The notes below the pieces were generated by a model. It did not search any database and had not been told where the DNA came from. It saw only the letters and a list, made by a program, of their open reading frames with translations. Positions 1 to 64,000 of a stretch of 64,000 bases of DNA are shown here, piece by piece. The stretch comes from Actinoallomurus soli. Lineage in GTDB: Bacteria; Actinomycetota; Actinomycetes; Streptosporangiales; Streptosporangiaceae. Positions within the stretch are counted from its first letter, which is position 1; each line of letters starts with the position of its first letter. A program made the translations under genes and the position numbers. The DNA lies in NCBI RefSeq assembly GCF_024055715.1, contig NZ_JAMXMV010000003.1, positions 310,001 to 374,000 of the forward strand, given 5' to 3'.

Positions 1-31
1 CCGTGCTCATGGCTACCGTGGGAGGGCCGGT

Positions 32-1276
32 ATGAAGATCAACCGGTTACGTCGACCGAGGTTGCCTCCCGTGAACAATGAGAACGTCTCCCACCCGCCC
101 TTCGCCGCGGAGCCGCCGCTCCGCCTGATCGTCACCGGCGGGGGGACCGGCGGCCACACCTACCCGGCCCTGACCGCGGTGCGGACCCTCCGGGCCCGGC
201 TGCAGCGCTCGGGCCGCGCGCTGGAGGTGCTGTGGGTCGGCAAGGCCGACAGCCTCGAGTCGCGGGTCGCCGCCGGGGAGGGCATCCCCTTCGCCACGGT
301 CGTCACCGGCAAGATCCGCCGCTCCAGCAACCCGATCAAGCTCCTGTCGCCGGCCAACGTGAAGGACATGCTCCGGGTCCCGCTGGGCGTGCTCCAGGCC
401 CGGAAGATCATCAAGAGGTTCCGCCCGGACGTGGTGCTGGCCACGGGCGGCTACGTCGCCGTCCCGGTCGGGGTCGCCGCCGCCCGGCTGTGCCACCGTC
501 CCCTGGTGGTCCACGAGCAGACGGTCCGGCTCGGCCTGGCCAACCGGAGCCTCGCCGGCCGGGCGACGCGCGTCGCCGTCTCCTCGGAATCGACCCTGCC
601 GCTGCTGCCCGAGAAGACCCGCGCGAACGCCGTGGTCACCGGCAACCCGGTACGGCCGGAGGTCCTCCAGGGACGGCCGGAGAAGGCGGTCCACGCGCTG
701 AACCTGCACGGTTTCGACCCGCACCGCCCGACCGTGTACGTCACCGGCGGCGCGCAGGGGTCGCAGCAGATCAACACCCTCGTCGCCGGCATCCTGCCGT
801 GGCTGCTGTCCCGCGCCAACGTCATCCACCAGTGCGGGCCGGACAACCTCGCCGGCCTCCGGCAGCACACCGCGTCCCTGCCGCAGGAGCTCGCGGCCCG
901 CTACCTGCTCACCGACTACGTCGGCCCGGAGCTGCCCGACGTCCTCGCGCTGGCCGACGTGGTCATCTCCCGGAGCGGCGCCGGCACGATCGCCGAGCTC
1001 ACCGCCCTGGGCAAGGCCGCCGTGTTCATCCCGCTCGCCTCCGCGGCGGGCGACGAGCAGGCGCACAACGCGCGTCACCTGCAGGAGACCGGCGCCGCCG
1101 TCGCCCTGCTCGGGGAGGCGACGCCGCAGACCCTCGGCGCCGCGGTGGATCCGCTGCTCTCCGACCCGGCCCGGCGGGTCGCCATGGCCGAACGGGCCCG
1201 CGCCGCAGGACGCCCGGACGCCGCCGACCGGCTCGTCGATGTCCTCTTGTCCGTCGTGACCCCCGGAGCTCACTGA
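32..1276 (+). CDS. murG: MurG-like UDP-GlcNAc:undecaprenyl-PP-MurNAc-pentapeptide GlcNAc transferase
   Basis: GT28-family glycosyltransferase of 414 residues. In the known pathway MurG transfers GlcNAc from UDP-GlcNAc to lipid I on the inner face of the membrane, giving lipid II. The glycine-rich N-terminal loop GGGTGGHTYPAL is at about residues 36-47. The C-terminal nucleotide-sugar half contains TGGAQGSQQIN and SRSGAGTIAELTALGKAAVFIPL, the second followed by a DEQAHNARHL helix. The protein begins about 35 residues earlier than a typical MurG. The ATG at 32 is favoured by GGAGGG at 21-26 with five bases of spacing. No dcw-cluster gene (ftsW, murC, ftsQ) follows, so this is probably a second, stand-alone copy. 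That could mean a specialised or resistance role, but the rest of the genome is not visible. Confidence 0.88.
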   Translation: MKINRLRRPRLPPVNNENVSHPPFAAEPPLRLIVTGGGTGGHTYPALTAVRTLRARLQRSGRALEVLWVGKADSLESRVAAGEGIPFATVVTGKIRRSSNPIKLLSPANVKDMLRVPLGVLQARKIIKRFRPDVVLATGGYVAVPVGVAAARLCHRPLVVHEQTVRLGLANRSLAGRATRVAVSSESTLPLLPEKTRANAVVTGNPVRPEVLQGRPEKAVHALNLHGFDPHRPTVYVTGGAQGSQQINTLVAGILPWLLSRANVIHQCGPDNLAGLRQHTASLPQELAARYLLTDYVGPELPDVLALADVVISRSGAGTIAELTALGKAAVFIPLASAAGDEQAHNARHLQETGAAVALLGEATPQTLGAAVDPLLSDPARRVAMAERARAAGRPDAADRLVDVLLSVVTPGAH

Positions 1277-1287
1277 GCCTTCCGGGG
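1261..1287 (+). terminator. hairpin spanning the murG stop codon
   Basis: CCCCGGA (1261-1267) pairs with TCCGGGG (1281-1287) around a 13-base loop that includes the stop codon. There is no T tract. It may attenuate read-through into the gene starting at 1319 or be incidental. Confidence 0.3.
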
Positions 1288-1318
1288 CGTGGAGGAGTCC
1301 GAAGGAGCGCCGAGCCGC

Positions 1319-2950
1319 ATGGACGGATTCACGGCTCATTCCGAGGCCATCGGCGACGCGGCCCGCGGCGCCGATGCCCTGGCCTCCCGCGTCCAGGACA
1401 TCCACCGCACCACCGACGCCGTGGCGCACTCGCTGTCCGGTTCGCACCCGTGGGGGATCCTCAGGCCCGTACGAAGTGAGTTCCTGTCGCTGGCGGCCGA
1501 GTTCCAGCAGCACCTCGGCCACATGTCCGGTGCGATCGAGGGCGCGCGAGAACGCCTCCACACCATGGGGGCCCACTACTCCGCGACCGAGACGATGATC
1601 CTGCAGACCCTGGCCCTCGCGGGGCGCGACCACGGCAGCGGCCAGGAGGTCCGCCGGCTGAATCCGGCCTCGCGCTTCTACCGGGACCACCGGACCTGGA
1701 ACGGGGTCATCACCGCCCTTCCCCCGCCCTTCGGCGCGGCCGGGGCGGCCGCTCTCGACGCATGGCGCTTCACCGGCGACCTGACCAGCGACGACAAGTA
1801 CAACATCGGCACGGACATCGCCCTGCTGGCCACGGACGCCTCCTCGGCCTTCCTCGAGATCCGCGCCAACTACGACTTCCTCCTCGCCGATCCGATGGGC
1901 TTCCTGGTCCGCTACGGCCTCGGCTTCCTGCTCAACGCCTTCTACTGGACGAAGTGGGTCGTGGACTGGCTCACGGGAGATCCGATCGCCGTCGGACAGG
2001 CCGCGTACAACTTCGACAGCATCGCCGAGAGCTGCCGCGGACTCGCGGAGGACCTCGGCGAGGCCCTGAGCCGCGCCCTGAGCGGAGAACGAGGGGACGC
2101 CGCGGACGCGGCGCGCACCCGCCTGACGGCCCTGCGCGACGGCATCGCGGACACCGGGAACAGCGCCGACCGGATCGCCGCCCTGCTGCAACTCGTCAGC
2201 TCGCTCATCGCCGACGTCGAGACCATCCTGCGGGGAATGATCAGCAATCTCGTCGCCTGGGCGGTCTACGCCTGGATCAGCGCCGGACTGCTCGCGGCCG
2301 AGTCGTTCGGCGTCTCGGAGGTCGCCGCCGTCAGGCAGATCACCGCCGAGTCGTCGAGAACGGCCGGCCAGGTGACGAGCGTGCTGACCCTGCTCAAGGC
2401 CTTCATCCGGCGCATCGGCGAACTCATGGCCCGGCTGCGCACCGAGCTACGGCACATCAAGGAGAAGTCCTTCGCGAAACTCCTCGACTCGTCCGTCGGC
2501 GCGAAGTTCTGGAACTCGCCGTACGGCGGCGGACGCCAGACCATGGACTACGTCAAAGAGGACGCGGTACGGGGAAGGCACGCGAAGATCAGCGACTTCC
2601 ACATCTTCGTGAGCACGTCCAAGCAGGCCGTACGAGCCACGCAGAACGGCGCTCTCAACAAGTTCGGATTTCACCTGTATCGCACCACCCCGACGGGAGA
2701 GCGCTATCCCGACGGCAAGCGGCACATCCGGATGATGTCGTACCAGGTGTCGGACGGCAACGGCGGAGTGCGCTCGGTACGGAACCCCGTCGGAGTCGTC
2801 GGCGCCTCGGCGGCGACCGTCCTGCCGATCGGCCGCAGCGTCGAGTACCGGCTGAGAGCCGGCCACGTACCGCCCGGCCAGGTCATCGACCAGAACCTCG
2901 ACCTCTGGGCCACCGAGGGAGACCCGCAGACCCCCGACCCGGCCTCCTGA
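1319..2950 (+). CDS. candidate type VII-secreted toxin-like protein
   Basis: 543 residues, no assigned function. The first 100 residues are helical without a signal peptide and look like an ESX/WXG-type export domain. A second helical region (about 190-390) contains the GDP-x-AVGQAAYNF stretch and repeated DGIAD / SADRIAALLQL / LISSLIADVETIL-type helices that commonly precede toxin tips in actinobacterial polymorphic toxins. The last 170 residues, from about PYGGGRQTMDYV, form a separate mixed alpha/beta region rich in charged and aromatic residues, where a variable C-terminal domain would sit. An earlier in-frame GTG exists at 1289, but GAAGGAG at 1301-1307 favours ATG 1319. No immunity-like gene follows; the next gene is convergent. 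The toxin assignment is inference from architecture. Confidence 0.5.
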   Translation: MDGFTAHSEAIGDAARGADALASRVQDIHRTTDAVAHSLSGSHPWGILRPVRSEFLSLAAEFQQHLGHMSGAIEGARERLHTMGAHYSATETMILQTLALAGRDHGSGQEVRRLNPASRFYRDHRTWNGVITALPPPFGAAGAAALDAWRFTGDLTSDDKYNIGTDIALLATDASSAFLEIRANYDFLLADPMGFLVRYGLGFLLNAFYWTKWVVDWLTGDPIAVGQAAYNFDSIAESCRGLAEDLGEALSRALSGERGDAADAARTRLTALRDGIADTGNSADRIAALLQLVSSLIADVETILRGMISNLVAWAVYAWISAGLLAAESFGVSEVAAVRQITAESSRTAGQVTSVLTLLKAFIRRIGELMARLRTELRHIKEKSFAKLLDSSVGAKFWNSPYGGGRQTMDYVKEDAVRGRHAKISDFHIFVSTSKQAVRATQNGALNKFGFHLYRTTPTGERYPDGKRHIRMMSYQVSDGNGGVRSVRNPVGVVGASAATVLPIGRSVEYRLRAGHVPPGQVIDQNLDLWATEGDPQTPDPAS

Positions 2951-3011
2951 CCCGCTCCCCCGCCCCCAGGGCGCACCGAACGGCGTAAGACCCGGGACTC
3001 CGCAGTGTCCG

Positions 3012-3107
3012 TCAGCAGATCACAACCGCCACTTCGACGCACTCCCCGGTGTTCGTGCTGGACTCAGTCTTCCGCCAGTCGACGTTCAACAGATCGATCT
3101 CGGACAT
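3012..3107 (-). CDS. short DUF397-type protein (31 residues)
   Basis: Reads MSEIDLLNVDWRKTESS followed by TNTGECVEVAVVIC and a stop. WRK-(S/T)-x-SS and G-x-CVEVA are hallmarks of DUF397 proteins, which in actinomycetes accompany XRE/DUF5753 regulators (the bldB/whiJ/abaA-type gene sets). Family members usually run about 55-70 residues; this one stops after the first half, and the missing half would normally carry the VRDSKDP and FTPxEW motifs. The next bases in another frame read TDTAESRVL, faintly like the expected continuation, so an old frameshift is possible. GAGGGA lies upstream at suitable spacing. It directly follows the regulator at 3133-3996 on the same strand. Confidence 0.6.
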   Translation of the reverse strand: MSEIDLLNVDWRKTESSTNTGECVEVAVVIC

Positions 3108-3132
3108 GAACGCACGTCCCTCGCTGGGTGGG

Positions 3133-3996
3133 TCAAGAATTCGCCAGTTCCCCGGCGATGAACGTCATCGTATCGGCGGGGCTCAACGCCACCCCGACGA
3201 GATGCCTGAATCCCTCGTGAAACGCGCTGACCTCGGCTCTCTCCTCGACGTACAGTTCGCCGGCGAAATTATCGACGTAGACGGCGTCCCGATCGGCCTC
3301 TTCCGGGAACTGCAGGATCGTGAATGGGCCACGCCCGGCACCGGGATGCGCGCCGATGGCGAACGGGATCAACTGCAAGGTCACGCCGGGCAGGCGGGCC
3401 ACCTCCGCCAACCGCTCCAACTGGGCACGCATGACCTGCGGTCCGCCGATCGGGCGGCGCAGCACCGCCTCGTCGATGACCGCCCACACACTCAACGCAT
3501 CAGGCCCGGTAAGGATTTGCTGGCGCTCCATCCGTACGGTGACGCGGTCTTCGAGTACTTTCTCACTGGCCTCGTCCGGCGTGACCCGGATCAAGGCACG
3601 GGCGTACGCCTCGGTCTGAAAAAGGCCCGGGACGATCAGCGGCTGGTAGGTGAGGAGCTTCGTCGCTTCTGCTTCGAGACCGATGTAAGTCGTGTACGTC
3701 GCCGAGAGCATTTTGCTGTACGGCTGCCACCAACCCTTCTGGCGGCCTTCCCGAGCAAGACGGAGAAGTTCCTCTCGCTCGCGTTCATCGGTGACGCCAT
3801 AGATCTCCAGGAGGTTACGGACGTCGCCGATGTTCGGCCGGATCCACTGAGCGCTCTCGATGAACCGCAGCTTCGCGACGGAGAACTCCAGTCGCTCGGC
3901 GACCTGCTCCAAGGTCATCCCGGCATGGGCACGCAACTGCCGTAGCTCGGCGGACAAGCGCCGACGGCGCAGGGTCGGGCTACGGCGTTCTGGCAT
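3133..3996 (-). CDS. XRE-family regulator with DUF5753 domain
   Basis: 287 residues from the ATG at 3996; an in-frame start at 4035 adds 13 residues that the family lacks. Residues 10-65 form a helix-turn-helix (ELRQLRAHAGMTLEQVAERL, then SVAKLRFIESAQ). The remainder is DUF5753, with VPGLFQTEAYARALI, VWAVIDEAVLRRPIGG and VTLQLIPFAIGAHPG. Such proteins are the WhiJ-like arm of actinomycete regulator sets that also contain a DUF397 protein and a GHKL ATPase; both partners are adjacent here (3012-3107 on the same strand, 4161-4688 divergent). A developmental or antibiotic-related regulatory role is the usual inference; the target is unknown. Confidence 0.88.
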   Translation of the reverse strand: MPERRSPTLRRRRLSAELRQLRAHAGMTLEQVAERLEFSVAKLRFIESAQWIRPNIGDVRNLLEIYGVTDEREREELLRLAREGRQKGWWQPYSKMLSATYTTYIGLEAEATKLLTYQPLIVPGLFQTEAYARALIRVTPDEASEKVLEDRVTVRMERQQILTGPDALSVWAVIDEAVLRRPIGGPQVMRAQLERLAEVARLPGVTLQLIPFAIGAHPGAGRGPFTILQFPEEADRDAVYVDNFAGELYVEERAEVSAFHEGFRHLVGVALSPADTMTFIAGELANS

Positions 3997-4160
3997 GCAG
4001 GCGATCGTAGCCACCACCGTCAGGGAACCAGTCATAAGTCACTTTTCATGCCAGGCAAACATTGCCCTTGAAACTTTGCCTCATCAACGCCATGCTAGCT
4101 CAGTACCTGGCCACCAAGTCGGACAGCCCAGGCCTTCATTCGTTACCGAGAGTAGTGACG

Positions 4161-4688
4161 ATGTCACCTGAACCAACTATTGCCGGACATGTCACCCCCG
4201 CCGGCGCCTCGCCCCTCGTCACCCCCGGCCTCCGGCGGCCGTCATGGATCGCGCTGCGCGCCGAACCCGCCGCCGTCGCTCGTGGCCGCCGCTTCGCCGG
4301 TGACGTCATCTCCGGGCACACCCTCGACGCCGATCACGCCTATACGGTCCGGCTCCTGGTCTCGGAGCTGCTGACGAACGCCGTCAACGCCGCCCGCGCC
4401 CTGCGCGAATGGCCGTACGACGCCTGGCCGTTGCGCCTCGACGTCGCCGCCTGCAGCCGGTGCGCGTACCTCGCCGTCACGGACCCCGATCATCGGCCGC
4501 TACCCGCATCCGATGAGGGCGGGCAACTCGTCGAGCACGGACGCGGCCTCGGAATCGTCGACCACATCGCGGCCGCCCGATGGGTCACCTACGCGGAGCA
4601 CGGCAAGACGGTGCACGTCGTCGTCGCGGCACCCGACGTCACGTTAACGTCCGAGGAACTGAAGCGGATCCGGGACGCCCGCCGGTAA
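4161..4688 (+). CDS. GHKL ATP-binding protein (anti-sigma-factor kinase-like)
   Basis: 175 residues from ATG 4161; an earlier ATG at 4062 would add a poorly conserved extension. It matches the HATPase_c_2/RsbW-like fold: N-box SELLTNAVNAA (about residue 70), G1-type box EHGRGLGIVDHIAA (about 122-135) and a final strand GKTVHVVVA. In this class the protein binds ATP and acts as a small kinase or sequestering partner in sigma/anti-sigma switching. It is divergent from the XRE/DUF5753 gene across about 165 bp, the common arrangement for this trio. No anti-anti-sigma (STAS) gene is nearby, so the partner is unknown. Confidence 0.8.
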   Translation: MSPEPTIAGHVTPAGASPLVTPGLRRPSWIALRAEPAAVARGRRFAGDVISGHTLDADHAYTVRLLVSELLTNAVNAARALREWPYDAWPLRLDVAACSRCAYLAVTDPDHRPLPASDEGGQLVEHGRGLGIVDHIAAARWVTYAEHGKTVHVVVAAPDVTLTSEELKRIRDARR

Positions 4689-4859
4689 GGGAAGCTGCCT
4701 TCTGGACAACGCCGAGGATCGTGGTGCCGTCAGCAACCAAAATCCACGGCAATAACGGCGGCCCTGGTCTCTACTGATCAGCGAAATGCAGCAATCGGGA
4801 CATTCAACCGGGCCGGACCGACGCCCGCCCGTCGTGCCCTGCCGGTGCCGCGCCCCGGT

Positions 4860-5690
4860 TCACGGGAGGGTGCCGATGATGACCGTCGCGTCGGTCTCCT
4901 CGCAGGTCGCCACGCGGGCGGACAGGCCGGCGCGCGCGACGACCTCCAGCGCGGACGGAACCTGGCGGTCGCTGGTCTCGAAGAACAGGTGACCGCCCGG
5001 GGCCAGCCACGCCGGCGCCTCCGCGGTCACGCGGCGGGCGATGTCCAGACCGTCGGCGCCGCCGTCGAGCGCGACACGCGCCTCGTGGTCGCGGGCCTCG
5101 GCGGGCAGCAGGGAAACCTCTCCCGTGGGGACGTACGGGACGTTGGCCAGGAGGACGTCGACACGACCGCGCAGCGTCGCGGGCAGCGGTTCGTACAGGT
5201 CGCCCTCGTACACCCGGCCGCCGACGGCCGCGAGGTTGCGACGGGCGCAGGCGACGGCCGCCGGATCGATGTCGGCGGCGTACACCTCGGCTCCACACGT
5301 CTCGGCTCCGCGTGTCCCGGTGGCGTCTAGTGCCTCCGTGCCGGCGAGCAGCGTGGCCAGCGCGGTGCTCAAGGCGCCTGAGCCGCAGCACAGGTCGAGG
5401 ATCACCGCGCCCGGGCGGGTGAAGGCGGCGGCCTGGTGGACGAGGAACTCGGTGCGGCGTCTCGGCACGAACACGCCCGCATCGACCGCGACGCGCAGCC
5501 CGCAGAACTCTGCCCAGCCGAGGACGTGCTCGAGCGGCAGGCCGGCGACGCGCCGGTCCACCATGGCGGCGAGGTCACCGGGCGTACGCGCCGTGTCCAG
5601 CAGCAGCCGGGCCTCGTCCTCGGCGAAGACACAGCCGGCGGCCCGGAGACGGGCGACGATCGCGGCGGGGGAAGGGGAGAAGGTCGACAT
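4860..5690 (-). CDS. PrmC/HemK-related class I methyltransferase
   Basis: 276-residue SAM-dependent methyltransferase similar to protein-(glutamine-N5) methyltransferases. The N-terminal helical region resembles PrmC and includes GLPLEHVLGWAEFCG and the FVPRRRTE segment. SAM motif I is VILDLCCGSGALSTAL (about 95-110) and the acidic ribose-binding strand is VYAADIDPAAVACAR. The catalytic NPPY of true PrmC is replaced by ANVPYVPT, as in the actinobacterial PrmC-related branch of unknown substrate, so release-factor methylation should not be assumed. It stands alone, convergent to the ATPase gene, with a poor ribosome binding site. Confidence 0.8.
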   Translation of the reverse strand: MSTFSPSPAAIVARLRAAGCVFAEDEARLLLDTARTPGDLAAMVDRRVAGLPLEHVLGWAEFCGLRVAVDAGVFVPRRRTEFLVHQAAAFTRPGAVILDLCCGSGALSTALATLLAGTEALDATGTRGAETCGAEVYAADIDPAAVACARRNLAAVGGRVYEGDLYEPLPATLRGRVDVLLANVPYVPTGEVSLLPAEARDHEARVALDGGADGLDIARRVTAEAPAWLAPGGHLFFETSDRQVPSALEVVARAGLSARVATCEETDATVIIGTLP

Positions 5691-5835
5691 GAGAGGACGA
5701 CAACCCTACTAGTGCCTGCCTCAACGACAGCTCAGTGCTGCCGGTGGTCGATCGCGCAGAACGTAGGCGGCCGACCGCCCTGGCTGCCCCGGTCCTTGCG
5801 GCGCCGGATCTGGTCGGCCCCGTGAGGACCCGGGC

Positions 5836-6395
5836 TCAGCCTTCGCGGAGCACGGACACGAGTGTCGGACCGACCGAACGGGAAGCGAAAGATCCCACCA
5901 GAGACCCATTCGTCGCGGTGCCACAGTCGGTGCGGATGGACACAACCAGCCTGGGCGCCGCAGGGAAACTCGAAATCAGGAATACCTGCGACCGAGAAGC
6001 CACCTCAGGACACCCGTGATCGCCCGGCAGTATAGGCGATCTCATCAGAGTCGCTATACGATCGATATGACGCACGGAGATTGATACATCTGCATTCAGC
6101 TCGACATTGTCGGCGCTGTGATCACTCGCAACGTAGAAGCAGGCTCGAAGCGCGCTGGGATCTCCGGAGAACATCCGCTTTCATCCAGCTTACGGTATTC
6201 ATCGTCCCGATTCAGGCGTCCGACCGCAGGCGGGACCGAGGGACACTTCACCACTCCGGACCCATGCGCTCGAATCACGAGGCCCGCTTGTACAGCGGCG
6301 ATGACCACCCCAACTAAGATCATGACCGGCACGACTGCGCGGCGAACAGCGAACCGACGTGATTCTCTGCAGAATTCGGCGAGGTGACCAGACAT
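5836..6395 (-). pseudogene. membrane-anchored or exported protein gene split by a one-base frameshift
   Basis: Two minus-strand reading frames overlap. The first (6395 to 6096) gives a basic N-terminus and one hydrophobic segment (VVPVMILVGVVIAAVQAGLVI, about residues 21-41). The second (open from 6174 down to 5836) gives FSGDPSALRACFYV, a CPEV motif, RTDCGTATNGSL and VGPTLVSVL, a pattern seen in small actinomycete exported proteins. Adding one A to the AAA run at 6179-6181 (ttt on the plus strand) joins them into one 186-residue protein reading KLDEKRMFSGDPSALR at the junction. Either the gene is newly broken or the run was miscalled in the assembly. Function unknown. Confidence 0.6.
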
Positions 6396-6577
6396 AACCG
6401 CTTTATTCTACCTTGCATGCGTCCCGAATCGTGCGCTCGCCGAAGGTGGGAACGGCGGAGCACATAGGCCATGTCGGCTGCGTTCGTGACGAGAAGTAGA
6501 AAGTATGCAATGGCCAGCGCCTTGCAGCCTGTTCGACGTGCTTCTGAATCGCAACTTCGACGAAGGCGGACGCCCGG

Positions 6578-7219
6578 CTATGCGGTTCGCGGCTCGCCGA
6601 GGCCGTCGGCCGGCTCTGGCGGTTCGGTCGGTCCGGCCGGGGGCGCCAAGGCGGGGCCTGCGGCCAGGGCCGTCCGCAGCGACTCCAGGGCGTCCAGGGC
6701 GATCTCGAACAGGGGGCGTTCGTCGTCTCGGTCCAGCCACTCGTCGAGTGCCACGGTGAGCACGGTGACGCCGGTGTCGGCGAGCACGGCCGCGGTCATC
6801 GGGGCCAGGCCGCGGCGCACGAAGCCGTCCCGGATCGCCTCCCGCATGACGGCACGCTTGCGCAGGTCGCGCTCGCGCAGGCCGTCGTCGGACCGGACGA
6901 TGGCGCGCAGCCGCCGAATCTCGTCCCGCCGCCCGTCGAACAGGGTCTCGGCCACGGCGCGGACGCCCTCCAGGAGCACCGTCACCGGGTCCATCGACGC
7001 CGGCGCGTCGGCCAGCATCCGGGCGGCCATCTGGGAGAACTCGTCTTCGGCGAACAGCACCTCGCGCTTGTCGGCGAAGTGGCGGAAGAAGGTTCGGGTG
7101 GTCAGGCCCGCCCGGGCGGTGATCTCCGGCACGGTCGTCGCGGCGAATCCCTGCTCGGCGAACAGCTCCAGCGCCGCCCGCTGTAGGCGCTCACGCGCGT
7201 CCGGCCGCCATCTGCTCAT
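6578..7219 (-). CDS. TetR-family transcriptional regulator
   Basis: 213 residues. The N-terminal helix-turn-helix is canonical: RLQRAALELFAEQGFAATTV, then EITARAGLTTRTFFRHFADKREVLF (residues about 10-58), with the TetR-typical FFRHFADK recognition end. The C-terminal ligand domain is helical and unrecognised. There is no clear Shine-Dalgarno, and TAGACT on the minus strand (7226-7231) lies six bases from the ATG, so the transcript may be leaderless. It is divergent from the oxidoreductase at 7315-8415, with a palindromic operator pair between them. The simplest model is a local repressor of itself and that enzyme. Confidence 0.9.
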   Translation of the reverse strand: MSRWRPDARERLQRAALELFAEQGFAATTVPEITARAGLTTRTFFRHFADKREVLFAEDEFSQMAARMLADAPASMDPVTVLLEGVRAVAETLFDGRRDEIRRLRAIVRSDDGLRERDLRKRAVMREAIRDGFVRRGLAPMTAAVLADTGVTVLTVALDEWLDRDDERPLFEIALDALESLRTALAAGPALAPPAGPTEPPEPADGLGEPRTA

Positions 7220-7232
7220 GGGACCAGTCTAA

Positions 7233-7287
7233 GTGATGACATGTCGTGTCATCATCGGGCTACCGTGATGACACGACATGTCATCAC
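7233..7287. promoter_or_regulatory. paired palindromic operator between tetR and the reductase
   Basis: Two boxes, 7233-7255 and 7265-7287, are each an imperfect palindrome with arms GATGACA and TGTCATC. The second box is the reverse complement of the first at 22 of 23 positions, with nine bases between. The element sits 14 bp upstream of the tetR start and 28 bp upstream of the reductase start, where a TetR dimer pair could block both promoters. Binding is inferred from position and symmetry. Confidence 0.75.
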
Positions 7288-7314
7288 TCTGGTGACGGTG
7301 GAGAGGAGCACGAC

Positions 7315-8415
7315 GTGGGTGGCGAGGTCTGGATCCTGGGCGGCAGCGGCCGCAGCGGCCAAGCGATCGCGGCGGAGCTGGCGCGCCGGGGCGTGGCACC
7401 GGTGCTGGTCGGCCGGAACGCCGAGCGGCTGGCCGCCGCGGCGGCGCGGGTCGACGGCGCGCGTACGGTGGCCGCAGGCTCGGTCGAGGCGATGGTCGAC
7501 GAGATCCACCGGCAGGAACCGGCCGTGGTGGTCAACACGGTCGGGCCGTTCACCGCGACCGCGCCGCCGGTCACGCGCGCCTGCCTGGCCGTCGGCGACT
7601 ACGTCGACCTGGCCAACGACGTGGCCGCGGTGACCGGCGTGCTCGGCCTGCACGAGGCGGCGTCGGCCGCGGGACGATGCCTGGTGACCGGGGCCGGGTT
7701 CGGCGTCACGGCCACCGAGAGCGTGGTGGTCCACCTGTGCGCGGGCCGTCCGGCGCCGGTGCGGGTAAGGGTCGACATGGTGCCCTCGATGGACATGGCC
7801 GCCGGGCAAGTCGGCGAGGCGCTCGCCGCCACCCTCGTCGAGGGCATCCCTGGCGTCGAGGGCGGCCGCCGGTACGGAGGTCGCCGTTACCGGGACGGCC
7901 GGCTCGCACCGGCACCCATCGGCGGTGAACCGGCCCACCTCGTACTCCCCGACGGCGAGCGGGTCACCACCGCGAGCGTCCCGCTCGGCGAGTTGGTCGC
8001 GGCCCAGCGGGCCAGCGGGGCGCCCGACGTCGTCGCCGCGTCCAGCGAGGCACCCTCCTCGCCGCTGATGCGCGCGGTCCTGCCGGCGGCCACCTCGCTG
8101 CTGGCCAGCACCCGGATACGGGACTTCGCCCGGCGCCGACTGGCCCGAGTGCAGGTCAAGGCCCGCCCGCGGCCACGCCCGCACTCCTGGGGACACGCGC
8201 GCCTGGAGTGGGCCGACGGCACCGTCCAGGAGGGCTGGCTGCGCGTCGGTGAGGCGCAGGAGTTCACCGGTACGGTCCCGGCCGAGGTGGTGCGCCGCCT
8301 GCTGTCGGGCGAAGGCCGGCCCGGCGCGTACACGCCGGCCGCCCTGTTCGGCCCCTCACTGGCCGAGGCGTGCGGCGGAACGTACCTGGCGGCCACCGCG
8401 CCGACCGCTTCGTGA
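7315..8415 (+). CDS. saccharopine dehydrogenase-like NAD(P)-dependent oxidoreductase
   Basis: 366 residues from GTG 7315, preceded by a strong GAGAGGAG; an ORF start at 7246 lies inside the operator and is rejected. The N-terminal Rossmann motif is WILGGSGRSGQAIAAELARRG (about 5-25), then VNTVGPFTATAPPVTRAC and GDYVDLAND, typical of saccharopine-reductase-like and trans-acting enoyl-reductase-like proteins in actinobacteria. VTGAGFGVTATESVVVHL follows. Substrate cannot be deduced. The gene is divergent from the TetR regulator and probably controlled by it, which suggests induction by a small molecule. Confidence 0.8.
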   Translation: MGGEVWILGGSGRSGQAIAAELARRGVAPVLVGRNAERLAAAAARVDGARTVAAGSVEAMVDEIHRQEPAVVVNTVGPFTATAPPVTRACLAVGDYVDLANDVAAVTGVLGLHEAASAAGRCLVTGAGFGVTATESVVVHLCAGRPAPVRVRVDMVPSMDMAAGQVGEALAATLVEGIPGVEGGRRYGGRRYRDGRLAPAPIGGEPAHLVLPDGERVTTASVPLGELVAAQRASGAPDVVAASSEAPSSPLMRAVLPAATSLLASTRIRDFARRRLARVQVKARPRPRPHSWGHARLEWADGTVQEGWLRVGEAQEFTGTVPAEVVRRLLSGEGRPGAYTPAALFGPSLAEACGGTYLAATAPTAS

Positions 8416-8447
8416 GGTTCCCCGCCACGGCCACCTGACCGGCCTGC

Positions 8448-9422
8448 TCACCCCTGAAGGCGCCTGCCGATCCTCAGATCGTCACTCGCCTCGGACCGGT
8501 CGGCCGGTGGGGGTTCGAGCGGCCGGTCGGCGGGGGGCTCGGGATCGGCGGCCGGTCTGCCCTGGCCGATGAACTGGACGGCGAGCGCGGCGAAGACGAT
8601 CGCCATGCCGGTCAGCTGGTGCGCGGCGAGCCGGTCGTCGAGGAACGTGACGCCGATGACGACCGCGACGACGGGGAGCAGGTAGAAGGCCAGTCCCGCC
8701 TGGACCGGGCCGATGGAGGCGATGAGCCAGTAGTTGATGCCGAAGGCCACGGCGGTGCCGATGCCCATGAGGAGGAGGGACACGGTCACGCCCGCCGTCA
8801 GGTGCAGCGGCCGGGTGACCTCCGGCGCGGACACCACCAGCATGACCAGCCCGGCCGACAGGGCCTGGGTGGTGGCGAGGGTGAGCTTGGAATAGCCCAG
8901 GTGGTCGATCAGGTGCCGGGCGTAGGTGTAGGCCAGGGCGTAGCAGGCTGCGCCGCCCAGGCAGGCGAGCTGGCCGGTGAGGGAGGAGCCGCCGGTGCCC
9001 CGCCACGGGGCGAGCACCACGAACAGGCCCGCGAAGCCGATCGCGGAGGCCACGACCTCGATCCGGCTGCTGCGGCTGCGGAGGATCAGCCAGACGGCCG
9101 GAATGGTCATCAGGGGCGTGGCGCCGCTGTAGATGCCGGCCAGGCTGCTGGTGACGCTCTCCTGTCCCCAGGCGAACAGGAGCCAGGGCACGGCCTGGCC
9201 GAGCAGGCCCATGCCGGTCAGCCGCAGCCACACGCCCGGCCGCCGGGGAAGCGGGGTCCGGGTCGCGAGCGAACAGGCGAGCAGCAGCAGCCCGCCCAGC
9301 CAGAGACGGGCCAGCACGATCTGCGCGGGGTCGGATCCGTGCAGGGCCTCCTCGACCAGGAGGAAGTTGGTGCCCCAGATGACCGCGAGTGCGGTCAGGC
9401 CGACGACGCTGAGGACACGCAC
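8448..9422 (-). CDS. EamA/DMT-family transporter
   Basis: 324 residues with about ten hydrophobic segments in two related halves, the drug/metabolite transporter fold. Examples are VVGLTALAVIWGTNFLLVEEAL at the N-terminus, SLAGIYSGATPLMTIPAVWLIL mid-protein and AGLAFYLLPVVAVVIGVTFL near the end. The C-terminal tail is polar. Its start lies 28 bases inside the upstream gene (9395-10441), so translation is coupled to the two diiron-type enzymes. In this setting it is the natural candidate exporter of the product of the peptide/enzyme operon; DMT proteins also export amino acids and other metabolites, so this is inference. Confidence 0.85.
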   Translation of the reverse strand: MRVLSVVGLTALAVIWGTNFLLVEEALHGSDPAQIVLARLWLGGLLLLACSLATRTPLPRRPGVWLRLTGMGLLGQAVPWLLFAWGQESVTSSLAGIYSGATPLMTIPAVWLILRSRSSRIEVVASAIGFAGLFVVLAPWRGTGGSSLTGQLACLGGAACYALAYTYARHLIDHLGYSKLTLATTQALSAGLVMLVVSAPEVTRPLHLTAGVTVSLLLMGIGTAVAFGINYWLIASIGPVQAGLAFYLLPVVAVVIGVTFLDDRLAAHQLTGMAIVFAALAVQFIGQGRPAADPEPPADRPLEPPPADRSEASDDLRIGRRLQG

Positions 9423-10441
9423 GTCAGTGCCTTACCGGCGGCGGACGGGTAGGACCCCGCGGTGAGGTCGCGCAGGCTCGCGCGGCCGTACCAGGCGATG
9501 ATCTCTCCGTCGAGGCGGGCGCGCTGCTCGAGGATGTCGGTGACGGCGGCGGCGCATTCGCGGACCTCCTCCAAGCCGACGAAGGGCAGCTCGGCGAGCA
9601 GTTCGAGGGTGACCGCCTCGTGGTCCTCGTCCTCGTTGACGCCGGAGTGCGCGACGATCGGCCCGGTGAACTCCCCGGGCAGGCCGAGCTCCTCGCAGCG
9701 CCGTACGAACAGCTCCAGGAACTCCGGCTCCGGCTCCTCCATCGGGAACAGCGTGGCGAACAGCGCCGCCGGGAACTCGTAGGCGTACACGCCCAGCGCG
9801 GCCATGAGCGCCATCGTCGCCGGGAGCGGCTGCACGCGCCGCAGCACCTCCCGTGAGACGCCCACGGCCTGCAGGGACTTCTCCAGCAGCCGGTCGTGGT
9901 TGCGTTCCATCTGGTAGAAGGCCATGGTCTTGGCCCAGGCGGTCGGGCTGATGTCGTCGCGGGCCAGCACCGGGGCGAGGGCGCGCGGGCACAGGTGGGT
10001 GATGTGCCAGTACTCGACGGCGTAGCCGATGAGCTGGTCGCGGGTCACCTCACCGGCGGCCAGGGCCTGCACGAAGGGGCTGTGCAGCCGGGCGCGGACG
10101 GCGTCGGCGTTGCGCTTGAGCCGCCCGTACGCGGCGACGCCGGACAGTCCTTCGGCGGAGGCGGTGGCCGACTCGGTCAGCATGCCCTGCTCGTCGAGGG
10201 CGGCCAGCAGCTCGTCGAGTTCGTCCGCCGTTCCGGGGAAGACCTCGGCCAGGTCCGCGGCGCTCCGTCCGCCCTCCTGGAGGAGCTTCAGGAAGCGCTG
10301 CTCGGCGTCTCCGCCGTGGAGGAAGTCGAGTTCGAGCCAGCGGCGGTCGCCGAGGTAGCGCAGCGTGGCTCCGGCGTCGCCCGCCTCGATCCGCACCTGC
10401 GGGCGGAGCGCCGGCCGCTCGAAGAGACGATGTCCGCTCAT
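9395..10441 (-). CDS. heme-oxygenase-like diiron enzyme with N-terminal winged-helix-like domain (second of pair)
   Basis: 348 residues; the start at 10441 (MSGHRLFERP) overlaps the upstream stop as ATGA, and the longer open frame upstream is a shadow. Residues 10-90 are strands followed by helices (LEQGG-type turn, ADLAEVF, LLAALDEQGML), like PqqD/RiPP-recognition or wHTH domains. Residues 100-310 form a helical heme-oxygenase-like domain with candidate iron ligands E143, H146/H149 (EYWHITH), E179 and H182 (ERNHD), H265 and H274 (AHSG, EDEDH). Family knowledge (iron-containing redox/HDO enzymes such as UndA, SznF, BesC) suggests O2-dependent oxidation or C-C/C-N cleavage. The substrate is unknown; the neighbouring peptide is the leading candidate. 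Confidence 0.72.
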   Translation of the reverse strand: MSGHRLFERPALRPQVRIEAGDAGATLRYLGDRRWLELDFLHGGDAEQRFLKLLQEGGRSAADLAEVFPGTADELDELLAALDEQGMLTESATASAEGLSGVAAYGRLKRNADAVRARLHSPFVQALAAGEVTRDQLIGYAVEYWHITHLCPRALAPVLARDDISPTAWAKTMAFYQMERNHDRLLEKSLQAVGVSREVLRRVQPLPATMALMAALGVYAYEFPAALFATLFPMEEPEPEFLELFVRRCEELGLPGEFTGPIVAHSGVNEDEDHEAVTLELLAELPFVGLEEVRECAAAVTDILEQRARLDGEIIAWYGRASLRDLTAGSYPSAAGKALTCVSSASSA

Positions 10442-11475
10442 CTGCCGTCCCCTTCGTACGCCGGCCGCAGCAGGGGGCGTGCCGGGTCGCCGTAGTAGTC
10501 GAGAATCCCGTTGAAGAACGCGGCGTACGCCTCGACGAACAGGTGGGCCTTGCCGATCAGCCGCGCCTCGGTGGCGGCGTCGAGACCCGGCAGCCGGGAG
10601 AACAGCTCCCTGCTGACGCTGCCGTGGTCGTGCGCGGCGTTGATCTTGGCGTGCATGCGGAGCGGCTCGACGAACTCGGGATCGAGGTCGGCCTTTCCGC
10701 AGGCCTCCAGGAACGAGTCGTACGCGGCGTTCTCCGCGTCGCCCTCGCTGTTCAAACGCCCTTCGAGAACGCCGATGGTCGCCATGAAGAACAGCGGGTC
10801 GGTCCGTGCCCACCAGGAGAGCATCCTGATGAGCGCGGTGGTGGTCGGCAACGGGCGGGACCGCAGCAGGTCGTCCTTCGTTATCCCCAGGCAGGAGAAC
10901 GCCCGTACGACGATATCGTCGTGTTTATGCTCTTCCTGGTAGAACTCGTTCGCCAGGGTACGGAGTCCCGCGTTCTGCGGCAGCGCGAGAATGGCCGAGT
11001 CGAATTCGTTCTCATGGAAGAGGAAGAACCAGTTCTCCAGCCCGAAGCCGTGGAAGACGCTGGGCGGAAGGGACTCGGGACGCCGCACGACCGCCTGCCA
11101 GAACGGCCCGTCGAAGATCAGCTCCTCCATGAGCTCGTTCAGCACGTGCTCGACGTCGGCGAGCACGGCGAGGGGGTGGCGTCCCACGGCCGGAGCACCC
11201 TCGTCGAGGAGGCCCGCGACCTGCGCGGGGACCAGGACGTCGCGGAGGGTCCCCTCGGGCACCTCGGTCCGCGCCGCGATCTCCGTGAGGGGTGTCCCGC
11301 CGTCCAGGCGGCCCAGCACGGCCGCGAGCTGCTCGACGGTGAGGCCCTCGGCCGGTTCGACGTCGAAGGTCTCGGTCGCGGTGCGCAGCTCGATCGCGTC
11401 GCCCACTCGACGGTGTTCGGCGAGGAGCAGCGGTCTTTCCGGGACGATCCTGCCGTCGCCGTGCTGTTCGTTCAT
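10438..11475 (-). CDS. heme-oxygenase-like diiron enzyme with N-terminal winged-helix-like domain (first of pair)
   Basis: 345 residues, divergent paralogue of the next gene with the same layout. Residues 15-92 are a beta/wHTH-like segment (DAIELRTATETFDVE, then LTVEQLAAVLGRLDGG, LTEIAART, VLVPAQVAGLLDEG). Residues 105-330 are a helical HDO-type core with candidate ligands E147 (GLENW), E181/H185 (EEHKHDD), E238 (GVLEGR), H275 and H282-D283-H284 (HAKINAAHDHG). AAGGA precedes the ATG at good spacing. The gene follows the 17-residue peptide by 79 bases containing a hairpin and is coupled to 9395-10441. Two HDO paralogues in one operon imply two steps or a heterodimer; neither can be chosen from sequence. 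Confidence 0.72.
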   Translation of the reverse strand: MNEQHGDGRIVPERPLLLAEHRRVGDAIELRTATETFDVEPAEGLTVEQLAAVLGRLDGGTPLTEIAARTEVPEGTLRDVLVPAQVAGLLDEGAPAVGRHPLAVLADVEHVLNELMEELIFDGPFWQAVVRRPESLPPSVFHGFGLENWFFLFHENEFDSAILALPQNAGLRTLANEFYQEEHKHDDIVVRAFSCLGITKDDLLRSRPLPTTTALIRMLSWWARTDPLFFMATIGVLEGRLNSEGDAENAAYDSFLEACGKADLDPEFVEPLRMHAKINAAHDHGSVSRELFSRLPGLDAATEARLIGKAHLFVEAYAAFFNGILDYYGDPARPLLRPAYEGDGR

Positions 11476-11510
11476 GTCCGGTTCCTTCGCGAAAGGTCGC
11501 CGACGAACGC

Positions 11511-11545
11511 CGGGCCGCGGCGGAATCCCGCCACGACCCGGCCCG
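11511..11545 (-). terminator. hairpin between the peptide gene and the enzyme genes
   Basis: CGGGCCG (11511-11517) pairs with CGGCCCG (11539-11545), with an inner stem GGCGG (11519-11523) and CCGCC (11528-11532) closing a four-base loop. It has no T tract. Its place directly after a tiny gene and before the enzymes is that of a partial terminator or processing site, which in RiPP operons raises precursor mRNA relative to enzyme mRNA. Confidence 0.5.
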
Positions 11546-11554
11546 TGTTCTGGA

Positions 11555-11608
11555 TCAAAGGTGCACGCCGGAAAGGGCGACGACCTTCGAGCGGCGCTTG
11601 ATCTTCAT
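11555..11608 (-). CDS. 17-residue peptide, candidate modified-peptide precursor
   Basis: Encodes MKIKRRSKVVALSGVHL. Too short for ordinary gene finding, but GAAGGGA lies eight bases before the ATG and the gene heads an operon of two HDO-type enzymes and an exporter. The N-terminal half is strongly basic (five of residues 2-8 are K or R) and the C-terminal half neutral (VVALSGVHL), which could be a minimal leader and core. There is no Cys, only two Ser (S7 and S13) and no Thr, so lanthipeptide or azole chemistry is unlikely; oxidation at His, Leu, Val or a C-terminal residue would suit iron enzymes. Alternatively it is a leader peptide for attenuation. Whether it is translated is unproven. Confidence 0.5.
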   Translation of the reverse strand: MKIKRRSKVVALSGVHL

Positions 11609-11754
11609 GCGACCATCCCTTCGTGCGACGGACCGGATACGGCCGCCCGGTTTCAGACGGCTTTGATCAACAAAACATGCCGGGCTTGCGAACGTCAACA
11701 CTCGCGGAAAAGTCGGCCCAAAGCCCTCCTTTAGGTCCCGCCGGAATAGAAGCG

Positions 11755-11911
11755 TCCATCAAAGGTGAGGCTTCTCTCACCGGATGGATCCCTCCGGCTG
11801 ACGTAGGCCGGTTGCGTCAGGCAGGGGAGGGCTTTCCGCCCTGGCGAGGCGACGATCGATGGTGTCAATCGACCTCGGCAGGATCTCGTCCCCTCCGAGC
11901 CTCCCCTGCCT
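11755..11911 (+). promoter_or_regulatory. highly structured 5' leader of the polysaccharide operon
   Basis: Three successive stem elements lie just before the GT2 gene. TCCATC (11755-11760) and GGTGAG (11764-11769) pair with CTCACC (11776-11781) and GATGGA (11783-11788). CTGACG (11798-11803) pairs with CGTCAG (11815-11820). A perfect 12-bp long-range stem joins AGGCAGGGGAGG (11819-11830) to CCTCCCCTGCCT (11900-11911), ending 16 bases before the ATG. The 69-base enclosed loop has further pairing potential (GAGG/CCTC, CGAT/ATCG). It resembles a riboswitch or attenuator, but I do not recognise the consensus of the c-di-AMP, c-di-GMP, TPP, cobalamin or ZTP classes. The rest of 11609-11927 shows no gene. 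Confidence 0.5.
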
Positions 11912-11927
11912 AACCGGGGGCACCACC

Positions 11928-12779
11928 ATGCACGAGCCGGAATTCCTCCACGGCGCCGGCGTCCGACCCGGCGCGCTCCTGCATCATCGCGACCACCATC
12001 GCGACGTCGCGCGGCACCGCGCGACCCGACCGACCGTGACGGCCGTCATCCCCACCCTCAACGAGGCCGACAACCTCCGTTGGCTGCTGCCCCGCCTGTC
12101 CGGGGTCGACGAGGTCATCGTCGTCGACGGGGAGTCGGCGGACGGCACCGCCGACGTGGCGCGGCGGCTGCGGCCGGACGCCGTCGTCATCAGCCAGCCG
12201 CCCGCCGGGAAGGGCGCGGCGATGCGCGCCGGCTTCCAGGCCGCCACCAGCGACGTCATCGTCGCCATCGACGCCGACGGCAGCATGGACCCGAGGGAGA
12301 TCGACGCGTTCGTCGCATTGATCTGCTGTGGGTTCGACGTCGTCAAGGGTTCGCGCTACTGCGTGGGCGGCGGCTCCGACGACCTCACGCTGCTGCGGCG
12401 AGCCGGGAACCTCTGGCTGACCAGGCTCGCCAACGTGCTGTACCGGGTGCGCTGGACCGACCTGTGCTACGGGTACATCGCGCTGCGCCGCTCCGTCGTG
12501 GACCGGCTGGGCCTGGCCGCCGACGGGTTCGAGATCGAGACGGAGCTGTGCGTCAACGCCGTCACGACCGGGCTGCGCATCGCCGAGCTGCCCAGTCACG
12601 AGCTCGACCGCAGGTCCGGCGTCTCAAAGCTGAACGCCGGGCGGGACGGCCTGCGGGTGCTGCGCACGATGATCCGGGGCCGCCGGGGACCCGCGAACCG
12701 GGCCCGGCCGCGACCGCGGACCGCCCTCGCCCCGGAGCGCGCGGCCCTGGAGCAGGTCCTGGAGGAGGCGCGCGGGTGA
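11928..12779 (+). CDS. GT2 family glycosyltransferase
   Basis: 283 residues. A GT-A fold begins after a 35-residue His/Arg-rich N-terminus: VTAVIPTLNEADNLRWLLP, VDEVIVVDGESADGT, then the DXD-like IVAIDADGSMDPREID. The pattern is that of dolichyl-phosphate-mannose/undecaprenyl-phosphate-sugar synthases (DPM-like), without C-terminal membrane segments. Expected activity is transfer of a sugar from a nucleotide donor to a lipid or polysaccharide acceptor at the inner membrane face. It is the first gene of a six-gene coupled operon (11928-19766) behind a structured leader; its stop overlaps the GTG of the next gene. Confidence 0.85.
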   Translation: MHEPEFLHGAGVRPGALLHHRDHHRDVARHRATRPTVTAVIPTLNEADNLRWLLPRLSGVDEVIVVDGESADGTADVARRLRPDAVVISQPPAGKGAAMRAGFQAATSDVIVAIDADGSMDPREIDAFVALICCGFDVVKGSRYCVGGGSDDLTLLRRAGNLWLTRLANVLYRVRWTDLCYGYIALRRSVVDRLGLAADGFEIETELCVNAVTTGLRIAELPSHELDRRSGVSKLNAGRDGLRVLRTMIRGRRGPANRARPRPRTALAPERAALEQVLEEARG

Positions 12780-14062
12780 GGTTCGACATCGCGCGCCCGG
12801 ACGAGCTCGGGGAAGCGGAGCTGGCGCGCTGGCGCGCGCTCCAGTACGCCGGCCCGCCCCTCGGCGCCCCCGGCCGGGCCCCCGACGGCCCCAGCCCGGT
12901 CTCTGCCGGGCCGGTCGCGACCGCTCCGGTCTCTGGCGGGCCGGTCCCCACCAGCCCGATCCCCGGCGGCCCGGCCCTGGGCAACCCGTTCCTCGCGCCG
13001 GAGTTCACGCTGGCCGTGGGCCGGTTCCGGGCCGGCGCGCGGGTGGCCGTGCTGAGCGACGGCACCGGGATCGCGGGCTTCTTCCCGTACGAACGGCACG
13101 CGCTCGGGCTGGGCCGTCCGATCGGCGCCGGGCTGACCGACTGCCAGGGCCTCATCGGCCCGCCGGACCTGGAGTTCGACGTACGGGCGCTGCTGCGCGC
13201 CTGCCGCCTGTCGGTGTGGGAGTTCGACCACCTGCTCGCCGACCAGGCGGCGTTCGCGCCGTTCCACGCCGAGACCCGCGTCGAGCCGGTGATGGACCTG
13301 CGCGCGGGCTTCGCCGCGTACGCGGAGGAGGTTCGGAAGCGGTCGCCGAAGACGCTGAAGACGGTTCGGTACAAGGAGCGCAAGCTCGGCCGCGAGGCCG
13401 GTGAGGTGACCTACACGTTCGACGAGCGGGACCCGGCGGAGTTGCGGCGGCTGATGGCATGGAAGTCCGCCCAGTACCGCCGGACCGGCCGCACCGACCG
13501 GTTCGCCGTGCCCTGGATCGTGGCGCTCGTCGAGCACCTGCACGAGACCGGCGCCGGGGTGCTCAGCGTGCTGCGCGCCGGAGGCCGTCCCGTCTCCGCG
13601 CACCTGGGACTGCGGGCGGGCCCGGTCATGGCGGGCTGGTTTCCCGCGTACGACGTCGACTTCGGACGGTACTCCCCCGGCATGATCGGTCACCTCCGGA
13701 TGGCGGAGGCGGCGGCCGGCGCCGGGATCGGCTGGATCGCGATGGGCCGGGGCGGCCGGGAGTACAAGGACTGGCTGAAGAACGCCGAGTTCGGCATCGC
13801 CGAGGGCCGCGCCGCCCGGGTGTCGGCCGCCGCCGGGCTGCACTGGGTCCGCGAGGCCCCGGTCCGCCGGGCGCGCAGCGCCGTGCTGGCGCACCCGGCA
13901 CTGTACGCGGGCGCGGACCGGGTGCTGCGGACGTACGCCCGGCTGCGCCCGAAGGGCCGCGCGGCCGGGCGTACCGCGTCCGTGGACGGGGCGGCCGGCC
14001 ACGCCACCGCCGGAGAAGGGGCGGCCGGGCGCGCCGCGGTCCGGGAAGGGGACGCGGCGTGA
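12776..14062 (+). CDS. GNAT/FemAB-like acyltransferase (CelD/BcsL type)
   Basis: 428 residues starting at GTG 12776, which overlaps the preceding stop as GTGA. The C-terminal half has the double-GNAT acyltransferase pattern found in polysaccharide operons: FAAYAEEVRKRSPKTLKTVRYKERKL, AELRRLMAWKSAQYRRTGRTD, then VLRAGGRPVSAHLGLRAGPVMAGWFPAYD and the SPGMIGHLRMAEAAAGAG segment. It probably adds an acyl group to a sugar or amino sugar of the polymer. Residues 30-70 contain a P/G/V-rich degenerate repeat (GPVSAGPVATAPVSGGPVP) and the tail is A/G/R-rich; both look like in-frame expansions. Donor and acceptor are unknown. Confidence 0.75.
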   Translation: MRFDIARPDELGEAELARWRALQYAGPPLGAPGRAPDGPSPVSAGPVATAPVSGGPVPTSPIPGGPALGNPFLAPEFTLAVGRFRAGARVAVLSDGTGIAGFFPYERHALGLGRPIGAGLTDCQGLIGPPDLEFDVRALLRACRLSVWEFDHLLADQAAFAPFHAETRVEPVMDLRAGFAAYAEEVRKRSPKTLKTVRYKERKLGREAGEVTYTFDERDPAELRRLMAWKSAQYRRTGRTDRFAVPWIVALVEHLHETGAGVLSVLRAGGRPVSAHLGLRAGPVMAGWFPAYDVDFGRYSPGMIGHLRMAEAAAGAGIGWIAMGRGGREYKDWLKNAEFGIAEGRAARVSAAAGLHWVREAPVRRARSAVLAHPALYAGADRVLRTYARLRPKGRAAGRTASVDGAAGHATAGEGAAGRAAVREGDAA

Positions 14063-15006
14063 GGATCTCCGTGGTCATCTGTGCCTACACCGAGCGGCGA
14101 TGGGACGACGTCCTGGCCGCCGTCGCCTCCGTACGGGCGCAGCGGCTCGCGCCCTCGGAGATCATCCTCGTCGTCGACCACAACGCGGCGCTGCTGGACC
14201 GCCTGCGGGCCGCGCTGCCGGACGTCCGGGTGATCCCCAACGCCGGGCCGCGCGGCCTGTCCGGCGGCAAGAACACGGGCGTGGCGGCGGCGCGCGGCGA
14301 CGTGGTCGCGTTCCTCGACGACGACGCGGTCGCCCACGCCGACTGGCTGTCCGTGCTCGCCGCCGGGTACGCGGACCCGGACGTCGCCGGGGTCGGCGGC
14401 CGTACGCTGCCACTCTGGCCGTCCGACGCGCCCCGCTGGTTCCCCGAGGAGTTCGCGTGGGTGGTCGGCTGCACGTACCGCGGAATGGCCGCCGGCCCGA
14501 TCCGGAACCTCATGGGCGGCAACGCCTCGTTCCGGCGCGCGGCGTTCGAGGTCGCCGGGGGCTTCCGCAGCGGCATCGGGCGGGCCCCCGGCAAACGGCC
14601 GCTGGGCTGCGAGGAGACCGAATTCTGCATCCGGCTGCGCCAGGCCGCGCCGGAGACGGTGCTGCTGTTCGACGACCGCGCCGTGATCTGGCACCGCGTG
14701 CCCGGCGAGCGCGCGCGCTTCGCGTACTTCCGCACCCGCTGCTACGCCGAGGGACTGTCGAAGGCGATGGTCACCCGGAGCGTGGGCGTCGGGGACGGGC
14801 TGGCCAGCGAACGCCGGCACGCCCTCATCGAACTGCCGCGCGGCGTCGGGCGCGGGCTGCGCGCCGCGGTCACCGGCGACCCGGCCGGGCTCGGGCGCGC
14901 GGCGGCGATCGTGGCCGGGCTCGCCTTCACGATGTCCGGGTACGCGGCCGGGTCCCTCAGACTCCCCGGATACGCCGCCGGCTCCCTCCGGAGGTCCCAT
15001 GGGTGA
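14059..15006 (+). CDS. GT2 family glycosyltransferase
   Basis: 315 residues from GTG 14059 (GTGA overlap). The GT-A motifs are clear: ISVVICAYTERRWDDVLAAV, EIILVVDHNAALLDRL, the acceptor-side GLSGGKNTGVAAARGDVVA and the DXD motif FLDDDAVAHADWL, followed by GGNASFRRAAFEVAGGF and CEETEFCIRLRQ (the ED acceptor-binding motif). It resembles rhamnosyl- and galactofuranosyl-transferase-like enzymes of the cell surface, but the sugar cannot be assigned. The C-terminus repeats GYAAGSLR twice over about 20 residues, a short duplication. It overlaps the deacetylase gene by eight bases. Confidence 0.85.
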   Translation: MRISVVICAYTERRWDDVLAAVASVRAQRLAPSEIILVVDHNAALLDRLRAALPDVRVIPNAGPRGLSGGKNTGVAAARGDVVAFLDDDAVAHADWLSVLAAGYADPDVAGVGGRTLPLWPSDAPRWFPEEFAWVVGCTYRGMAAGPIRNLMGGNASFRRAAFEVAGGFRSGIGRAPGKRPLGCEETEFCIRLRQAAPETVLLFDDRAVIWHRVPGERARFAYFRTRCYAEGLSKAMVTRSVGVGDGLASERRHALIELPRGVGRGLRAAVTGDPAGLGRAAAIVAGLAFTMSGYAAGSLRLPGYAAGSLRRSHG

Positions 15007-15772
15007 CGACCCGACTGCTCCCGTCCCGATCCTGATGTACCACTCCATCGGCGGATCGGACCGGCTCGCGGTCCGCCCGGAGGCGTTCGCCGAGCAGCTC
15101 GCCCACCTGCGGGACAACGACTTCACGCCGATCACCTTCGGCGAGCTGTCGGCGGGCGGCCCGGCGCCCGGCCGTCCGGTGGTGATCACGTTCGACGACG
15201 GGTACGCCGACTTCCACGAGCGGGCGCTGCCGCTGCTGGAGAAGTTCGGCTTCCGCGCGACGGTGTTCGTCACCACCGGCTGGATCCGGGACGCCGGGCC
15301 GTACGCCGCCGGACGGCCGCTCGGGCCGACGCTCAGCTGGAGCCAGGTCGCGGAGATCGCGAGCTGCGGGATCGAGGTCGGCGGGCACGGCCACAGTCAC
15401 GCCCAGCTCGACCAGCTCCGCGACGCGGTGCTGCGCACGGAACTGCTGCGCAGCAGGCGGCTCCTGGAGGACCGGGTCGGCCGCGCCGTCACGACGATGG
15501 CCTACCCGTACGGCTACTCCAGCGCGCGGGTGCGCCGGGAGGTGCGGGCGGCGGGGTACCACGCGGCGTGCGCGGTCGCGAACGCCCTCGCGCCCGGGGA
15601 CGGCGACCGGCTGGCCGTGCCGCGCGTGACCGTACGGGCCGGCACGTCGCTCGCGGGATTCGAACGGGCGCTGCACGGCCGCGGATTCCTCGCCGACCAC
15701 GCGCTGACCAAGGGATACGCGCTCCTGCGCCGGTCCCGCTACGCCGTACGACGCCTCCGAGGAACCGTGTGA
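14999..15772 (+). CDS. polysaccharide deacetylase (CE4 family)
   Basis: 257 residues. The NodB homology region shows PILMYHSIGG near the N-terminus, the metal/catalytic motif VITFDDGYADF (about residues 61-71), GFRATVFVTTGWI, the zinc-binding HGHSHAQLDQL (about 129-139) and AYPYGYSSARVRREVRAAGY. These enzymes remove N-acetyl groups from amino-sugar polymers. There is no signal peptide, so it may act inside the cell on a lipid-linked intermediate. Within the operon it implies a GlcNAc-like residue in the polymer. The ATG at 14999 lies inside the upstream gene, so translation is coupled. Confidence 0.87.
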   Translation: MGDDPTAPVPILMYHSIGGSDRLAVRPEAFAEQLAHLRDNDFTPITFGELSAGGPAPGRPVVITFDDGYADFHERALPLLEKFGFRATVFVTTGWIRDAGPYAAGRPLGPTLSWSQVAEIASCGIEVGGHGHSHAQLDQLRDAVLRTELLRSRRLLEDRVGRAVTTMAYPYGYSSARVRREVRAAGYHAACAVANALAPGDGDRLAVPRVTVRAGTSLAGFERALHGRGFLADHALTKGYALLRRSRYAVRRLRGTV

Positions 15773-18700
15773 CGCGGTCGAAGGCACTTGCGCGAACGGA
15801 CGAGAGGGCGACACTGGAGCCCATGGCGGCCCTGCGGAGCGAGCTGTCCAATCCGCTGTTCCGTAACGCCTACGCCCTGATGATCAACGGTGGGCTCACC
15901 GGCGTGCTCGGGCTCGGCTACTGGCTCCTCGCCGCCCGGTTCTACCCTCCCGCCGAGGTCGGCCGGCAGTCCGCGCAGAACCAGGCCATGATGTTCCTCG
16001 GCGGCCTCACGGCGCTGAACTTCATCCTCATCCGGTTCGTCCCGGAGATGGGGAAGGGCACGAGCCGGCTGGTGCTGCGCACGTACATCGCGGGCATCAC
16101 GGCCGCCGCCACCCTCGCCGCCGGGTTCCTGCTCACCCTGCGCTGGTGGGGGCCGTCGTTCGCGCACCTGTCCGGCCGCGGCACCGGGATCTTCTTCGTC
16201 GTCTCCGTCGTCTCGTGGAGCCTGTTCACCGCCCAGGACGGGGTGCTCACCGGGCTCCGGCACGCCACCGGCGTGCTCGGCAAGAACACGCTGTTCGCCG
16301 GCCTGAAGATCGTGCTCCTGGTCGTCCTGGCGGGCGCGCTGCCGGAGGACGGCATCGCGATCTCCTGGGTGCTGGCGGCGCTGCTCGTCCTCATCCCGGT
16401 CGAGGCGCTGCTCCACGAGCGGCTCATCCCCCGCCACGTCGCCGCCACCGCCGACGACCGGCCCGTCCCGACCGGCGCGGAGATCGGCCGTTACATCCTC
16501 GGCGACTACACCGGAACGCTCTTCTACTACGCCCTGTGCAACCTGGTGCCCGTCGTCGTCGCCACCCGCCTGGACGCCCGCACGAACGCCTACTTCTACC
16601 TGGCGTGGGTGCTCGGCGCGACCGTCGACGTGCTGGCCGTCAACATGGCGACGTCGCTGACGGTCGAGGGGGCGTTCGACGCGGGCGGACTCGCCGCCGC
16701 CTGCCGTTCGGCGCTCGTCCGGATGACGCTGATCCTCCTGCCCGCGACCGTGGCCCTCCTGCTCGGCGCCCGGCTCGGCCTGTCGATCTTCGGCCACGGG
16801 TACGCGCGGGAGGGCGCCCCGTTGCTGCGGCTGCTCGCCCTCGCCGTCCTGCCCAAGGCGCTGATCGAGATGTACATCGGCGTCCTGCGGGTGCGGCGGC
16901 GCACCCGGCTGGTGGCGCTGCTGCAGGGTGTGCGGTTCGCCGGCGTGCTCGGGCTCGTGCTCCTCCTGCCCGGCGGCGCGCACGCGACCGGTCCCGGATA
17001 CGCCGTCCTGACGGTCACCGCCGCGCTCGCCGTCGCCGTCCTCCCGGCCATGCTCCGCGTGATCCGCCCGGTCACGCCCGTCCCGCCTGAGCCCGCGTCC
17101 GGCGCGGTACCCGAGGCGGTACCCGACGCGGCGCCTGTGGCCGTCGCCGACGCGCCGTCCGGGGATGTGGCGGTCTCTGAGGTGGCGCACGACGCGACGC
17201 CCGAGGTGGTGGCCCAGGTGCCGCCCGGCACGGCGCACGAGATGGCGCACGAGATGGTGGCCGGCGCGGCGTCCGGGGACGTCGCGGTCTCCGGGCCCGG
17301 GCGGCGGGCCGCCGGGCGCCGGCCGCGCCGGAGGGCGCGGGTCGCCTGGCCGCCGTGGGTGCTGTTCGCCGCCGGGCTCGGCCTGTACTGGCTGCCGCTC
17401 CGGCAGGTGCGGCTCGCCCGGATGAACGGGTACGGCCTGATCTCGGTGCTGCCGGTCGCCACCCTCGTGGGCGCGGGCCTGCTCGTCGCCGCGTTCTTCG
17501 GCACGCTGTGGCTGGACCGGCAGCGCCGGGTCCTCCTGCTCCTGCAGCTCGTCGCCATCGTCGTCGCGCTGCACGGCCTGGCCCCGGCCCTGGAGCCGTA
17601 CGCCCGGCCGGAGACGGCCTGGCAGCACTACGGGTTCGTGGAGTACATCCGGCGGACCGGCGCGGCGGACTACGCGCTGGACGCGCGGTTCAGCTGGCCG
17701 GGGTTCTTCGCGCTCGTCGCCTTCGTGACCCGGGCGGCCGGCCTACGCGACCTGGAGCCCCTGCTGCACTGGGCGCCGGTCGCCGCGCAGCTGCTCTACC
17801 TCGCACCGCTGTACCTCATCCTGCGGACCATGCGCGCGAACTGGCGCGCGCGCTGGCTGGCCGCGTGGCTGTTCGTGGTGGTGGACTGGGTCGGGCAGGA
17901 CTACTTCAGCCCGCAGGGTTTCACGTACCTGCTCTACCTGCTGTTCATCGGCGTGCTGCTGAACTGGTTCCGCCCGCCGGTACGGCCCGCCGCGTGGCGG
18001 TCCGACGCGGGGCGAGTCCGGGCGTTCGTCAGCGGGCCGCTGGCCGCCGGGGAACGCCCGCCCGTCGACGTCCCGGCCGGTACCCGCGCCGCCCTGCTCG
18101 TGGTGCTCGTGGTGGTCTTCGCGGTGACCACGGCGAGCCACCAGCTCACCCCGTTCCTGACCCTGTTCACCTGCACGGGGCTCGTGGTCGTCCGGCGCTG
18201 CACGGCGCGCGGGCTGCCGGTCCTGCTCGCGGTGATGGTCGCCGGCTGGGTCGGCTTCATGGCGACGGCGTACTGGGCGGGGCACATCGGCGACCTGTTC
18301 TCCGGAGCGGGCGCGCTGCTGTCGAACCTGACCGGCGGGGTCGCCGGCCGGGTGAGCAACGGCAGCGAGAGCCTGGCGACGGTGCAGCTCGTGCGGATCC
18401 TCATCGCCGCCGTGACCGTGCTGCTCGCGGTGTACGGGGCGGTACGGCGGCGGCTGCGCCGCCTGGACGACCGGGTCGCGTTCGTCCTGCTGGCCGCGCC
18501 GTTCCTCGCGGCGGGTCTGCAGAACTACGGGGGCGAGATCGCGCTGCGGGTGTACTTCTTCGTCCTTCCGGGCGCCTGCCTCCTCGCGGCGTACGCCTTC
18601 TTCCCGACGACCTTTCCCGCGCCGCGCCGTACCCTCGCGGTCGGCGGCGCGGCGCTGTCCGGGCTGCTGCTGGCGGGCGGCTTCCTGTTCGTCCGCTTCG

Positions 18701-19356
18701 GCAATGAGACGTTCGAGCAGGTTCGCCCCGGCGAGGTGAAGGCGTTCGAGGCGATGCTGCGGCAGACCCCGACCGGCGTGATCAACGTCGTGTGGCAGGC
18801 GGACCCGCAGGACGACGCCGGGTACTTCCCGATGATGCCGTGGGGCGCCCGGTCGATGGAGCGCTTCGACTACACCGCCGTTCGCGCCTCCGCGAACCCG
18901 TCCGACCTCTCCGGGATCGTCGCGGCCCTCCGGGAACGGCCCGGCGGGTACTTCGTCACCAGCCGGGCCAACGAGGCGTACAACCACTACAACTACGGCC
19001 TGCCCGCCGCGTACGCCGGCCGGTTGCGGGCGGCGCTGGCCGCCGCGCCGCAGCTCCGTCCCGTCTTCACGGACGGCGACGCCGCCGTCTACGCGCTGCG
19101 GACCCCAGCGCCGGGCGCGCCACCGCCTCCGGCCCGCGCGGCGCGCTTCACGTTCGGCTCGACGCGCTGGACGCCGATCGGCCTGGTCGCGTTGCCGGCG
19201 CTGATCGTTCTTCTGCTCGCGCGCGAGATCGTCCGGCTGTACGCGCCGCCCGGTACGGGGTCGCGGCTGCGGCCGTTCACCTGGGGAGCGGCCGTTCTGC
19301 TCATCGCCTGCGCGGGCGTCATCGCCGAGCGCTTCCTGGCGTTGGGGTCGTCCTGA
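15769..19356 (+). CDS. polysaccharide flippase fused to a polymerase-like membrane protein
   Basis: 1195 residues from GTG 15769, whose GTGA overlap with the upstream stop matches the other operon junctions; ATG 15823 is an alternative. Residues about 20-450 are a Wzx/MATE-like oligosaccharide flippase with about 12-14 membrane segments, starting NPLFRNAYALMINGGLTGVLG. Residues 450-590 are a soluble A/P/V-rich linker with degenerate repeats (PEAVPDAAP, SGDVAVS twice, AHEMAHEMV). Residues about 590-1190 are a second polytopic protein with a large extracytoplasmic loop and the stretch WVGQDYFSPQGFTYLLYLLFIG, seen in actinomycete membrane proteins of polymerase or GT-C type. It would join lipid-linked repeat-unit export and polymerisation in one chain. 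The fusion is clear; polymerase activity is inferred. Confidence 0.7.
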   Translation: MTRSKALARTDERATLEPMAALRSELSNPLFRNAYALMINGGLTGVLGLGYWLLAARFYPPAEVGRQSAQNQAMMFLGGLTALNFILIRFVPEMGKGTSRLVLRTYIAGITAAATLAAGFLLTLRWWGPSFAHLSGRGTGIFFVVSVVSWSLFTAQDGVLTGLRHATGVLGKNTLFAGLKIVLLVVLAGALPEDGIAISWVLAALLVLIPVEALLHERLIPRHVAATADDRPVPTGAEIGRYILGDYTGTLFYYALCNLVPVVVATRLDARTNAYFYLAWVLGATVDVLAVNMATSLTVEGAFDAGGLAAACRSALVRMTLILLPATVALLLGARLGLSIFGHGYAREGAPLLRLLALAVLPKALIEMYIGVLRVRRRTRLVALLQGVRFAGVLGLVLLLPGGAHATGPGYAVLTVTAALAVAVLPAMLRVIRPVTPVPPEPASGAVPEAVPDAAPVAVADAPSGDVAVSEVAHDATPEVVAQVPPGTAHEMAHEMVAGAASGDVAVSGPGRRAAGRRPRRRARVAWPPWVLFAAGLGLYWLPLRQVRLARMNGYGLISVLPVATLVGAGLLVAAFFGTLWLDRQRRVLLLLQLVAIVVALHGLAPALEPYARPETAWQHYGFVEYIRRTGAADYALDARFSWPGFFALVAFVTRAAGLRDLEPLLHWAPVAAQLLYLAPLYLILRTMRANWRARWLAAWLFVVVDWVGQDYFSPQGFTYLLYLLFIGVLLNWFRPPVRPAAWRSDAGRVRAFVSGPLAAGERPPVDVPAGTRAALLVVLVVVFAVTTASHQLTPFLTLFTCTGLVVVRRCTARGLPVLLAVMVAGWVGFMATAYWAGHIGDLFSGAGALLSNLTGGVAGRVSNGSESLATVQLVRILIAAVTVLLAVYGAVRRRLRRLDDRVAFVLLAAPFLAAGLQNYGGEIALRVYFFVLPGACLLAAYAFFPTTFPAPRRTLAVGGAALSGLLLAGGFLFVRFGNETFEQVRPGEVKAFEAMLRQTPTGVINVVWQADPQDDAGYFPMMPWGARSMERFDYTAVRASANPSDLSGIVAALRERPGGYFVTSRANEAYNHYNYGLPAAYAGRLRAALAAAPQLRPVFTDGDAAVYALRTPAPGAPPPPARAARFTFGSTRWTPIGLVALPALIVLLLAREIVRLYAPPGTGSRLRPFTWGAAVLLIACAGVIAERFLALGSS

Positions 19357-19766
19357 TGACGGGACGGCGGATGCTCTCCGGCGCGGTCGGCGCGGTCCTC
19401 CTCGCGGGCCTGGTCGCGATGGCGCTCCTGCCCTCCGTTCCCGCGCTCGCCCGTCCGCTGGCGCCGGCGCTGGCCCTCGGCACGCCGGCGTTCTGCCTGG
19501 CCAGGCTGCTCAGCCGGCTCGACCGGACGGCGCGGGTCGTCGTCGCGGGCATCGGCGCGATCGTCCTGAACGCCGCGGTCGCCGAGGTCATGCTGGTGTG
19601 CTCGATCTGGTCGCCGCGTGGCGGATTGAGCGCCGTCGCCGCCATCTGCGCGCCTATCGCCGCACTGGCCATCGGTCATCGCAATAACGATGGTTCGCCG
19701 GAATCGCGGCTATTGAGGGAAACAGACCCGGATGACGACGACGAGTCCTGGGCCTTCGATCGCTGA
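19356..19766 (+). CDS. small membrane protein of the polysaccharide operon
   Basis: 136 residues from the ATG at 19356, overlapping the upstream stop by one base. Three or four hydrophobic stretches (LSGAVGAVLLAGLVAMALL, an ALAPALALGTPAFCL segment, VVVAGIGAIVLNAAVAEVML, GLSAVAAICAPIAALAIG) precede a short acidic tail (ETDPDDDDESWAF). No family recognised. Tight coupling to the flippase/polymerase fusion suggests an accessory role in assembly or chain-length control; this is context only. Confidence 0.65.
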   Translation: MTGRRMLSGAVGAVLLAGLVAMALLPSVPALARPLAPALALGTPAFCLARLLSRLDRTARVVVAGIGAIVLNAAVAEVMLVCSIWSPRGGLSAVAAICAPIAALAIGHRNNDGSPESRLLRETDPDDDDESWAFDR

Positions 19767-20098
19767 CCGGAACGGCCGGGGCGCACGCCCGGCGTCCTGA
19801 ACCTAGTGCCGGGCGGGCCTCCCGTACGCGGCGACACACCGTCCGGGGCGGACTCCAGAACAAGATCCGGAACGGCTCAGAGGGTCATCGCGCCCATTCC
19901 GCGAACAAAGAACGGACAGGTCGGAGAACAGGGCGATAAGTCCGGTTTTTGAATTTCGCTCTTTATTGTCATCTTACCCTGTAGTTATCTTGCCGAGAAA
20001 GGACGTGGGAATGTTACAAACAACGGCGTCCACCCGAAACGGGGGGGCAGAGCCGTTTCGTGAAGGCCATCGCGCCATTCCGAGATAAGGAGACCGAC
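19767..20098 (+). other. intergenic region with AT-rich promoter-like segment
   Basis: No gene seen. A stretch at about 19935-19995 is far more AT-rich than its surroundings (TTTTTGAATTTCGC, TTATTGTCATC, TAGTTATCTTG) and is the likely promoter region of the small exported protein array. The exact -35/-10 pair cannot be chosen. The final 40 bases before the 20099 gene closely resemble those before the 21957 gene (GGCCATCG, GCCATT and AAGGAGA blocks), evidence that the duplication included the leader. Confidence 0.4.
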
Positions 20099-20503
20099 GT
20101 GCTTAAGAAGAAGTTCGCTTTCGGTGGCCTGGTGATCGCCACCGCCGCGGGTGCGATCCTCACCGCTTCGCCGGCCCAGGCCCAGTTCGGTCCGGGCGGC
20201 TGGGGTGGTGGTGGCTGGGGCGGCGGCGGCTGGTTCTCCGGCCAGAACTTCCGCCACTTCTCGAACCACCGCAACTTGAACTTCAACGGTAACTCGGTGT
20301 GGAACTACATCCGGCTGCGGATCCGGAACCGCAACAACAACGTCGCGATCGCTCGCAACGACCAGGCACAGGCCCAGCGTGAGAACCAGTTCCAGCTCGA
20401 GCGTCAGCGGCAGGCCGACCGGCAGCGGCAGGACCTCATCGACCAGGACCGCGACCGGCGTGACAGGAACCAGAACCCGGGCGTCGGCGCTCCCGTCGTC
20501 TGA
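20099..20503 (+). CDS. small exported protein, array member 1
   Basis: 134 residues from GTG 20099, set by AAGGAG at 20087-20092 with six-base spacing, a layout shared by four of the five array genes. Signal peptide: KKK, then FGGLVIATAAGAILTASPAQAQ, predicted to be cut after AQA. The mature part has a GWGGGG-rich stretch, HF/HR-rich segment, the shared core RNRNNNVAIARNDQAQ and a Q/R/D-rich tail (QRENQFQLERQRQADRQRQ). It is expected to be exported and intrinsically disordered with a strong basic/amide character. No known family recognised; chaplins and rodlins do not match. Function unknown. Confidence 0.72.
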   Translation: MLKKKFAFGGLVIATAAGAILTASPAQAQFGPGGWGGGGWGGGGWFSGQNFRHFSNHRNLNFNGNSVWNYIRLRIRNRNNNVAIARNDQAQAQRENQFQLERQRQADRQRQDLIDQDRDRRDRNQNPGVGAPVV

Positions 20504-20600
20504 GTCCAGCGGAGTCTGACCCAGGGCGGTAAAAGCCGGCAGAGCCCGGCGACGGCTCGGAGAACCATGCGGTGACGGCCGCCGCGCCGTCCGGTCAGGA

Positions 20601-20633
20601 AAGGGCGCCGGAGATGACCTCTTCGGCGCCCTT
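20601..20633 (+). terminator. perfect 10-bp hairpin between array genes 1 and 2
   Basis: AAGGGCGCCG (20601-20610) pairs with CGGCGCCCTT (20624-20633) around a 13-base loop, 98 bases after the gene 1 stop and 27 before the gene 2 start. There is no T run, so it may be an attenuator or mRNA-stability element rather than a full terminator. Confidence 0.5.
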
Positions 20634-20659
20634 CTCCCCGACAGCGAAAGGAGATCGGC

Positions 20660-21199
20660 GTGCTGAAAACAAAATACGCCTCTCTCGGCTTGGTGGTATC
20701 GGCCGCCGCCGGCGTCTTGCTCACAAGTTCGCCGGCGAACGCTCAGCCCGACCTCGCCGGTTACTGGTGGAGCAACCACCATCGTCACTACTCCGTGCAC
20801 CGGCACCGGAGTCTGAACCTCAACAGCAACCGTCCGCGCATCTTCATCCGGATCTTCATCTACAACCGGAACAACAACATCGCCATCGCGCGGAACGAGC
20901 AGGCCCAGCGTGAGCGCCAGCGGCAGTTGGAGCGCCAGCGGCTACTGCAGCAGGAGCGGGCCGGGGACGACGGCGGCGGCCTGACCCGTCGCTCGGACCT
21001 CACGCCCGCCACGACCGGCACGGGCACCGCGCCGGTCGGGGCGGCGGCCCGGCAGGCCCGGCCGCAGGTCGCCGGCGGATCCGGCGTCGCGCGCGATCCC
21101 GGCGACTCCGGCGCATCAGGTGACTCCGGGGCCGCGCCGGCCCGGCAGAGCGCGAGTGCCGAGCAGGGTGCCGGAAGTAGTGAGTGGCAGACGCCCTGA
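20660..21199 (+). CDS. small exported protein, array member 2
   Basis: 179 residues from GTG 20660, preceded by AAAGGAG (20647-20653). Signal peptide LKTKYASLGLVVSAAAGVLL ending at SPANAQ. The mature protein begins with a His-rich segment (NHHRHYSVHRHR), then the array core as IYNRNNNIAIARNEQAQ followed by RERQRQLERQRLLQQER. It has an extra C-terminal extension of about 70 residues rich in G, A, S, T and Q (SGASGDSGAAPARQSAS), absent from its paralogues. Likely exported and disordered; function unknown. Confidence 0.7.
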   Translation: MLKTKYASLGLVVSAAAGVLLTSSPANAQPDLAGYWWSNHHRHYSVHRHRSLNLNSNRPRIFIRIFIYNRNNNIAIARNEQAQRERQRQLERQRLLQQERAGDDGGGLTRRSDLTPATTGTGTAPVGAAARQARPQVAGGSGVARDPGDSGASGDSGAAPARQSASAEQGAGSSEWQTP

Positions 21200-21242
21200 T
21201 CACCCACCACATCGTCCGATCGAGCACTGACAGGAGATTGAG

Positions 21243-21632
21243 ATGTCGAAGAAGTCCTTCACCCTGGGGGGCCTCGTGGTCGCCTGCGCCGCAGGCGCGA
21301 TCCTCACCAGTTCCCCCGCGTCGGCCGTCACCCCGGAGTGGGGTGGGGGCGGCGGCTTCGGCGGCGGCGGCTTCGGCTGCTGTGGCGGTGGCGGCGGCTT
21401 CGGTGGTGCCGCCTTCGGCGCCCTCGGCAACCGCTGGAACGCCTTCACCTGGAACAACCACAGCACGTTCAACTACATCCGGCTCCGCCTCAGGAACCGG
21501 AACAACAACGTCGCCGTCGCCCGGAACGACCAGGCACAGAACGAGCGGCAGAACCAGTTCGAGCGACAGAACCAGCGCGAGCGGCAGAACCAGCGGCAGG
21601 TCGACGAGAACCAGAACCAGGACCGCCGGTGA
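21243..21632 (+). CDS. small exported protein, array member 3
   Basis: 129 residues from ATG 21243 with AGGAG upstream. Signal peptide MSKKSFTLGGLVVACAAGAI through SSPASAV is nearly identical in style to member 1. The mature part opens with a Gly-rich block (GGGGGFGGGGFGCCGGGGG) holding a CC pair, then the core LRNRNNNVAVARNDQAQ and a tail built from repeats of ERQNQ. It differs from member 1 mainly by the CC pair and Gly expansion. Possible disulfide cross-linking is inference. Confidence 0.72.
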   Translation: MSKKSFTLGGLVVACAAGAILTSSPASAVTPEWGGGGGFGGGGFGCCGGGGGFGGAAFGALGNRWNAFTWNNHSTFNYIRLRLRNRNNNVAVARNDQAQNERQNQFERQNQRERQNQRQVDENQNQDRR

Positions 21633-21778
21633 TCCGCTGACCTCCGCTCGGTCTGACGTCTGATGCGCCCACGTCGGCGGTTTGCGCCGAAAGGGATGCC
21701 GCACGGGAACTTGGTGGTTTTAAGGTGCCTTTTCCGTGAAGGGCGGCATTGGCCGGTAAAGACTCGCCGACAGAACAT

Positions 21779-21821
21779 CCAGCCCCGGGGCAGGGAGTAC
21801 GAAATCCCGCCCCGGGGCTGG
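21779..21821 (+). terminator. strong intrinsic-terminator-like hairpin after array gene 3
   Basis: CCAGCCCCGGGGC (21779-21791) pairs perfectly with GCCCCGGGGCTGG (21809-21821), and GGGA/TCCC extend the stem inside. T-rich sequence (GTGTCGTCTTCGTCGCTTTT) follows. This probably ends the first transcription unit of the array, so members 4 and 5 need their own promoter. Confidence 0.7.
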
Positions 21822-21956
21822 TGTCGTCTTCGTCGCTTTTGTAGGCAAGTTACGCCGAGGTTGCCGCGTTAAGAGAGTCGTCGGGAAAGTACGGCTATGG
21901 CGCCCAAAACGGGCACTCATGGCCATCGGGCCATTTCCGGCAACAAGGAGATGAAC

Positions 21957-22424
21957 GTGCTGAAGACGACAAGCGCTGCCGGCGGTCTCGCCATCGCCGC
22001 CGCTACAGCCGGCATCCTGCTCACCGGTTCGCCCGCGTCGGCCCAGGCTCTCACCGGGCACGGCCACCACCGCTGGGGCTCATACCACCGCTACGTCGCG
22101 AGTCACCGGGTGTTCTCGCGCAACCACAACCGGAACATCAACGTGACCCGCGTCGTGGTCCCGGTCCGCGTGATCAACCGGAACAACAACGTCGCGGTGG
22201 CCAGGAACGTCAACCGCCCGAACCGGTTCTTCGGCGGCGGCGGCTGCTGCAACCGGTTCGGTCGTGACGGGTTCCTCGGCGACGGCTTCATCAGACGCGA
22301 CGGGTTCCTCGGGCGCGACGGATTCATCGACGGGGTCGACGGGTTCGGCGATGGCGTCACGGCCGTCGTAGGCAGACGCGGCACCTTCGCGCGGGCGGGC
22401 GACGCCGCGGCCTTCGTCGACTGA
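21957..22424 (+). CDS. small exported protein, array member 4
   Basis: 155 residues from GTG 21957: AAGGAG (21945-21950) is six bases upstream, as in its paralogues, whereas the ATG at 21951 abuts the AAGGAG. Signal peptide LKTTSAAGGLAIAAATAGIL ending SPASAQA. The mature part is His/Arg/Tyr-rich, then holds the core as VINRNNNVAVARNVNRPNRF, a GGGGCC block and a repeated RDGFLG / DGFI motif (RDGFLGDGFIRRDGFLGRDG). It lacks the Q/R tail of members 1-3. Its leader DNA is similar to that of member 1. Function unknown. Confidence 0.7.
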   Translation: MLKTTSAAGGLAIAAATAGILLTGSPASAQALTGHGHHRWGSYHRYVASHRVFSRNHNRNINVTRVVVPVRVINRNNNVAVARNVNRPNRFFGGGGCCNRFGRDGFLGDGFIRRDGFLGRDGFIDGVDGFGDGVTAVVGRRGTFARAGDAAAFVD

Positions 22425-22587
22425 CCCGCGTGAACCGACGAGCGAGCGGAGTGCCCGGTGAGGTACGAGCCGGCCGCGTAGTGAGTGAGGAGGCGAGTGC
22501 GGTGGCAAGCACCGCGTGCACGCTCTTCTCGCCCCGGTCCCGGCCCGAGAAGAACCCGACAGTCCGTTTCGGAAGAAGGAGTTCGAT

Positions 22588-22968
22588 GTGCTGATCAAGA
22601 AGAGCGCGATCATCGGCCTGCTCGGCGCCGCCACGGCGGCCGTCGTGTTCGCGGGAACACCCGCGAGCGCGCAGTCCGACCTGGGCCGGAGCACCGCTTC
22701 CCGCGTGGCGGGGGCACCGGAGGGCACGGCCCCTGAGGCGCCGGCACCCGCCGGCGTCGCCCAGGACAGGACCGAGCCGGTCACCGTAGTGCGGGGCGAC
22801 CACCACCGCCGGCGCCACTACCGCCGCTATCGGCGGCACTTCCGGCACTACCGGCCGTACCGCCACCGCCACTTCCGGCACTACCGCCACTACCGGCCGT
22901 ACCGCCACCGGCACTTCCGGCACTACCGGCACTACCGGCCGTACCGCTTCCGGCACTTCCGGCGGTGA
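22588..22968 (+). CDS. small exported His/Arg/Tyr-rich protein, array member 5
   Basis: 126 residues from GTG 22588 with AAGGAG six bases upstream. Signal peptide LIKKSAIIGLLGAATAAVVF ending TPASAQ, as in the other members. The mature N-terminus is A/P/E-rich. The last 50 residues are an almost pure H/R/Y/F repeat (units such as HFRHYRPYRHR) encoded by short tandem DNA repeats at 22800-22965. The RNNN core is absent, so membership rests on the start region, signal peptide and position. The tail is expected to bind metals, nucleic acid or anionic polymers; this is inference. Confidence 0.65.
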   Translation: MLIKKSAIIGLLGAATAAVVFAGTPASAQSDLGRSTASRVAGAPEGTAPEAPAPAGVAQDRTEPVTVVRGDHHRRRHYRRYRRHFRHYRPYRHRHFRHYRHYRPYRHRHFRHYRHYRPYRFRHFRR

Positions 22969-22999
22969 GCGGAGCGGCTGAACGACGATCGCCGGGCCG

Positions 23000-24319
23000 C
23001 TAACCGTCCAGCCAGCGGATCTCGTACGGAGCGAGGGTGACCTCGTCGCCGCCGATCCGGGTGCGGACCCGGCGATCGCTCACGTTGACGGCGACCGCCT
23101 CCCGCGGCTGGGCGAGCACCCGAACCCGGCGGTCGGCCGACGACAGGCCGATCAGCGGTGTGCCGGCCGGGAACCACCGGGCGAAGTCCTGCAGGAGGGT
23201 CAGCATGCCTCCCGGCGCACCGCCGTTCGGCACGAGCGTGCTGATCCACAGGCAGCCCTGGCAGCGCGCGTCCTGTGCCTCGTTGTTCCAGTACAGGACC
23301 GTGCTGACGCCGGTCCGTGCCAGTTCGATCAACGCCGCCGCGTTGATGGCGACGCGTTTGCGCTCGGTCCACGGAAGGCTCTGCGGCTCGACGTAGTACT
23401 CGTCCCACCAGATCGGCAGGTTCGTCTTCGAGCGCAGCCAGGCGTCGATCGCGCCCAGCTTGTCCAGGGCGGTCACCTCATCCGGGTAGACGTCGCGGTC
23501 GTCGCTGGCCGTCGGGCCGTCCACGGCGATGAAGTCGGCGCCGTGCTTGTGCGCCAGCCAGTAGTCGATGGCGTCGATCACCCGCTGGTCGACGCTCCCC
23601 CACGGTCCGCTGACCGCCGAGCGGTGGCCGCCTCCCACGTAGCTGTACATGGGGATGTACGGCCCGCCGACCCGGATCCGCGGATTCACCGCCTTCACCG
23701 CGTCGTAGACCGTGTTGTAGAAGTCGGTGAAGTCCTCGTACCGCCACCGGCCGGCCTTCTGGTCGAAGAAGCCCTTGAGCTCGTTCCACACCGCGAAGTA
23801 GCGCACGTCCGGATAGCGCCGGGCGACCGTGGCGGCCAGCGCGGCGAAGTCCTGGTAGTGGTCGCGCGTCGGGGCGACCTCCAGCGTGTTCCAGTCGGTC
23901 CGGCCGGGCGTGCCGCCCTTCATCCAGTCGGGGGCGCAGCACAGGGTGATGACGGGGACGCCGTGGGTCCGCCGGATGTAGTCCATCCGCCGGTCGAGCG
24001 AGCGGAAGTCGAAGGTCCCGGGGGCGGGCTCCGGGTTGCCGGCGCCCCAGCCCATGATGTGCTGGTTCTGCAGGACCGGCCGGCGGGCGATGGCGGAGGC
24101 GGCCGTACCGCCGGACGGACCCACGTCGGCGCTGTAGTCCGTGTGGGTGAAGCCCCACACCGGCCAGTCGCCGAGGCCGCGGGCCCCCACGACGCCGACC
24201 GTGCGCACCGGCTCCCGGCCCTCCGAGGCGCGCTGGATCGCGAATCCGAGGGTCGCGGCCAGCGCCCCCAGCAGGGTGGCACAGATGATCAGCATCGGCA
24301 GGCGCTTGCGGATGGCCAC
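23000..24319 (-). CDS. membrane-anchored glycoside hydrolase (clan GH-A, GH39-like)
   Basis: 439 residues with an uncleaved or signal-anchor helix (LPMLIICATLLGALAATLGFAI, about 8-29). The rest reads as a TIM barrel: the acid/base motif is FAVWNELKGF with E180, and the probable nucleophile is in IWWDEYYVEP (E307 or E311). RIRVGGPYIPM and GADFIAVDG precede it. The pattern fits beta-xylosidase/GH39-like clan A enzymes acting outside the membrane. Substrate unknown; nearby polysaccharide operons make surface-glycan trimming plausible. It lies 12 bases after the P450 gene on the same strand, so the two may be cotranscribed. Confidence 0.7.
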   Translation of the reverse strand: MAIRKRLPMLIICATLLGALAATLGFAIQRASEGREPVRTVGVVGARGLGDWPVWGFTHTDYSADVGPSGGTAASAIARRPVLQNQHIMGWGAGNPEPAPGTFDFRSLDRRMDYIRRTHGVPVITLCCAPDWMKGGTPGRTDWNTLEVAPTRDHYQDFAALAATVARRYPDVRYFAVWNELKGFFDQKAGRWRYEDFTDFYNTVYDAVKAVNPRIRVGGPYIPMYSYVGGGHRSAVSGPWGSVDQRVIDAIDYWLAHKHGADFIAVDGPTASDDRDVYPDEVTALDKLGAIDAWLRSKTNLPIWWDEYYVEPQSLPWTERKRVAINAAALIELARTGVSTVLYWNNEAQDARCQGCLWISTLVPNGGAPGGMLTLLQDFARWFPAGTPLIGLSSADRRVRVLAQPREAVAVNVSDRRVRTRIGGDEVTLAPYEIRWLDG

Positions 24320-24331
24320 GGCGGACTCGCC

Positions 24332-25594
24332 TCAGATCTCGTACGGCAGGCGCTTGATGCCGTTGTCGAAGCCGGACAGCAGTAACTCCGGCTCGCCGGT
24401 CGCCCGGATCCCCGGCGCCCGGGTGAAGAGCTCACGGAACATCGCGGTCAGCTCCCGCCGCGCCAGATTGGCTCCCAGGCACAGGTGCGGTCCCGGGCCG
24501 CCGAAGCCGACATGCGGGTTCGGATCCCGGGTGATGTCGAAGACGTCCGGGGCGGCGAACACCCTCTCGTCCCGGTTCGCGGATCCGTAGAACAGCACGA
24601 CCTTGTCGCCCTTGCGGTAGGACTGCCCGTTCATCTCGTAGTCGCGGGTCAGGGTACGCCGGAACTGCATGATCGGGGAGGAGTACCGCACGATCTCCTC
24701 GACCGCCCCGCCGATCCGGCCGTCGAAGTCGGCCAGCAGCAGCGCCCGCTGGTCCGGATGGTCGGTGAACAGCCGCAGCCCGTGCGCGAGAGCGTTCCGC
24801 GTCGTCTCGTTCCCGGCGACCAGCAGCAGGTCGAAGAACGCGCCCAGCTCGCGCAGCGACAGCCGCTCGCCGTCGATGTCCGCGGTGACCAGCGCCGACA
24901 CCAGGTCGTCGGCCGGCCGGCGGCGGCGCTCCCGGCCCAGCCGCGCGACCAGGCGGTGCAGCACGACGATGGCCTTGAGGTTGCCGACCAACAGGCGGAG
25001 CGCGCGGAGCCGTACGACGTCGCCGCGGATCCCGGAGTACTCCGTCATGGCGTCCACGCAGGCGGCGACCTTCGGGTGGTCCCGCTCCGGGATGCCCATC
25101 ATCGCGCAGATCACCGCGATGGGCAGGCGGGCGGCGACGTCGGCCACGAAGTCGCCCGAGCGGCGCTCCAGGACGTCGTCGACGATCGCCCGGGCGGTCG
25201 CGGCGATGTGCTCGTCGATGCGGGCGAGCCGGCGCGGGGTGAACGCGCGGGAGACGATCCGCCGCAGCCGGGCGTGACGCGGGTCGTCCATGTTCACCAT
25301 CGGCCGCCCGAACAGCAGGACGATCCACGGTGGCGGCTCGGGCGACGTGGCCGCCGGCTCGCTGCTGAAGACCTTGGCGTTCCGGCTGGCGTGGACGACG
25401 TCGGCGTGGCGTACGAGCGCGTAGAAGCCCCGCCCGTCCCGTACGAACGGCACCCGCCGCTCCCGGACGAACACGGGCCGGTCGCACGAGCGCAGACGCG
25501 CGAAGGCGGCCAGCCGCTCCTCGGCGGGGCGTGCCCAGAAGTCCAGTCCGGCGAGGTCGACGTCGGGCTCTTCGGCCCTGGTTCGCGCGCCCAT
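24332..25594 (-). CDS. cytochrome P450
   Basis: 420 residues, soluble class I bacterial P450. I-helix oxygen-binding motif AGNETTRNA (about residue 253), ExxR in EEIVRYSS (about 291-294) and heme-binding loop GFGGPGPHLCLGANLARRE with Cys372. The N-terminal half has NMDDPRHARLRRIVSRAF. PNPHVGFGGPGPHLCLG resembles the actinobacterial CYP families that act on lipids, sterols or other hydrophobic molecules (CYP124/125/142-like), but substrate cannot be assigned. No ferredoxin or reductase gene is adjacent. It is divergent from the MscS channel and upstream of the glycoside hydrolase. Confidence 0.92.
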   Translation of the reverse strand: MGARTRAEEPDVDLAGLDFWARPAEERLAAFARLRSCDRPVFVRERRVPFVRDGRGFYALVRHADVVHASRNAKVFSSEPAATSPEPPPWIVLLFGRPMVNMDDPRHARLRRIVSRAFTPRRLARIDEHIAATARAIVDDVLERRSGDFVADVAARLPIAVICAMMGIPERDHPKVAACVDAMTEYSGIRGDVVRLRALRLLVGNLKAIVVLHRLVARLGRERRRRPADDLVSALVTADIDGERLSLRELGAFFDLLLVAGNETTRNALAHGLRLFTDHPDQRALLLADFDGRIGGAVEEIVRYSSPIMQFRRTLTRDYEMNGQSYRKGDKVVLFYGSANRDERVFAAPDVFDITRDPNPHVGFGGPGPHLCLGANLARRELTAMFRELFTRAPGIRATGEPELLLSGFDNGIKRLPYEI

Positions 25595-25739
25595 GAGACC
25601 CCCATCGTGGTTCGCGTACCACCTTCTTGGACGCTAACCCGTACGACCGCGGTTGACGCGTTATCGGCCGGATCGTGCCAACCACGAGGCGTTAGGATGC
25701 GCGCGATTCAGGTTCCGAAGCTCGTGAAGGTGGTCGTGC

Positions 25740-26537
25740 GTGAACCAGATCCACCTGGCCGACCAGGTCGCCCGGGTTCGCAGGAGGGCACGGCCATGGC
25801 GTTCGATCATCGCGGCGGTCCTCGCCGTCCTCGCGATGGCCGGGTCGATCCTCGCCCGCCAGCAGGCCCGGCTGTCCGACGGTCAGCGGCTGCCCTGGCA
25901 ACTGGCGGCGGTCGGGTGCGCGGTGGTGTTCTGCCTGCTGGCGTTCGCCGCGACGCTGGGCCTGTCCGGCCGGGCGCGCGACCTTCTGCTGCCCCGCTTC
26001 GGAACCAGCCACGCCACGATGGTGCGGCTCGTCCTCGTGCTGATCGGCGGGCTCACGACCCTCGTGCTCACGCTGCAACTGCTCGGCCTGCCCGTCGGGC
26101 AGCTCGTGCTCGGCGGCGCGCTGACCGGGGTGCTCGTCGGTATCGCGGCCCAGCAGACCCTCGCCAACCTCTTCGCGGGCATCATCCTGCTGCTGTCCAG
26201 GCCCTTCACCGTCGGCGACGAGGTACGCCTGTCGTCCGGGCCGCTGGGCGGGGAGTTCCAGGGCACCGTGCTGGAGATCGGCCTGACGTACGTCCTGCTC
26301 CGGTCCGAGGACGGCGACTACCACCTGCCGAACGCCCAGGTCCTGTCCGCCGCCGTCGGCCCCCCGACCGCCCCCGACCCCGCCGAGGCGACCGTCCCGG
26401 CCACGCCGGACGGTGCGGGTCCGCCGGACGCCTCGACCACGGCCGCCGTGACGGGCATCGCCGCGACGACCGCCGGCGACGAACCCGGGGAAGGGCACGG
26501 ACGCGGCCAGGAGGGCGGACCGGCCACCGGGCGCTGA
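25740..26537 (+). CDS. MscS-family mechanosensitive channel
   Basis: 265 residues from GTG 25740. Three or four membrane segments (SIIAAVLAVLAMAGSIL, LAAVGCAVVFCLLAFAATLGL, TMVRLVLVLIGGLTTLVLTL, VLGGALTGVLVGIAAQQTLANLFAGIILL). The last contains the MscS pore-lining pattern GVLVGIAAQQTLANLFAG, followed by the beta-domain signature RPFTVGDEVRLS and EGTVLEIG-like FQGTVLEIGLTYVLL. The cytoplasmic part is very short and followed by a P/A/T/G-rich tail of about 70 residues instead of the usual C-terminal alpha/beta domain. Expected role is osmotic tension release. Confidence 0.85.
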   Translation: MNQIHLADQVARVRRRARPWRSIIAAVLAVLAMAGSILARQQARLSDGQRLPWQLAAVGCAVVFCLLAFAATLGLSGRARDLLLPRFGTSHATMVRLVLVLIGGLTTLVLTLQLLGLPVGQLVLGGALTGVLVGIAAQQTLANLFAGIILLLSRPFTVGDEVRLSSGPLGGEFQGTVLEIGLTYVLLRSEDGDYHLPNAQVLSAAVGPPTAPDPAEATVPATPDGAGPPDASTTAAVTGIAATTAGDEPGEGHGRGQEGGPATGR

Positions 26538-26568
26538 CCGGCCACCGGATGCCGACCGCCGCGGGGGG

Positions 26569-26835
26569 TCAAGCGCCACGTCGACGTGCGCGGGACCGAC
26601 GAGACCGGCTCGTGGAGCGCGCGTCGTGGCTGAGCAGGAGCTCGAGCACGGCACGGGCCGCGCGGCGCCGGGCCGGCCCGCAGAACACGGCGGCCAGCGC
26701 GAGGACCATGATGAGGAGCCAGTACAACAGCACCGGCACCAAGAGGATCAAGAGCCCACCGGCGGCATGCCCCGCGAGCTGAAGGGATGCGCTTCCAAAG
26801 GCGGCTCCAGCCGTGAGGCGACCCAATCCTCGCAT
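26569..26835 (-). CDS. small membrane protein
   Basis: 88 residues, unrecognised. One long hydrophobic region (GGLLILLVPVLLYWLLIMVL and on to LALAAVFCG) could form one or two helices, followed by a highly basic C-terminus (SRSRRSRARRRG). AGGAG lies seven bases before the ATG. It is convergent with the MscS gene. Confidence 0.5.
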   Translation of the reverse strand: MRGLGRLTAGAAFGSASLQLAGHAAGGLLILLVPVLLYWLLIMVLALAAVFCGPARRRAARAVLELLLSHDARSTSRSRRSRARRRGA

Positions 26836-26958
26836 CTCCCCGCTCCTGTCCTCGCTCGCACGCCGGCTCCTGCTGGGCGGACGCGTACCGAGGAGATATA
26901 AGGAAGCGAGGTATGGGGCTTGCCTCCCTTTCAGGATGCGTAGGCCGTCGGAGAACTG

Positions 26959-29900
26959 TCAAGTCAGGTCGTCGGCGGAGAAGACGATGTCCTCCAGGAA
27001 TTCGACGACGAGCATCCCGTCGCTGCTGCGCAGGTTGGCCCCGAAGGCGTTGCTCATGTTCCTCCGGGTGGCCCAGAGGACAAGGTACTTGCCCTGCGAC
27101 TGCAGCGTCTGAGTGATGGCCTGGTAATCGCCGTCCCCGGTTCCGATGACGAACGCGCTCAACTCGTTGTCGCGAAGCGCGGCATGAATGTGTTCCTTCA
27201 GGACATGGTCCGAGGCGTTGGCCTTGTCCGCGCCGGCGATGTCGGGCTGGTAGCCGGCGGCCTTGTAGGACATCTGGTCGCCCTCGAGGTAGGCCACATG
27301 CCAGTTCGCGACGGCCCATCTGATCATTGGATTGCCGTGCCGGGCCGCCGCCTTCAGCAGTCGGTTCCCCAACTCGTCACCGCGGATCCGGCGTTCGAGG
27401 CGAGCCCGTTCGTGCACCGGGCGTTCTTCGATGAGCTCCATCAGCGAGCGCTTGATGTTCTCCACGTCGAGGAACACCCCGAGCGGCTGGTTGGCCGCCT
27501 TGGCCGAGGTGTCCACCTGCGCTTCGCTGATCACCCGGGCGAGCAGGCTCTCGAGGTACCGTTCCAGGAACCCGCCGCGGATGCGCCAGCGGTCGCCGTC
27601 CGCGGATTCTTCGAGGGTCAGGAGTTCCAGCGCCGCCATCGTGTCGACGTACATCCCGGGTGACTGGATTCCCGAACGCGCGCACGCCTGGAACAGCTCG
27701 CTCGTCGTCACTCCGCGGCGCGGGCCGGGCTGGTGCTTGAGGATCAGGAAGGCGATCTGCCGGTGCGCCTCGGTCACCACGCCCTCTTCTTCGTTCCACC
27801 ACCAGTCGCTCACCCGCGACTCGGTGGCCGCGACGTCGGCGGCGCGGATGATGTCTCCGGGCAGGACCACGCGGCGCTGCTCCCGGTTGAGGGCGGTGAC
27901 GGCGCCGGCGGCCAGCACCTGGATCACCCACGGGTGGCCCTCGGTGAGGTCCCACAGCAGGTCGAGCGATTCGGGCAGCCAGCGGACGTCGTCCCGCTGA
28001 AGGGGGACCGTGACGATCCGCGTCATGGCCGACCTGTCGACGAAGGAGATGTTGTACGGCTGCATGTTGGCCCACAGGCGGCTCTCCACTCGGCGCTTGG
28101 TCGCGTCGTACGACTCCGACCCGGTGCAGAGGAAAAGCAGGTCGGACTCGGACTGCACCTTCGTGCGCAGCCAGGACAGCATGCTGCCGCTGAGCTCCTC
28201 CGCGGGGTCGTTGATGCGTCTGACGACCTCCTGCAGTTCGTCGAAACAGATCAGGATCTGCCGTCCCGTCCGGCGTTGCAGGTCCCGCAGCGAGGTCTCG
28301 AAGACGGTCCACGGCGCGTCGAGTTCGAAGTCGGCGGCACCCGGTAGGGGGATCTCGTAGTCCGCGAACTCCGGATACTCCCGCAGGGAAAGCTGCGCCT
28401 TGCGAAGGAGCTCGCGGATGAGCCGTTTGTCGTTCAGCCCCGTGTCGATGTCGAAGTCGACCATGAGGGTGAGCACCTCTGGGGCGCAGACCCTGCCGAG
28501 GTGGCGTACGAGAGTCGACTTGCCGACCTTACGAATGCCGTTCACGAAGTAGAGCCGCCGCATCCGTCCGCCGGCGAATGCCTCGCGCAGTTCACGGAGC
28601 TCCCGATCTCGTCCCTGGAAGAGATCGACTCGGTCGGCCGCGACGGGTGCCGCGAGCACGAACCGCTCGGTCACGGGCACCGGATCACCCGGCGGGCCGA
28701 CCGGTACGTCGGCACGCGCGTGGACCTCCCGCTCGACGCCGAGCGAGTCCCAGGTGACGTGGCAGAGGACCTTGCAGGCCGCCGGGGCGGGCGCGCCGGT
28801 CAGCTGAACCTCGACATCGACGAGCCGCCGTTCCTCCGGCGGGATCTCGTCCAGAGTGACCAGTGGATTGAGCACTGTCAGCTCGGGGGTCTCGGAGCTG
28901 AACGCGACGCGCACCCGCCGGGCCGCCTCGACGGCCGGGTTGTGGAGCCGGATGGCCAATCTGGTCCTGACGTCCTGATCGGTCAAGGTCATGTGCAGGT
29001 CGGGCGGCATCGTCAGGTTGAGGTCGGGGACACCGCGCAAGTGGGCCGCGAGCCCCTGAACGACGTTCAGCGAGGCCCGCGCCAGACCCCGCAACTCCAG
29101 CGGGACGCCGTCCAGCGCCTGCGCAAGCGCCTGACCGTGTTCACGCATCTCCGCGTCCAGCGCTTGGGCGCGCGTTTCGTTCACGCCGCGCTGGAACTCG
29201 CTCGCCAGGGCGGAGATCGCCCGAATCGCCTTGATCGCCGGCTGCGGGCCGGACCGGCCGAGAGCAGCGGCGGCGGTCAGGAGGTCGTCCGTCTCGGCGG
29301 CCAGAGCGGATAGGCCCTGGGCCGAAGAGACGTGTTCGAAGCGTGGCGCGAGGCGGTCCACGATCTCTTGGGCCGCCGTGGCGCTGAGCCCGTCCGGCTG
29401 CGGTCCGCGGGTCCGATCGGAGCCGCCGGTCGGTCTCGCCTCGGAGTGACCGGCCTGCCGCGAGCCCACCGGGCCGACCGGGCCGACCGGGCCGAGCTTC
29501 TCCTCCCAGACCCGTACCTCGCTCGGGCTCAGGGTGGTCTTCTGCCAGTTCTTGCGGAGCTCCCGAAGCGCCTCTTCCTGGAAGCCGTGACGCATTCCCC
29601 AGGTGAGGAGACGCTTGAACGGGCCACTGGCCATCTCCGGTCGCCGTTGTTTGGCGCTGGTCCGGAGGGTTCGCTCCATGCTCTGGCATCGGGCGCGCCA
29701 GGAGCCGGGGAGATCCCCCGCGTGCTCGTACAGGTCGGCCAGGCACTCCCAGTTCTTGTAACTGTAGAACTCGCCGGGGTAGGTCAACCGCTGCTGGAAC
29801 CATTCGATGCCGGCGTCCAGGAGGTGAAGCCCGACGAAGTCCCTCGCCGCTTGATCGAGCTTGCGGACATCGATCCGCTCGGCCGGATTGGGGAACTCAT

Positions 29901-31320
29901 GGTCGGGATCGCTCAGGAGCGCGCTCAACCTGCGCAGATGCTCCGACGAAGCCGTGCGCTCGCCGGTCTCGACGCCTTCGCGGGCACTCGCCAGGGCGCC
30001 GAGCAAACGCGCCTCCGGATAGTGGAACTTCGCGTACAGCCGCTGCTGGATCTCCGTCCGCCCCTGCTGCAGTGCCCAGAGCATGGCGAGGTCCAGCGCG
30101 CCGGCGGGGTGGCGTTCCAGGTCGAGCACCGGCAGCAGCGCATCGAGTGCGTCGGCGGTGAGCGCGGGCACCCGGCTGAGTGAGACGGCCAGGTTCCAGT
30201 AAGCGGTGCCATTGCGCTCCCGGTCGAATCGCTCGTCGGCGATGACCCCCTGGTAAAGGCTTATGGCTTCGTGGATCTCACCCGGGCGGCCGAGTTTGGC
30301 GTAGGCGTAGGCGAGCCACATCCGGGTGTAGACGTTCTGTCCACGGCGCAGCCACAGGTTGCGGAGATCGAGGATGGCGCCGCGATCGTTACGGTCGAGT
30401 TTGGCCTTGGCGTTCAGCCACTGGGGGTCCTGTACTCCCGGCCGGGAGAAGACCTTGCGTTCCGGAGGAGTGACCTCCTGGGTGACGTTCAGCCTCAGCA
30501 TGAGGTTCTGGGTGAGGAGGTCTTCCACGTCCGCCAACGCGTCGATGAGCGAGCCGTTGTCGCCGGAGGACACCGCCTCTTCGAGTCGCTCCAGCGACTC
30601 CGGTCCCAGCAGGTCCGTCAGAGGCTGCGGCAAGGCGTATTCTTCTTCGGCGAAGCGCAGGGCGTGGGGAGCGACGTGCCGAGCGATCTCCCGCCACCTC
30701 GCCTGAACGCTCTTCATGTGATGGGGGAGAACGAGCCCGAGCACCGCGGTGATGTTGTTCCGGACCAACCGCTGCTCGAAATTGACATCCCCGCCATTCG
30801 CCTCGCGCAGGCTCTCCAGCTCACGCAGGATGACTTCATTGATCCTGATCCGGTATTGGAGGGTGATCGATTGCCCGTGGACCTTGTTGATCAGCTCTTC
30901 GAGCTCGGTGATCAGAGCATCGACCGATCCGTCCTCTGAGGCGCCGATCTCTCGTACCTGCTGCCGGATCATCACGTCGCAGGCCGCCTGCAGACAGAGC
31001 CGCATCTGCCGTGACGGTCCGCCGCCGACCCGGCCCCCTCGGGCCAGCTCGTGCGCGACGTTGAGCCTGTCGAGCGCGTCCTCGGTGTCGTCCGAATCCG
31101 CCTGCGCGCGGGCAATGGCGACCAGGCCCTCGATCAGAGCCGCCAGCTCGCCATCGGCGAGCGCATCGCTCGGCGCCATGGCGCTTAACTTCTCCAGCAC
31201 GGTGGTCAGTTGTGCGCCTTCGTGCGGAGGCAGCAGACCGAGGTGGTCTCTCGCATTGTCGATCTCAACGGCGACGAGATCTTCTAGTTCAACGCCTGCG
31301 ATGAATCGCCACATACGCAT
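26959..31320 (-). CDS. NTPase fused to a C-terminal NYN/LabA-type ribonuclease domain
   Basis: 1453 residues, start ATG 31320 with AAGG upstream. Residues 1-620 are alpha-helical with TPR-like stretches (NVYTRMWLAYAYAKLGRPGEI, GTAYWNLAVSLSR). A Gly/Pro linker is near 630-660 and a beta-sandwich-like region at about 790-900. An AAA/STAND-type NTPase spans about 905-1270: Walker A NGIRKVGKSTL (K931), Walker B ILICFDELQEVV, and a winged-helix tail. The final 170 residues are an NYN (PIN-like) nuclease: FLDVENIKRSL (about 1282), KANASDHVLKEHI and VIGTGDGDYQAI supply the acidic residues. The architecture of sensor repeats, signalling NTPase and RNase effector suggests a conflict or antiviral protein; no phage data exist. 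A solitary gene with a palindrome upstream. Confidence 0.8.
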   Translation of the reverse strand: MRMWRFIAGVELEDLVAVEIDNARDHLGLLPPHEGAQLTTVLEKLSAMAPSDALADGELAALIEGLVAIARAQADSDDTEDALDRLNVAHELARGGRVGGGPSRQMRLCLQAACDVMIRQQVREIGASEDGSVDALITELEELINKVHGQSITLQYRIRINEVILRELESLREANGGDVNFEQRLVRNNITAVLGLVLPHHMKSVQARWREIARHVAPHALRFAEEEYALPQPLTDLLGPESLERLEEAVSSGDNGSLIDALADVEDLLTQNLMLRLNVTQEVTPPERKVFSRPGVQDPQWLNAKAKLDRNDRGAILDLRNLWLRRGQNVYTRMWLAYAYAKLGRPGEIHEAISLYQGVIADERFDRERNGTAYWNLAVSLSRVPALTADALDALLPVLDLERHPAGALDLAMLWALQQGRTEIQQRLYAKFHYPEARLLGALASAREGVETGERTASSEHLRRLSALLSDPDHEFPNPAERIDVRKLDQAARDFVGLHLLDAGIEWFQQRLTYPGEFYSYKNWECLADLYEHAGDLPGSWRARCQSMERTLRTSAKQRRPEMASGPFKRLLTWGMRHGFQEEALRELRKNWQKTTLSPSEVRVWEEKLGPVGPVGPVGSRQAGHSEARPTGGSDRTRGPQPDGLSATAAQEIVDRLAPRFEHVSSAQGLSALAAETDDLLTAAAALGRSGPQPAIKAIRAISALASEFQRGVNETRAQALDAEMREHGQALAQALDGVPLELRGLARASLNVVQGLAAHLRGVPDLNLTMPPDLHMTLTDQDVRTRLAIRLHNPAVEAARRVRVAFSSETPELTVLNPLVTLDEIPPEERRLVDVEVQLTGAPAPAACKVLCHVTWDSLGVEREVHARADVPVGPPGDPVPVTERFVLAAPVAADRVDLFQGRDRELRELREAFAGGRMRRLYFVNGIRKVGKSTLVRHLGRVCAPEVLTLMVDFDIDTGLNDKRLIRELLRKAQLSLREYPEFADYEIPLPGAADFELDAPWTVFETSLRDLQRRTGRQILICFDELQEVVRRINDPAEELSGSMLSWLRTKVQSESDLLFLCTGSESYDATKRRVESRLWANMQPYNISFVDRSAMTRIVTVPLQRDDVRWLPESLDLLWDLTEGHPWVIQVLAAGAVTALNREQRRVVLPGDIIRAADVAATESRVSDWWWNEEEGVVTEAHRQIAFLILKHQPGPRRGVTTSELFQACARSGIQSPGMYVDTMAALELLTLEESADGDRWRIRGGFLERYLESLLARVISEAQVDTSAKAANQPLGVFLDVENIKRSLMELIEERPVHERARLERRIRGDELGNRLLKAAARHGNPMIRWAVANWHVAYLEGDQMSYKAAGYQPDIAGADKANASDHVLKEHIHAALRDNELSAFVIGTGDGDYQAITQTLQSQGKYLVLWATRRNMSNAFGANLRSSDGMLVVEFLEDIVFSADDLT

Positions 31321-31373
31321 GGAATACCTTCGCTGCAGGTCAGGACTAATGCGTTAGCGGACAAGGCCGCATA

Positions 31374-31397
31374 GGTTTGCACTAATTGGTGTAAACC
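31374..31397. promoter_or_regulatory. 24-bp imperfect palindrome upstream of the NYN-NTPase gene
   Basis: Arms GGTTTGCAC and GGTGTAAACC are centred on TAATT, 54 bp upstream of the gene start. On the minus strand the palindrome holds TTTACA with TATGCG 16 bases on, a possible -35/-10 pair; TATAGT further upstream is another -10 candidate. A second, smaller palindrome (CTAATGCGTTAG, 31346-31357) lies closer to the start. The rest of 31321-31620 shows no gene. Operator function is inferred. Confidence 0.5.
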
Positions 31398-31620
31398 CCC
31401 GTGAGATGCATTCACTATACGCTCGGGTTTCGCACAGGGGAAGCAGTCGGCAGTGCACGAATAGTTGATCTTCCGGCAGCGCGACGACGACGAATCACCC
31501 CGCCCGGGCCATGGCGAATCCGGAGCAGGAAGTCCTTCGAATCAGGGTTGCCTGAAATGGCCGATTCGGTCCGGAGTTCCCCACCATCACGGCGCACGGA
31601 AGCCGGTCGTGACCCCCTTC

Positions 31621-31646
31621 GGTTCGTGGCCGCGCGGCCGCGAACC
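31621..31646 (-). terminator. hairpin at the kinase stop codon
   Basis: GGTTCG (31621-31626) pairs with CGAACC (31641-31646), enclosing the self-complementary GGCCGCGCGGCC. It abuts the TAG stop of the minus-strand kinase gene (31646-31648). No U tract; probably a transcript-end or stability structure. Confidence 0.5.
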
Positions 31647-32944
31647 TAGTGGTGCCTGCCGTGCCCGGGCTTCTTGTGCTTCGGCGGGCGAGGCATCGTC
31701 CGCTTCGGCGGGGGCTGCACCTTGTGGACGGGCCTCCGGTGCGCGGTCGGCGACGGCCGGGAGACCGGGTGCGAGGACACCGGGCGCGCGGAGACGGGTG
31801 CCGAGGAGGACGGCGTGGCGGCAGGGTGGTGCGGTGACGTCGGGCGGGCGAACCAGCCGACTCCCCCGGCCAGCAGAGCGATCGCCAGCCCTCCGATCGC
31901 CAGCGGAAGCGCCCGGCCCCGCCGGACCGGCTCGTCGGCGACCGGCGGCACCGCCAGCACCTGGGTCGCGCCACCCGGCGGTGCGCCGAGCGGCGGGTGG
32001 CCCGACGCGGCACCCACCGGCGCGGGGCTCACCGCGGCGCCGACCGGGTACGCCGGGGGCACCGTGGCCCCGTCGACCCGCGTGCCGCCGGCGATCGTCA
32101 CGCCCGGATCGGCGCGCAGCCGGGCGGCCCGGTCGGCGACGACCGCCGCTCCGGCGGGCCGCGCCGCCGGGTCCTTGGCCGTCAGCGCGCGGACCAGGTC
32201 GCGGACGCCGGACGGCACGGACGCCGGGAGCTCGGGCAGCGGGGTGTCGCGGTGGGCGACGAGCACGGCGGTCGCCGGCCCTTCGTACGGAGGCCGGCCG
32301 GTGAGCAGCTCGAACGCGATGATGCCCAGCGCGTACAGGTCGGCGGCGGCCGTCGCCTGCTTGCCCGTCGCCTGCTCGGGCGCGAGGTACAGCGGGGTGC
32401 CCATCAGCATGCCGGTCCGGGTGAGCGGAATGGCGTCCACCGCGCGGGCGATCCCGAAGTCGGTGATCTTTATGGTGCCGTCGCGGCCCACCAGGAGGTT
32501 CCCGGGCTTGACGTCGCGGTGCACGAGCCCGGCGGCGTGCGCCACCGCCAGGGCGGCCGAGGCCGACGCGACGATCTCGAGCACGCGGTCCGGCGGCATC
32601 GGCGCGTCCCGTGCGATCGTCGCCGCGAGGGACTCCCCCTCGACGTACTCCATGACGAGGTACGGCGGCTCGTCGTCACGGCCCTCGTCGTAGTCGAAGA
32701 CCTGGGCGATGCCGGGATGCGACAGGGCGGCGGCGTTCCGCGCCTCCAGGCGGAACCGCTGGCGGAACTCCACGCTGTCGGCGTACTCGCCGCGCAGGAG
32801 CTTGACCGCGACCGGGCGGCCGAGGGCGGTGTCCTCCGCCCGCCAGACCTCACCCTGGCCGCCGACGGCGATGCGCGCGACCAGGCGGTACCGGTCGCCG
32901 AGCACCGTGGTGGGGCCGAATGTGACAGTCATCGTTCGCGCCAC
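31646..32944 (-). CDS. transmembrane serine/threonine protein kinase (PknB-like, no PASTA)
   Basis: 432 residues (GTG 32944, or ATG 32932 four codons later). Hanks-type kinase domain at about 16-275: glycine loop ARIAVGGQGEVWRA (note GGQGEV), VAVKLL lysine, catalytic loop VHRDVKPGNLLV, DFG in ITDFGIARAV, then APEQATGKQATAAADLYALG. A P/A/G-rich juxtamembrane region leads to one membrane helix (ALPLAIGGLAIALLAGGVGWF, about 340-360). The extracellular part is only about 70 residues, S/P-rich and ending in a K/H/G-rich tail (PKHKKPGHGRHH), with no PASTA repeats. Ligand and substrates unknown. Confidence 0.92.
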   Translation of the reverse strand: MARTMTVTFGPTTVLGDRYRLVARIAVGGQGEVWRAEDTALGRPVAVKLLRGEYADSVEFRQRFRLEARNAAALSHPGIAQVFDYDEGRDDEPPYLVMEYVEGESLAATIARDAPMPPDRVLEIVASASAALAVAHAAGLVHRDVKPGNLLVGRDGTIKITDFGIARAVDAIPLTRTGMLMGTPLYLAPEQATGKQATAAADLYALGIIAFELLTGRPPYEGPATAVLVAHRDTPLPELPASVPSGVRDLVRALTAKDPAARPAGAAVVADRAARLRADPGVTIAGGTRVDGATVPPAYPVGAAVSPAPVGAASGHPPLGAPPGGATQVLAVPPVADEPVRRGRALPLAIGGLAIALLAGGVGWFARPTSPHHPAATPSSSAPVSARPVSSHPVSRPSPTAHRRPVHKVQPPPKRTMPRPPKHKKPGHGRHH

Positions 32945-32968
32945 GATACCGACACCGGGCGCCAGGGA

Positions 32969-36308
<3,340 letters not shown>

Positions 36309-36443
36309 GCCGTCTCTCTCCGCTCCACCGTCGCCGACACTGATCGCTTCCGAAGCTTCTCACGATAGCCTCGGCCGTGCGAACCGGATTGGACGGTTTG
36401 CCCTACGGCATCCCTCCCGCGGCATCGAGGAAAGGTCTTCCCC

Positions 36444-37313
36444 GTGACCGACGACGCGCACGCATCCGATCGGCAGCACCCCGGAATCGACCACCGACCC
36501 CCCTCCTCCCCCGCCGAGCCCGAACGACCGGCGCCACCGGAGATCGACACGACCGTGCCGCACTCGGCGCGCATCTGGAACTACTGGCTCGGCGGAAAGG
36601 ACAATTACCCCGTCGACCGGAAGGCCGGCGACGAGTTCACCGAGATCTTCCCGGGCATCGTCGACGCCGCCCGCGCCGTACGGCACTTCCTCGCCCGCGC
36701 GGTGCGCCACCTGGCGGAGGACGTCGGGATCCGGCAGTTCCTGGACATCGGCACGGGCCTGCCGACCGTGGACAACACCCATGAGATCGCCCAGCGGGTC
36801 GCCCCCGAGTCGCGGATCGTCTACGTCGACAACGACCCGCTCGTGCTGGCGCACGCCCGCGCCCTCCTGACCAGCACGGCCGAGGGGGCCACCGACTACA
36901 TCGACGCGGACGTCCGCGACCCCGACCGCATCCTCGAGGCGGCCGCCGAGACCCTCGACTTCGGCCGCCCGGTCGGGCTGATGCTGATGGGCATCATGGG
37001 GCACCTCGACGACCGGGACGGCCCGCACGCGATCGTGCGCCGGCTGCTGGACGCCCTGCCGTCCGGCAGCCACCTCGTGCTGAACGACGGCACCGACGCC
37101 GATCCCAAGCGGCGGGAGGCGCACCAGCGGTACAACCGCGGCGGCGCCGTGCCGTACCACCTGCGTTCGCCCGAGGAGATCACCCGGTTCTTCGACGGCC
37201 TGGAGCTCCTGGAGCCCGGCGTGGTTCCCGTCTCCCAGTGGCGTCCGGAGCACAGCCCCTTCGGCCTCCCGCCCCGCGTCGAGACGCTCGGCGGGATGGG
37301 CCGCAAACCCTGA
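36444..37313 (+). CDS. DUF574-family SAM-dependent methyltransferase
   Basis: 289 residues from GTG 36444 (GAGG and AAAGG upstream). Family hallmarks: VPHSARIWNYWLGGKDNYPVD near residue 40, FLDIGTGLPTVDNTHE (SAM motif I), VVYVDNDPLVLAHA-type acidic strand (here IVYVDNDPLVLAHARALL), YIDADVRDP, and VPYHLRSPEEITRFFDGLELLEPGVV. This family (Methyltransf_19) is abundant in actinobacteria and mostly uncharacterised. The first 35 residues are a P/H/D-rich extension. It is convergent with its paralogue at 37317-38126, three bases away. Confidence 0.87.
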   Translation: MTDDAHASDRQHPGIDHRPPSSPAEPERPAPPEIDTTVPHSARIWNYWLGGKDNYPVDRKAGDEFTEIFPGIVDAARAVRHFLARAVRHLAEDVGIRQFLDIGTGLPTVDNTHEIAQRVAPESRIVYVDNDPLVLAHARALLTSTAEGATDYIDADVRDPDRILEAAAETLDFGRPVGLMLMGIMGHLDDRDGPHAIVRRLLDALPSGSHLVLNDGTDADPKRREAHQRYNRGGAVPYHLRSPEEITRFFDGLELLEPGVVPVSQWRPEHSPFGLPPRVETLGGMGRKP

Positions 37314-37316
37314 CGG

Positions 37317-38126
37317 TCAGGGCTTGCGGCCGATGCCGCCGTACAGGGCGACCTCTTCGGCCGGTGTCAGCGGCGAGACCTCGGGCCGCCACAGGGGGCA
37401 GGACACGACCCCCGGCTCGACGAGGTCGAGGCCGTCGAGGAAACCGGTGATCTGTCCGGGGCTGCGCAGGTGGTACGGGACCGCGCCGGTGGCGTTGTAC
37501 TGACGGAGGGCCTCCCGGTACGCCGGGTCCGTGTCCGTGCCGTCCCGTACCGCCAGGTAGCTGCCGGACGGGAGCGGGTCGAGCAGCCGCCGTACGATCG
37601 ACCGCGCCTCGTCGTAGTCCTCCACGTGGGCGAGGATGCCCATGAGGATCACCGCGACGGGCCGGTCGAAGTCCAGCGTCCGGGCCGCGTCCGCCAGGAT
37701 CTTCTCCGGCTCGCGCACGTCCGCGTGGATGTACTCGGTCGCCCCTTCGGGCAGTCCGGTGAGCAGCGCCTCGGCGTGGGCGAGGACGAGCGGGTCGTTG
37801 TCGACGTAGACGACACGCGACTCGGGGGCGACCCGCTGGGCGACCTCATGGGTGTTGTCCACGGTCGGCAGGCCGGTGCCGATGTCCAGGAACTGCCGGA
37901 CGCCCCCCTCCTCGGCGAGGTACCGGACCACGCGGCCGAGGAAGTGACGGCCGATCCGCGCCAGGTCGACGATCTGCGGGAACAGCTCCTTGACACGGTC
38001 CCCGGCCTCCCGGTCCACCGGGTAGTTGTCCTTGCCGCCCAGCCAGTAGCCAAAGATCCTGGCCGAGTGCGGCACCGAGGTGTCGATCTTGGGGCGCTCG
38101 ACCGGCGGGGACAGTTCATCATGCAT
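37317..38126 (-). CDS. DUF574-family SAM-dependent methyltransferase
   Basis: 269 residues from ATG 38126, set by AGGAG upstream; a longer open frame is not supported. Same motifs as the neighbour: VPHSARIFGYWLGGKDNYP, FLDIGTGLPTVDNTHEVAQR, VVYVDNDPLVLAHAEALL, YIHADVREP, PYHLRSPGQITGFLDGL. The two proteins are alike along their whole length, pointing to an inverted duplication with tails facing each other. Substrate unknown. The stop codons are separated by only three bases, so convergent transcripts will overlap. Confidence 0.87.
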   Translation of the reverse strand: MHDELSPPVERPKIDTSVPHSARIFGYWLGGKDNYPVDREAGDRVKELFPQIVDLARIGRHFLGRVVRYLAEEGGVRQFLDIGTGLPTVDNTHEVAQRVAPESRVVYVDNDPLVLAHAEALLTGLPEGATEYIHADVREPEKILADAARTLDFDRPVAVILMGILAHVEDYDEARSIVRRLLDPLPSGSYLAVRDGTDTDPAYREALRQYNATGAVPYHLRSPGQITGFLDGLDLVEPGVVSCPLWRPEVSPLTPAEEVALYGGIGRKP

Positions 38127-39192
38127 CGGCGCATCTCCTACCAAAACGGTTAACCCCAACCCTGCGAACGTAGCCCACGAGCCCCGGCCCGCTCGGCGAT
38201 CGACGCGGCACGGCCACAGGTGGCCTCCGGAGCCGAGGCCCTTCATGGCGGCCCCACCCGCCGCGCCCCCGGCCCGCCCCCAAGCGGCGGCCGCCCACGA
38301 CCCGCCGACCGCTCCTCGCGGACCATGACTGGCCATTGACAGTGTGGCCCGGATCACGGGCCGCGCCGTTACCCTCAGGGCCGCCAGATTGCCCGAATAG
38401 CGGCTAATTTCCGTTTTCTGACGTGAGAGCGATTCACATCTTGACCGCACGCCCCACGACCGCCCGGCCCCGGCCCCGTACCCGCCCGGCGAGAGACGTC
38501 CGCGCGGCCGCCGGACCCGGTCGACCTGCCTCTGAGCGCCCCATCCGGCCCGAGGGCGGCGAGGAACGGGTACCGCGGACCCGGCCGAGCGGACCCATTG
38601 ATGACCGGAGCGCCATGACAAAAAGCTCAGCCGAAAAGACGCGCACGTTTTCCGGAACGGGACGACGCCACACGATCGAGCGTTCGACACCGCGAAATGA
38701 ATGGAGATTTACCGGCGCCCCCATCACCCGGAATCGGCGCCCTCCCGGCCACCGGCGACGCCCCCACCGCCACTTCTCGAAGGAAGATCGTCGACTCGGC
38801 GCAGACGGTACCCGGCGCGCTCGCCCGGCCCTGGCACACGCGCCTCGTGACGCCGCGACCAGTCGTGATCACGAAGCGGCCGGTCAGCCCGGCCCCAGTG
38901 CGGGGCACCGGGTTCCGGTCACCTGGAGGTGGTTTAAAACCAACCTCCTATTCAACCCGTCTTCCACTACCGAAGCCTGAAACGCGCTTCATGCTTCACC
39001 TTTCGTGTTTCGAAGGCGTTACAGCGGTGGTCGAGAACTTGTAGTGATACTTGAACGTTTGATAGTTATTTTGGGGTCTAGCGTGTTTGCCGTGACATGT
39101 GGGGCAATGGGGCCCGGTCACGCGTGGGGAGCCCCGGCTCTCCAGCTGATCTTGGGGTTGGCGCCGGTGACGGCGCCGGGGGAAGGATCACC
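38127..39192 (+). other. long intergenic region, leader and promoter of the uronate-polymer operon
   Basis: About 1.07 kb with no convincing gene; short open frames have no ribosome binding site or recognisable motif. At 39020-39085 base composition turns AT-rich (TTGTAGTGATACTTGAACG, TTTGATAGTTATTTTGG), the probable promoter. Downstream, CGTGAC (39091-39096) pairs with GTCACG (39117-39122), followed by GGGGAGCC / GGCTCTCC and a palindromic GGCGCC pair just before the GT2 ribosome binding site, so the 5' leader is structured. No known riboswitch recognised. Confidence 0.4.
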
Positions 39193-40458
39193 TTGTCGTC
39201 TATCACCGCATGGTCGAGCCATGCCTGGACCTGGATCTCGTCGGCGACGGCCGGCGGCGGCTGGCACACCTTCGTTCCGCTGGGCCTCGCGGGTCTTCTG
39301 GTCTGGTCGCTCTGGCTCTACCGCGTGATCCTGTCGCGGCTCTACAAGCCCGTCATCAACGGTTTCACGACCACCGTCTCGGTCGTGGTCCCCTCCTACC
39401 GGGAGGACCCGGACATTCTGCTGCGCTGCCTGAGCAGCTGGCTCGACCAGGACCCGGACGAGGTCATCATCGTGATCGACGTCGCGGACCGCGAGGCCCA
39501 GCGCCGGCTCGCCAAGGTCACCGACCCTCGGCTGACCGTGCTGGTCTACGAGCACGCCGGCAAGCGCTCGGCGCTCGGCGTGGGCATCCGGGCGGCCAAG
39601 TACGACGTCGTCGTGTTCGCGGACTCCGACACCTGGTGGGAGCCCGGGCTGCTGGCCGCCCTGCAGATGCCGTTCGAGGACCCCGAGGTCGGCGGCGTCG
39701 GCACCCAGCAGAACGTCTACCAGCGCACCACCAGCGTCTGGCGGCGCATCGCGGACTGGCTGGTCAACCTCCGCTACTACGACTACGTCCCGGCCATGGG
39801 CAGCAAGGGCGGCGTCGCGTGCCTGTCCGGCCGCACCGCCGCCTACCGCCGCTCCGTGATCCTGCCCGTGGTGGACCACCTGGAGAACGAGTTCTTCCTG
39901 GGCCGCCGCTGCATCGCCGGCGACGACGGCCGCCTGACCTGGCTCACCCTCTCCCAGGGCTACAAGACCGTCCACCAGTCCTCGGCCCGCGCGGTGTCGA
40001 TGTTCCCGGCGAGCTTCCGCGCGTTCATCAAGCAGCGCGTCCGCTGGAGCCGTAACTCCTACCGCTGCTACCTCACCGCCCTGTGGAAGGGCTGGCTGTG
40101 GAAGACGCCCTTCGTCACCAAGGTCACCGTGCTGCAGATCCTGCTGACGCCGGTCACGATGGGCGTCACGCTGGGGTACTTCGTCTTCAGCCGGCTGCAC
40201 ATGGGTCCGCTCGGCATCGGCCTGTCGGTGGGCTGGATGCTGGTCGGCCGTGGCATCCGAGGGTGGTCGCACCTCAAGCGGCACCCGCACGAGATCCTGC
40301 TGCTGCCGCTGACCGCGGTCGTGGTCATGCTGATCGCGCTGCCGATCAAGCTCTACGCCTTCGTGACCATGAACAAGCAGGGCTGGCTGACACGCACCTC
40401 CGACCAGATCGGCGGGGCCGGGCAGACCGCCGCCACGCTGCAGGAACAGGCGGTCTGA
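39193..40458 (+). CDS. processive GT2 synthase (hyaluronan/alginate-synthase-like)
   Basis: 421 residues if TTG 39193 is the start: GGAAGG (39181-39186) sits six bases before it, while the in-frame ATG at 39097 lies in the structured leader. A membrane helix (FVPLGLAGLLVWSLWLYRVIL) precedes the GT domain: VSVVVPSYREDPDILLRCL, EVIIVIDVADREAQ, VVVFADSDTWWEPGL (DXD), GDDGRLTWLTLSQGYKT, and the processive QxxRW motif IKQRVRWSRN. Three or four C-terminal helices follow. This is the membrane synthase layout of HasA/Alg8/BcsA-type enzymes, which build and translocate a polymer. First gene of a five-gene operon that ends in a nucleotide-sugar dehydrogenase, so the donor is probably a UDP- or GDP-uronate. 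Confidence 0.85.
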   Translation: MSSITAWSSHAWTWISSATAGGGWHTFVPLGLAGLLVWSLWLYRVILSRLYKPVINGFTTTVSVVVPSYREDPDILLRCLSSWLDQDPDEVIIVIDVADREAQRRLAKVTDPRLTVLVYEHAGKRSALGVGIRAAKYDVVVFADSDTWWEPGLLAALQMPFEDPEVGGVGTQQNVYQRTTSVWRRIADWLVNLRYYDYVPAMGSKGGVACLSGRTAAYRRSVILPVVDHLENEFFLGRRCIAGDDGRLTWLTLSQGYKTVHQSSARAVSMFPASFRAFIKQRVRWSRNSYRCYLTALWKGWLWKTPFVTKVTVLQILLTPVTMGVTLGYFVFSRLHMGPLGIGLSVGWMLVGRGIRGWSHLKRHPHEILLLPLTAVVVMLIALPIKLYAFVTMNKQGWLTRTSDQIGGAGQTAATLQEQAV

Positions 40459-40459
40459 G

Positions 40460-42397
40460 GTGACGGCCACCACGCCCGGCGCACGACCGGGCCGGTACCG
40501 CGTGCCCGTGAACGCCGGGGCGCGCGGGCTCCTGGTCGCGGCACTCGCACTCGGCCTGCCGCTGCTGCCCGCGGACGTCCACGCCGCCACGCCCTCCCCC
40601 GCCCCGTCGCAGACCGGGGCCGCCGCCACCCAGGACGACGGCGGGCGGGAGGCCGCCCTGGTCGACCAGGAGGACGAGCGGATCATCCAGATCCGCGCCG
40701 TCCTGTCCTCGCTGATGCAGGGGGGCGGCAAGGAGTCACTGACGTGGAAGCAGCCGGAGATCTTCGGCTCGGCGCACGGCAAGACGCTCGTCCTGCCGCA
40801 GCGCACCGATGACTCGGCCTACACGATCACGGACCTGGTGCGTTACGGCGGCCGGTACTTCCGGCGGCTGCACGACGGCTCGTACCTCCTGAGCGCGCAC
40901 CTCTTCGTGGCCGACGGCGCGAAGCTTACGCTGCAGAGCAACGGCCGGCCGCTGACGATCCGGATGGGCAGCGTCCCGGGCGCGTTCAGCTCGATCGTCG
41001 GTTTCGGCGGGACCATCACCATCAAGGGCACCGCCCAGGCGCCGGTCCGCATCATGAGCTGGAACGTGCGGACGCGTCAGCCGGACACCCAGGTGAACGA
41101 CGGGCGGGCCTACATCCGCGCGATCGGCGGCGCGTTCCGGATGTCGTACGCGCAGGTGTCCGACCTGGGCTTCTGGAGCGGCCGTACGGGCGGCATCTCA
41201 CTGACGGGAACGGAGCGGCCCGCCAACGCGGCCCGGCACCTGACCAAGACGCAGCGGCACGAGGCCAAGGCGCGGCGGTTGTCCGGCAAGAAGGACGAGA
41301 CCAAGGCCGTGGGACCCGGCGACGTCGAGGTGTCCCCGGCGGGCCCGGACGGACCGGGCGGCACCGCGTCGCACGTACCGGCCGCCGGCCTGGTCACCGG
41401 GGCGGTGGAGCACAGCCGGATCACCGGCGACGCGTACGGGATCTTCGTCTCCGGCTCCACGCAGACGCAGATCAACGACGACCGGGTCGAGAACAGCCTC
41501 GCCCACGGCATCCTCCTGCACCGCTACACGAAGGACGCCAGCGTCCAGAACACCACGGTCACCGGCAGCGGCGGGGACGGGTTCGTCCTGTCCCGCGCCA
41601 CCGAGGGCGTCCGGATCACCGGCAGCACGTCCGAGCGCAATCACGGCAACGGCTACACCCTCAACGGTTCGCCGCTCGCGCTCGGCCCGTCGGCGAGCGG
41701 CGAGTCCCCGCAGCCGTACGGCAACAGTTCGGTCAACGGCAGCACGGCACGGGACAACGGCCACTACGGCATCGAGGTCCTGGGCGGCAACCGGCTGGCG
41801 GTGCAGACCAGCAAGGTCATCGGCAGCGACATGGGCATCGTCGTACGGTCCGCGGCCACGAACGTGCAGATCTCCGGGAACCAGCTCAGCGGGCAGAGAC
41901 GGCAGGGCATCGCGCTGCGCGAGGGGGTCACCGGCGCGCAGGTCGCCGGGAACCTCGTCAATGGCGTCCAGGTCGGCATCTACCTGCGCAACTCGAGCGG
42001 CAAGCTGTCGGGCAACATCATCCGGGGCGCGACCCGGCACGGCATCGTGCTGCGCGGCGGCACGGACGGCACGCAGGTGGTCAGCAACACCCTGCGCGGG
42101 TCCGGGCCGAGCGCGATCAGCAAGGCCGGCTCGCACGGCACGCTGACCCGGGAGAACAACGACACCTCCGGCTGGGACGACACGTCCAGCCTGCTGACGA
42201 AGGCGATGCGGTACGCCAAGCCGATGAACGTCATCTGGGCCGCCGTGTTCCTCATCGTGATCTTCATGATGGTCCGGTCCCGCGCGCTTCCCCGGCGGAA
42301 CCGGCGCGGGATCGACCCGTACGCGGCGCAGCGGCAGCTCGCGGAGCGTCCGGCGCGTGCGCTGCGGAGCATCACCGCCGGCGGTGACGGGCGATGA
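40460..42397 (+). CDS. exported right-handed beta-helix protein with C-terminal membrane anchor (1)
   Basis: 645 residues from GTG 40460, one base after the synthase stop. Signal peptide (GARGLLVAALALGLPLLPADVHA), a helical part with REAALVDQEDERI, then parallel beta-helix coils (about 330-570) of the NosD/epimerase type: ITGDAYGIFVSGSTQTQI, TVTGSGGDGFVLSRA, GITLREG-like GIALREGVTGAQVAGNLV. A C-terminal membrane helix (PMNVIWAAVFLIVIFMMV) and a basic tail of about 40 residues follow. Such folds occur in alginate C5-epimerases, lyases and polymer-guiding proteins; no catalytic DPHD motif was seen. It shares its layout with the next gene. Epimerase, lyase or scaffold cannot be decided. Confidence 0.72.
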   Translation: MTATTPGARPGRYRVPVNAGARGLLVAALALGLPLLPADVHAATPSPAPSQTGAAATQDDGGREAALVDQEDERIIQIRAVLSSLMQGGGKESLTWKQPEIFGSAHGKTLVLPQRTDDSAYTITDLVRYGGRYFRRLHDGSYLLSAHLFVADGAKLTLQSNGRPLTIRMGSVPGAFSSIVGFGGTITIKGTAQAPVRIMSWNVRTRQPDTQVNDGRAYIRAIGGAFRMSYAQVSDLGFWSGRTGGISLTGTERPANAARHLTKTQRHEAKARRLSGKKDETKAVGPGDVEVSPAGPDGPGGTASHVPAAGLVTGAVEHSRITGDAYGIFVSGSTQTQINDDRVENSLAHGILLHRYTKDASVQNTTVTGSGGDGFVLSRATEGVRITGSTSERNHGNGYTLNGSPLALGPSASGESPQPYGNSSVNGSTARDNGHYGIEVLGGNRLAVQTSKVIGSDMGIVVRSAATNVQISGNQLSGQRRQGIALREGVTGAQVAGNLVNGVQVGIYLRNSSGKLSGNIIRGATRHGIVLRGGTDGTQVVSNTLRGSGPSAISKAGSHGTLTRENNDTSGWDDTSSLLTKAMRYAKPMNVIWAAVFLIVIFMMVRSRALPRRNRRGIDPYAAQRQLAERPARALRSITAGGDGR

Positions 42398-42433
42398 ACG
42401 GCACGGGGACGACGCGAAAGCGGGAGGTACGCG

Positions 42434-44413
42434 ATGGCAGCGCCTGACTCGGGCGAGGCGGCGCCGCGCCGGCGCGGCCGTCGGCTGGTCACCACCGTCC
42501 TGGTGCTGGGACTGGCCGCCGGCGGCACGTACGCCTACGTGCGGTACACCGAAAAGCCCTCCGGTCTGCCGGCCGTCGACGACGTGTCGCCGAACGACGC
42601 GCGGCAGGAGGCGGCGCTGGTCGACCAGGAGAGCCAGCGCATCATGCAGACCAACGCGGTGCTGACCTCGACGCTGCGCCGGGGCGGCCCGCGCGCGGCG
42701 GCGATGCGCCAGCCGAACATCTTCGGGTCCTCGATCGGCAAGACGCTCGTGCTGCCGCAGCGCAGCCGGCCGTACTACGTCGCGGACCTGCAGAAGTACG
42801 CCCAGCGGGACTTCCAGCAGCAGAACGACGGCTCGTACGTGCTCGGCGTGAACGTCTTCGTCGCGGCGGGTGCCAAGCTGGTGCTGCAGAGCTCAGCGGG
42901 TCCGCTGACGATCCGGATGAAGAGCGTCCCGGGGGTGTTCACCTCGATCGTCGGCTTCGGCGCCAGCATCCGGATCAACGGTTCGGCGCAGAACCCGGTG
43001 CGGATCATGAGCTGGAACGACCAGTCCGGCACGACGGACACGCGCCTCGGCGACGGGCGGGCCTACATCCGCGCGATCGGCGGCGAGTTCCAGATGAAGT
43101 ACGCCCGGGTGTCCGGCCTGGGGTTCTGGAGCGGCCCCACCGGCGGGATCGCGATGACCGGCAGCGACCGGCCCGACGACGCCGCCGAACGCGTCGACCC
43201 GGGCGCCTCGGCGCCCAAGCGCGTGGAGCTGGCCGACGGCACCACCGACACGACGCGGGGCGGCCAGAACGAGGTCGAGGTCACGACGTCGAACGGGAAG
43301 ACGAGCGTCGGCTTCCTCGTCCCGGCCGCCAACCTCGTCACCGGATCGGTCGACCACAGCACCATCGACGGCGACGCGTACGGGATCTTCGTCTCGGCGT
43401 CCGACGGGACGCAGATCACGAACAACCGGATCGAGAACAGCCAGGTGAACGGTGTGCTGATGCACCGGTTCGCCCGGAACGCCAGCATCGAGAACACCAC
43501 CGTCACCGGCAGCCGGGGCGACGGGTTCGTCCTGTCGCGGGGCACCGAGAACGTCCGCATCACCGGCTGCACCGCCGAGGGCAACGGCGGCAACGGCTTC
43601 ACCCTCAACGGCCAGCCGCTGGCGAACGGCCCGTCCGCGAGCGGCGAGTCCCCGCGCGCGTACGGGGACAGTTCAGTCACCAGCAGCACGGCGCGGGACA
43701 ATCGACGCTACGGGGTCGAACTGCTCGGCGGCGCACACCTGGCCGTGCAGACGAGCAAGGTGGTCGGGGGTGACATGGGGATCGTGGCGAGCGGCGACGC
43801 GACCGGCGTGCAGATCTCCGGCAACGAGCTGAGCAGGCAGGCCCGCCAGGGCATCGTGCTGCGCGGCGGGGTCACCGCCGCGAACATCGCCGGCAACATC
43901 GTCGACGACACCGACACCGCCATCTACCTGCGCGACTCGACGGGCTCGGTGATCGGCAACACGGTGCAGTCGGCGTCCCGGCACGGCGTCTCGCTGGTCG
44001 GCCAGGTCGGCGGCGCCCGCGTCACGGGCAACACGTTCGGCGGTGCGGGCACGAGCGCGCTCGACGTGTCCCGGGCGAAGGGCACGGCCGCCATCTCGAA
44101 CAACGGAACGACAGGCTGGCACGACACCGCGGGCTTCTGGACGGAGGTCAAGCGGGTCGCCAAGCCGATGAACATCATCTGGACCCTCGTCTTCCTGCTC
44201 GTCGTCGTCTCGGCGCTGCGCTCGCGCGGCAGCGGGCTGCGGATCGGCCGCCGCCACGTCCACCCGTACGACGACCAGCGCAAGCTGGAGCAGCGGCCGG
44301 TGCTGGCGCTGCAGCGCGCGCGTAAGGTCGACACGACCGAGACGAGCCCCGATCTGCTGGCGGTCGCCCTCCCGTCCGGTGGCGCGGACGAGCAGGTACG
44401 GGAGTCGCTGTGA
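42434..44413 (+). CDS. membrane-anchored right-handed beta-helix protein (2)
   Basis: 659 residues from ATG 42434 with GGGAGG upstream. Paralogue of the preceding gene: the same REAALVDQE-type segment (here QEAALVDQESQRIMQTNAVL), the same HGKTLVLPQR / IGKTLVLPQR motif, GRAYIRAIGG, and beta-helix coils (DGDAYGIFVSASDGTQITNN, GSRGDGFVLSRGTENVRITG). It differs at the N-terminus, which is a single anchor helix (LVTTVLVLGLAAGGTYAYV) rather than a cleaved signal. The C-terminal helix (MNIIWTLVFLLVVVSAL) and tail are also kept, so both ends are membrane-bound. Duplicated partners suggest cooperative action on the nascent polymer. Confidence 0.72.
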   Translation: MAAPDSGEAAPRRRGRRLVTTVLVLGLAAGGTYAYVRYTEKPSGLPAVDDVSPNDARQEAALVDQESQRIMQTNAVLTSTLRRGGPRAAAMRQPNIFGSSIGKTLVLPQRSRPYYVADLQKYAQRDFQQQNDGSYVLGVNVFVAAGAKLVLQSSAGPLTIRMKSVPGVFTSIVGFGASIRINGSAQNPVRIMSWNDQSGTTDTRLGDGRAYIRAIGGEFQMKYARVSGLGFWSGPTGGIAMTGSDRPDDAAERVDPGASAPKRVELADGTTDTTRGGQNEVEVTTSNGKTSVGFLVPAANLVTGSVDHSTIDGDAYGIFVSASDGTQITNNRIENSQVNGVLMHRFARNASIENTTVTGSRGDGFVLSRGTENVRITGCTAEGNGGNGFTLNGQPLANGPSASGESPRAYGDSSVTSSTARDNRRYGVELLGGAHLAVQTSKVVGGDMGIVASGDATGVQISGNELSRQARQGIVLRGGVTAANIAGNIVDDTDTAIYLRDSTGSVIGNTVQSASRHGVSLVGQVGGARVTGNTFGGAGTSALDVSRAKGTAAISNNGTTGWHDTAGFWTEVKRVAKPMNIIWTLVFLLVVVSALRSRGSGLRIGRRHVHPYDDQRKLEQRPVLALQRARKVDTTETSPDLLAVALPSGGADEQVRESL

Positions 44414-45546
44414 AGATCGACCTGAAGTTCGTCTCCGGGCTGGTCGTCGGCGCGCTCCTCGTGGCGGGCCTGACCTGGCTGCTGGCCGGGGGCCGTGGCG
44501 GGTCCTCGCCGGCGAGGCACCACAAGACCGCCTCCCGCCTCCGGCCCGTACCGGCGTCGTCCCCCGCCGGCGGCGACGGCGGCGACGGAGGGGACGCCGG
44601 CGCGTCGGCGGGCCCGGAGCCGGACCTGCCCGTCCCGACCGGCGCGGGGAAGATCGCCTGCCCGTCGGCCACGCGCACCGTCGACAGCGCCGACGCGCTG
44701 CAGAGCGCGCTCGAACAGGCGAAGCCGGGCGACGTCATCACGCTGTCGCCGGGCACGTACCAGGGGAAGTTCGCCACCCGCGCCTCCGGCACGGCGGACC
44801 GGCCGATCAGCCTGTGCGGGGACGCCTCGGCGATCCTCGACGGCGGCGGCATCAAGAAGGGCTACGCCTTCCACCTCGACCACGCGGCGTACTGGCACCT
44901 GATCGGCTTCAGCGTCCAGAACAGCCAGAAGGGCGTGATGGCGGACGGCAGCAACGGCTCGGTCATCCAGGGCCTGACCGTCCACGACATCGGCGACGAG
45001 GCCATCCACCTGCGCGACTTCAGCACCGGGAACACCGTCCAGTACAACAAGATCTGGGGCACCGGCCGGCGGCGCGCGAAGTTCGGCGAGGGCGTCTACC
45101 TCGGCTCGGCCGAGTCGAACTGGAGCCAGGTGTCCGGCGGAAAGATGGACAAGAGCGACCACAACGTCGTGCGCGGCAACGTCATCCAGGCCACCGCCGA
45201 GGCGGTGGACATCAAGGAGGGCACGACCGGCGGCCGCGTCATCGGCAACGTCTTCGACGGATCGAACCTCGGCGGCGACAAGCACAACGACTCCTGGGTG
45301 GACGTCAAGGGCAACGACTACGTGCTGCAGGACAACACCGGCACGAAGACCCCCGCCGACGGGTTCCAGACCCACCAGATCATCAAGGGCTGGGGCACCG
45401 GCAACGTGTTCCGCGGCAACACGATCGACCTCGCCGGCGGTAACGGTGTCGGCATCAACGACACGGCCGGCGGCAACACGATCCTCTGCGACAACAAGGT
45501 GAGCGGCGGTCGGCTCACCGAGAACGGAAAGTGCGTCAACAAGTGA
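44410..45546 (+). CDS. membrane-anchored beta-helix protein (epimerase/lyase-like) (3)
   Basis: 378 residues from GTG 44410 (GTGA overlap with the previous stop). N-terminal anchor (FVSGLVVGALLVAGLTWLLA), a G/D/A/S-rich linker, then a compact parallel beta-helix starting DSADALQSALEQAKPGDVITLSPGTYQGKF, the typical entry of pectate-lyase-like, PL6-like and epimerase-like proteins. Coils include GSVIQGLTVHDIGDEAIHLR and GEGVYLGSAESN. Conserved H, D and R residues line several coils, so a catalytic role on a uronan is plausible. Unlike its two neighbours it lacks a C-terminal helix. Exact activity is unknown. Confidence 0.75.
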   Translation: MKIDLKFVSGLVVGALLVAGLTWLLAGGRGGSSPARHHKTASRLRPVPASSPAGGDGGDGGDAGASAGPEPDLPVPTGAGKIACPSATRTVDSADALQSALEQAKPGDVITLSPGTYQGKFATRASGTADRPISLCGDASAILDGGGIKKGYAFHLDHAAYWHLIGFSVQNSQKGVMADGSNGSVIQGLTVHDIGDEAIHLRDFSTGNTVQYNKIWGTGRRRAKFGEGVYLGSAESNWSQVSGGKMDKSDHNVVRGNVIQATAEAVDIKEGTTGGRVIGNVFDGSNLGGDKHNDSWVDVKGNDYVLQDNTGTKTPADGFQTHQIIKGWGTGNVFRGNTIDLAGGNGVGINDTAGGNTILCDNKVSGGRLTENGKCVNK

Positions 45547-45560
45547 ACGAAGGAGAAGGC

Positions 45561-46898
45561 ATGACCCCGAAGCCGACCGAGCTGCCCCGGCTCACCGTGA
45601 TCGGCACCGGTTACCTGGGCGCCACCCACGCGGTCTGCATGGCGGCCCTGGGGTACGAGGTCCTCGGCGTGGACGTCGACGAGAAGAAGATCGCCAAGCT
45701 GGCCTCCGGCGAGGTGCCCTTCTTCGAACCCGGCCTGCCGGAGCTTCTCACGAAGGCGCTCGACTCCGGACGGCTGCGTTTCACGACCTCGTTCGAGGAG
45801 GCGGGGGCGTTCGGCGACGTCCACTTCATCTGCGTCGGAACGCCGCAGCAGCCGGGCTCCGACGCCGCCGACCTGACCTACGTCCAGGCCGCCGTGCGCG
45901 CGCTCGCCCCGCACCTGGAGCGCCGCACCCTCGTGGTCGGCAAGTCGACCGTCCCGGTCGGCACCGCGTACGTCCTCACCGACGTGATCCAGGAGCTCGC
46001 GCCCGCCGGCACGGAGGTCGAGCTGGCGTGGAACCCCGAGTTCCTGCGCGAGGGCTTCGCCGTCGAGGACACGATGCGCCCCGACCGCCTCGTCTTCGGT
46101 GTCGCCTCCGACTGGGCGAACGAGCGGCTGCGCGCGGCGTTCGCCCCGATCCTGGACCTGGGCACGCCGGTCGTCCGGACCGACCTGGCCACCGCCGAGC
46201 TCGTCAAGGTCGCGGCGAACTCCTTCCTCGCCACCAAGATCTCCTACATCAACGCGATGGCCGAGGTCTGCGAGGCGGTCGGCGCCGACATCAAGGACCT
46301 GGCCGACTCCCTGGCCCTCGACGACCGCATCGGCGGGAAGTTCCTGCGCCCCGGCCTCGGCTTCGGCGGCGGCTGCCTGCCCAAGGACATCCGCGCCTTC
46401 GCGCACCGGGCCGAGGAGATCGGCGTCGGCCAGGCCGTGTCGTTCCTGCGCGAGGTCGACGCCATCAACCGCCGCCGCCGCGCCCGTACGGTCGACCTCG
46501 TACGCGAGCTGCTCGGCGGGCAGCTCGCCGGGGCGAGGATCGCGGCGTGGGGAGCGGCGTTCAAGCCGAACTCCGACGACATCCGCGACGCGCCTGCCCT
46601 CGACGTGGCCCGCACGATGCACGGGCTGGGCGGCCACGTCCGGGTGTTCGACCCGGCGGCGCTGGACAACGCCCGTCGCGCCTACCCGGAGCTCCGCTAC
46701 GGCGACAGCGCCCTCGACGTCGCACGCGACGCCGACGTCGTGGTCCTGCTCACCGAGTGGGCGGAGTTCCGCGAGGTCGACCCGGCCGCGCTCGGCGAGG
46801 TCGTCCGGCACAAGCGGATCGTCGACGGCCGGCACGCCCTGGACGCCGACGCCTGGCGTGCCGCCGGCTGGGAGTACCGCGCTCTCGGCCGCAACTGA
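45561..46898 (+). CDS. UDP-glucose/GDP-mannose 6-dehydrogenase
   Basis: 445 residues from ATG 45561 (AAGGAG at 45550-45555). N-terminal Rossmann domain VIGTGYLGATHAVCMAALGYEVLGVDVD, then STVPVGTA, WNPEFLREGFAVEDTMRPDRLVFG, and the catalytic cysteine in GFGGGCLPKDIRA. The C-terminal domain has AWGAAFKPNSDDIRDAPALDV. The enzyme oxidises a nucleotide sugar to its uronate with two NAD+. UDP-glucose is the commoner substrate (giving UDP-glucuronate), but GDP-mannose (as in alginate synthesis) cannot be excluded by eye. Last gene of the operon; it supplies the synthase at 39193. Confidence 0.9.
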   Translation: MTPKPTELPRLTVIGTGYLGATHAVCMAALGYEVLGVDVDEKKIAKLASGEVPFFEPGLPELLTKALDSGRLRFTTSFEEAGAFGDVHFICVGTPQQPGSDAADLTYVQAAVRALAPHLERRTLVVGKSTVPVGTAYVLTDVIQELAPAGTEVELAWNPEFLREGFAVEDTMRPDRLVFGVASDWANERLRAAFAPILDLGTPVVRTDLATAELVKVAANSFLATKISYINAMAEVCEAVGADIKDLADSLALDDRIGGKFLRPGLGFGGGCLPKDIRAFAHRAEEIGVGQAVSFLREVDAINRRRRARTVDLVRELLGGQLAGARIAAWGAAFKPNSDDIRDAPALDVARTMHGLGGHVRVFDPAALDNARRAYPELRYGDSALDVARDADVVVLLTEWAEFREVDPAALGEVVRHKRIVDGRHALDADAWRAAGWEYRALGRN

Positions 46899-46960
46899 CC
46901 CCGCACGGCGTGGCCGGGTCGCCCATCCGAGGGGGCGTCCGGCCGCGCCGGGCGGTACGG

Positions 46961-47021
46961 GGTGATCGTCGTGGTGCAACGGGCGGGCGGCGCCGGTGCC
47001 GCCCGTTCCACGACGACCACC
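46961..47021. terminator. bidirectional hairpin between convergent operons
   Basis: TCGTCGTGG (46966-46974) pairs with CCACGACGA (47008-47016); outer GGTG/CACC and inner AACGGGCGG with CCGCCCGTT lengthen it. It lies between the dehydrogenase (plus) and the acylase (minus) and is the strongest hairpin of the interval, so a shared terminator is likely. Confidence 0.65.
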
Positions 47022-47108
47022 GCGTCCTGAGCCGTCCCGCCACGAGGAAGCCCTCCCCCGAGTGGCGGGACGGCGTTCACCTGCGCCGTTCTCCGAGCCG
47101 GAGGTTCG

Positions 47109-49421
47109 TCAGCCCGCGACGCGGGTGGTGCGGTACGCCGGGTCGGCGGTGATCTCGGCGTCGGTGAACCGGTCCGGGACCCACTGCTTCGCCGAGAAGA
47201 GGCGGGTCTGGTCGGTGTGGTGCGGCGAGTTCGGGTTCGCGGACTCGGAGTAGGTGAGGATCGTCGAGGCCCGCGGCCCGGCCGGGGTGAGGGCCACGGC
47301 CATGATGAAGCTGGAGCCGGAGGCCACGTCCGGGTAGGTGCCGTTCGCCTGCAGGACCGGGCTCGCGGGGTAGACGGCGTTGAAGCAGCCCTCGCCGCCC
47401 GGGCAGCCGGGGATGGCGATCCCGGCGTACCGCTGCGTCGCGCCCAGCGGCTCGTCCAGCGGCACGCGCAGCGACGCCATCCGCTGGACGGCGTCGGCGA
47501 GGGCACGGCCGACGGCCGGGTCCGCCGTGTTGAGGTCCCGAGGGGTGGTCACCGGGTGCGCGGGGTCGAACGGCGTGCGGAACAGCGCCGGGCTCGACGC
47601 GCCGTTCAGGAACTCCCGCCACAGGACGGCGCCCCTGCTGCCCGGGTCGGTGCGCGAGTCCCAGGCGGCCAGCACCCGGCACGCGTCGCGTACGTCGACC
47701 GGCGATCCGTCGGTCGCGGTCAGCGTCGGGTGTGCGCGGCAGTAGGCCACGAGCTGGTCGCGCAGCAGCTCGGCGCTCAGGTCACGGTCGCCGAGCATGG
47801 TCCGCCGCAGGGTCGTCAGGTCGAACCCGCGCGGCCCGAGCCCATCGGTTCCGGCGAGGCGCTGCCGCACCATGTCCAGGCCGAGCCGGGTCCGCAGCGA
47901 GCGCGGGGTGCCCGTGTCCCCGAAGATCTGCGGGAACCCGGTGAGCGGTGCGTCCGGGTTGGTCAGCCAGGGGCTGTTGTTGGAGTTGGTGACGTAGTCC
48001 GTGCGGGACAGGCGCGGCGCGCGGGAGGGCCCGAAGATGCCCGGCTCGATCGCGTCGGGGTCGTTGCCCCACGCGCAGCGGGACGCCGACCCGTCCAGCG
48101 TGGGCTCCGGGCCGTCGACCGCGCAGCTCTTCAGCTGCTCGTCGGTGACGTGCGGCGCGACCGACGCGTCGGCGTAGTACGCCTGCCCGGTCGAGTCCGC
48201 CGCGATCGTGTTGGTGAACGGGATGCCCTGGTAGGTGTCCTGCGCCGTGCGCAGCTGCGCGACGCTGTCGGCCTGGTCCATCGCGAGCCAGGTGTTCATC
48301 GCGCGGACGTTGCGGGCGTTGACGTCCCGGATCGCGTACGCGTTCGCGGTGGTCCAGCCGTCCGCCAGCACCGGCCCGTAGCGGGAGTCGTACAGCGTCC
48401 GGCTCACGCTGCTCAGCCGCCCGTCCGCGCCGCGCACCCGGACCGTCACGGTTCGCCGGGTCATCGCCTCGCGGTGCCCGTCGACGAGGTACGCGGTGGG
48501 GTCCCCGGGCGCGAGCGTCAGCCGGTAGAACACGGCCCGCGCGGCGGTGGAGACGGTGTGGCTCCAGGCGAGATGCTCGGTGTGCCCGATCTCGACCAGC
48601 GGCGTCCCGTACAGGGCCGCGCCGGTGACGTTCAGCCGGCCGGGGATCGTGAGCTGCACCTGGTAGAACCGGCCGATCCCGTTCCAGGGGAAGTGCGGGT
48701 TGGCCAGCACCATGCCGCCCGTGCCGCGCGTCGCGTCCCGGCCCAGCCCGTACGCGTTGCTGCCGGCGTCGGCCTTCCGCAGGACGGGCGGCCTCGCCCG
48801 CGCGGTCGCGCCCGCCGCAGGCGGGGCGGCGTTGACGATCGGCGCGATGGCCTGCTCGGCGCCCTCCAGCTGAACGACGTGGTAGAGGTCCCGGTAGACG
48901 TCCAGCTCCGTCATCGGGCGCACCCACGCCGCGCCGCGGCAGGTCGGGTCCGGGAGCCGTGAGACGCCCGTGTCGCGGAGATAGCGGTTGTAGCCCGCGA
49001 CGTACCCGCGCACGAGGTCCCGCACCTCCCGCGTCGGCCCGAGCGGCGCGGGCTGCGCGATCAGCCGGCGTACGACGCCGGACCGCAGCTCGGCCTGTTC
49101 GTACACGTCGCTGTCGAGGTTCGACGTGCCGGTCAGGGGGTCGTCGTTCGCGGCGTCCGGCCCGAAGTACCGCGACCGCTCCCCGGCCAGCGTGACCAGG
49201 CGCGACGCCTCGACGCACACGTTGTCCTGTGCGTACGCGTACCCCTCACCGAATCCCAGCCCGGCGTAGTCGGCCGCCTTGACGTGCGGGATCCCGTACG
49301 CCGTCCGCCGGATCTCGGCGCGGTACCGCCCGGTGGGCGCGGCGCCCGCCGGTACGGCGACGGCCAGGGGGAGCGCGGTGAGCGACGCCACCGCGCATGT
49401 GACGAGCTTCCATCTCTTCAC
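47109..49421 (-). CDS. penicillin-acylase-family (Ntn) hydrolase, exported
   Basis: 770 residues. GTG 49421 is preferred over GTG 49430 because GAGGTGATC, a near-perfect match to the 16S 3' end, precedes it. Signal peptide KRWKLVTCAVASLTALPLAV ending in PAGAA. The alpha part has RRTAYGIPHVKA and GEGYAYAQDNVC; the beta-chain Ser nucleophile follows KADAG in DAGSNAYGLGRDATRGTGG (Ser at about 221), then LANPHFPW and GTPLVEIGHTEHLAWSHTVS. This S45 family includes penicillin and acyl-homoserine-lactone acylases and is made as a self-cleaving precursor. Actual substrate unknown; quorum-signal or lipopeptide deacylation is possible. Confidence 0.9.
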   Translation of the reverse strand: MKRWKLVTCAVASLTALPLAVAVPAGAAPTGRYRAEIRRTAYGIPHVKAADYAGLGFGEGYAYAQDNVCVEASRLVTLAGERSRYFGPDAANDDPLTGTSNLDSDVYEQAELRSGVVRRLIAQPAPLGPTREVRDLVRGYVAGYNRYLRDTGVSRLPDPTCRGAAWVRPMTELDVYRDLYHVVQLEGAEQAIAPIVNAAPPAAGATARARPPVLRKADAGSNAYGLGRDATRGTGGMVLANPHFPWNGIGRFYQVQLTIPGRLNVTGAALYGTPLVEIGHTEHLAWSHTVSTAARAVFYRLTLAPGDPTAYLVDGHREAMTRRTVTVRVRGADGRLSSVSRTLYDSRYGPVLADGWTTANAYAIRDVNARNVRAMNTWLAMDQADSVAQLRTAQDTYQGIPFTNTIAADSTGQAYYADASVAPHVTDEQLKSCAVDGPEPTLDGSASRCAWGNDPDAIEPGIFGPSRAPRLSRTDYVTNSNNSPWLTNPDAPLTGFPQIFGDTGTPRSLRTRLGLDMVRQRLAGTDGLGPRGFDLTTLRRTMLGDRDLSAELLRDQLVAYCRAHPTLTATDGSPVDVRDACRVLAAWDSRTDPGSRGAVLWREFLNGASSPALFRTPFDPAHPVTTPRDLNTADPAVGRALADAVQRMASLRVPLDEPLGATQRYAGIAIPGCPGGEGCFNAVYPASPVLQANGTYPDVASGSSFIMAVALTPAGPRASTILTYSESANPNSPHHTDQTRLFSAKQWVPDRFTDAEITADPAYRTTRVAG

Positions 49422-49560
49422 GGAGATCACCTCGGGCTCATGCTCCGCCCCGGATCGCGGCCCCGCATCGGCCGTCCGGCGGGTCCGCGCGTCCGCCGGA
49501 CGGATGACCTCGGGCTCCCGTACGCCCGGAGGCGTAGACCTTCGGGCGCGCCGGGACGCG

Positions 49561-51078
49561 TCAGGAGCGGTGGATGTCGAGCACGGTGCGCCGTCCGTCC
49601 GGCGCGATCTGGAGCACCGGGATGAGACGGTGCGCCGGGTCGCCGTCCGGGCCGAGGTCGATGTCGCCGGACGCGCCGAGCACGCGGTTCGCGGTGTGCA
49701 TGGCGTAGAGCATGTTCCGGACGTTCTCCGGGACGGGATCGTCCTTGGCGGCGGGTCCGGTGGTGCGGCGGACCGCCTGCGCCGCCGTGAGCATCGCGTC
49801 GTGCGCCATGATCGCCCATCCGCTGCGCAGATCCGCGACGTCGAAATGGCGCCGGAACTCCTCCAGGAAGCTCAGGTACGCGGCGCGGGACGGGTTGCGG
49901 TCGCCGGCCAGCACGTCCGGGTCCGCCAGCGCCGCGTAGACGATCGAGCCGGGCCCCGGATAGGTCGTCATCGCCGAGGCGTCGGAGCCGGTGACCAGCG
50001 TGATCGGCCGACGGCAGCGCTCGGCGAGGTAGCCGAACAGCGCCTTGATGAACTTCTGGCGGCCCGCGTAGAACACCATGTCCGGCTGGTTAGAGCCGCA
50101 GATGTTGCTGGCGATCACGGAGAACTGGTTCGGCAGCCCCGGCTCGTCCGGCCGGTCCGCGGTGAAGGTCTCCTCCAGGGCGTGCTGCCGCTGCAGGTAG
50201 GAGGCGAGCAGGGGATCCTTGGTGAAGTCGTCCCGGAGCGACTTCGCGTACAGGTCGGTGGCCCTCTGGTCGGTCACCAGGGTCGCCGTGCGCAGATCGT
50301 GCCGCTTGGCCAGCACCTGGCCGACCGCGGCCAGCTCGTCGCCGACCTGGGGGTTCACGCGGGTGAGACCGGGGATCCGGCCGCCGCCCAGGCCGACCGC
50401 GGCCCGTACCGCGCCGGTGCTGTCGAAACCGTCGGCCGTGATGACGTCCCCGACCATGGGAATCCCGGCCTTGGACAGCGCGACGGCCGCCTGCACGGTC
50501 GCCTGGGTGCTGAGCGCCAGCCCGGCCACGGCGACGAGGTGATCCGGTGCCCCGGTCATGCCCTTGAGCCGGTCGACCACGCGTTTCCACTGGCTCTGGT
50601 CGCTGCCCTCGTTGGCCAGGACGAGCCGGATCTGCGGGTGGTCACCGCCGCCCTCACCGTGGTTGGCCCGTAGCTGACCGACATAGGCGCCCTCGAGTTC
50701 GGGGATGGTCCGGCCGGTCGTCAGGTCCCGGTCCGGGGTGAACGAGAACGGTCCGAGGTAGGCCACCGTGACGTACTGCTTGCCGCTGTGGCGCACCCGC
50801 TCGTTCTCGGCCCAGATGGCATTGAGGAGCGGCTTCCACGCCTTGTCCTGGCCGTGCGTGGCGAACCACGGGTGCTCGTGATCGCGTCCGTCCGACACGC
50901 CGATGCACTCTCCGTGCACGCGTGCCACGTCACCCGAGCAGCGCCCTTCGTCCCGGAGGACGACGACGATGAGGACCGCCGCGACGATGACGGCCAGCGC
51001 GACCGCCCCGGCGATCAGCCACGCCCGCCGGTGCCGGCGCGCGGTCGGGAAGATCGGCGATTTATCGACAGTGCTCAT
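49561..51078 (-). CDS. membrane-anchored periplasmic-binding-protein-like receptor
   Basis: 505 residues from ATG 51078, one base after the stop of the NTPase gene. One membrane helix (AWLIAGAVALAVIVAAVLIVVVL, about 19-41) anchors an extracytoplasmic domain of the type I periplasmic-binding fold (branched-chain amino-acid/ANF-receptor-like): IRLVLANEGSDQSQW, LVAVAGLALSTQATVQAAVAL with SKAGIPMVGDVITADGF, TATLVTDQRATDLYAKSL, DMVFYAGRQKFIKALFGYL. No ABC-transporter genes are near, so it is more likely a sensor than a transport protein. The gene pair with 51080-53026 suggests ligand sensing linked to an intracellular NTPase. Confidence 0.75.
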   Translation of the reverse strand: MSTVDKSPIFPTARRHRRAWLIAGAVALAVIVAAVLIVVVLRDEGRCSGDVARVHGECIGVSDGRDHEHPWFATHGQDKAWKPLLNAIWAENERVRHSGKQYVTVAYLGPFSFTPDRDLTTGRTIPELEGAYVGQLRANHGEGGGDHPQIRLVLANEGSDQSQWKRVVDRLKGMTGAPDHLVAVAGLALSTQATVQAAVALSKAGIPMVGDVITADGFDSTGAVRAAVGLGGGRIPGLTRVNPQVGDELAAVGQVLAKRHDLRTATLVTDQRATDLYAKSLRDDFTKDPLLASYLQRQHALEETFTADRPDEPGLPNQFSVIASNICGSNQPDMVFYAGRQKFIKALFGYLAERCRRPITLVTGSDASAMTTYPGPGSIVYAALADPDVLAGDRNPSRAAYLSFLEEFRRHFDVADLRSGWAIMAHDAMLTAAQAVRRTTGPAAKDDPVPENVRNMLYAMHTANRVLGASGDIDLGPDGDPAHRLIPVLQIAPDGRRTVLDIHRS

Positions 51079-51079
51079 G

Positions 51080-53026
51080 TCAGTCCCATAGGAGCGCCTG
51101 CTGTTGGTGGTCCTGCGCCCGCTGGCGCAGTGCCTGACGCCGGCGCGGGGAGAAGCGGGTGATCGCGTCATAGCCCGCGGCGATGTCCAGGTGGAGGTCA
51201 CGGCGGTGCACGCCGGTCAGCGGGTCGGTCACCACCCAGAGCCCGGTCAGCAGCGGCGCGAGCGCCTGGACCGTCGCGTCCGCCTCGGCGTCCGCCCAGC
51301 CGGCCAGCAGTTGCGCCTCGTCGGCGGGGTCGTCCCCACGGCTCGCCGCTCGTGGCGCGGTGACGACCGCGTCGAGGAGGGCCAGCCAGGCGTCGCCGTC
51401 GAGCGCGGTCAGCCGGGTGGCGAGCCGCCGTGTCACGAGCGGGATCTCGCCGAGCGCGAGCGCGTGGTACAGCTCCCCCGCCTCGTCCTCCTCGTCCTCG
51501 GCCGCCACGCGGAGGCGCTGGTGCACGGTGACCCAGGTGGCCTCGCCCTCCGCCCCGGCCAGGCGGCGGCTCAGCAGGCGCCGCAGCACGGGGTGCAGGA
51601 CCGCCGGCTCCGGCGGATCGCCGCCGCCCCACAGGTCCGGCGTGTAGAGGCTCGCCACGTCGGCCGGCCGCAGCAGTCCGCGGGGCGTGATCAGCCGGTC
51701 CGACTCGTCCTGGTCGCGGGCGGCCGCCGCGATGACGAGCTTGTCCGCCTGCCGCTTGGTGCAGTGGGCGAGCAGGTCGCCCAGCAGCCGCTCCCCGAGC
51801 GTGCCGCCGCGGTCGTCCGTACGGTCGAGCAGGGCGCGCACGTCGTACGGGCCCTCGGGCTCCCGCGCGATCGCGTCGAGGAGGGACCGGGTCGCGCCGG
51901 GATGGCCACCGGTGAAGTGATAGACCATCGCGGCGATGCGGCGGTCGGGCGCGCCGTGCAGGCCGAGGGCGGTCACCATCGTCTCGACCTCGCTCTCGCT
52001 CAGGTCGCGCAGCACGATCGGGTACCACCAGCGCGCCGCCGGCCCACGGTTCAGATGGTCGGTGCGGCCGGCGGTCTCGGGCTGCGCATAGGGACGGGCC
52101 CTCCGCGCGACCCGTGCGGTCAGCACGCCGCGGCTGGTGGCCACGAACACCAGCGGCACGGTGGAGTCGCCCGCCGCCCGCGCCTCGCGGATGCGCGCGA
52201 GTTCGACGAGGAAGTGCTGACCGTCGGGGAGGTCGGCGTTGTCCAGCAGTACGGCGGCCGAGAATTGTCGCTTGGCGGCGCGCCCCTTCTTGAACGCCTC
52301 CCGCAGGTCGGCGCTGAACGCCGCCAGCAGCAGCCCGTCGACCATCCCTCGGTTGCCGTCGGTCCCGTATGCGCGGAACCGGGCGTTCAGCTGGACCAGC
52401 TCGTCGATGGAATCGGCGCCGAGCCCGAGATCCTGGTCGCCGTACCAGTCCTGGCCGGCGCCGAGCAGCATCTGGCGGCCCCACCGCCCGCTCGCCATGA
52501 GGCCGTCGACGAGGAGGTCGGCGAAGCTCGTGACGGGAATCTGCTGTGGTATGCCGAGGATCTTCTGCAGCGGAGGCGCGACGCGCTGAATCAGCGCCCG
52601 CAGCGCGGCGATGTTCCGGTACTTCTCGAGGAGTGCCTTGACCTGTGCGCGGGCTCGCACGCGGTTGGTGAGATCGATCGTCTGATCCTCCATGACCGCC
52701 CGGCCCACGATGAACCGGGGGAACCCGAGCCGGCCGTAGTCGCCGCATCGACGATTGAGCTCGAACGCCAGCGCGGCGAGCACCTCGTACACGGCCATGT
52801 TGCCGATCTTGGCGAAATCCACCCGGGCGTACGGAACGCGGTTCTCGAGCGCGTCCTCCAGACAATCCAGCAGCGCGGTCTTTCCGCTGCCGGCAGGCCC
52901 CTCGAAGATCAGAATGGGGGCCTCGCGGGCCGTGCGCCTGCGCCCCTGCTCGGGCCGCTCCATGAACTCCCGTACGACGAGAACGGCCCGGTCGCGCCCG
53001 AACAGCCGCGCTCCCCTACCCGGCAC
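51080..53026 (-). CDS. AAA/STAND-type NTPase paired with the receptor
   Basis: 648 residues, no clear membrane helix. Walker A FEGPAGSGKTALLDCLEDAL (about 41-60) after an LFGRDRAV start motif typical of STAND/AAA16 proteins; the Walker B candidate is FSAAVLLDNAD (about 235) with sensor-like VPLVFVATSRG. The C-terminal half has a winged-helix region and helices without recognised repeats. Arginine and leucine contents are high. Cotranscribed with the binding-protein-like receptor, so it may be the cytoplasmic switch of a two-gene signalling module. I do not recognise a family or a published role. Confidence 0.72.
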   Translation of the reverse strand: MPGRGARLFGRDRAVLVVREFMERPEQGRRRTAREAPILIFEGPAGSGKTALLDCLEDALENRVPYARVDFAKIGNMAVYEVLAALAFELNRRCGDYGRLGFPRFIVGRAVMEDQTIDLTNRVRARAQVKALLEKYRNIAALRALIQRVAPPLQKILGIPQQIPVTSFADLLVDGLMASGRWGRQMLLGAGQDWYGDQDLGLGADSIDELVQLNARFRAYGTDGNRGMVDGLLLAAFSADLREAFKKGRAAKRQFSAAVLLDNADLPDGQHFLVELARIREARAAGDSTVPLVFVATSRGVLTARVARRARPYAQPETAGRTDHLNRGPAARWWYPIVLRDLSESEVETMVTALGLHGAPDRRIAAMVYHFTGGHPGATRSLLDAIAREPEGPYDVRALLDRTDDRGGTLGERLLGDLLAHCTKRQADKLVIAAAARDQDESDRLITPRGLLRPADVASLYTPDLWGGGDPPEPAVLHPVLRRLLSRRLAGAEGEATWVTVHQRLRVAAEDEEDEAGELYHALALGEIPLVTRRLATRLTALDGDAWLALLDAVVTAPRAASRGDDPADEAQLLAGWADAEADATVQALAPLLTGLWVVTDPLTGVHRRDLHLDIAAGYDAITRFSPRRRQALRQRAQDHQQQALLWD

Positions 53027-53309
53027 CGACTCCCCCGGACGACCTGGTGGCCGAGCCGGAGGGCACGGCCGCGCACCGCAGCATCATCAACCCCGTATCC
53101 TCCTCTTTCCGCACATCCCCGTAGAGTGGTGACACCCTAACCGCCGTCTTTGTTGGGCATCAATAAGACGACGATGAATACCGGTTCGTTCACTCGGACC
53201 GGGAAATGCACTCAGCGTCATTTCGGCTGAACAAAAACCGTCTATCCGGTCGCCCGGATATTCGCGAATGGTGGATAATGCGGTCCATCGGCGTCGTACG
53301 GGGTGAGTC

Positions 53310-54182
53310 ATGGACAAGTTGGCGGAGTTCACGGAGAACCGGGCGCGGCTGTTCGGCCTGGCGTACCGGCTGCTCGGGGAGGCCACCGAGGCCGAGGACG
53401 TACTGCAGGACGCCTACCTGCGCTGGGAGGCGAGCGGCCCGGTCGACGTCCCCGCCGCCTGGCTCACCACGGTGGTCACGAACCTCTGCCTCAGCCGGCT
53501 CGGCTCCGCCCGCGCCCGCCGGGAGAGGTACGTGGGGCCGTGGCTGCCCGAGCCGGTGCTCACCGAGGACGGCCGGCTCGGCCCACTGGAGACCGTCGAA
53601 CAGCGCGAGTCGATCTCCCTCGGCGTCCTCATGCTGCTCGAACGCCTGTCCCCACCCGAGCGCGCGGCGTTCGTCCTCCGGGAGGCGTTCGGCTACCCGC
53701 ACGCGGAGATCGCCGACGTGCTGGGCGTCGACGAGGCGCACGCCCGTCAGCTGTACCGGCGGGCCCGCGCGCACGTGAGCGAACCCCGGCGGCGGTTCGC
53801 CCCGAGCACCGCCCACCGCGAGGAGATCGTGCTCCGCTTCCTGGCCGCCGCCACGGAGGGCGACCTCGCCGGCCTGGAGAAGCTGCTCGCCGAGGACGTC
53901 GTCGCCTGGTCCGACGGCGGCGGCAAGGCCACGGCCGCCCGGCGCCCGATCACGGGACCGGTCCGCGTGGCACGCTTCTTCGCCGGCCTGGCCGCCCACC
54001 CGCGCGCGGCCGGCATGGACATCGCGATCCGTACGGTCAACGGCGAACCGGCGCTCGTCCTGCACGAGGCTGGCGAGCTCTACATGATCGTTTCCTTCGA
54101 CCTCGCGGGCGATCGCGTGACCGCCGTGCACGCCGTCCTCAACCCGGACAAGCTCGCCTACGCGGCGGCGCAGGAGCGGTGA
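53310..54182 (+). CDS. ECF41-type (SigJ-like) RNA polymerase sigma factor
   Basis: 290 residues, ATG 53310. Sigma-70 region 2 (ARLFGLAYRLLGEATEAEDVLQDAYLRW), region 4 (LSPPERAAFVLREAFGYPHAEIADVLG) and a C-terminal SnoaL-like domain of about 110 residues. The ECF41 hallmarks are WSDGGGKATAARRPITGP and the closing NPDKL. In this group the C-terminal extension replaces an anti-sigma factor as internal regulator, and targets are usually the adjacent oxidoreductase/COE genes. That is the case here with the FAD enzyme at 54302. Stress signal unknown. Confidence 0.92.
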   Translation: MDKLAEFTENRARLFGLAYRLLGEATEAEDVLQDAYLRWEASGPVDVPAAWLTTVVTNLCLSRLGSARARRERYVGPWLPEPVLTEDGRLGPLETVEQRESISLGVLMLLERLSPPERAAFVLREAFGYPHAEIADVLGVDEAHARQLYRRARAHVSEPRRRFAPSTAHREEIVLRFLAAATEGDLAGLEKLLAEDVVAWSDGGGKATAARRPITGPVRVARFFAGLAAHPRAAGMDIAIRTVNGEPALVLHEAGELYMIVSFDLAGDRVTAVHAVLNPDKLAYAAAQER

Positions 54183-54301
54183 CCACGGCCACCGGGGCGG
54201 CACGGGAAGTGTGACCACGGTCACCGCGCCGACCGTCACGAAGCGGGGGCGCTGCCGAGTCACCCCTTCGACGGCACACCGTCGGCGAAGGGATGACTGA
54301 G

Positions 54302-55453
54302 ATGGCGACACGCATTCTGGTCCTCGGCGCGGGCTACTCGGGGCTGGTCGCGGCACAGCTGACCGCACGGCACCGCGACACCCGGGTGACCCTGGTCAAC
54401 GCGAGCGACCGCTTCGTGGAACGGGTCCGGCTCCACCAGGTCGCGACGGGGCAGGAGGTACGGACCCGGCCGATCGCGGAGCTGCTCGGCGGAGCACCCG
54501 TGGAGTTCGTCGTCGGCCGGGTGACCGCGATCGACGCCGCGAAGCGCGAGGCCGAGCTGGCCGACGGGCGGCGGCTCGGCTACGACACCCTCATCTACGC
54601 GCTCGGCAGCCGGTCCGACGTCGAGAGCGTCCCCGGCGCGGCCGAGCACGCCTGCCCGCTCGCCACCGCGGACGACGCCGTACGGCTGCGGGAGCGGCTC
54701 GCCGGCGGCGGCGCCGTCGCGGTGGTCGGCGGCGGGCTGACGGGCATCGAGGCGGCGACCGAACTCGCGGAGACGCGGCCGGACCTGACCGTACGGCTGC
54801 TGACCGACGGCCGCCTCGGCGCGGCGCTGTCCGACCGCGGCCGCCGCCACCTGCGGCGCGTGTTCGACCGGCTCGGCGTGGAGGTCCTGGAGGACGCGCG
54901 GGTCGCCGAGGTCCGCGCGGACGGCGTGCTCCTGGTCGACGGCGAGCACGTGCCCGCCGGCACCGTCGTGTGGACCGCCGGGTTCCGGGTGCCGCACCTG
55001 GCACGGCAGGCGGGATTCGCGGTGGACGAGCGCGGCCGGATGCTCGTCGACGCGGCACTGCGCTCGGTGTCCCATCCGGAGGTGTACGGGATCGGCGACG
55101 CGGCGGCGATGCACCGGCAGGGCGGGCAGGAGCTGCGCCTGGCGTGCGCCACCGGCCTGCCCGCCGCCCAGCACGTCGCCCGTACGATCCGCCAGGGCCT
55201 GGGCCGGCGCGCGCCGAGCCCGTTCCGGTTCCGGTACGTCCACCAGTGCATCAGCCTGGGACGCCGCGACGCCCTGATCCAGTACGTACGGGCGGACGAC
55301 AGCCCGGTCGGGCTGGTCCTCACCGGCCGGATCGCCGCCCTGTACAAGGAGGCCATCGTCCGCAGCGCCTTCGCCGCCCAGCGCCACCCCGCCCTCGTCG
55401 CCCTCGCCCCCGGCGGCGGCCCGTCCCGCGACCGGCTCGACCTCGCCGGGTGA
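54302..55453 (+). CDS. NDH-2-like FAD-dependent pyridine nucleotide oxidoreductase
   Basis: 383 residues; GAAGGGA (54287-54293) favours ATG 54302 over ATG 54293. FAD-binding ILVLGAGYSGLVAAQLTAR at the N-terminus, NAD(P)-binding VAVVGGGLTGIEAATELAE mid-protein and the second FAD motif VYGIGDAAAMHRQGGQELRL. The family couples NAD(P)H to a quinone or other acceptor. ECF41 sigma genes are commonly linked to such oxidoreductases. TGTGACC (54210-54216) with CGTC 17 bases on (54234-54237) is a weak match to the published ECF41 promoter type (TGTCACA/CGTC), so the gene may be the sigma factor's target. Confidence 0.88.
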   Translation: MATRILVLGAGYSGLVAAQLTARHRDTRVTLVNASDRFVERVRLHQVATGQEVRTRPIAELLGGAPVEFVVGRVTAIDAAKREAELADGRRLGYDTLIYALGSRSDVESVPGAAEHACPLATADDAVRLRERLAGGGAVAVVGGGLTGIEAATELAETRPDLTVRLLTDGRLGAALSDRGRRHLRRVFDRLGVEVLEDARVAEVRADGVLLVDGEHVPAGTVVWTAGFRVPHLARQAGFAVDERGRMLVDAALRSVSHPEVYGIGDAAAMHRQGGQELRLACATGLPAAQHVARTIRQGLGRRAPSPFRFRYVHQCISLGRRDALIQYVRADDSPVGLVLTGRIAALYKEAIVRSAFAAQRHPALVALAPGGGPSRDRLDLAG

Positions 55454-55533
55454 GGCGGCGCGGGGCGATGGCAGACCTCGCGGGATGACGGGGCGGGGCA
55501 AGCAGGTCACCGCTGTCACTCCTCGCCACTAGA

Positions 55534-55552
55534 GTCACTCTTCGTGAGTGAC
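55534..55552. promoter_or_regulatory. palindrome over the Jet operon start codon
   Basis: GTCACTC (55534-55540) and GAGTGAC (55546-55552) flank five bases. The element overlaps the GTG at 55544, while TAGAGT (55530-55535) lies at -10 distance. There is no Shine-Dalgarno, so a leaderless transcript starting at the GTG and blocked by a repressor is a reasonable reading. Confidence 0.5.
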
Positions 55553-57031
55553 GAATCGGACTCCGGGAGTGTCGCCGCCGCGGCCCTGCTCGATGACGGT
55601 CTCGTCCGGCGGCTCAAGGCGCTCGCGTGCACCGGGCCTCTCCACGATCTGGACACCCGCAAGACGCGGCTGGACTTCGCGGACGCCTCGGTGTACGCGA
55701 TGGCGGAGATCGCGTTCCAGATCATCGACCAGGTGACCATCACCATGGACTTCGACCGGGGCGCGAACCACGACGCCGTGATCGCGCGGGTGCTGCCGTT
55801 CATCGCGGCCCAGGCGCCGGACCGCGCGCCGCAGGAGCATGAGAAGGTCGCCCGCTGGGTCCTGGAGAACCTCATCAACGTCGGCAGCGTCGACCGCGGC
55901 TTCCGCGTGTTCTACGGGACGTTCGGCGCCGACGGCGCGTACCAGCGGCTCGCGTTCGACTTCAAGCTCCTCACCGAGCTCGCGGACGCCGACGGCGAGG
56001 TGTACCTGCGCGCCTCGGACGAGGCGATCAACGTGCTCATCGGCGCGCTGGACACCGACGTCGAGTCCGCGCAGATCGCCGCGGAGATCAAGCTCGGCAA
56101 CCTGATCGAGCGGGGGAAGCTGTCGGACGCCCAGGCCGCCGCGCAGCAGGCCCGGTACGCGACCGTGCAGTACGCCGAGCGGCTGCGCCGCAAGCTGGAG
56201 GCGACCCGCCGGGACGTGCGGTCGGTCGACTGGGAGGAGGAGATCCCCGAGCTGATCGACGCGGCGCTCACCCACGTCACCGCCCGGTACCGCGCCGAGA
56301 CCGCGATCCTGGCGAACATCCGCCGCGCCCGCGACGAGGCCACCGAGCCGGAGCGCAAGCGGCGGGCGGCGGTCCTGGTGGACATCGTCGCCGACTGCGT
56401 GAAGCGGCACACCCAGCTGCAGGCCCGGCTGATCGAGGCGAACGCGATCTTCCGCGCCGAGCAGGACCGCCAGCAGTTCTCCGGGCCGCCGCAGCGGGCG
56501 ACCGTCGACCTGTTCGGCCAGCTGCTCGGCCCCACGCTGCAGCTGAGCGTGGCCGACGCCGCCGGGCCCGCCGGCGCGTTCTTCCAGGGGGGCGCCGGGC
56601 TCGCGACGCCGACGGTGGTCCGGCTGCGCGACGTGGTGCGCATGCTCATCGCCCCCGCCGCCGAGCGCGACGACCTGGCCGGGGCGCTGCCCGAGCCCGA
56701 CCTGATGCCCCCGCCGGACCCGGACGTCTTCAGCGACGAGCAGTGGACGCGCGCCGACGACCTGCTCGACCTCGCGGACACCCCAAGGCGGCTGTCCGCG
56801 CTGCTCGCCGAGGCGCGCGCCGGCGACCCGGCCCTGCCGCACCTGCTCCTCCTGCGGGTGCTGCACGCCGTGTCCCCCGAGATCGGGGTCGCGGTCCGGC
56901 AGGGCGACGACCGGGTGCTCGTCGCGGTCGACGACGGCACGCGGCTGGAGGACCCGGAGTTCGGCGGCGCCGACCTGCTGGTCGGCCTCGCCCGCGTATC
57001 CGACGAGTCTCAGCAGGGAGCGGTCGCGTGA
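55544..57031 (+). CDS. jetA: Wadjet-like JetA (MukF/kleisin-like) subunit
   Basis: 495 residues from GTG 55544, with no good ribosome binding site. N-terminus LVRRLKALACTGPLHDLDTR, then a long helical region (ASVYAMAEIAFQIIDQVTITMD, ERLRRKLEATRRDVRS), as in MukF-like kleisin partners. Identity rests mainly on gene order: helical A, short B, SMC-like C with Walker A, toprim-like D, the Wadjet arrangement. The subtype is not certain; the sequence does not obviously match the DUF3375 type I JetA and may be closer to type III-like JetA. In Wadjet complexes JetABC senses and extrudes circular DNA loops. Confidence 0.7.
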   Translation: MSDESDSGSVAAAALLDDGLVRRLKALACTGPLHDLDTRKTRLDFADASVYAMAEIAFQIIDQVTITMDFDRGANHDAVIARVLPFIAAQAPDRAPQEHEKVARWVLENLINVGSVDRGFRVFYGTFGADGAYQRLAFDFKLLTELADADGEVYLRASDEAINVLIGALDTDVESAQIAAEIKLGNLIERGKLSDAQAAAQQARYATVQYAERLRRKLEATRRDVRSVDWEEEIPELIDAALTHVTARYRAETAILANIRRARDEATEPERKRRAAVLVDIVADCVKRHTQLQARLIEANAIFRAEQDRQQFSGPPQRATVDLFGQLLGPTLQLSVADAAGPAGAFFQGGAGLATPTVVRLRDVVRMLIAPAAERDDLAGALPEPDLMPPPDPDVFSDEQWTRADDLLDLADTPRRLSALLAEARAGDPALPHLLLLRVLHAVSPEIGVAVRQGDDRVLVAVDDGTRLEDPEFGGADLLVGLARVSDESQQGAVA

Positions 57032-57822
57032 GCGTGAATGTTCCGATCGCGGACGCCGCCGAGGCCGCGAAGTTCATCACTCTCGGCATGCGGCCCCGGC
57101 TGCTGCCGGCCCGCGACCTGGCCTACGGCGACTACGTGCGCCGCTACCGGGAGGACGAGACCTTCGCCGAGCTGACGAACGCGGTCGCGAACGGCCTCGG
57201 CCTCGCCGTCCTCGCCTGCTCCCAGCAGACCGGCCTCGTCCTCGCCGCGACCGACGGGTCGCTGTTCGAGATCAAGATGGAGGACTACTCCCGCCGCGCG
57301 GCCACGCGCGACCGCCGGGAGAGGATGCTGCACGGGCTGGTGCACCTCGCGGTGGCGGCGGTCGCCTACCCGCGCCCGGCCGACCTGGCGAACGACTCCT
57401 ACATCGGCCGGGTCAGCGTCGAGCAGGTCGACGCCGTCGTACGCGAGGCGTGCCGCGTCCTGGACGAGAAGGCCGCCGCGGCCGAGGAGAGCCTGGATCC
57501 GCTGGAGGAGGCGCCCGACCTGGAGAAGACCTGGCGGGTCTACGCGCGCCGCCCGTCCGCCGCGGCGACGAAGGACGGCCGGCTCGCCCCGGACGCCACC
57601 CGGTCCATGGTCAACAAGGCGCTGCGATTCCTCGCCGAGCAGGGGTTCCTGTCGCAGGTGGGCGGCGAGGGCGGCGGCACGTACCGCACCACGCCCCGCT
57701 ACCAGGTCCAGGTGCGCGAACTCGCCGCCGACCGCGCGTTCGCGGAGCTGCTCGACCTGGGCGTCGTCACGGTCACCGACGGACACGGCACGCTGCGCGC
57801 CGTCTCCCCCGACACTCTCTGA
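57028..57822 (+). CDS. jetB: Wadjet-like JetB (MukE-like) subunit
   Basis: 264 residues from GTG 57028, GTGA overlap with the jetA stop. Winged-helix-rich small protein: FAELTNAVANGLGLAVLA, LFEIKMEDYSR, a DPLEEAPDLEKTWRVYARRP segment, and MVNKALRFLAEQGFLSQVG, a winged-helix end. MukE-like proteins bridge kleisin and SMC head in condensin-type complexes. Assignment depends on position between the kleisin-like and SMC-like genes. Confidence 0.7.
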   Translation: MSVNVPIADAAEAAKFITLGMRPRLLPARDLAYGDYVRRYREDETFAELTNAVANGLGLAVLACSQQTGLVLAATDGSLFEIKMEDYSRRAATRDRRERMLHGLVHLAVAAVAYPRPADLANDSYIGRVSVEQVDAVVREACRVLDEKAAAAEESLDPLEEAPDLEKTWRVYARRPSAAATKDGRLAPDATRSMVNKALRFLAEQGFLSQVGGEGGGTYRTTPRYQVQVRELAADRAFAELLDLGVVTVTDGHGTLRAVSPDTL

Positions 57823-57833
57823 ACGGAGTCGTG

Positions 57834-60800
57834 GTGTACGAGCTCGCACGGGTCCGGCTGTTCTCGGTCGGCCCGAAAGGCGCCCGGTACCAGAACGTCA
57901 CGCTCGACCTGCGGGAGGTCGGCGCGCCCGTCGCCCGGCCGGAGCGGGAGGCGCTGTTCGACCTGATGGCGGAGGAGCCGGGCCGCGCGGTGCCGCGCCG
58001 GCCGAGCCCGGCGACGGTGCTGTTCCTGGAGAACGGCGGCGGCAAGTCCGTCCTCATCAAGCTGATCTTCTCGGTGATGCTGCCGGGGCGGCGGCAGGTG
58101 GTCGGGGCGCGCGGCACCCGCGTGCTGGACAAGTTCGTGCTGGCCCAGGACGTCGCGCACGTCGCGCTGGAGTGGCAGCACGTACGGACCGGCCGCCGGG
58201 TCGTCGTCGGCAAGGTGTCGGCCTGGCGCGACCACGTCGTGTCCACGGACCCGAACCGCCTGAACGAGGCCTGGTACTCCTTCAGCCCGACCGCGTCGTT
58301 CGGCCTGGACGCACTGCCGTTCACGCAGGACGGGCGGGTCGTGTCGATGAGCGGGTTCCGCGATCGGCTGGGCGAGGCGGGCAAGGCCGAGCCGCACCTG
58401 CAGGTGGTCTGGGAGACCAACCACGGCGAGTGGCGGATGCGGCTGACGAACCTCGGGCTGGACCCGGAGCTGTTCGACTACCAGCGCAAGATGAACGCCG
58501 GGGAGGGTGAGGCGGCCGACGCGTTCGCGTTCAAGAGCGACGAGGCGTTCGTCGACTGGCTGCTGACCGCCGTGTTCGACGAGGACGACCTGCGCAGCCT
58601 CGGCGACGTCGTCGAGCAGTACGCCGCCGGCCTGGCGCGCCGGGACGGGCTGATGGCCGAGCGCGACTTCGTGCAGGGCGCGCTCGACCGCCTCGAACCG
58701 CTGACGGAGGCCGCCCGTACGCTGCGGGAGGCCGAGTCCGCGCGGGCTCAGGCCCGGAGTGCGGCCGAGACGTTCGGCGCCGCGATCACCGTGCGCCACC
58801 GGCAGGAGACCGCGCGGCTCGCCGAGCTCACCGAACGCGAGCGCACGGCCGTGGACCGCGAGCAGGACGCCGGCCGCCGGGCCGGGCGGCTGGGCCGGAT
58901 CCACGCCGAGCTGCGCCGCGAGCTCGCGGGCCTGCGCCTGAAGGCGGCGACGGCGGAGCTGGAGGACCTGCGGACGCGGCGCGACGAGGCCCGCGAGACC
59001 CTCACCGCGTGGCGGGCCGCCGAGACGCTGCTGGCCTACCGCCGCGCCTGCGACGACGCCGAACGCGTACGCCGCCTGGTCGCCGAGGGCGAGTCGAAGG
59101 CCGCTCCGCTGCTGGCCGAGCGGGACGAGGCCGCCCGGCGTCTCGCGCGCGGGCTGTCCGTGCTCGCCACCGCCGCGGAGGACGAGGCCGGCCGGCTCGA
59201 CCGGACCGCCGGTGAACGCGCCGAACAGGCCCGCGAGGAGGAGGCCGCGCTGGAGGACGCGATCGCGCAGGCGACGCGCGAACGCGGCCGGGCGGCCGAG
59301 GCCGAGGAGCGCGTCACCGCCGCGCTCGCCGACGTCCGTACCGCCGTCGAGGAGGGGCTGCTGCCCGGCGCGGACGCCGACGTGCGCGCCGCCGCCGAGG
59401 AGGCGCGCGAGCGCGCGGCCGACGCCGCCGAGCGGGTCGCGGCGGCCCTGCGGGACCTGTCCGGGATGGCCGCCGACCGCAAGCGCCTGGGCACGGAGGT
59501 CCGCGCGGCCGAGCAGGACCGCCGGAAACGGCAGAGCGCGGCGCAGACCGCCGCCGACGCCCTCGACCGCGCCGAGACGGCCGCGCGGGCGCTGGCCGGC
59601 GACCGGCGGGCGGCCGAGCTGCTCGGCGCCGACGCGATCGACCCCGAGACCGACGCGCCCGTGCTGCTGGAGTTGCTCGACGGCGCGATCACGGAGGCCG
59701 AGCGGGAGCAGGCCGACCTGCGGATGGAGGCGGCGGCCGACGAACGCGTCCTCGACGCGCTCGGCACCGGCGGCCTGCTGCCGCCCGCCGCCCACGTGAC
59801 CGAGGCCCTCGCCGTCCTGGAGCACGAGAAGATCACCGCCTGGTCCGGCTGGCGGTACCTCTCCACCCTCCCGCCGCAGGGCCGCGAGGGGGTGCTCGCC
59901 GCCCACCCGCACCTGGTCGACGGCATCGTCCTGAACAACCCCGCCCACCTCGAACGCGCCGAGGAGGTCCTCACGGCGGCACGGATCCTGCCGCCCGGGC
60001 TCGTCGCCGTCGGCACCACCGCGGACCTCGGCGACCCCGACGCGCCCCCGGCCGCCGGAGTCGGGTTCCTCATCCCCCCGAACCCCGCGATGTACGACGA
60101 GGAGCGCGCCGAGGAAGAGCGCGCGGCCATCGCGGACCGGCAGCGCGAACGCGCCGGCCGCCTCGCCGCGCTCACCGACCGCCTCCACGGCGACCGCGAC
60201 CTGCGCGAACGCCTGCGCCAGTGGCGACGCGCCCACCCGGCCGGCACGCTCGAGCGCCTGCGCACGGACAAGGCCGAGGCCGACGAGGCCCTGGCGACCG
60301 CCGAGACCCGGCTGGAGGACCTGGAGGGCCGGATCGCCTCGATCGAGCAGGCCGAGGACGAGATCCAGAGCGGCCTTCCCGCCTGGCGCGAGGAGGAGTC
60401 GGCGGCCGCCGACGCCGCCGGACGGCTCGCCCGGCTCGCCGAGACCGCCGCCCGCCTGCCGGAATGGCGCGAGACCGTGCGGCGTGCCCGCGCGGCGGCG
60501 GACGCCCACGACCAGGCCGCCGAGGAACACCGGCGGACCGCCGGACGCCTCCGCGCCGCCGCCGCCGAGGCCCGCCGCGAGGGCGACGACCAGCGGCGGG
60601 TCGCCACCACGGCCCGCGACGAGCTGAGCCGCATCCCCGGCGCGGGCACCCTCGACACGTCCGCCCCCGCGCCCGAGGAGCCGGTGCAGGTGCTGCGCGA
60701 CGCGTACGAGTCCGCCGCGCGGGCGTACGAACGCGCCGGCATCGGCCACGACCTCCGCGAGGACCTCACCCACGCCGAGACCCGCGAACGCGAGACCGGC

Positions 60801-62447
60801 GCCGAGGTCAAGAACATCGACGCGCGCGTCCGCGACCTCGCCGAACGCCTGCTGGCCGGCCCGGACGGCTCCGACGCCTCCGCCCGCGCCGCCGCCACCG
60901 GCCGCGCCGAACGCACCATCGCGGCGCGCGAGGACGAGCACGAGACGCAGGTGGGCCTGCACGCCCGCCTGAAGGAGGAGTACCGCCGGCTCCCGCCGCA
61001 GGAGATCACGCTCGAAGCCCCGTACGAGCGCCCGACCGCCATCGGCAAGGCGGAGAAGCTGGTCGCCCGCGCCGAGGCCGAATGGGACACCGCCCGCCGC
61101 GCCCACGAGGAGCTGCGGTCCGGGCAGGAGCGCCTCGCCGGCCAGGTGGAGTCCGCGGGCCGTACCGTCGAGCGGCTCGCCGCGTACGCCTACCGGCTGG
61201 GCGAGCTCGTGCCGCAGGAGACCGACGCGGGGGTCGCGCCGTTCCGCGGCACGATGGACGAGGCCGAGACCCGCCTGGACGACGTCATGGGGAAGGTCCG
61301 CGACACCGCGCAGACGGCCGACGACGCCGGCCGCGCCGTGCGCAACGCCGCGGACGCGCTGGCCAAGTACGCCGCCGACGACAGGTTCGCCCAGGTCGAC
61401 AGCCCGGTCCGCCGCCAGATCGTCGGCGTCGAGCGCGAGAGCCTCCCGACGTACGCCGAGGAGTGGGAACCCGCGCTGCGCCCCCGGCTGCGCAGCCTCA
61501 CCGACGAGCTCGCCCAGATCGACCGGCACCGCTCCGCCATCGTCGACCGGCTGCGCGGCATGGTCGACCAGGCGCTCGCCATCCTGCGAACCTCCCGGCG
61601 GCTGTCGACCCTGCCCGACGGCCTCGGCGAGTGGTCCGGCCAAGAGTTCCTCCGGATCCGGTTCGAGACCGCCGAGCCGCACCTGCTCGACGAGGCACTC
61701 GGCGCCGTCATCGACGACGCCACCTCCGCCGATCCCGCCCGCGCCAAGGGCGCCGGCCGCCGCGACGGCCGTACGCTGCTGCTGCGCGGCGTCCGGGCGG
61801 CGATGCCGAAGGGCGTACGGGTCGACATGCTCAAACCGGACGCGGTCCTGCGCACCGAACGCGTCCGGGTGGCCGAGATCGGCGACGTCTTCTCCGGCGG
61901 CCAGCTCCTCACCGCCGCGATCATCCTCTACTGCACGATGGCGGCCCTGCGCGCCAACGACCGCGGCCACACCCGCCGTCAGCACGCGGGCGTCCTGTTC
62001 CTGGACAACCCGATCGGCCGCGCGTCGGCGGGCTACCTCCTGGAACTGCAGATCGCCGTGGCCGAGGCGCTCGGCGTGCAGCTCGTCTACACGACCGGGC
62101 TGTTCGACACCGGGGCATTGAGCGTGTTCCCGCTCATCATCCGCCTCCGCAACGACGCCGACCTGCGCGCCGGCCTGAAGTACCTGTCGGTCGACGAGAC
62201 GATCCGCCGCTCGCTGGACGGCCTCCCCGCCCCCGACGAGACCGGCGAGGTCACCGCCACCCGAGCCTTCACCCGCCCGCCGGCTCCCGAGGCCGCCCGG
62301 CCCCGCACGACCGACGCGGACGGCGGTGGCGCGAGCGCGGGCGACGTGAGCAGGGGTGACGCGAGCGCGAGCGGCGTGAGCGAGGGTGACGCGAGCGCGG
62401 GCGATGTCAGAGCGCCCGATCCGACCGGCGCCGAGGACGCGCGATGA
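57834..62447 (+). CDS. jetC: Wadjet-like JetC (SMC/MukB-like ATPase)
   Basis: 1537 residues; GTG 57834 is chosen because GGAG (57825-57828) gives five-base spacing. N-terminal head has Walker A LENGGGKSVLIKLI (about 64-77). Long coiled coils rich in E, R, A and L span roughly 280-1250 with a hinge-like less-coiled stretch around 640-740 (GREGVLAAHPHLVDGIVLNN). The C-terminal head has the ABC signature FSGGQLLTAAIILYC and Walker B VLFLDNPIGRAS. This is the condensin-like motor of plasmid defence. The C-terminal 50 residues are a degenerate repeat (GDASAGDV, GDASASGV) that looks like a flexible tail. Stop overlaps the next ATG. Confidence 0.88.
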   Translation: MYELARVRLFSVGPKGARYQNVTLDLREVGAPVARPEREALFDLMAEEPGRAVPRRPSPATVLFLENGGGKSVLIKLIFSVMLPGRRQVVGARGTRVLDKFVLAQDVAHVALEWQHVRTGRRVVVGKVSAWRDHVVSTDPNRLNEAWYSFSPTASFGLDALPFTQDGRVVSMSGFRDRLGEAGKAEPHLQVVWETNHGEWRMRLTNLGLDPELFDYQRKMNAGEGEAADAFAFKSDEAFVDWLLTAVFDEDDLRSLGDVVEQYAAGLARRDGLMAERDFVQGALDRLEPLTEAARTLREAESARAQARSAAETFGAAITVRHRQETARLAELTERERTAVDREQDAGRRAGRLGRIHAELRRELAGLRLKAATAELEDLRTRRDEARETLTAWRAAETLLAYRRACDDAERVRRLVAEGESKAAPLLAERDEAARRLARGLSVLATAAEDEAGRLDRTAGERAEQAREEEAALEDAIAQATRERGRAAEAEERVTAALADVRTAVEEGLLPGADADVRAAAEEARERAADAAERVAAALRDLSGMAADRKRLGTEVRAAEQDRRKRQSAAQTAADALDRAETAARALAGDRRAAELLGADAIDPETDAPVLLELLDGAITEAEREQADLRMEAAADERVLDALGTGGLLPPAAHVTEALAVLEHEKITAWSGWRYLSTLPPQGREGVLAAHPHLVDGIVLNNPAHLERAEEVLTAARILPPGLVAVGTTADLGDPDAPPAAGVGFLIPPNPAMYDEERAEEERAAIADRQRERAGRLAALTDRLHGDRDLRERLRQWRRAHPAGTLERLRTDKAEADEALATAETRLEDLEGRIASIEQAEDEIQSGLPAWREEESAAADAAGRLARLAETAARLPEWRETVRRARAAADAHDQAAEEHRRTAGRLRAAAAEARREGDDQRRVATTARDELSRIPGAGTLDTSAPAPEEPVQVLRDAYESAARAYERAGIGHDLREDLTHAETRERETGAEVKNIDARVRDLAERLLAGPDGSDASARAAATGRAERTIAAREDEHETQVGLHARLKEEYRRLPPQEITLEAPYERPTAIGKAEKLVARAEAEWDTARRAHEELRSGQERLAGQVESAGRTVERLAAYAYRLGELVPQETDAGVAPFRGTMDEAETRLDDVMGKVRDTAQTADDAGRAVRNAADALAKYAADDRFAQVDSPVRRQIVGVERESLPTYAEEWEPALRPRLRSLTDELAQIDRHRSAIVDRLRGMVDQALAILRTSRRLSTLPDGLGEWSGQEFLRIRFETAEPHLLDEALGAVIDDATSADPARAKGAGRRDGRTLLLRGVRAAMPKGVRVDMLKPDAVLRTERVRVAEIGDVFSGGQLLTAAIILYCTMAALRANDRGHTRRQHAGVLFLDNPIGRASAGYLLELQIAVAEALGVQLVYTTGLFDTGALSVFPLIIRLRNDADLRAGLKYLSVDETIRRSLDGLPAPDETGEVTATRAFTRPPAPEAARPRTTDADGGGASAGDVSRGDASASGVSEGDASAGDVRAPDPTGAEDAR

Positions 62448-63724
62448 CCACCCCCGACCGCCACGACCCGACCGGCGCCGCGCTCGGCGGAACGGCCGAC
62501 ACGGCCGGTGCGGGCGTCGGCTCGGGCGGCACGGACGGGCTCGGGACCGGCGTAAGCGGCACGGACGCGCCCGGCGTCGGCACGGGCCGCGGGGGTGGCG
62601 CGGGCAGCGGGGGCGGCGCGGGCGGCACAGGCAGCGGGGGCGGCGCGGGCGGCACAGGCAGCGGGGGCGGCGCGGGCAGCGGCGGGGTCGGTGTTCGTGC
62701 ACAGCGGATGGCCGCGCTGCTGCGCGGCCGTAAGAACCGGCGGGTCCACCTGCGCGATCTGTGGGCGATCCTCGACGAGGCCGACCCGGCCCTCGGCACG
62801 GACGCCCGCCGCCGCTCCGTCCTCGCCGACGTCCTGGCCGAACTGGCCGGCGCCGGGCTCCTCACCCTGCCCGGCGAACGCTCCTACGACCGTACGGAGC
62901 ACCCGCCGCTACCCCGCTTCGTCACCCTGCCCGCCCCGCAGACGCCCGCGCCCGTACGTCACCAGGTCGTGTGGCACCACGACCTGAACTGGATCCCCGA
63001 GACCCGGATCACGCCCGCCCAGCGGGACCGCCTCGAAGCGGTCGACCGGTGGCTGAAGTCGGCCCGGCGCGACGCCTCCCCGGCCCCGCTGCGCGAACGC
63101 TCGCTGGAGATCTTCGGCGACGAGAAGGCCCTGGACCGGCTACTGCGGACCGGCCTGTTCGGACCGGGCCGGCTGACCCTGGACCTGCTCGTCACGTACC
63201 GCGCGGCCGTACGTTTCACGAGCGAGACCGTGGGCTCCGGCGACCTGTTGCTCGTGGTGGAGAACGCCGACACGTTCGACTCCCTCGTCCACGCGCTCCG
63301 GGACCGCCCCGGCCACCGCGTCGGCGCGGTCGCCTGGGGCGCCGGCGCGGCCTTCGAGGCGTCCGTCCTGTCCATCGCCCGGCTCCCGTTGCCCGTCGCC
63401 GAGGTCGCCTACTTCGGCGACCTGGACGAGAAGGGCCTCCGCATCCCCGCGAACGCCGCAGCACTCGCCGCCGCCGAGGGCCTGCCCGCCGTCCGCCCCG
63501 CCACCGGCCTGTACGGCGCCCTGCTGGAGCGGGCACGCCCGCAGGGCGGACAACGCAAGCTCACCGCCGCGGCCGCCGACGAGGTCACCGCCTGGCTCGA
63601 CCCGCCGCACCGCACCCGGGTCCGCGAGCTCCTGATGGCAGGCGAACGTGCCGCCCAGGAGGCCGTCGGCCGCCAATACCTCACTGCGCACGACGCCTGG
63701 ACCACCGACCTGTACCCCCGCTGA
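62444..63724 (+). CDS. jetD: Wadjet-like JetD (toprim nuclease) subunit
   Basis: 426 residues, ATGA overlap with jetC. Residues 1-85 are a Gly/Ser/Thr-rich segment with a repeated GSGGGAGGT unit. The folded part starts near VRAQRMAALLRGRKN. VVWHHDLNWIPETRITPAQRDRL leads into the toprim half: LLLVVENADTF supplies the glutamate and VAYFGDLDEKGLRI the DxD acidic pair, as in the JetD/DUF2220 family that cleaves circular DNA. The C-terminal VTAWLDPPHRTRVRELL region fits the family tail. With jetABC it completes a four-gene system; no nuclease activity has been tested. Confidence 0.85.
   Translation: MTTPDRHDPTGAALGGTADTAGAGVGSGGTDGLGTGVSGTDAPGVGTGRGGGAGSGGGAGGTGSGGGAGGTGSGGGAGSGGVGVRAQRMAALLRGRKNRRVHLRDLWAILDEADPALGTDARRRSVLADVLAELAGAGLLTLPGERSYDRTEHPPLPRFVTLPAPQTPAPVRHQVVWHHDLNWIPETRITPAQRDRLEAVDRWLKSARRDASPAPLRERSLEIFGDEKALDRLLRTGLFGPGRLTLDLLVTYRAAVRFTSETVGSGDLLLVVENADTFDSLVHALRDRPGHRVGAVAWGAGAAFEASVLSIARLPLPVAEVAYFGDLDEKGLRIPANAAALAAAEGLPAVRPATGLYGALLERARPQGGQRKLTAAAADEVTAWLDPPHRTRVRELLMAGERAAQEAVGRQYLTAHDAWTTDLYPR
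62590..62690 (+). repeat. 27-bp repeat coding the JetD Gly/Ser linker
   Basis: Two full and several partial copies of a 27-bp unit coding GSGGGAGGT. In frame, GC about 90 percent, confined to the JetD N-terminus. Confidence 0.8.
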
Positions 63725-63916
63725 GACGCACCGGCGGCCACCCCTGCCGCTCCGCCACACCCGCTCGCCGCCGAGTCGTTCGGCCGAGCGATCAGCGGTG
63801 GACGGCGCGAGAAGGTCTGGTTCTGGCTCGATTCCCGTAAACGGCTCCGGCTTGGGCGACCCTCACTGCTCACCGCCCCCGCCCGCACCGCATCGCAACG
63901 GCCGACCTTCCAACGA

Positions 63917-63987
63917 CCTTTGCTCTGCTCACCCCAGGTATGCGTCTGGAGCGATCCACTGCATACCCGGCGTAAGCAGAGCGAAGG
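63917..63987. repeat. nested inverted repeat at the window edge
   Basis: Outer arms CCTTTGCTCTGCT (63917-63929) and AGCAGAGCGAAGG (63975-63987) match at 12 of 13 positions. Inner arms GGTATGC (63937-63943) and GCATACC (63961-63967) are perfect around a 17-base loop. It could be a terminator for the Jet operon, a small structured RNA or a recombination site. The remaining 63725-63916 shows nothing recognisable. Confidence 0.55.
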
Positions 63988-64000
63988 CCGGCGGAGAGCA

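Follow-up and report, generated by a model that had tools for sequence, protein, structure and literature searches.

A four-gene operon of Actinoallomurus soli, found in the 64,000-nucleotide stretch of DNA analysed here (the window), probably encodes a RiPP-type pathway in which heme-oxygenase-like dimetal oxidases (HDOs) fused to RiPP recognition elements (RREs, of which PqqD is one) oxidise the C-terminal Leu (or His) of a ribosomally made peptide and a small product is exported. The operon comprises a gene for a 17-residue peptide, two HDO genes (E1 and E2) and an EamA gene (Table 1). This arrangement is spread over Actinomycetota and Pseudomonadota and, recurring in such distant bacteria, therefore looks like an uncharacterised route from a ribosomal peptide to a small natural product. 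A RiPP-type operon had been the core interpretation of an earlier, sequence-only reading of this DNA. That interpretation is supported by a peptide kept in 35 of 35 loci and by PqqD-like domains at the N termini of the enzymes.

Table 1 Features of the candidate operon, with positions counted from the first base of the window
Feature	Position	Strand	Remark
Candidate precursor peptide MKIKRRSKVVALSGVHL, 17 residues	11555..11608	(-)	C-terminal His-Leu invariant in the family
Hairpin between the peptide gene and E1	11509..11542	(-)	Best hairpin about -36 kcal/mol
E1, RRE-like N-terminal domain and HDO domain, 345 aa	10438..11475	(-)	
E1 residues 1-95, PqqD/RRE-like domain	11191..11475	(-)	AlphaFold2 model and hhalign to PqqD, 95.2%
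E2, RRE-like N-terminal domain and HDO domain, 348 aa	9395..10441	(-)	
E2 residues 1-92, PqqD/RRE-like domain	10166..10441	(-)	AlphaFold2 model and hhalign to PqqD, 92.7%
EamA-family (DMT) exporter (predicted)	8448..9422	(-)	PF00892 match; homologue in the same place in loci L011-L014

Re-reading the open reading frames confirmed the operon coordinates given by the sequence-only reading. It also bore out two of that reading's structural claims: a pair of paralogous enzymes coupled by ATGA (27% identity; the E2 start at 10441 overlaps the end of E1) and an EamA gene beginning inside the last enzyme gene (PF00892; GTG start at 9422, within the last codons of E2, running to 8448). The peptide gene starts with an ATG at 11608, preceded by GAAGGG about nine bases upstream, and closes with a TGA ending at 11555. 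No peptidase lies within the operon, and neither YcaO nor TfuA was found among the seven window proteins or ten scanned proteins of relatives. A scan of 8300-12000 for sigma-70-type promoters returned no promoter-like site; the same type of scan over this interval gave two terminator-like sites, neither at the hairpin, against 1.5 in shuffles.

To follow the peptide across the family we used 35 loci with an E1 homologue, in whose collection the peptide played no part. A short ORF ending in His-Leu stands upstream of the enzyme genes in all 35, a non-independent set in which Chromobacterium haemolyticum is represented by two strains and several loci from Sphingomonas, Burkholderia and Paraburkholderia are nearly identical. 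Within the same loci, His-Leu closes 23 of 9057 other ORF ends and appears in 23 of 2721 other 420-bp windows. The comparison with other ORF ends rules out a chance ORF, and the recurrence of an upstream peptide beside homologous HDO pairs, set beforehand as a test, was found with no locus lacking it. Our automatic count, which applied a distance limit, reached 34 of 35; the peptide of G074, with its stop 2232 bp before E1, was placed separately. Even with other genes lying between (G074, Tistrella), the peptide is still upstream.

Among 27 distinct peptides (26 when the first residue is left out of the comparison; the start codons are our choice), the final His and Leu are invariant with varying codons, and all but one of the 27 have Leu at position -6. 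Changes in the last codons are mostly synonymous across the family. The residue before His is V, I, L, S, T or A in 29 of 31 cases under a motif filter, the exceptions being L025 (..PMHL) and L037 (..PHHL). The remainder of the peptide diverges widely among lineages as HL stays constant. Long forms of 55-60 residues, from Dyella, Burkholderia, Paraburkholderia and Sphingomonas, retain the N-terminal stretches TVHEVK and DLYINT, and the leader part of the long peptides, with 251 synonymous versus 308 non-synonymous changes, shows no synonymous excess. Both annotated records inspected (2 of 2) leave the peptide gene unlisted, PLSDB gene tables being incomplete. Two earlier ideas about the peptide did not hold. 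Its basic end had been proposed as the bound part; that N-terminal end is unconserved in the family, and the conserved part is the C-terminal HL. Nor is 17 residues a record low for a precursor, because biarylitide precursors are described as having five residues (PMC13417212).

E1 and E2 are adjacent in 34 of 35 loci (as a fusion in one of the 34), and their pairwise identities correlate (r 0.91; 19 chosen loci). E2 passes the cut-offs of both PF03070 and PF14518; E1 passes the first (25.3 bits, cut-off 22) and falls below the second (22.9 bits, cut-off 28.9). Structure searches with predicted models identified a heme-oxygenase-like helical fold in both. By sequence, E1 gives a profile match to MboA (E 1.2e-4) that covers the HDO part of E1 only, and CADD is among the best matches of E2 (E 8e-7). 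HDOs have six metal ligands, three His and three Glu/Asp; in E1, E2 and a third HDO found in relatives (E3), the corresponding positions of MboA are filled by three His and two Glu. The positions are E182, H185, E238, H275, N279 and H284 in E1, conserved in 34 of 34 sequences except for H185 (33 of 34), and E179, H182, E235, H265, N269 and H274 in E2 (34 of 34); those of E3 are kept in 26 of 26. Tyr replaces H185 in the E1 of L028, and E147 is Gln in one E1. Asn takes the place of MboA Asp176 in 94 of 94 sequences of E1, E2 and E3. Judged from these alignments, E1 and E2 keep the ligand positions of a putative HDO dimetal site, with Asn replacing one Asp. No E2 relatives were found in phage records.

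The main rival explanation gives the peptide a cis-acting role as an arrest or attenuation leader: a ribosome pausing at His-Leu-stop would set hairpin folding and hence E1/E2 expression, and the enzymes would act on a free metabolite. Such a role would suit a peptide that lies upstream in every locus, even with genes between (G074, Tistrella), and whose conserved residues adjoin the stop codon. It would also suit the hairpin that follows the peptide gene, which is stronger than dinucleotide shuffles in the window and stronger than shuffles in 22 of the 32 spacers tested. However, a T run follows the hairpin in a few loci only (for example, L034) and is absent after most, including directly after that of the window, and no Rfam family matched at 11300-11950. 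A leader would also leave the PqqD-like domains on both enzymes unexplained, and it sits poorly with the N-terminal stretches kept by the 55-60-residue forms. We consider this explanation unlikely.

Neighbouring genes bear on what the product might be. Many relatives also carry E3, an aminotransferase, an acetyltransferase or an exporter, and ligase genes are present in relatives too. In L011-L014 an EamA homologue occupies the same place as in the window and is followed by an acetyltransferase; the latter had no match in the A. soli genome (a search run without a positive control), where a search with E3 matched the E1 gene alone. Together, these genes (exporter, acetyltransferase, aminotransferase, ligase) are in line with a small product that carries an amine. 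The same RiPP pathway might instead have as its product the modified peptide, in full or in trimmed form, and not a small piece of its C terminus; this version shares the peptide and enzyme evidence, and no cut site is evident from the sequence. Yet the exporters of the family are annotated as EamA or MFS, which are families of small-metabolite carriers, no peptide ABC transporter or leader peptidase occurs among the operon genes scanned, and the rest of the peptide varies widely by lineage while HL stays. A whole or trimmed peptide as product seems quite unlikely to us.

In AlphaFold2 models, the N-terminal domains of E1 and E2 both consist of strands followed by three helices. With hhalign, a PqqD profile (26 of 30 fetched loci used, 25 kept) matched E1 at 95.2% and E2 at 92.7% over 77-78 columns including the strands, and column-shuffled controls reached at most 0.9%. 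Control profiles gave 87.1% and 44.7% over 36-37 columns for MarR (29 of 30 fetched loci), and 94.3% over 48 columns and 6.2% over 35 columns for IclR (27 of 30 fetched loci, 25 kept); PqqD was the only one of the three to align over the strands as well. At E values up to 1, the Pfam PqqD model PF05402 had no match in 25 E1 and 22 E2 sequences; it had none in the A. soli genome either. The E3 N-terminal domain scored 4.3% against PqqD yet matches the domains of E1 and E2. In the structure search the heme-oxygenase domain filled the list, with no PqqD-only chain among the matches listed. The models and profiles place both domains as PqqD/RRE-like, a predicted peptide-binding type, in keeping with the earlier assignment of the first 90 or so residues; a match to DNA-binding folds alone, the second test set beforehand, was not what the profiles gave. 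A fortuitous short ORF beside ordinary DNA-binding winged helices, towards which the IclR and MarR scores of E1 over the helix-turn-helix would point, is strongly disfavoured on sequence grounds and very improbable, given the peptide in 35 of 35 loci and an E2 domain that scores far higher with PqqD than with MarR or IclR.

In the RiPP pathway that we favour, the 17-residue peptide would serve as ribosomal substrate, held by the RRE-like domains of E1 and E2 while its invariant His-Leu reaches into the HDO sites. On the model of MboA, the C-terminal Leu may bind one iron through its carboxylate, and O2-dependent C-H activation would oxidise, most likely desaturate, the side chain of this Leu (or the His next to it), with E1 and E2 working in sequence or as a pair. 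A peptidase from outside the operon would then free a small product, either a modified amino acid or a short peptide, which would leave via EamA. Counted against this pathway were the lack of Pfam PqqD matches; the nearness of IclR to PqqD for E1, though over 48 columns; the low PqqD score of E3; the lack of an operon peptidase and of a synonymous excess in the leader part; the strong hairpin, as a leader peptide would predict; and the Tyr and Gln substitutions at H185 and E147.

Extending this reading to the family is more tentative. The loci may represent a RiPP class of Actinomycetota and Pseudomonadota whose only core enzymes are RRE-fused HDOs with Asn at a metal-ligand position. A disposable ribosomal peptide would carry a C-terminal Leu that is converted into a new, unsaturated or ring-closed, non-proteinogenic amino acid. 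This would be exported, and some lineages would also transaminate it and build it into small peptides by ligation. HDOs carry out striking O2 chemistry, and one 17-residue peptide with two enzymes makes a compact target for reconstitution. An RRE-HDO pair preceded by an ORF with HL at its end also offers a mining handle for peptides that annotation tends to miss, and could lead to new amino-acid-type natural products. In the open-licence PMC literature we found no description of paired HDOs that carry RRE domains and accompany HL peptides, most subscription papers lying outside that scope. The ties between HDOs and ribosomal peptides that we did find in the literature consulted were all in YcaO-TfuA clusters: VarO (PMC6511847) and similar Sinorhizobium genes (PMC8120280).

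Several known systems share parts of this design. The natural PqqCD fusion (PDB 5vrc/5vrd) likewise combines a heme-oxygenase-like fold with the peptide-binding domain PqqD, and serves a pathway that starts from a ribosomal peptide (PQQ). There, PqqD comes after PqqC, and PqqC works without a metal; the window enzymes have the PqqD-like domain at the N terminus and keep the ligands of a dimetal site. The self-sacrificing p-aminobenzoate synthase CADD, is described as an HDO whose small-molecule product derives from a residue within a protein (PMC11965152). CADD uses up its own Tyr, whereas here there is a separate peptide gene and RRE-like domains. Thioamidated RiPPs of the thiovarsolin type depend on a YcaO/TfuA pair, and the window operon has neither. 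The closest precedents are VarO and MboA. VarO is an HDO of the thiovarsolin RiPP pathway, proposed to desaturate the side chain of an Arg, and its clusters also contain ATP-grasp ligase and MFS genes; the core of that pathway is YcaO-TfuA thioamidation, with VarO as a single tailoring enzyme (PMC6511847), whereas the operon of the window has no modifying enzymes besides its paired HDOs, which bear RRE-like domains, and its peptide has HL at the C terminus. The mangotoxin acetylenase MboA, an HDO related to E1 with the same ligand positions, also works on a peptide's C-terminal residue, in this case the Arg that ends a tripeptide; it desaturates this Arg, and the carboxylate there binds Fe1 (PMC13185094). 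MboA differs in its ligase-made substrate, in its separate redox partner MboB, and in having Asp176 where E1, E2 and E3 have Asn.

The operon in the window runs on the minus strand from a short peptide gene, through the paired heme-oxygenase-like dimetal oxidases (HDOs) E1 and E2, to an EamA exporter, and plus-strand genes flank it on both sides. E1 and E2 both match the TenA/PqqC and iron-containing redox enzyme families, E1 falling under the cut-off for the latter.

Features of the operon and of the genes around it (window coordinates)
Feature	Position	Strand	Remarks
Peptide gene	11608-11555	minus	encodes MKIKRRSKVVALSGVHL
Hairpin	11509-11542		strong; between peptide and E1
E1	11475-10438	minus	345 aa; start 79 bases past peptide gene
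E2	10441-9395	minus	348 aa; ATGA overlap with E1
EamA transporter	9422-8448	minus	GTG start within E2; EamA family match
Saccharopine-dehydrogenase-like gene	7246-8415	plus	operon boundary
Glycosyltransferase	11859-12779	plus	operon boundary
Glycosyltransferase and ORFs after it	11859-15772	plus	ORFs by eye: acyltransferase, second glycosyltransferase, polysaccharide deacetylase; perhaps a surface-polysaccharide cluster
PrmC-related putative protein N5-glutamine methyltransferase	4860-5690	minus	TIGR03704, 399 bits, above cut-off

We found a short ORF ending in His-Leu (HL) ahead of the enzyme genes in all 35 homologous loci (34 by script, the related genome G074 by inspection), which had been selected by E1 alone, the peptide playing no part. 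Of the 9057 remaining ORF ends in the same loci, 23 show this ending, as do 23 of the 2721 remaining 420-bp windows. The G074 peptide lies 2232 bp upstream, with two other genes intervening. E1 matches at E 1e-3 occur in 4 of 100 related genomes, strong only in the window's own genome and G074, the same two that match at 1e-10 among 394 genomes of the class. Beyond the window and G074, the set comprises 31 loci from scanning an 84,980-species collection with an alignment of two E1 proteins, and two added loci on plasmids of Rhodococcus gordoniae (L043) and Robbsia andropogonis (L044). The scan reached actinomycetes (Actinomadura, Saccharothrix and Streptosporangium), three MAGs, and Sphingomonas, Tistrella, Burkholderia, Paraburkholderia, Chromobacterium, Dyella, Photorhabdus, Chimaeribacter, Vibrio and Pseudomonas; because it demands exact short patterns, further relatives probably exist. 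The Robbsia gene set sits on a 124-kb plasmid adjoining transposase genes, and both plasmid records are annotated without the peptide gene.

Peptide length is 17 residues in the window, loci L011-L014 and Rhodococcus (for example, MRIKRRAKVTALSAVHL and MTITKKKRTIVAVAVHL) and 35 in G074, and proteobacterial forms have 20-39 (ending in KPRNPRPVLVPVHL) or 55-60 residues (ending in DGRPTLIAIHL). All 27 distinct peptides share H(-2) and L(-1), whereas L(-6) is present in 26 and P(-8) in 24. Within each of five groups, pairwise comparison of the final nine codons gave summed synonymous to non-synonymous differences of 45:15, 100:15, 46:4, 20:5 and 20:4, an excess indicating selection at the amino-acid level. 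For seven long peptides these counts were 94:22 in the final 12 codons and 251:308 in the remainder; the leader of these forms is thus under less constraint, although it retains stretches such as TVHEVK and DLYINT. In one Sphingomonas locus (L030), ATC replaces the peptide's usual ATG ~80 bp before E1; its neighbours L031 and L039 have ATG.

AlphaFold2 models (from 25 E1 and 22 E2 sequences; mean pLDDT 87.8 and 85.9) place strands followed by three helices at residues ~10-95 and the heme-oxygenase fold from residue ~100 onward. With hhalign, the N-terminal domains scored 95.2% (E1, 77 columns) and 92.7% (E2, 78 columns) against PqqD, compared with 87.1% and 44.7% against MarR (36-37 columns) and 94.3% (48 columns) and 6.2% (35 columns) against IclR; column-shuffled controls reached at most 2.6%. 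The IclR score of E1 is close to that for PqqD, yet confined to the helix-turn-helix. Neither the E1 nor the E2 sequences matched Pfam's own PqqD model. The corresponding domain of E3, a third HDO of ~500 aa present in 26 of 35 loci, matched those of E1 (94.6%) and E2 (97.0%) but gave no direct match to PqqD (4.3%). From these profiles and models, we conclude that the E1 and E2 domains are probably RiPP recognition element (RRE)-like, with a putative role in peptide binding.

Both these domains and the 55-60-residue peptide forms favour the peptide as substrate. That it is instead a regulatory leader peptide seems unlikely, even though it precedes the enzyme genes in every locus, its conserved residues directly adjoin the stop codon, and in 22 of 32 spacers the peptide gene is followed by a hairpin that exceeds dinucleotide shuffles in strength (60 shuffles per spacer; 3 of 35 loci left out). 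The hairpin may act as an attenuator, stabilise the mRNA or partially terminate transcription; placed between the precursor gene and the enzyme genes of a RiPP pathway, hairpins are a known means of raising precursor levels.

The genes for E1 and E2 lie side by side in 34 of 35 loci, including a 691-aa fusion on Tistrella mobilis pTM3 (L041), and the L036 contig stops after E1. The pairwise identities of the two enzymes correlate (r 0.91; 19 of 35 loci), and in a midpoint-rooted tree of the same loci E1, E2 and E3 are each monophyletic. The window's genome lacks E3, resemblance to it there being limited to E1. The metal ligands of the mangotoxin acetylenase MboA, H89, H172, H181, E86, E143 and D176 (PMC13185094), align with E1 H185, H275, H284, E182, E238 and N279; 33 of 34 E1 sequences retain H185 and all 34 retain the others, and every position is conserved in E2 (34/34) and E3 (26/26), with Asn instead of MboA's Asp throughout (94/94). 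The exception, a Photorhabdus locus (L028) with Tyr at the H185 position and no E3, may be in decay. Elsewhere, E2 of one MAG (L025, 5833-6681) has an open frame of just 283 aa, which leaves the N-terminal domain absent or disrupted, and two Burkholderia loci (L017, L040) carry an extra 365-aa HDO-like gene, divergently oriented on the minus strand ~0.8-2.1 kb before E1.

Neighbouring genes, named from single representatives (for Rhodococcus, from its record), include a GNAT acetyltransferase in at least 17 of 35 loci, a class III aminotransferase in at least 13, EamA in at least 12 (window counted), an adjoining GMC oxidoreductase in at least 5, an ATP-grasp ligase and an MFS transporter in at least 4 each (a fifth MFS, in L025, assigned through clustering) and a ThDP enzyme in at least 2; these are lower bounds because several contigs end early. 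The ThDP gene of L041 lies between peptide and enzymes. Of these genes, the window has the exporter alone. Ligase, exporter and acetyltransferase may together point to a small amine-bearing product.

MboA desaturates the Cbeta-Cgamma bond of a C-terminal Arg, and the substrate carboxylate sits on Fe1 in MboA as in AetD, UndA, HrmI and PolF (PMC13185094). An invariant C-terminal residue fits well with carboxylate binding of this type, and on this precedent we propose that the RRE-like domain would hold the peptide while its C-terminal Leu, or the adjoining His, is oxidised within the HDO sites, a small fragment then leaving via EamA.

Our search of open-licence literature found no paper on HDO pairs with RRE-like domains and HL peptides. 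Some of the present relatives may be on the lists of a study counting 1447 HDO sequences near ATP-grasp genes (PMC13185094), and YcaO-TfuA clusters of Sinorhizobium also contain heme-oxygenase-like genes (PMC8120280). The precedent for an HDO acting in a RiPP pathway is VarO of the thiovarsolin pathway (PMC6511847), the sole ribosomal-peptide case cited in the available text of a 2026 HDO review (PMC13108848).
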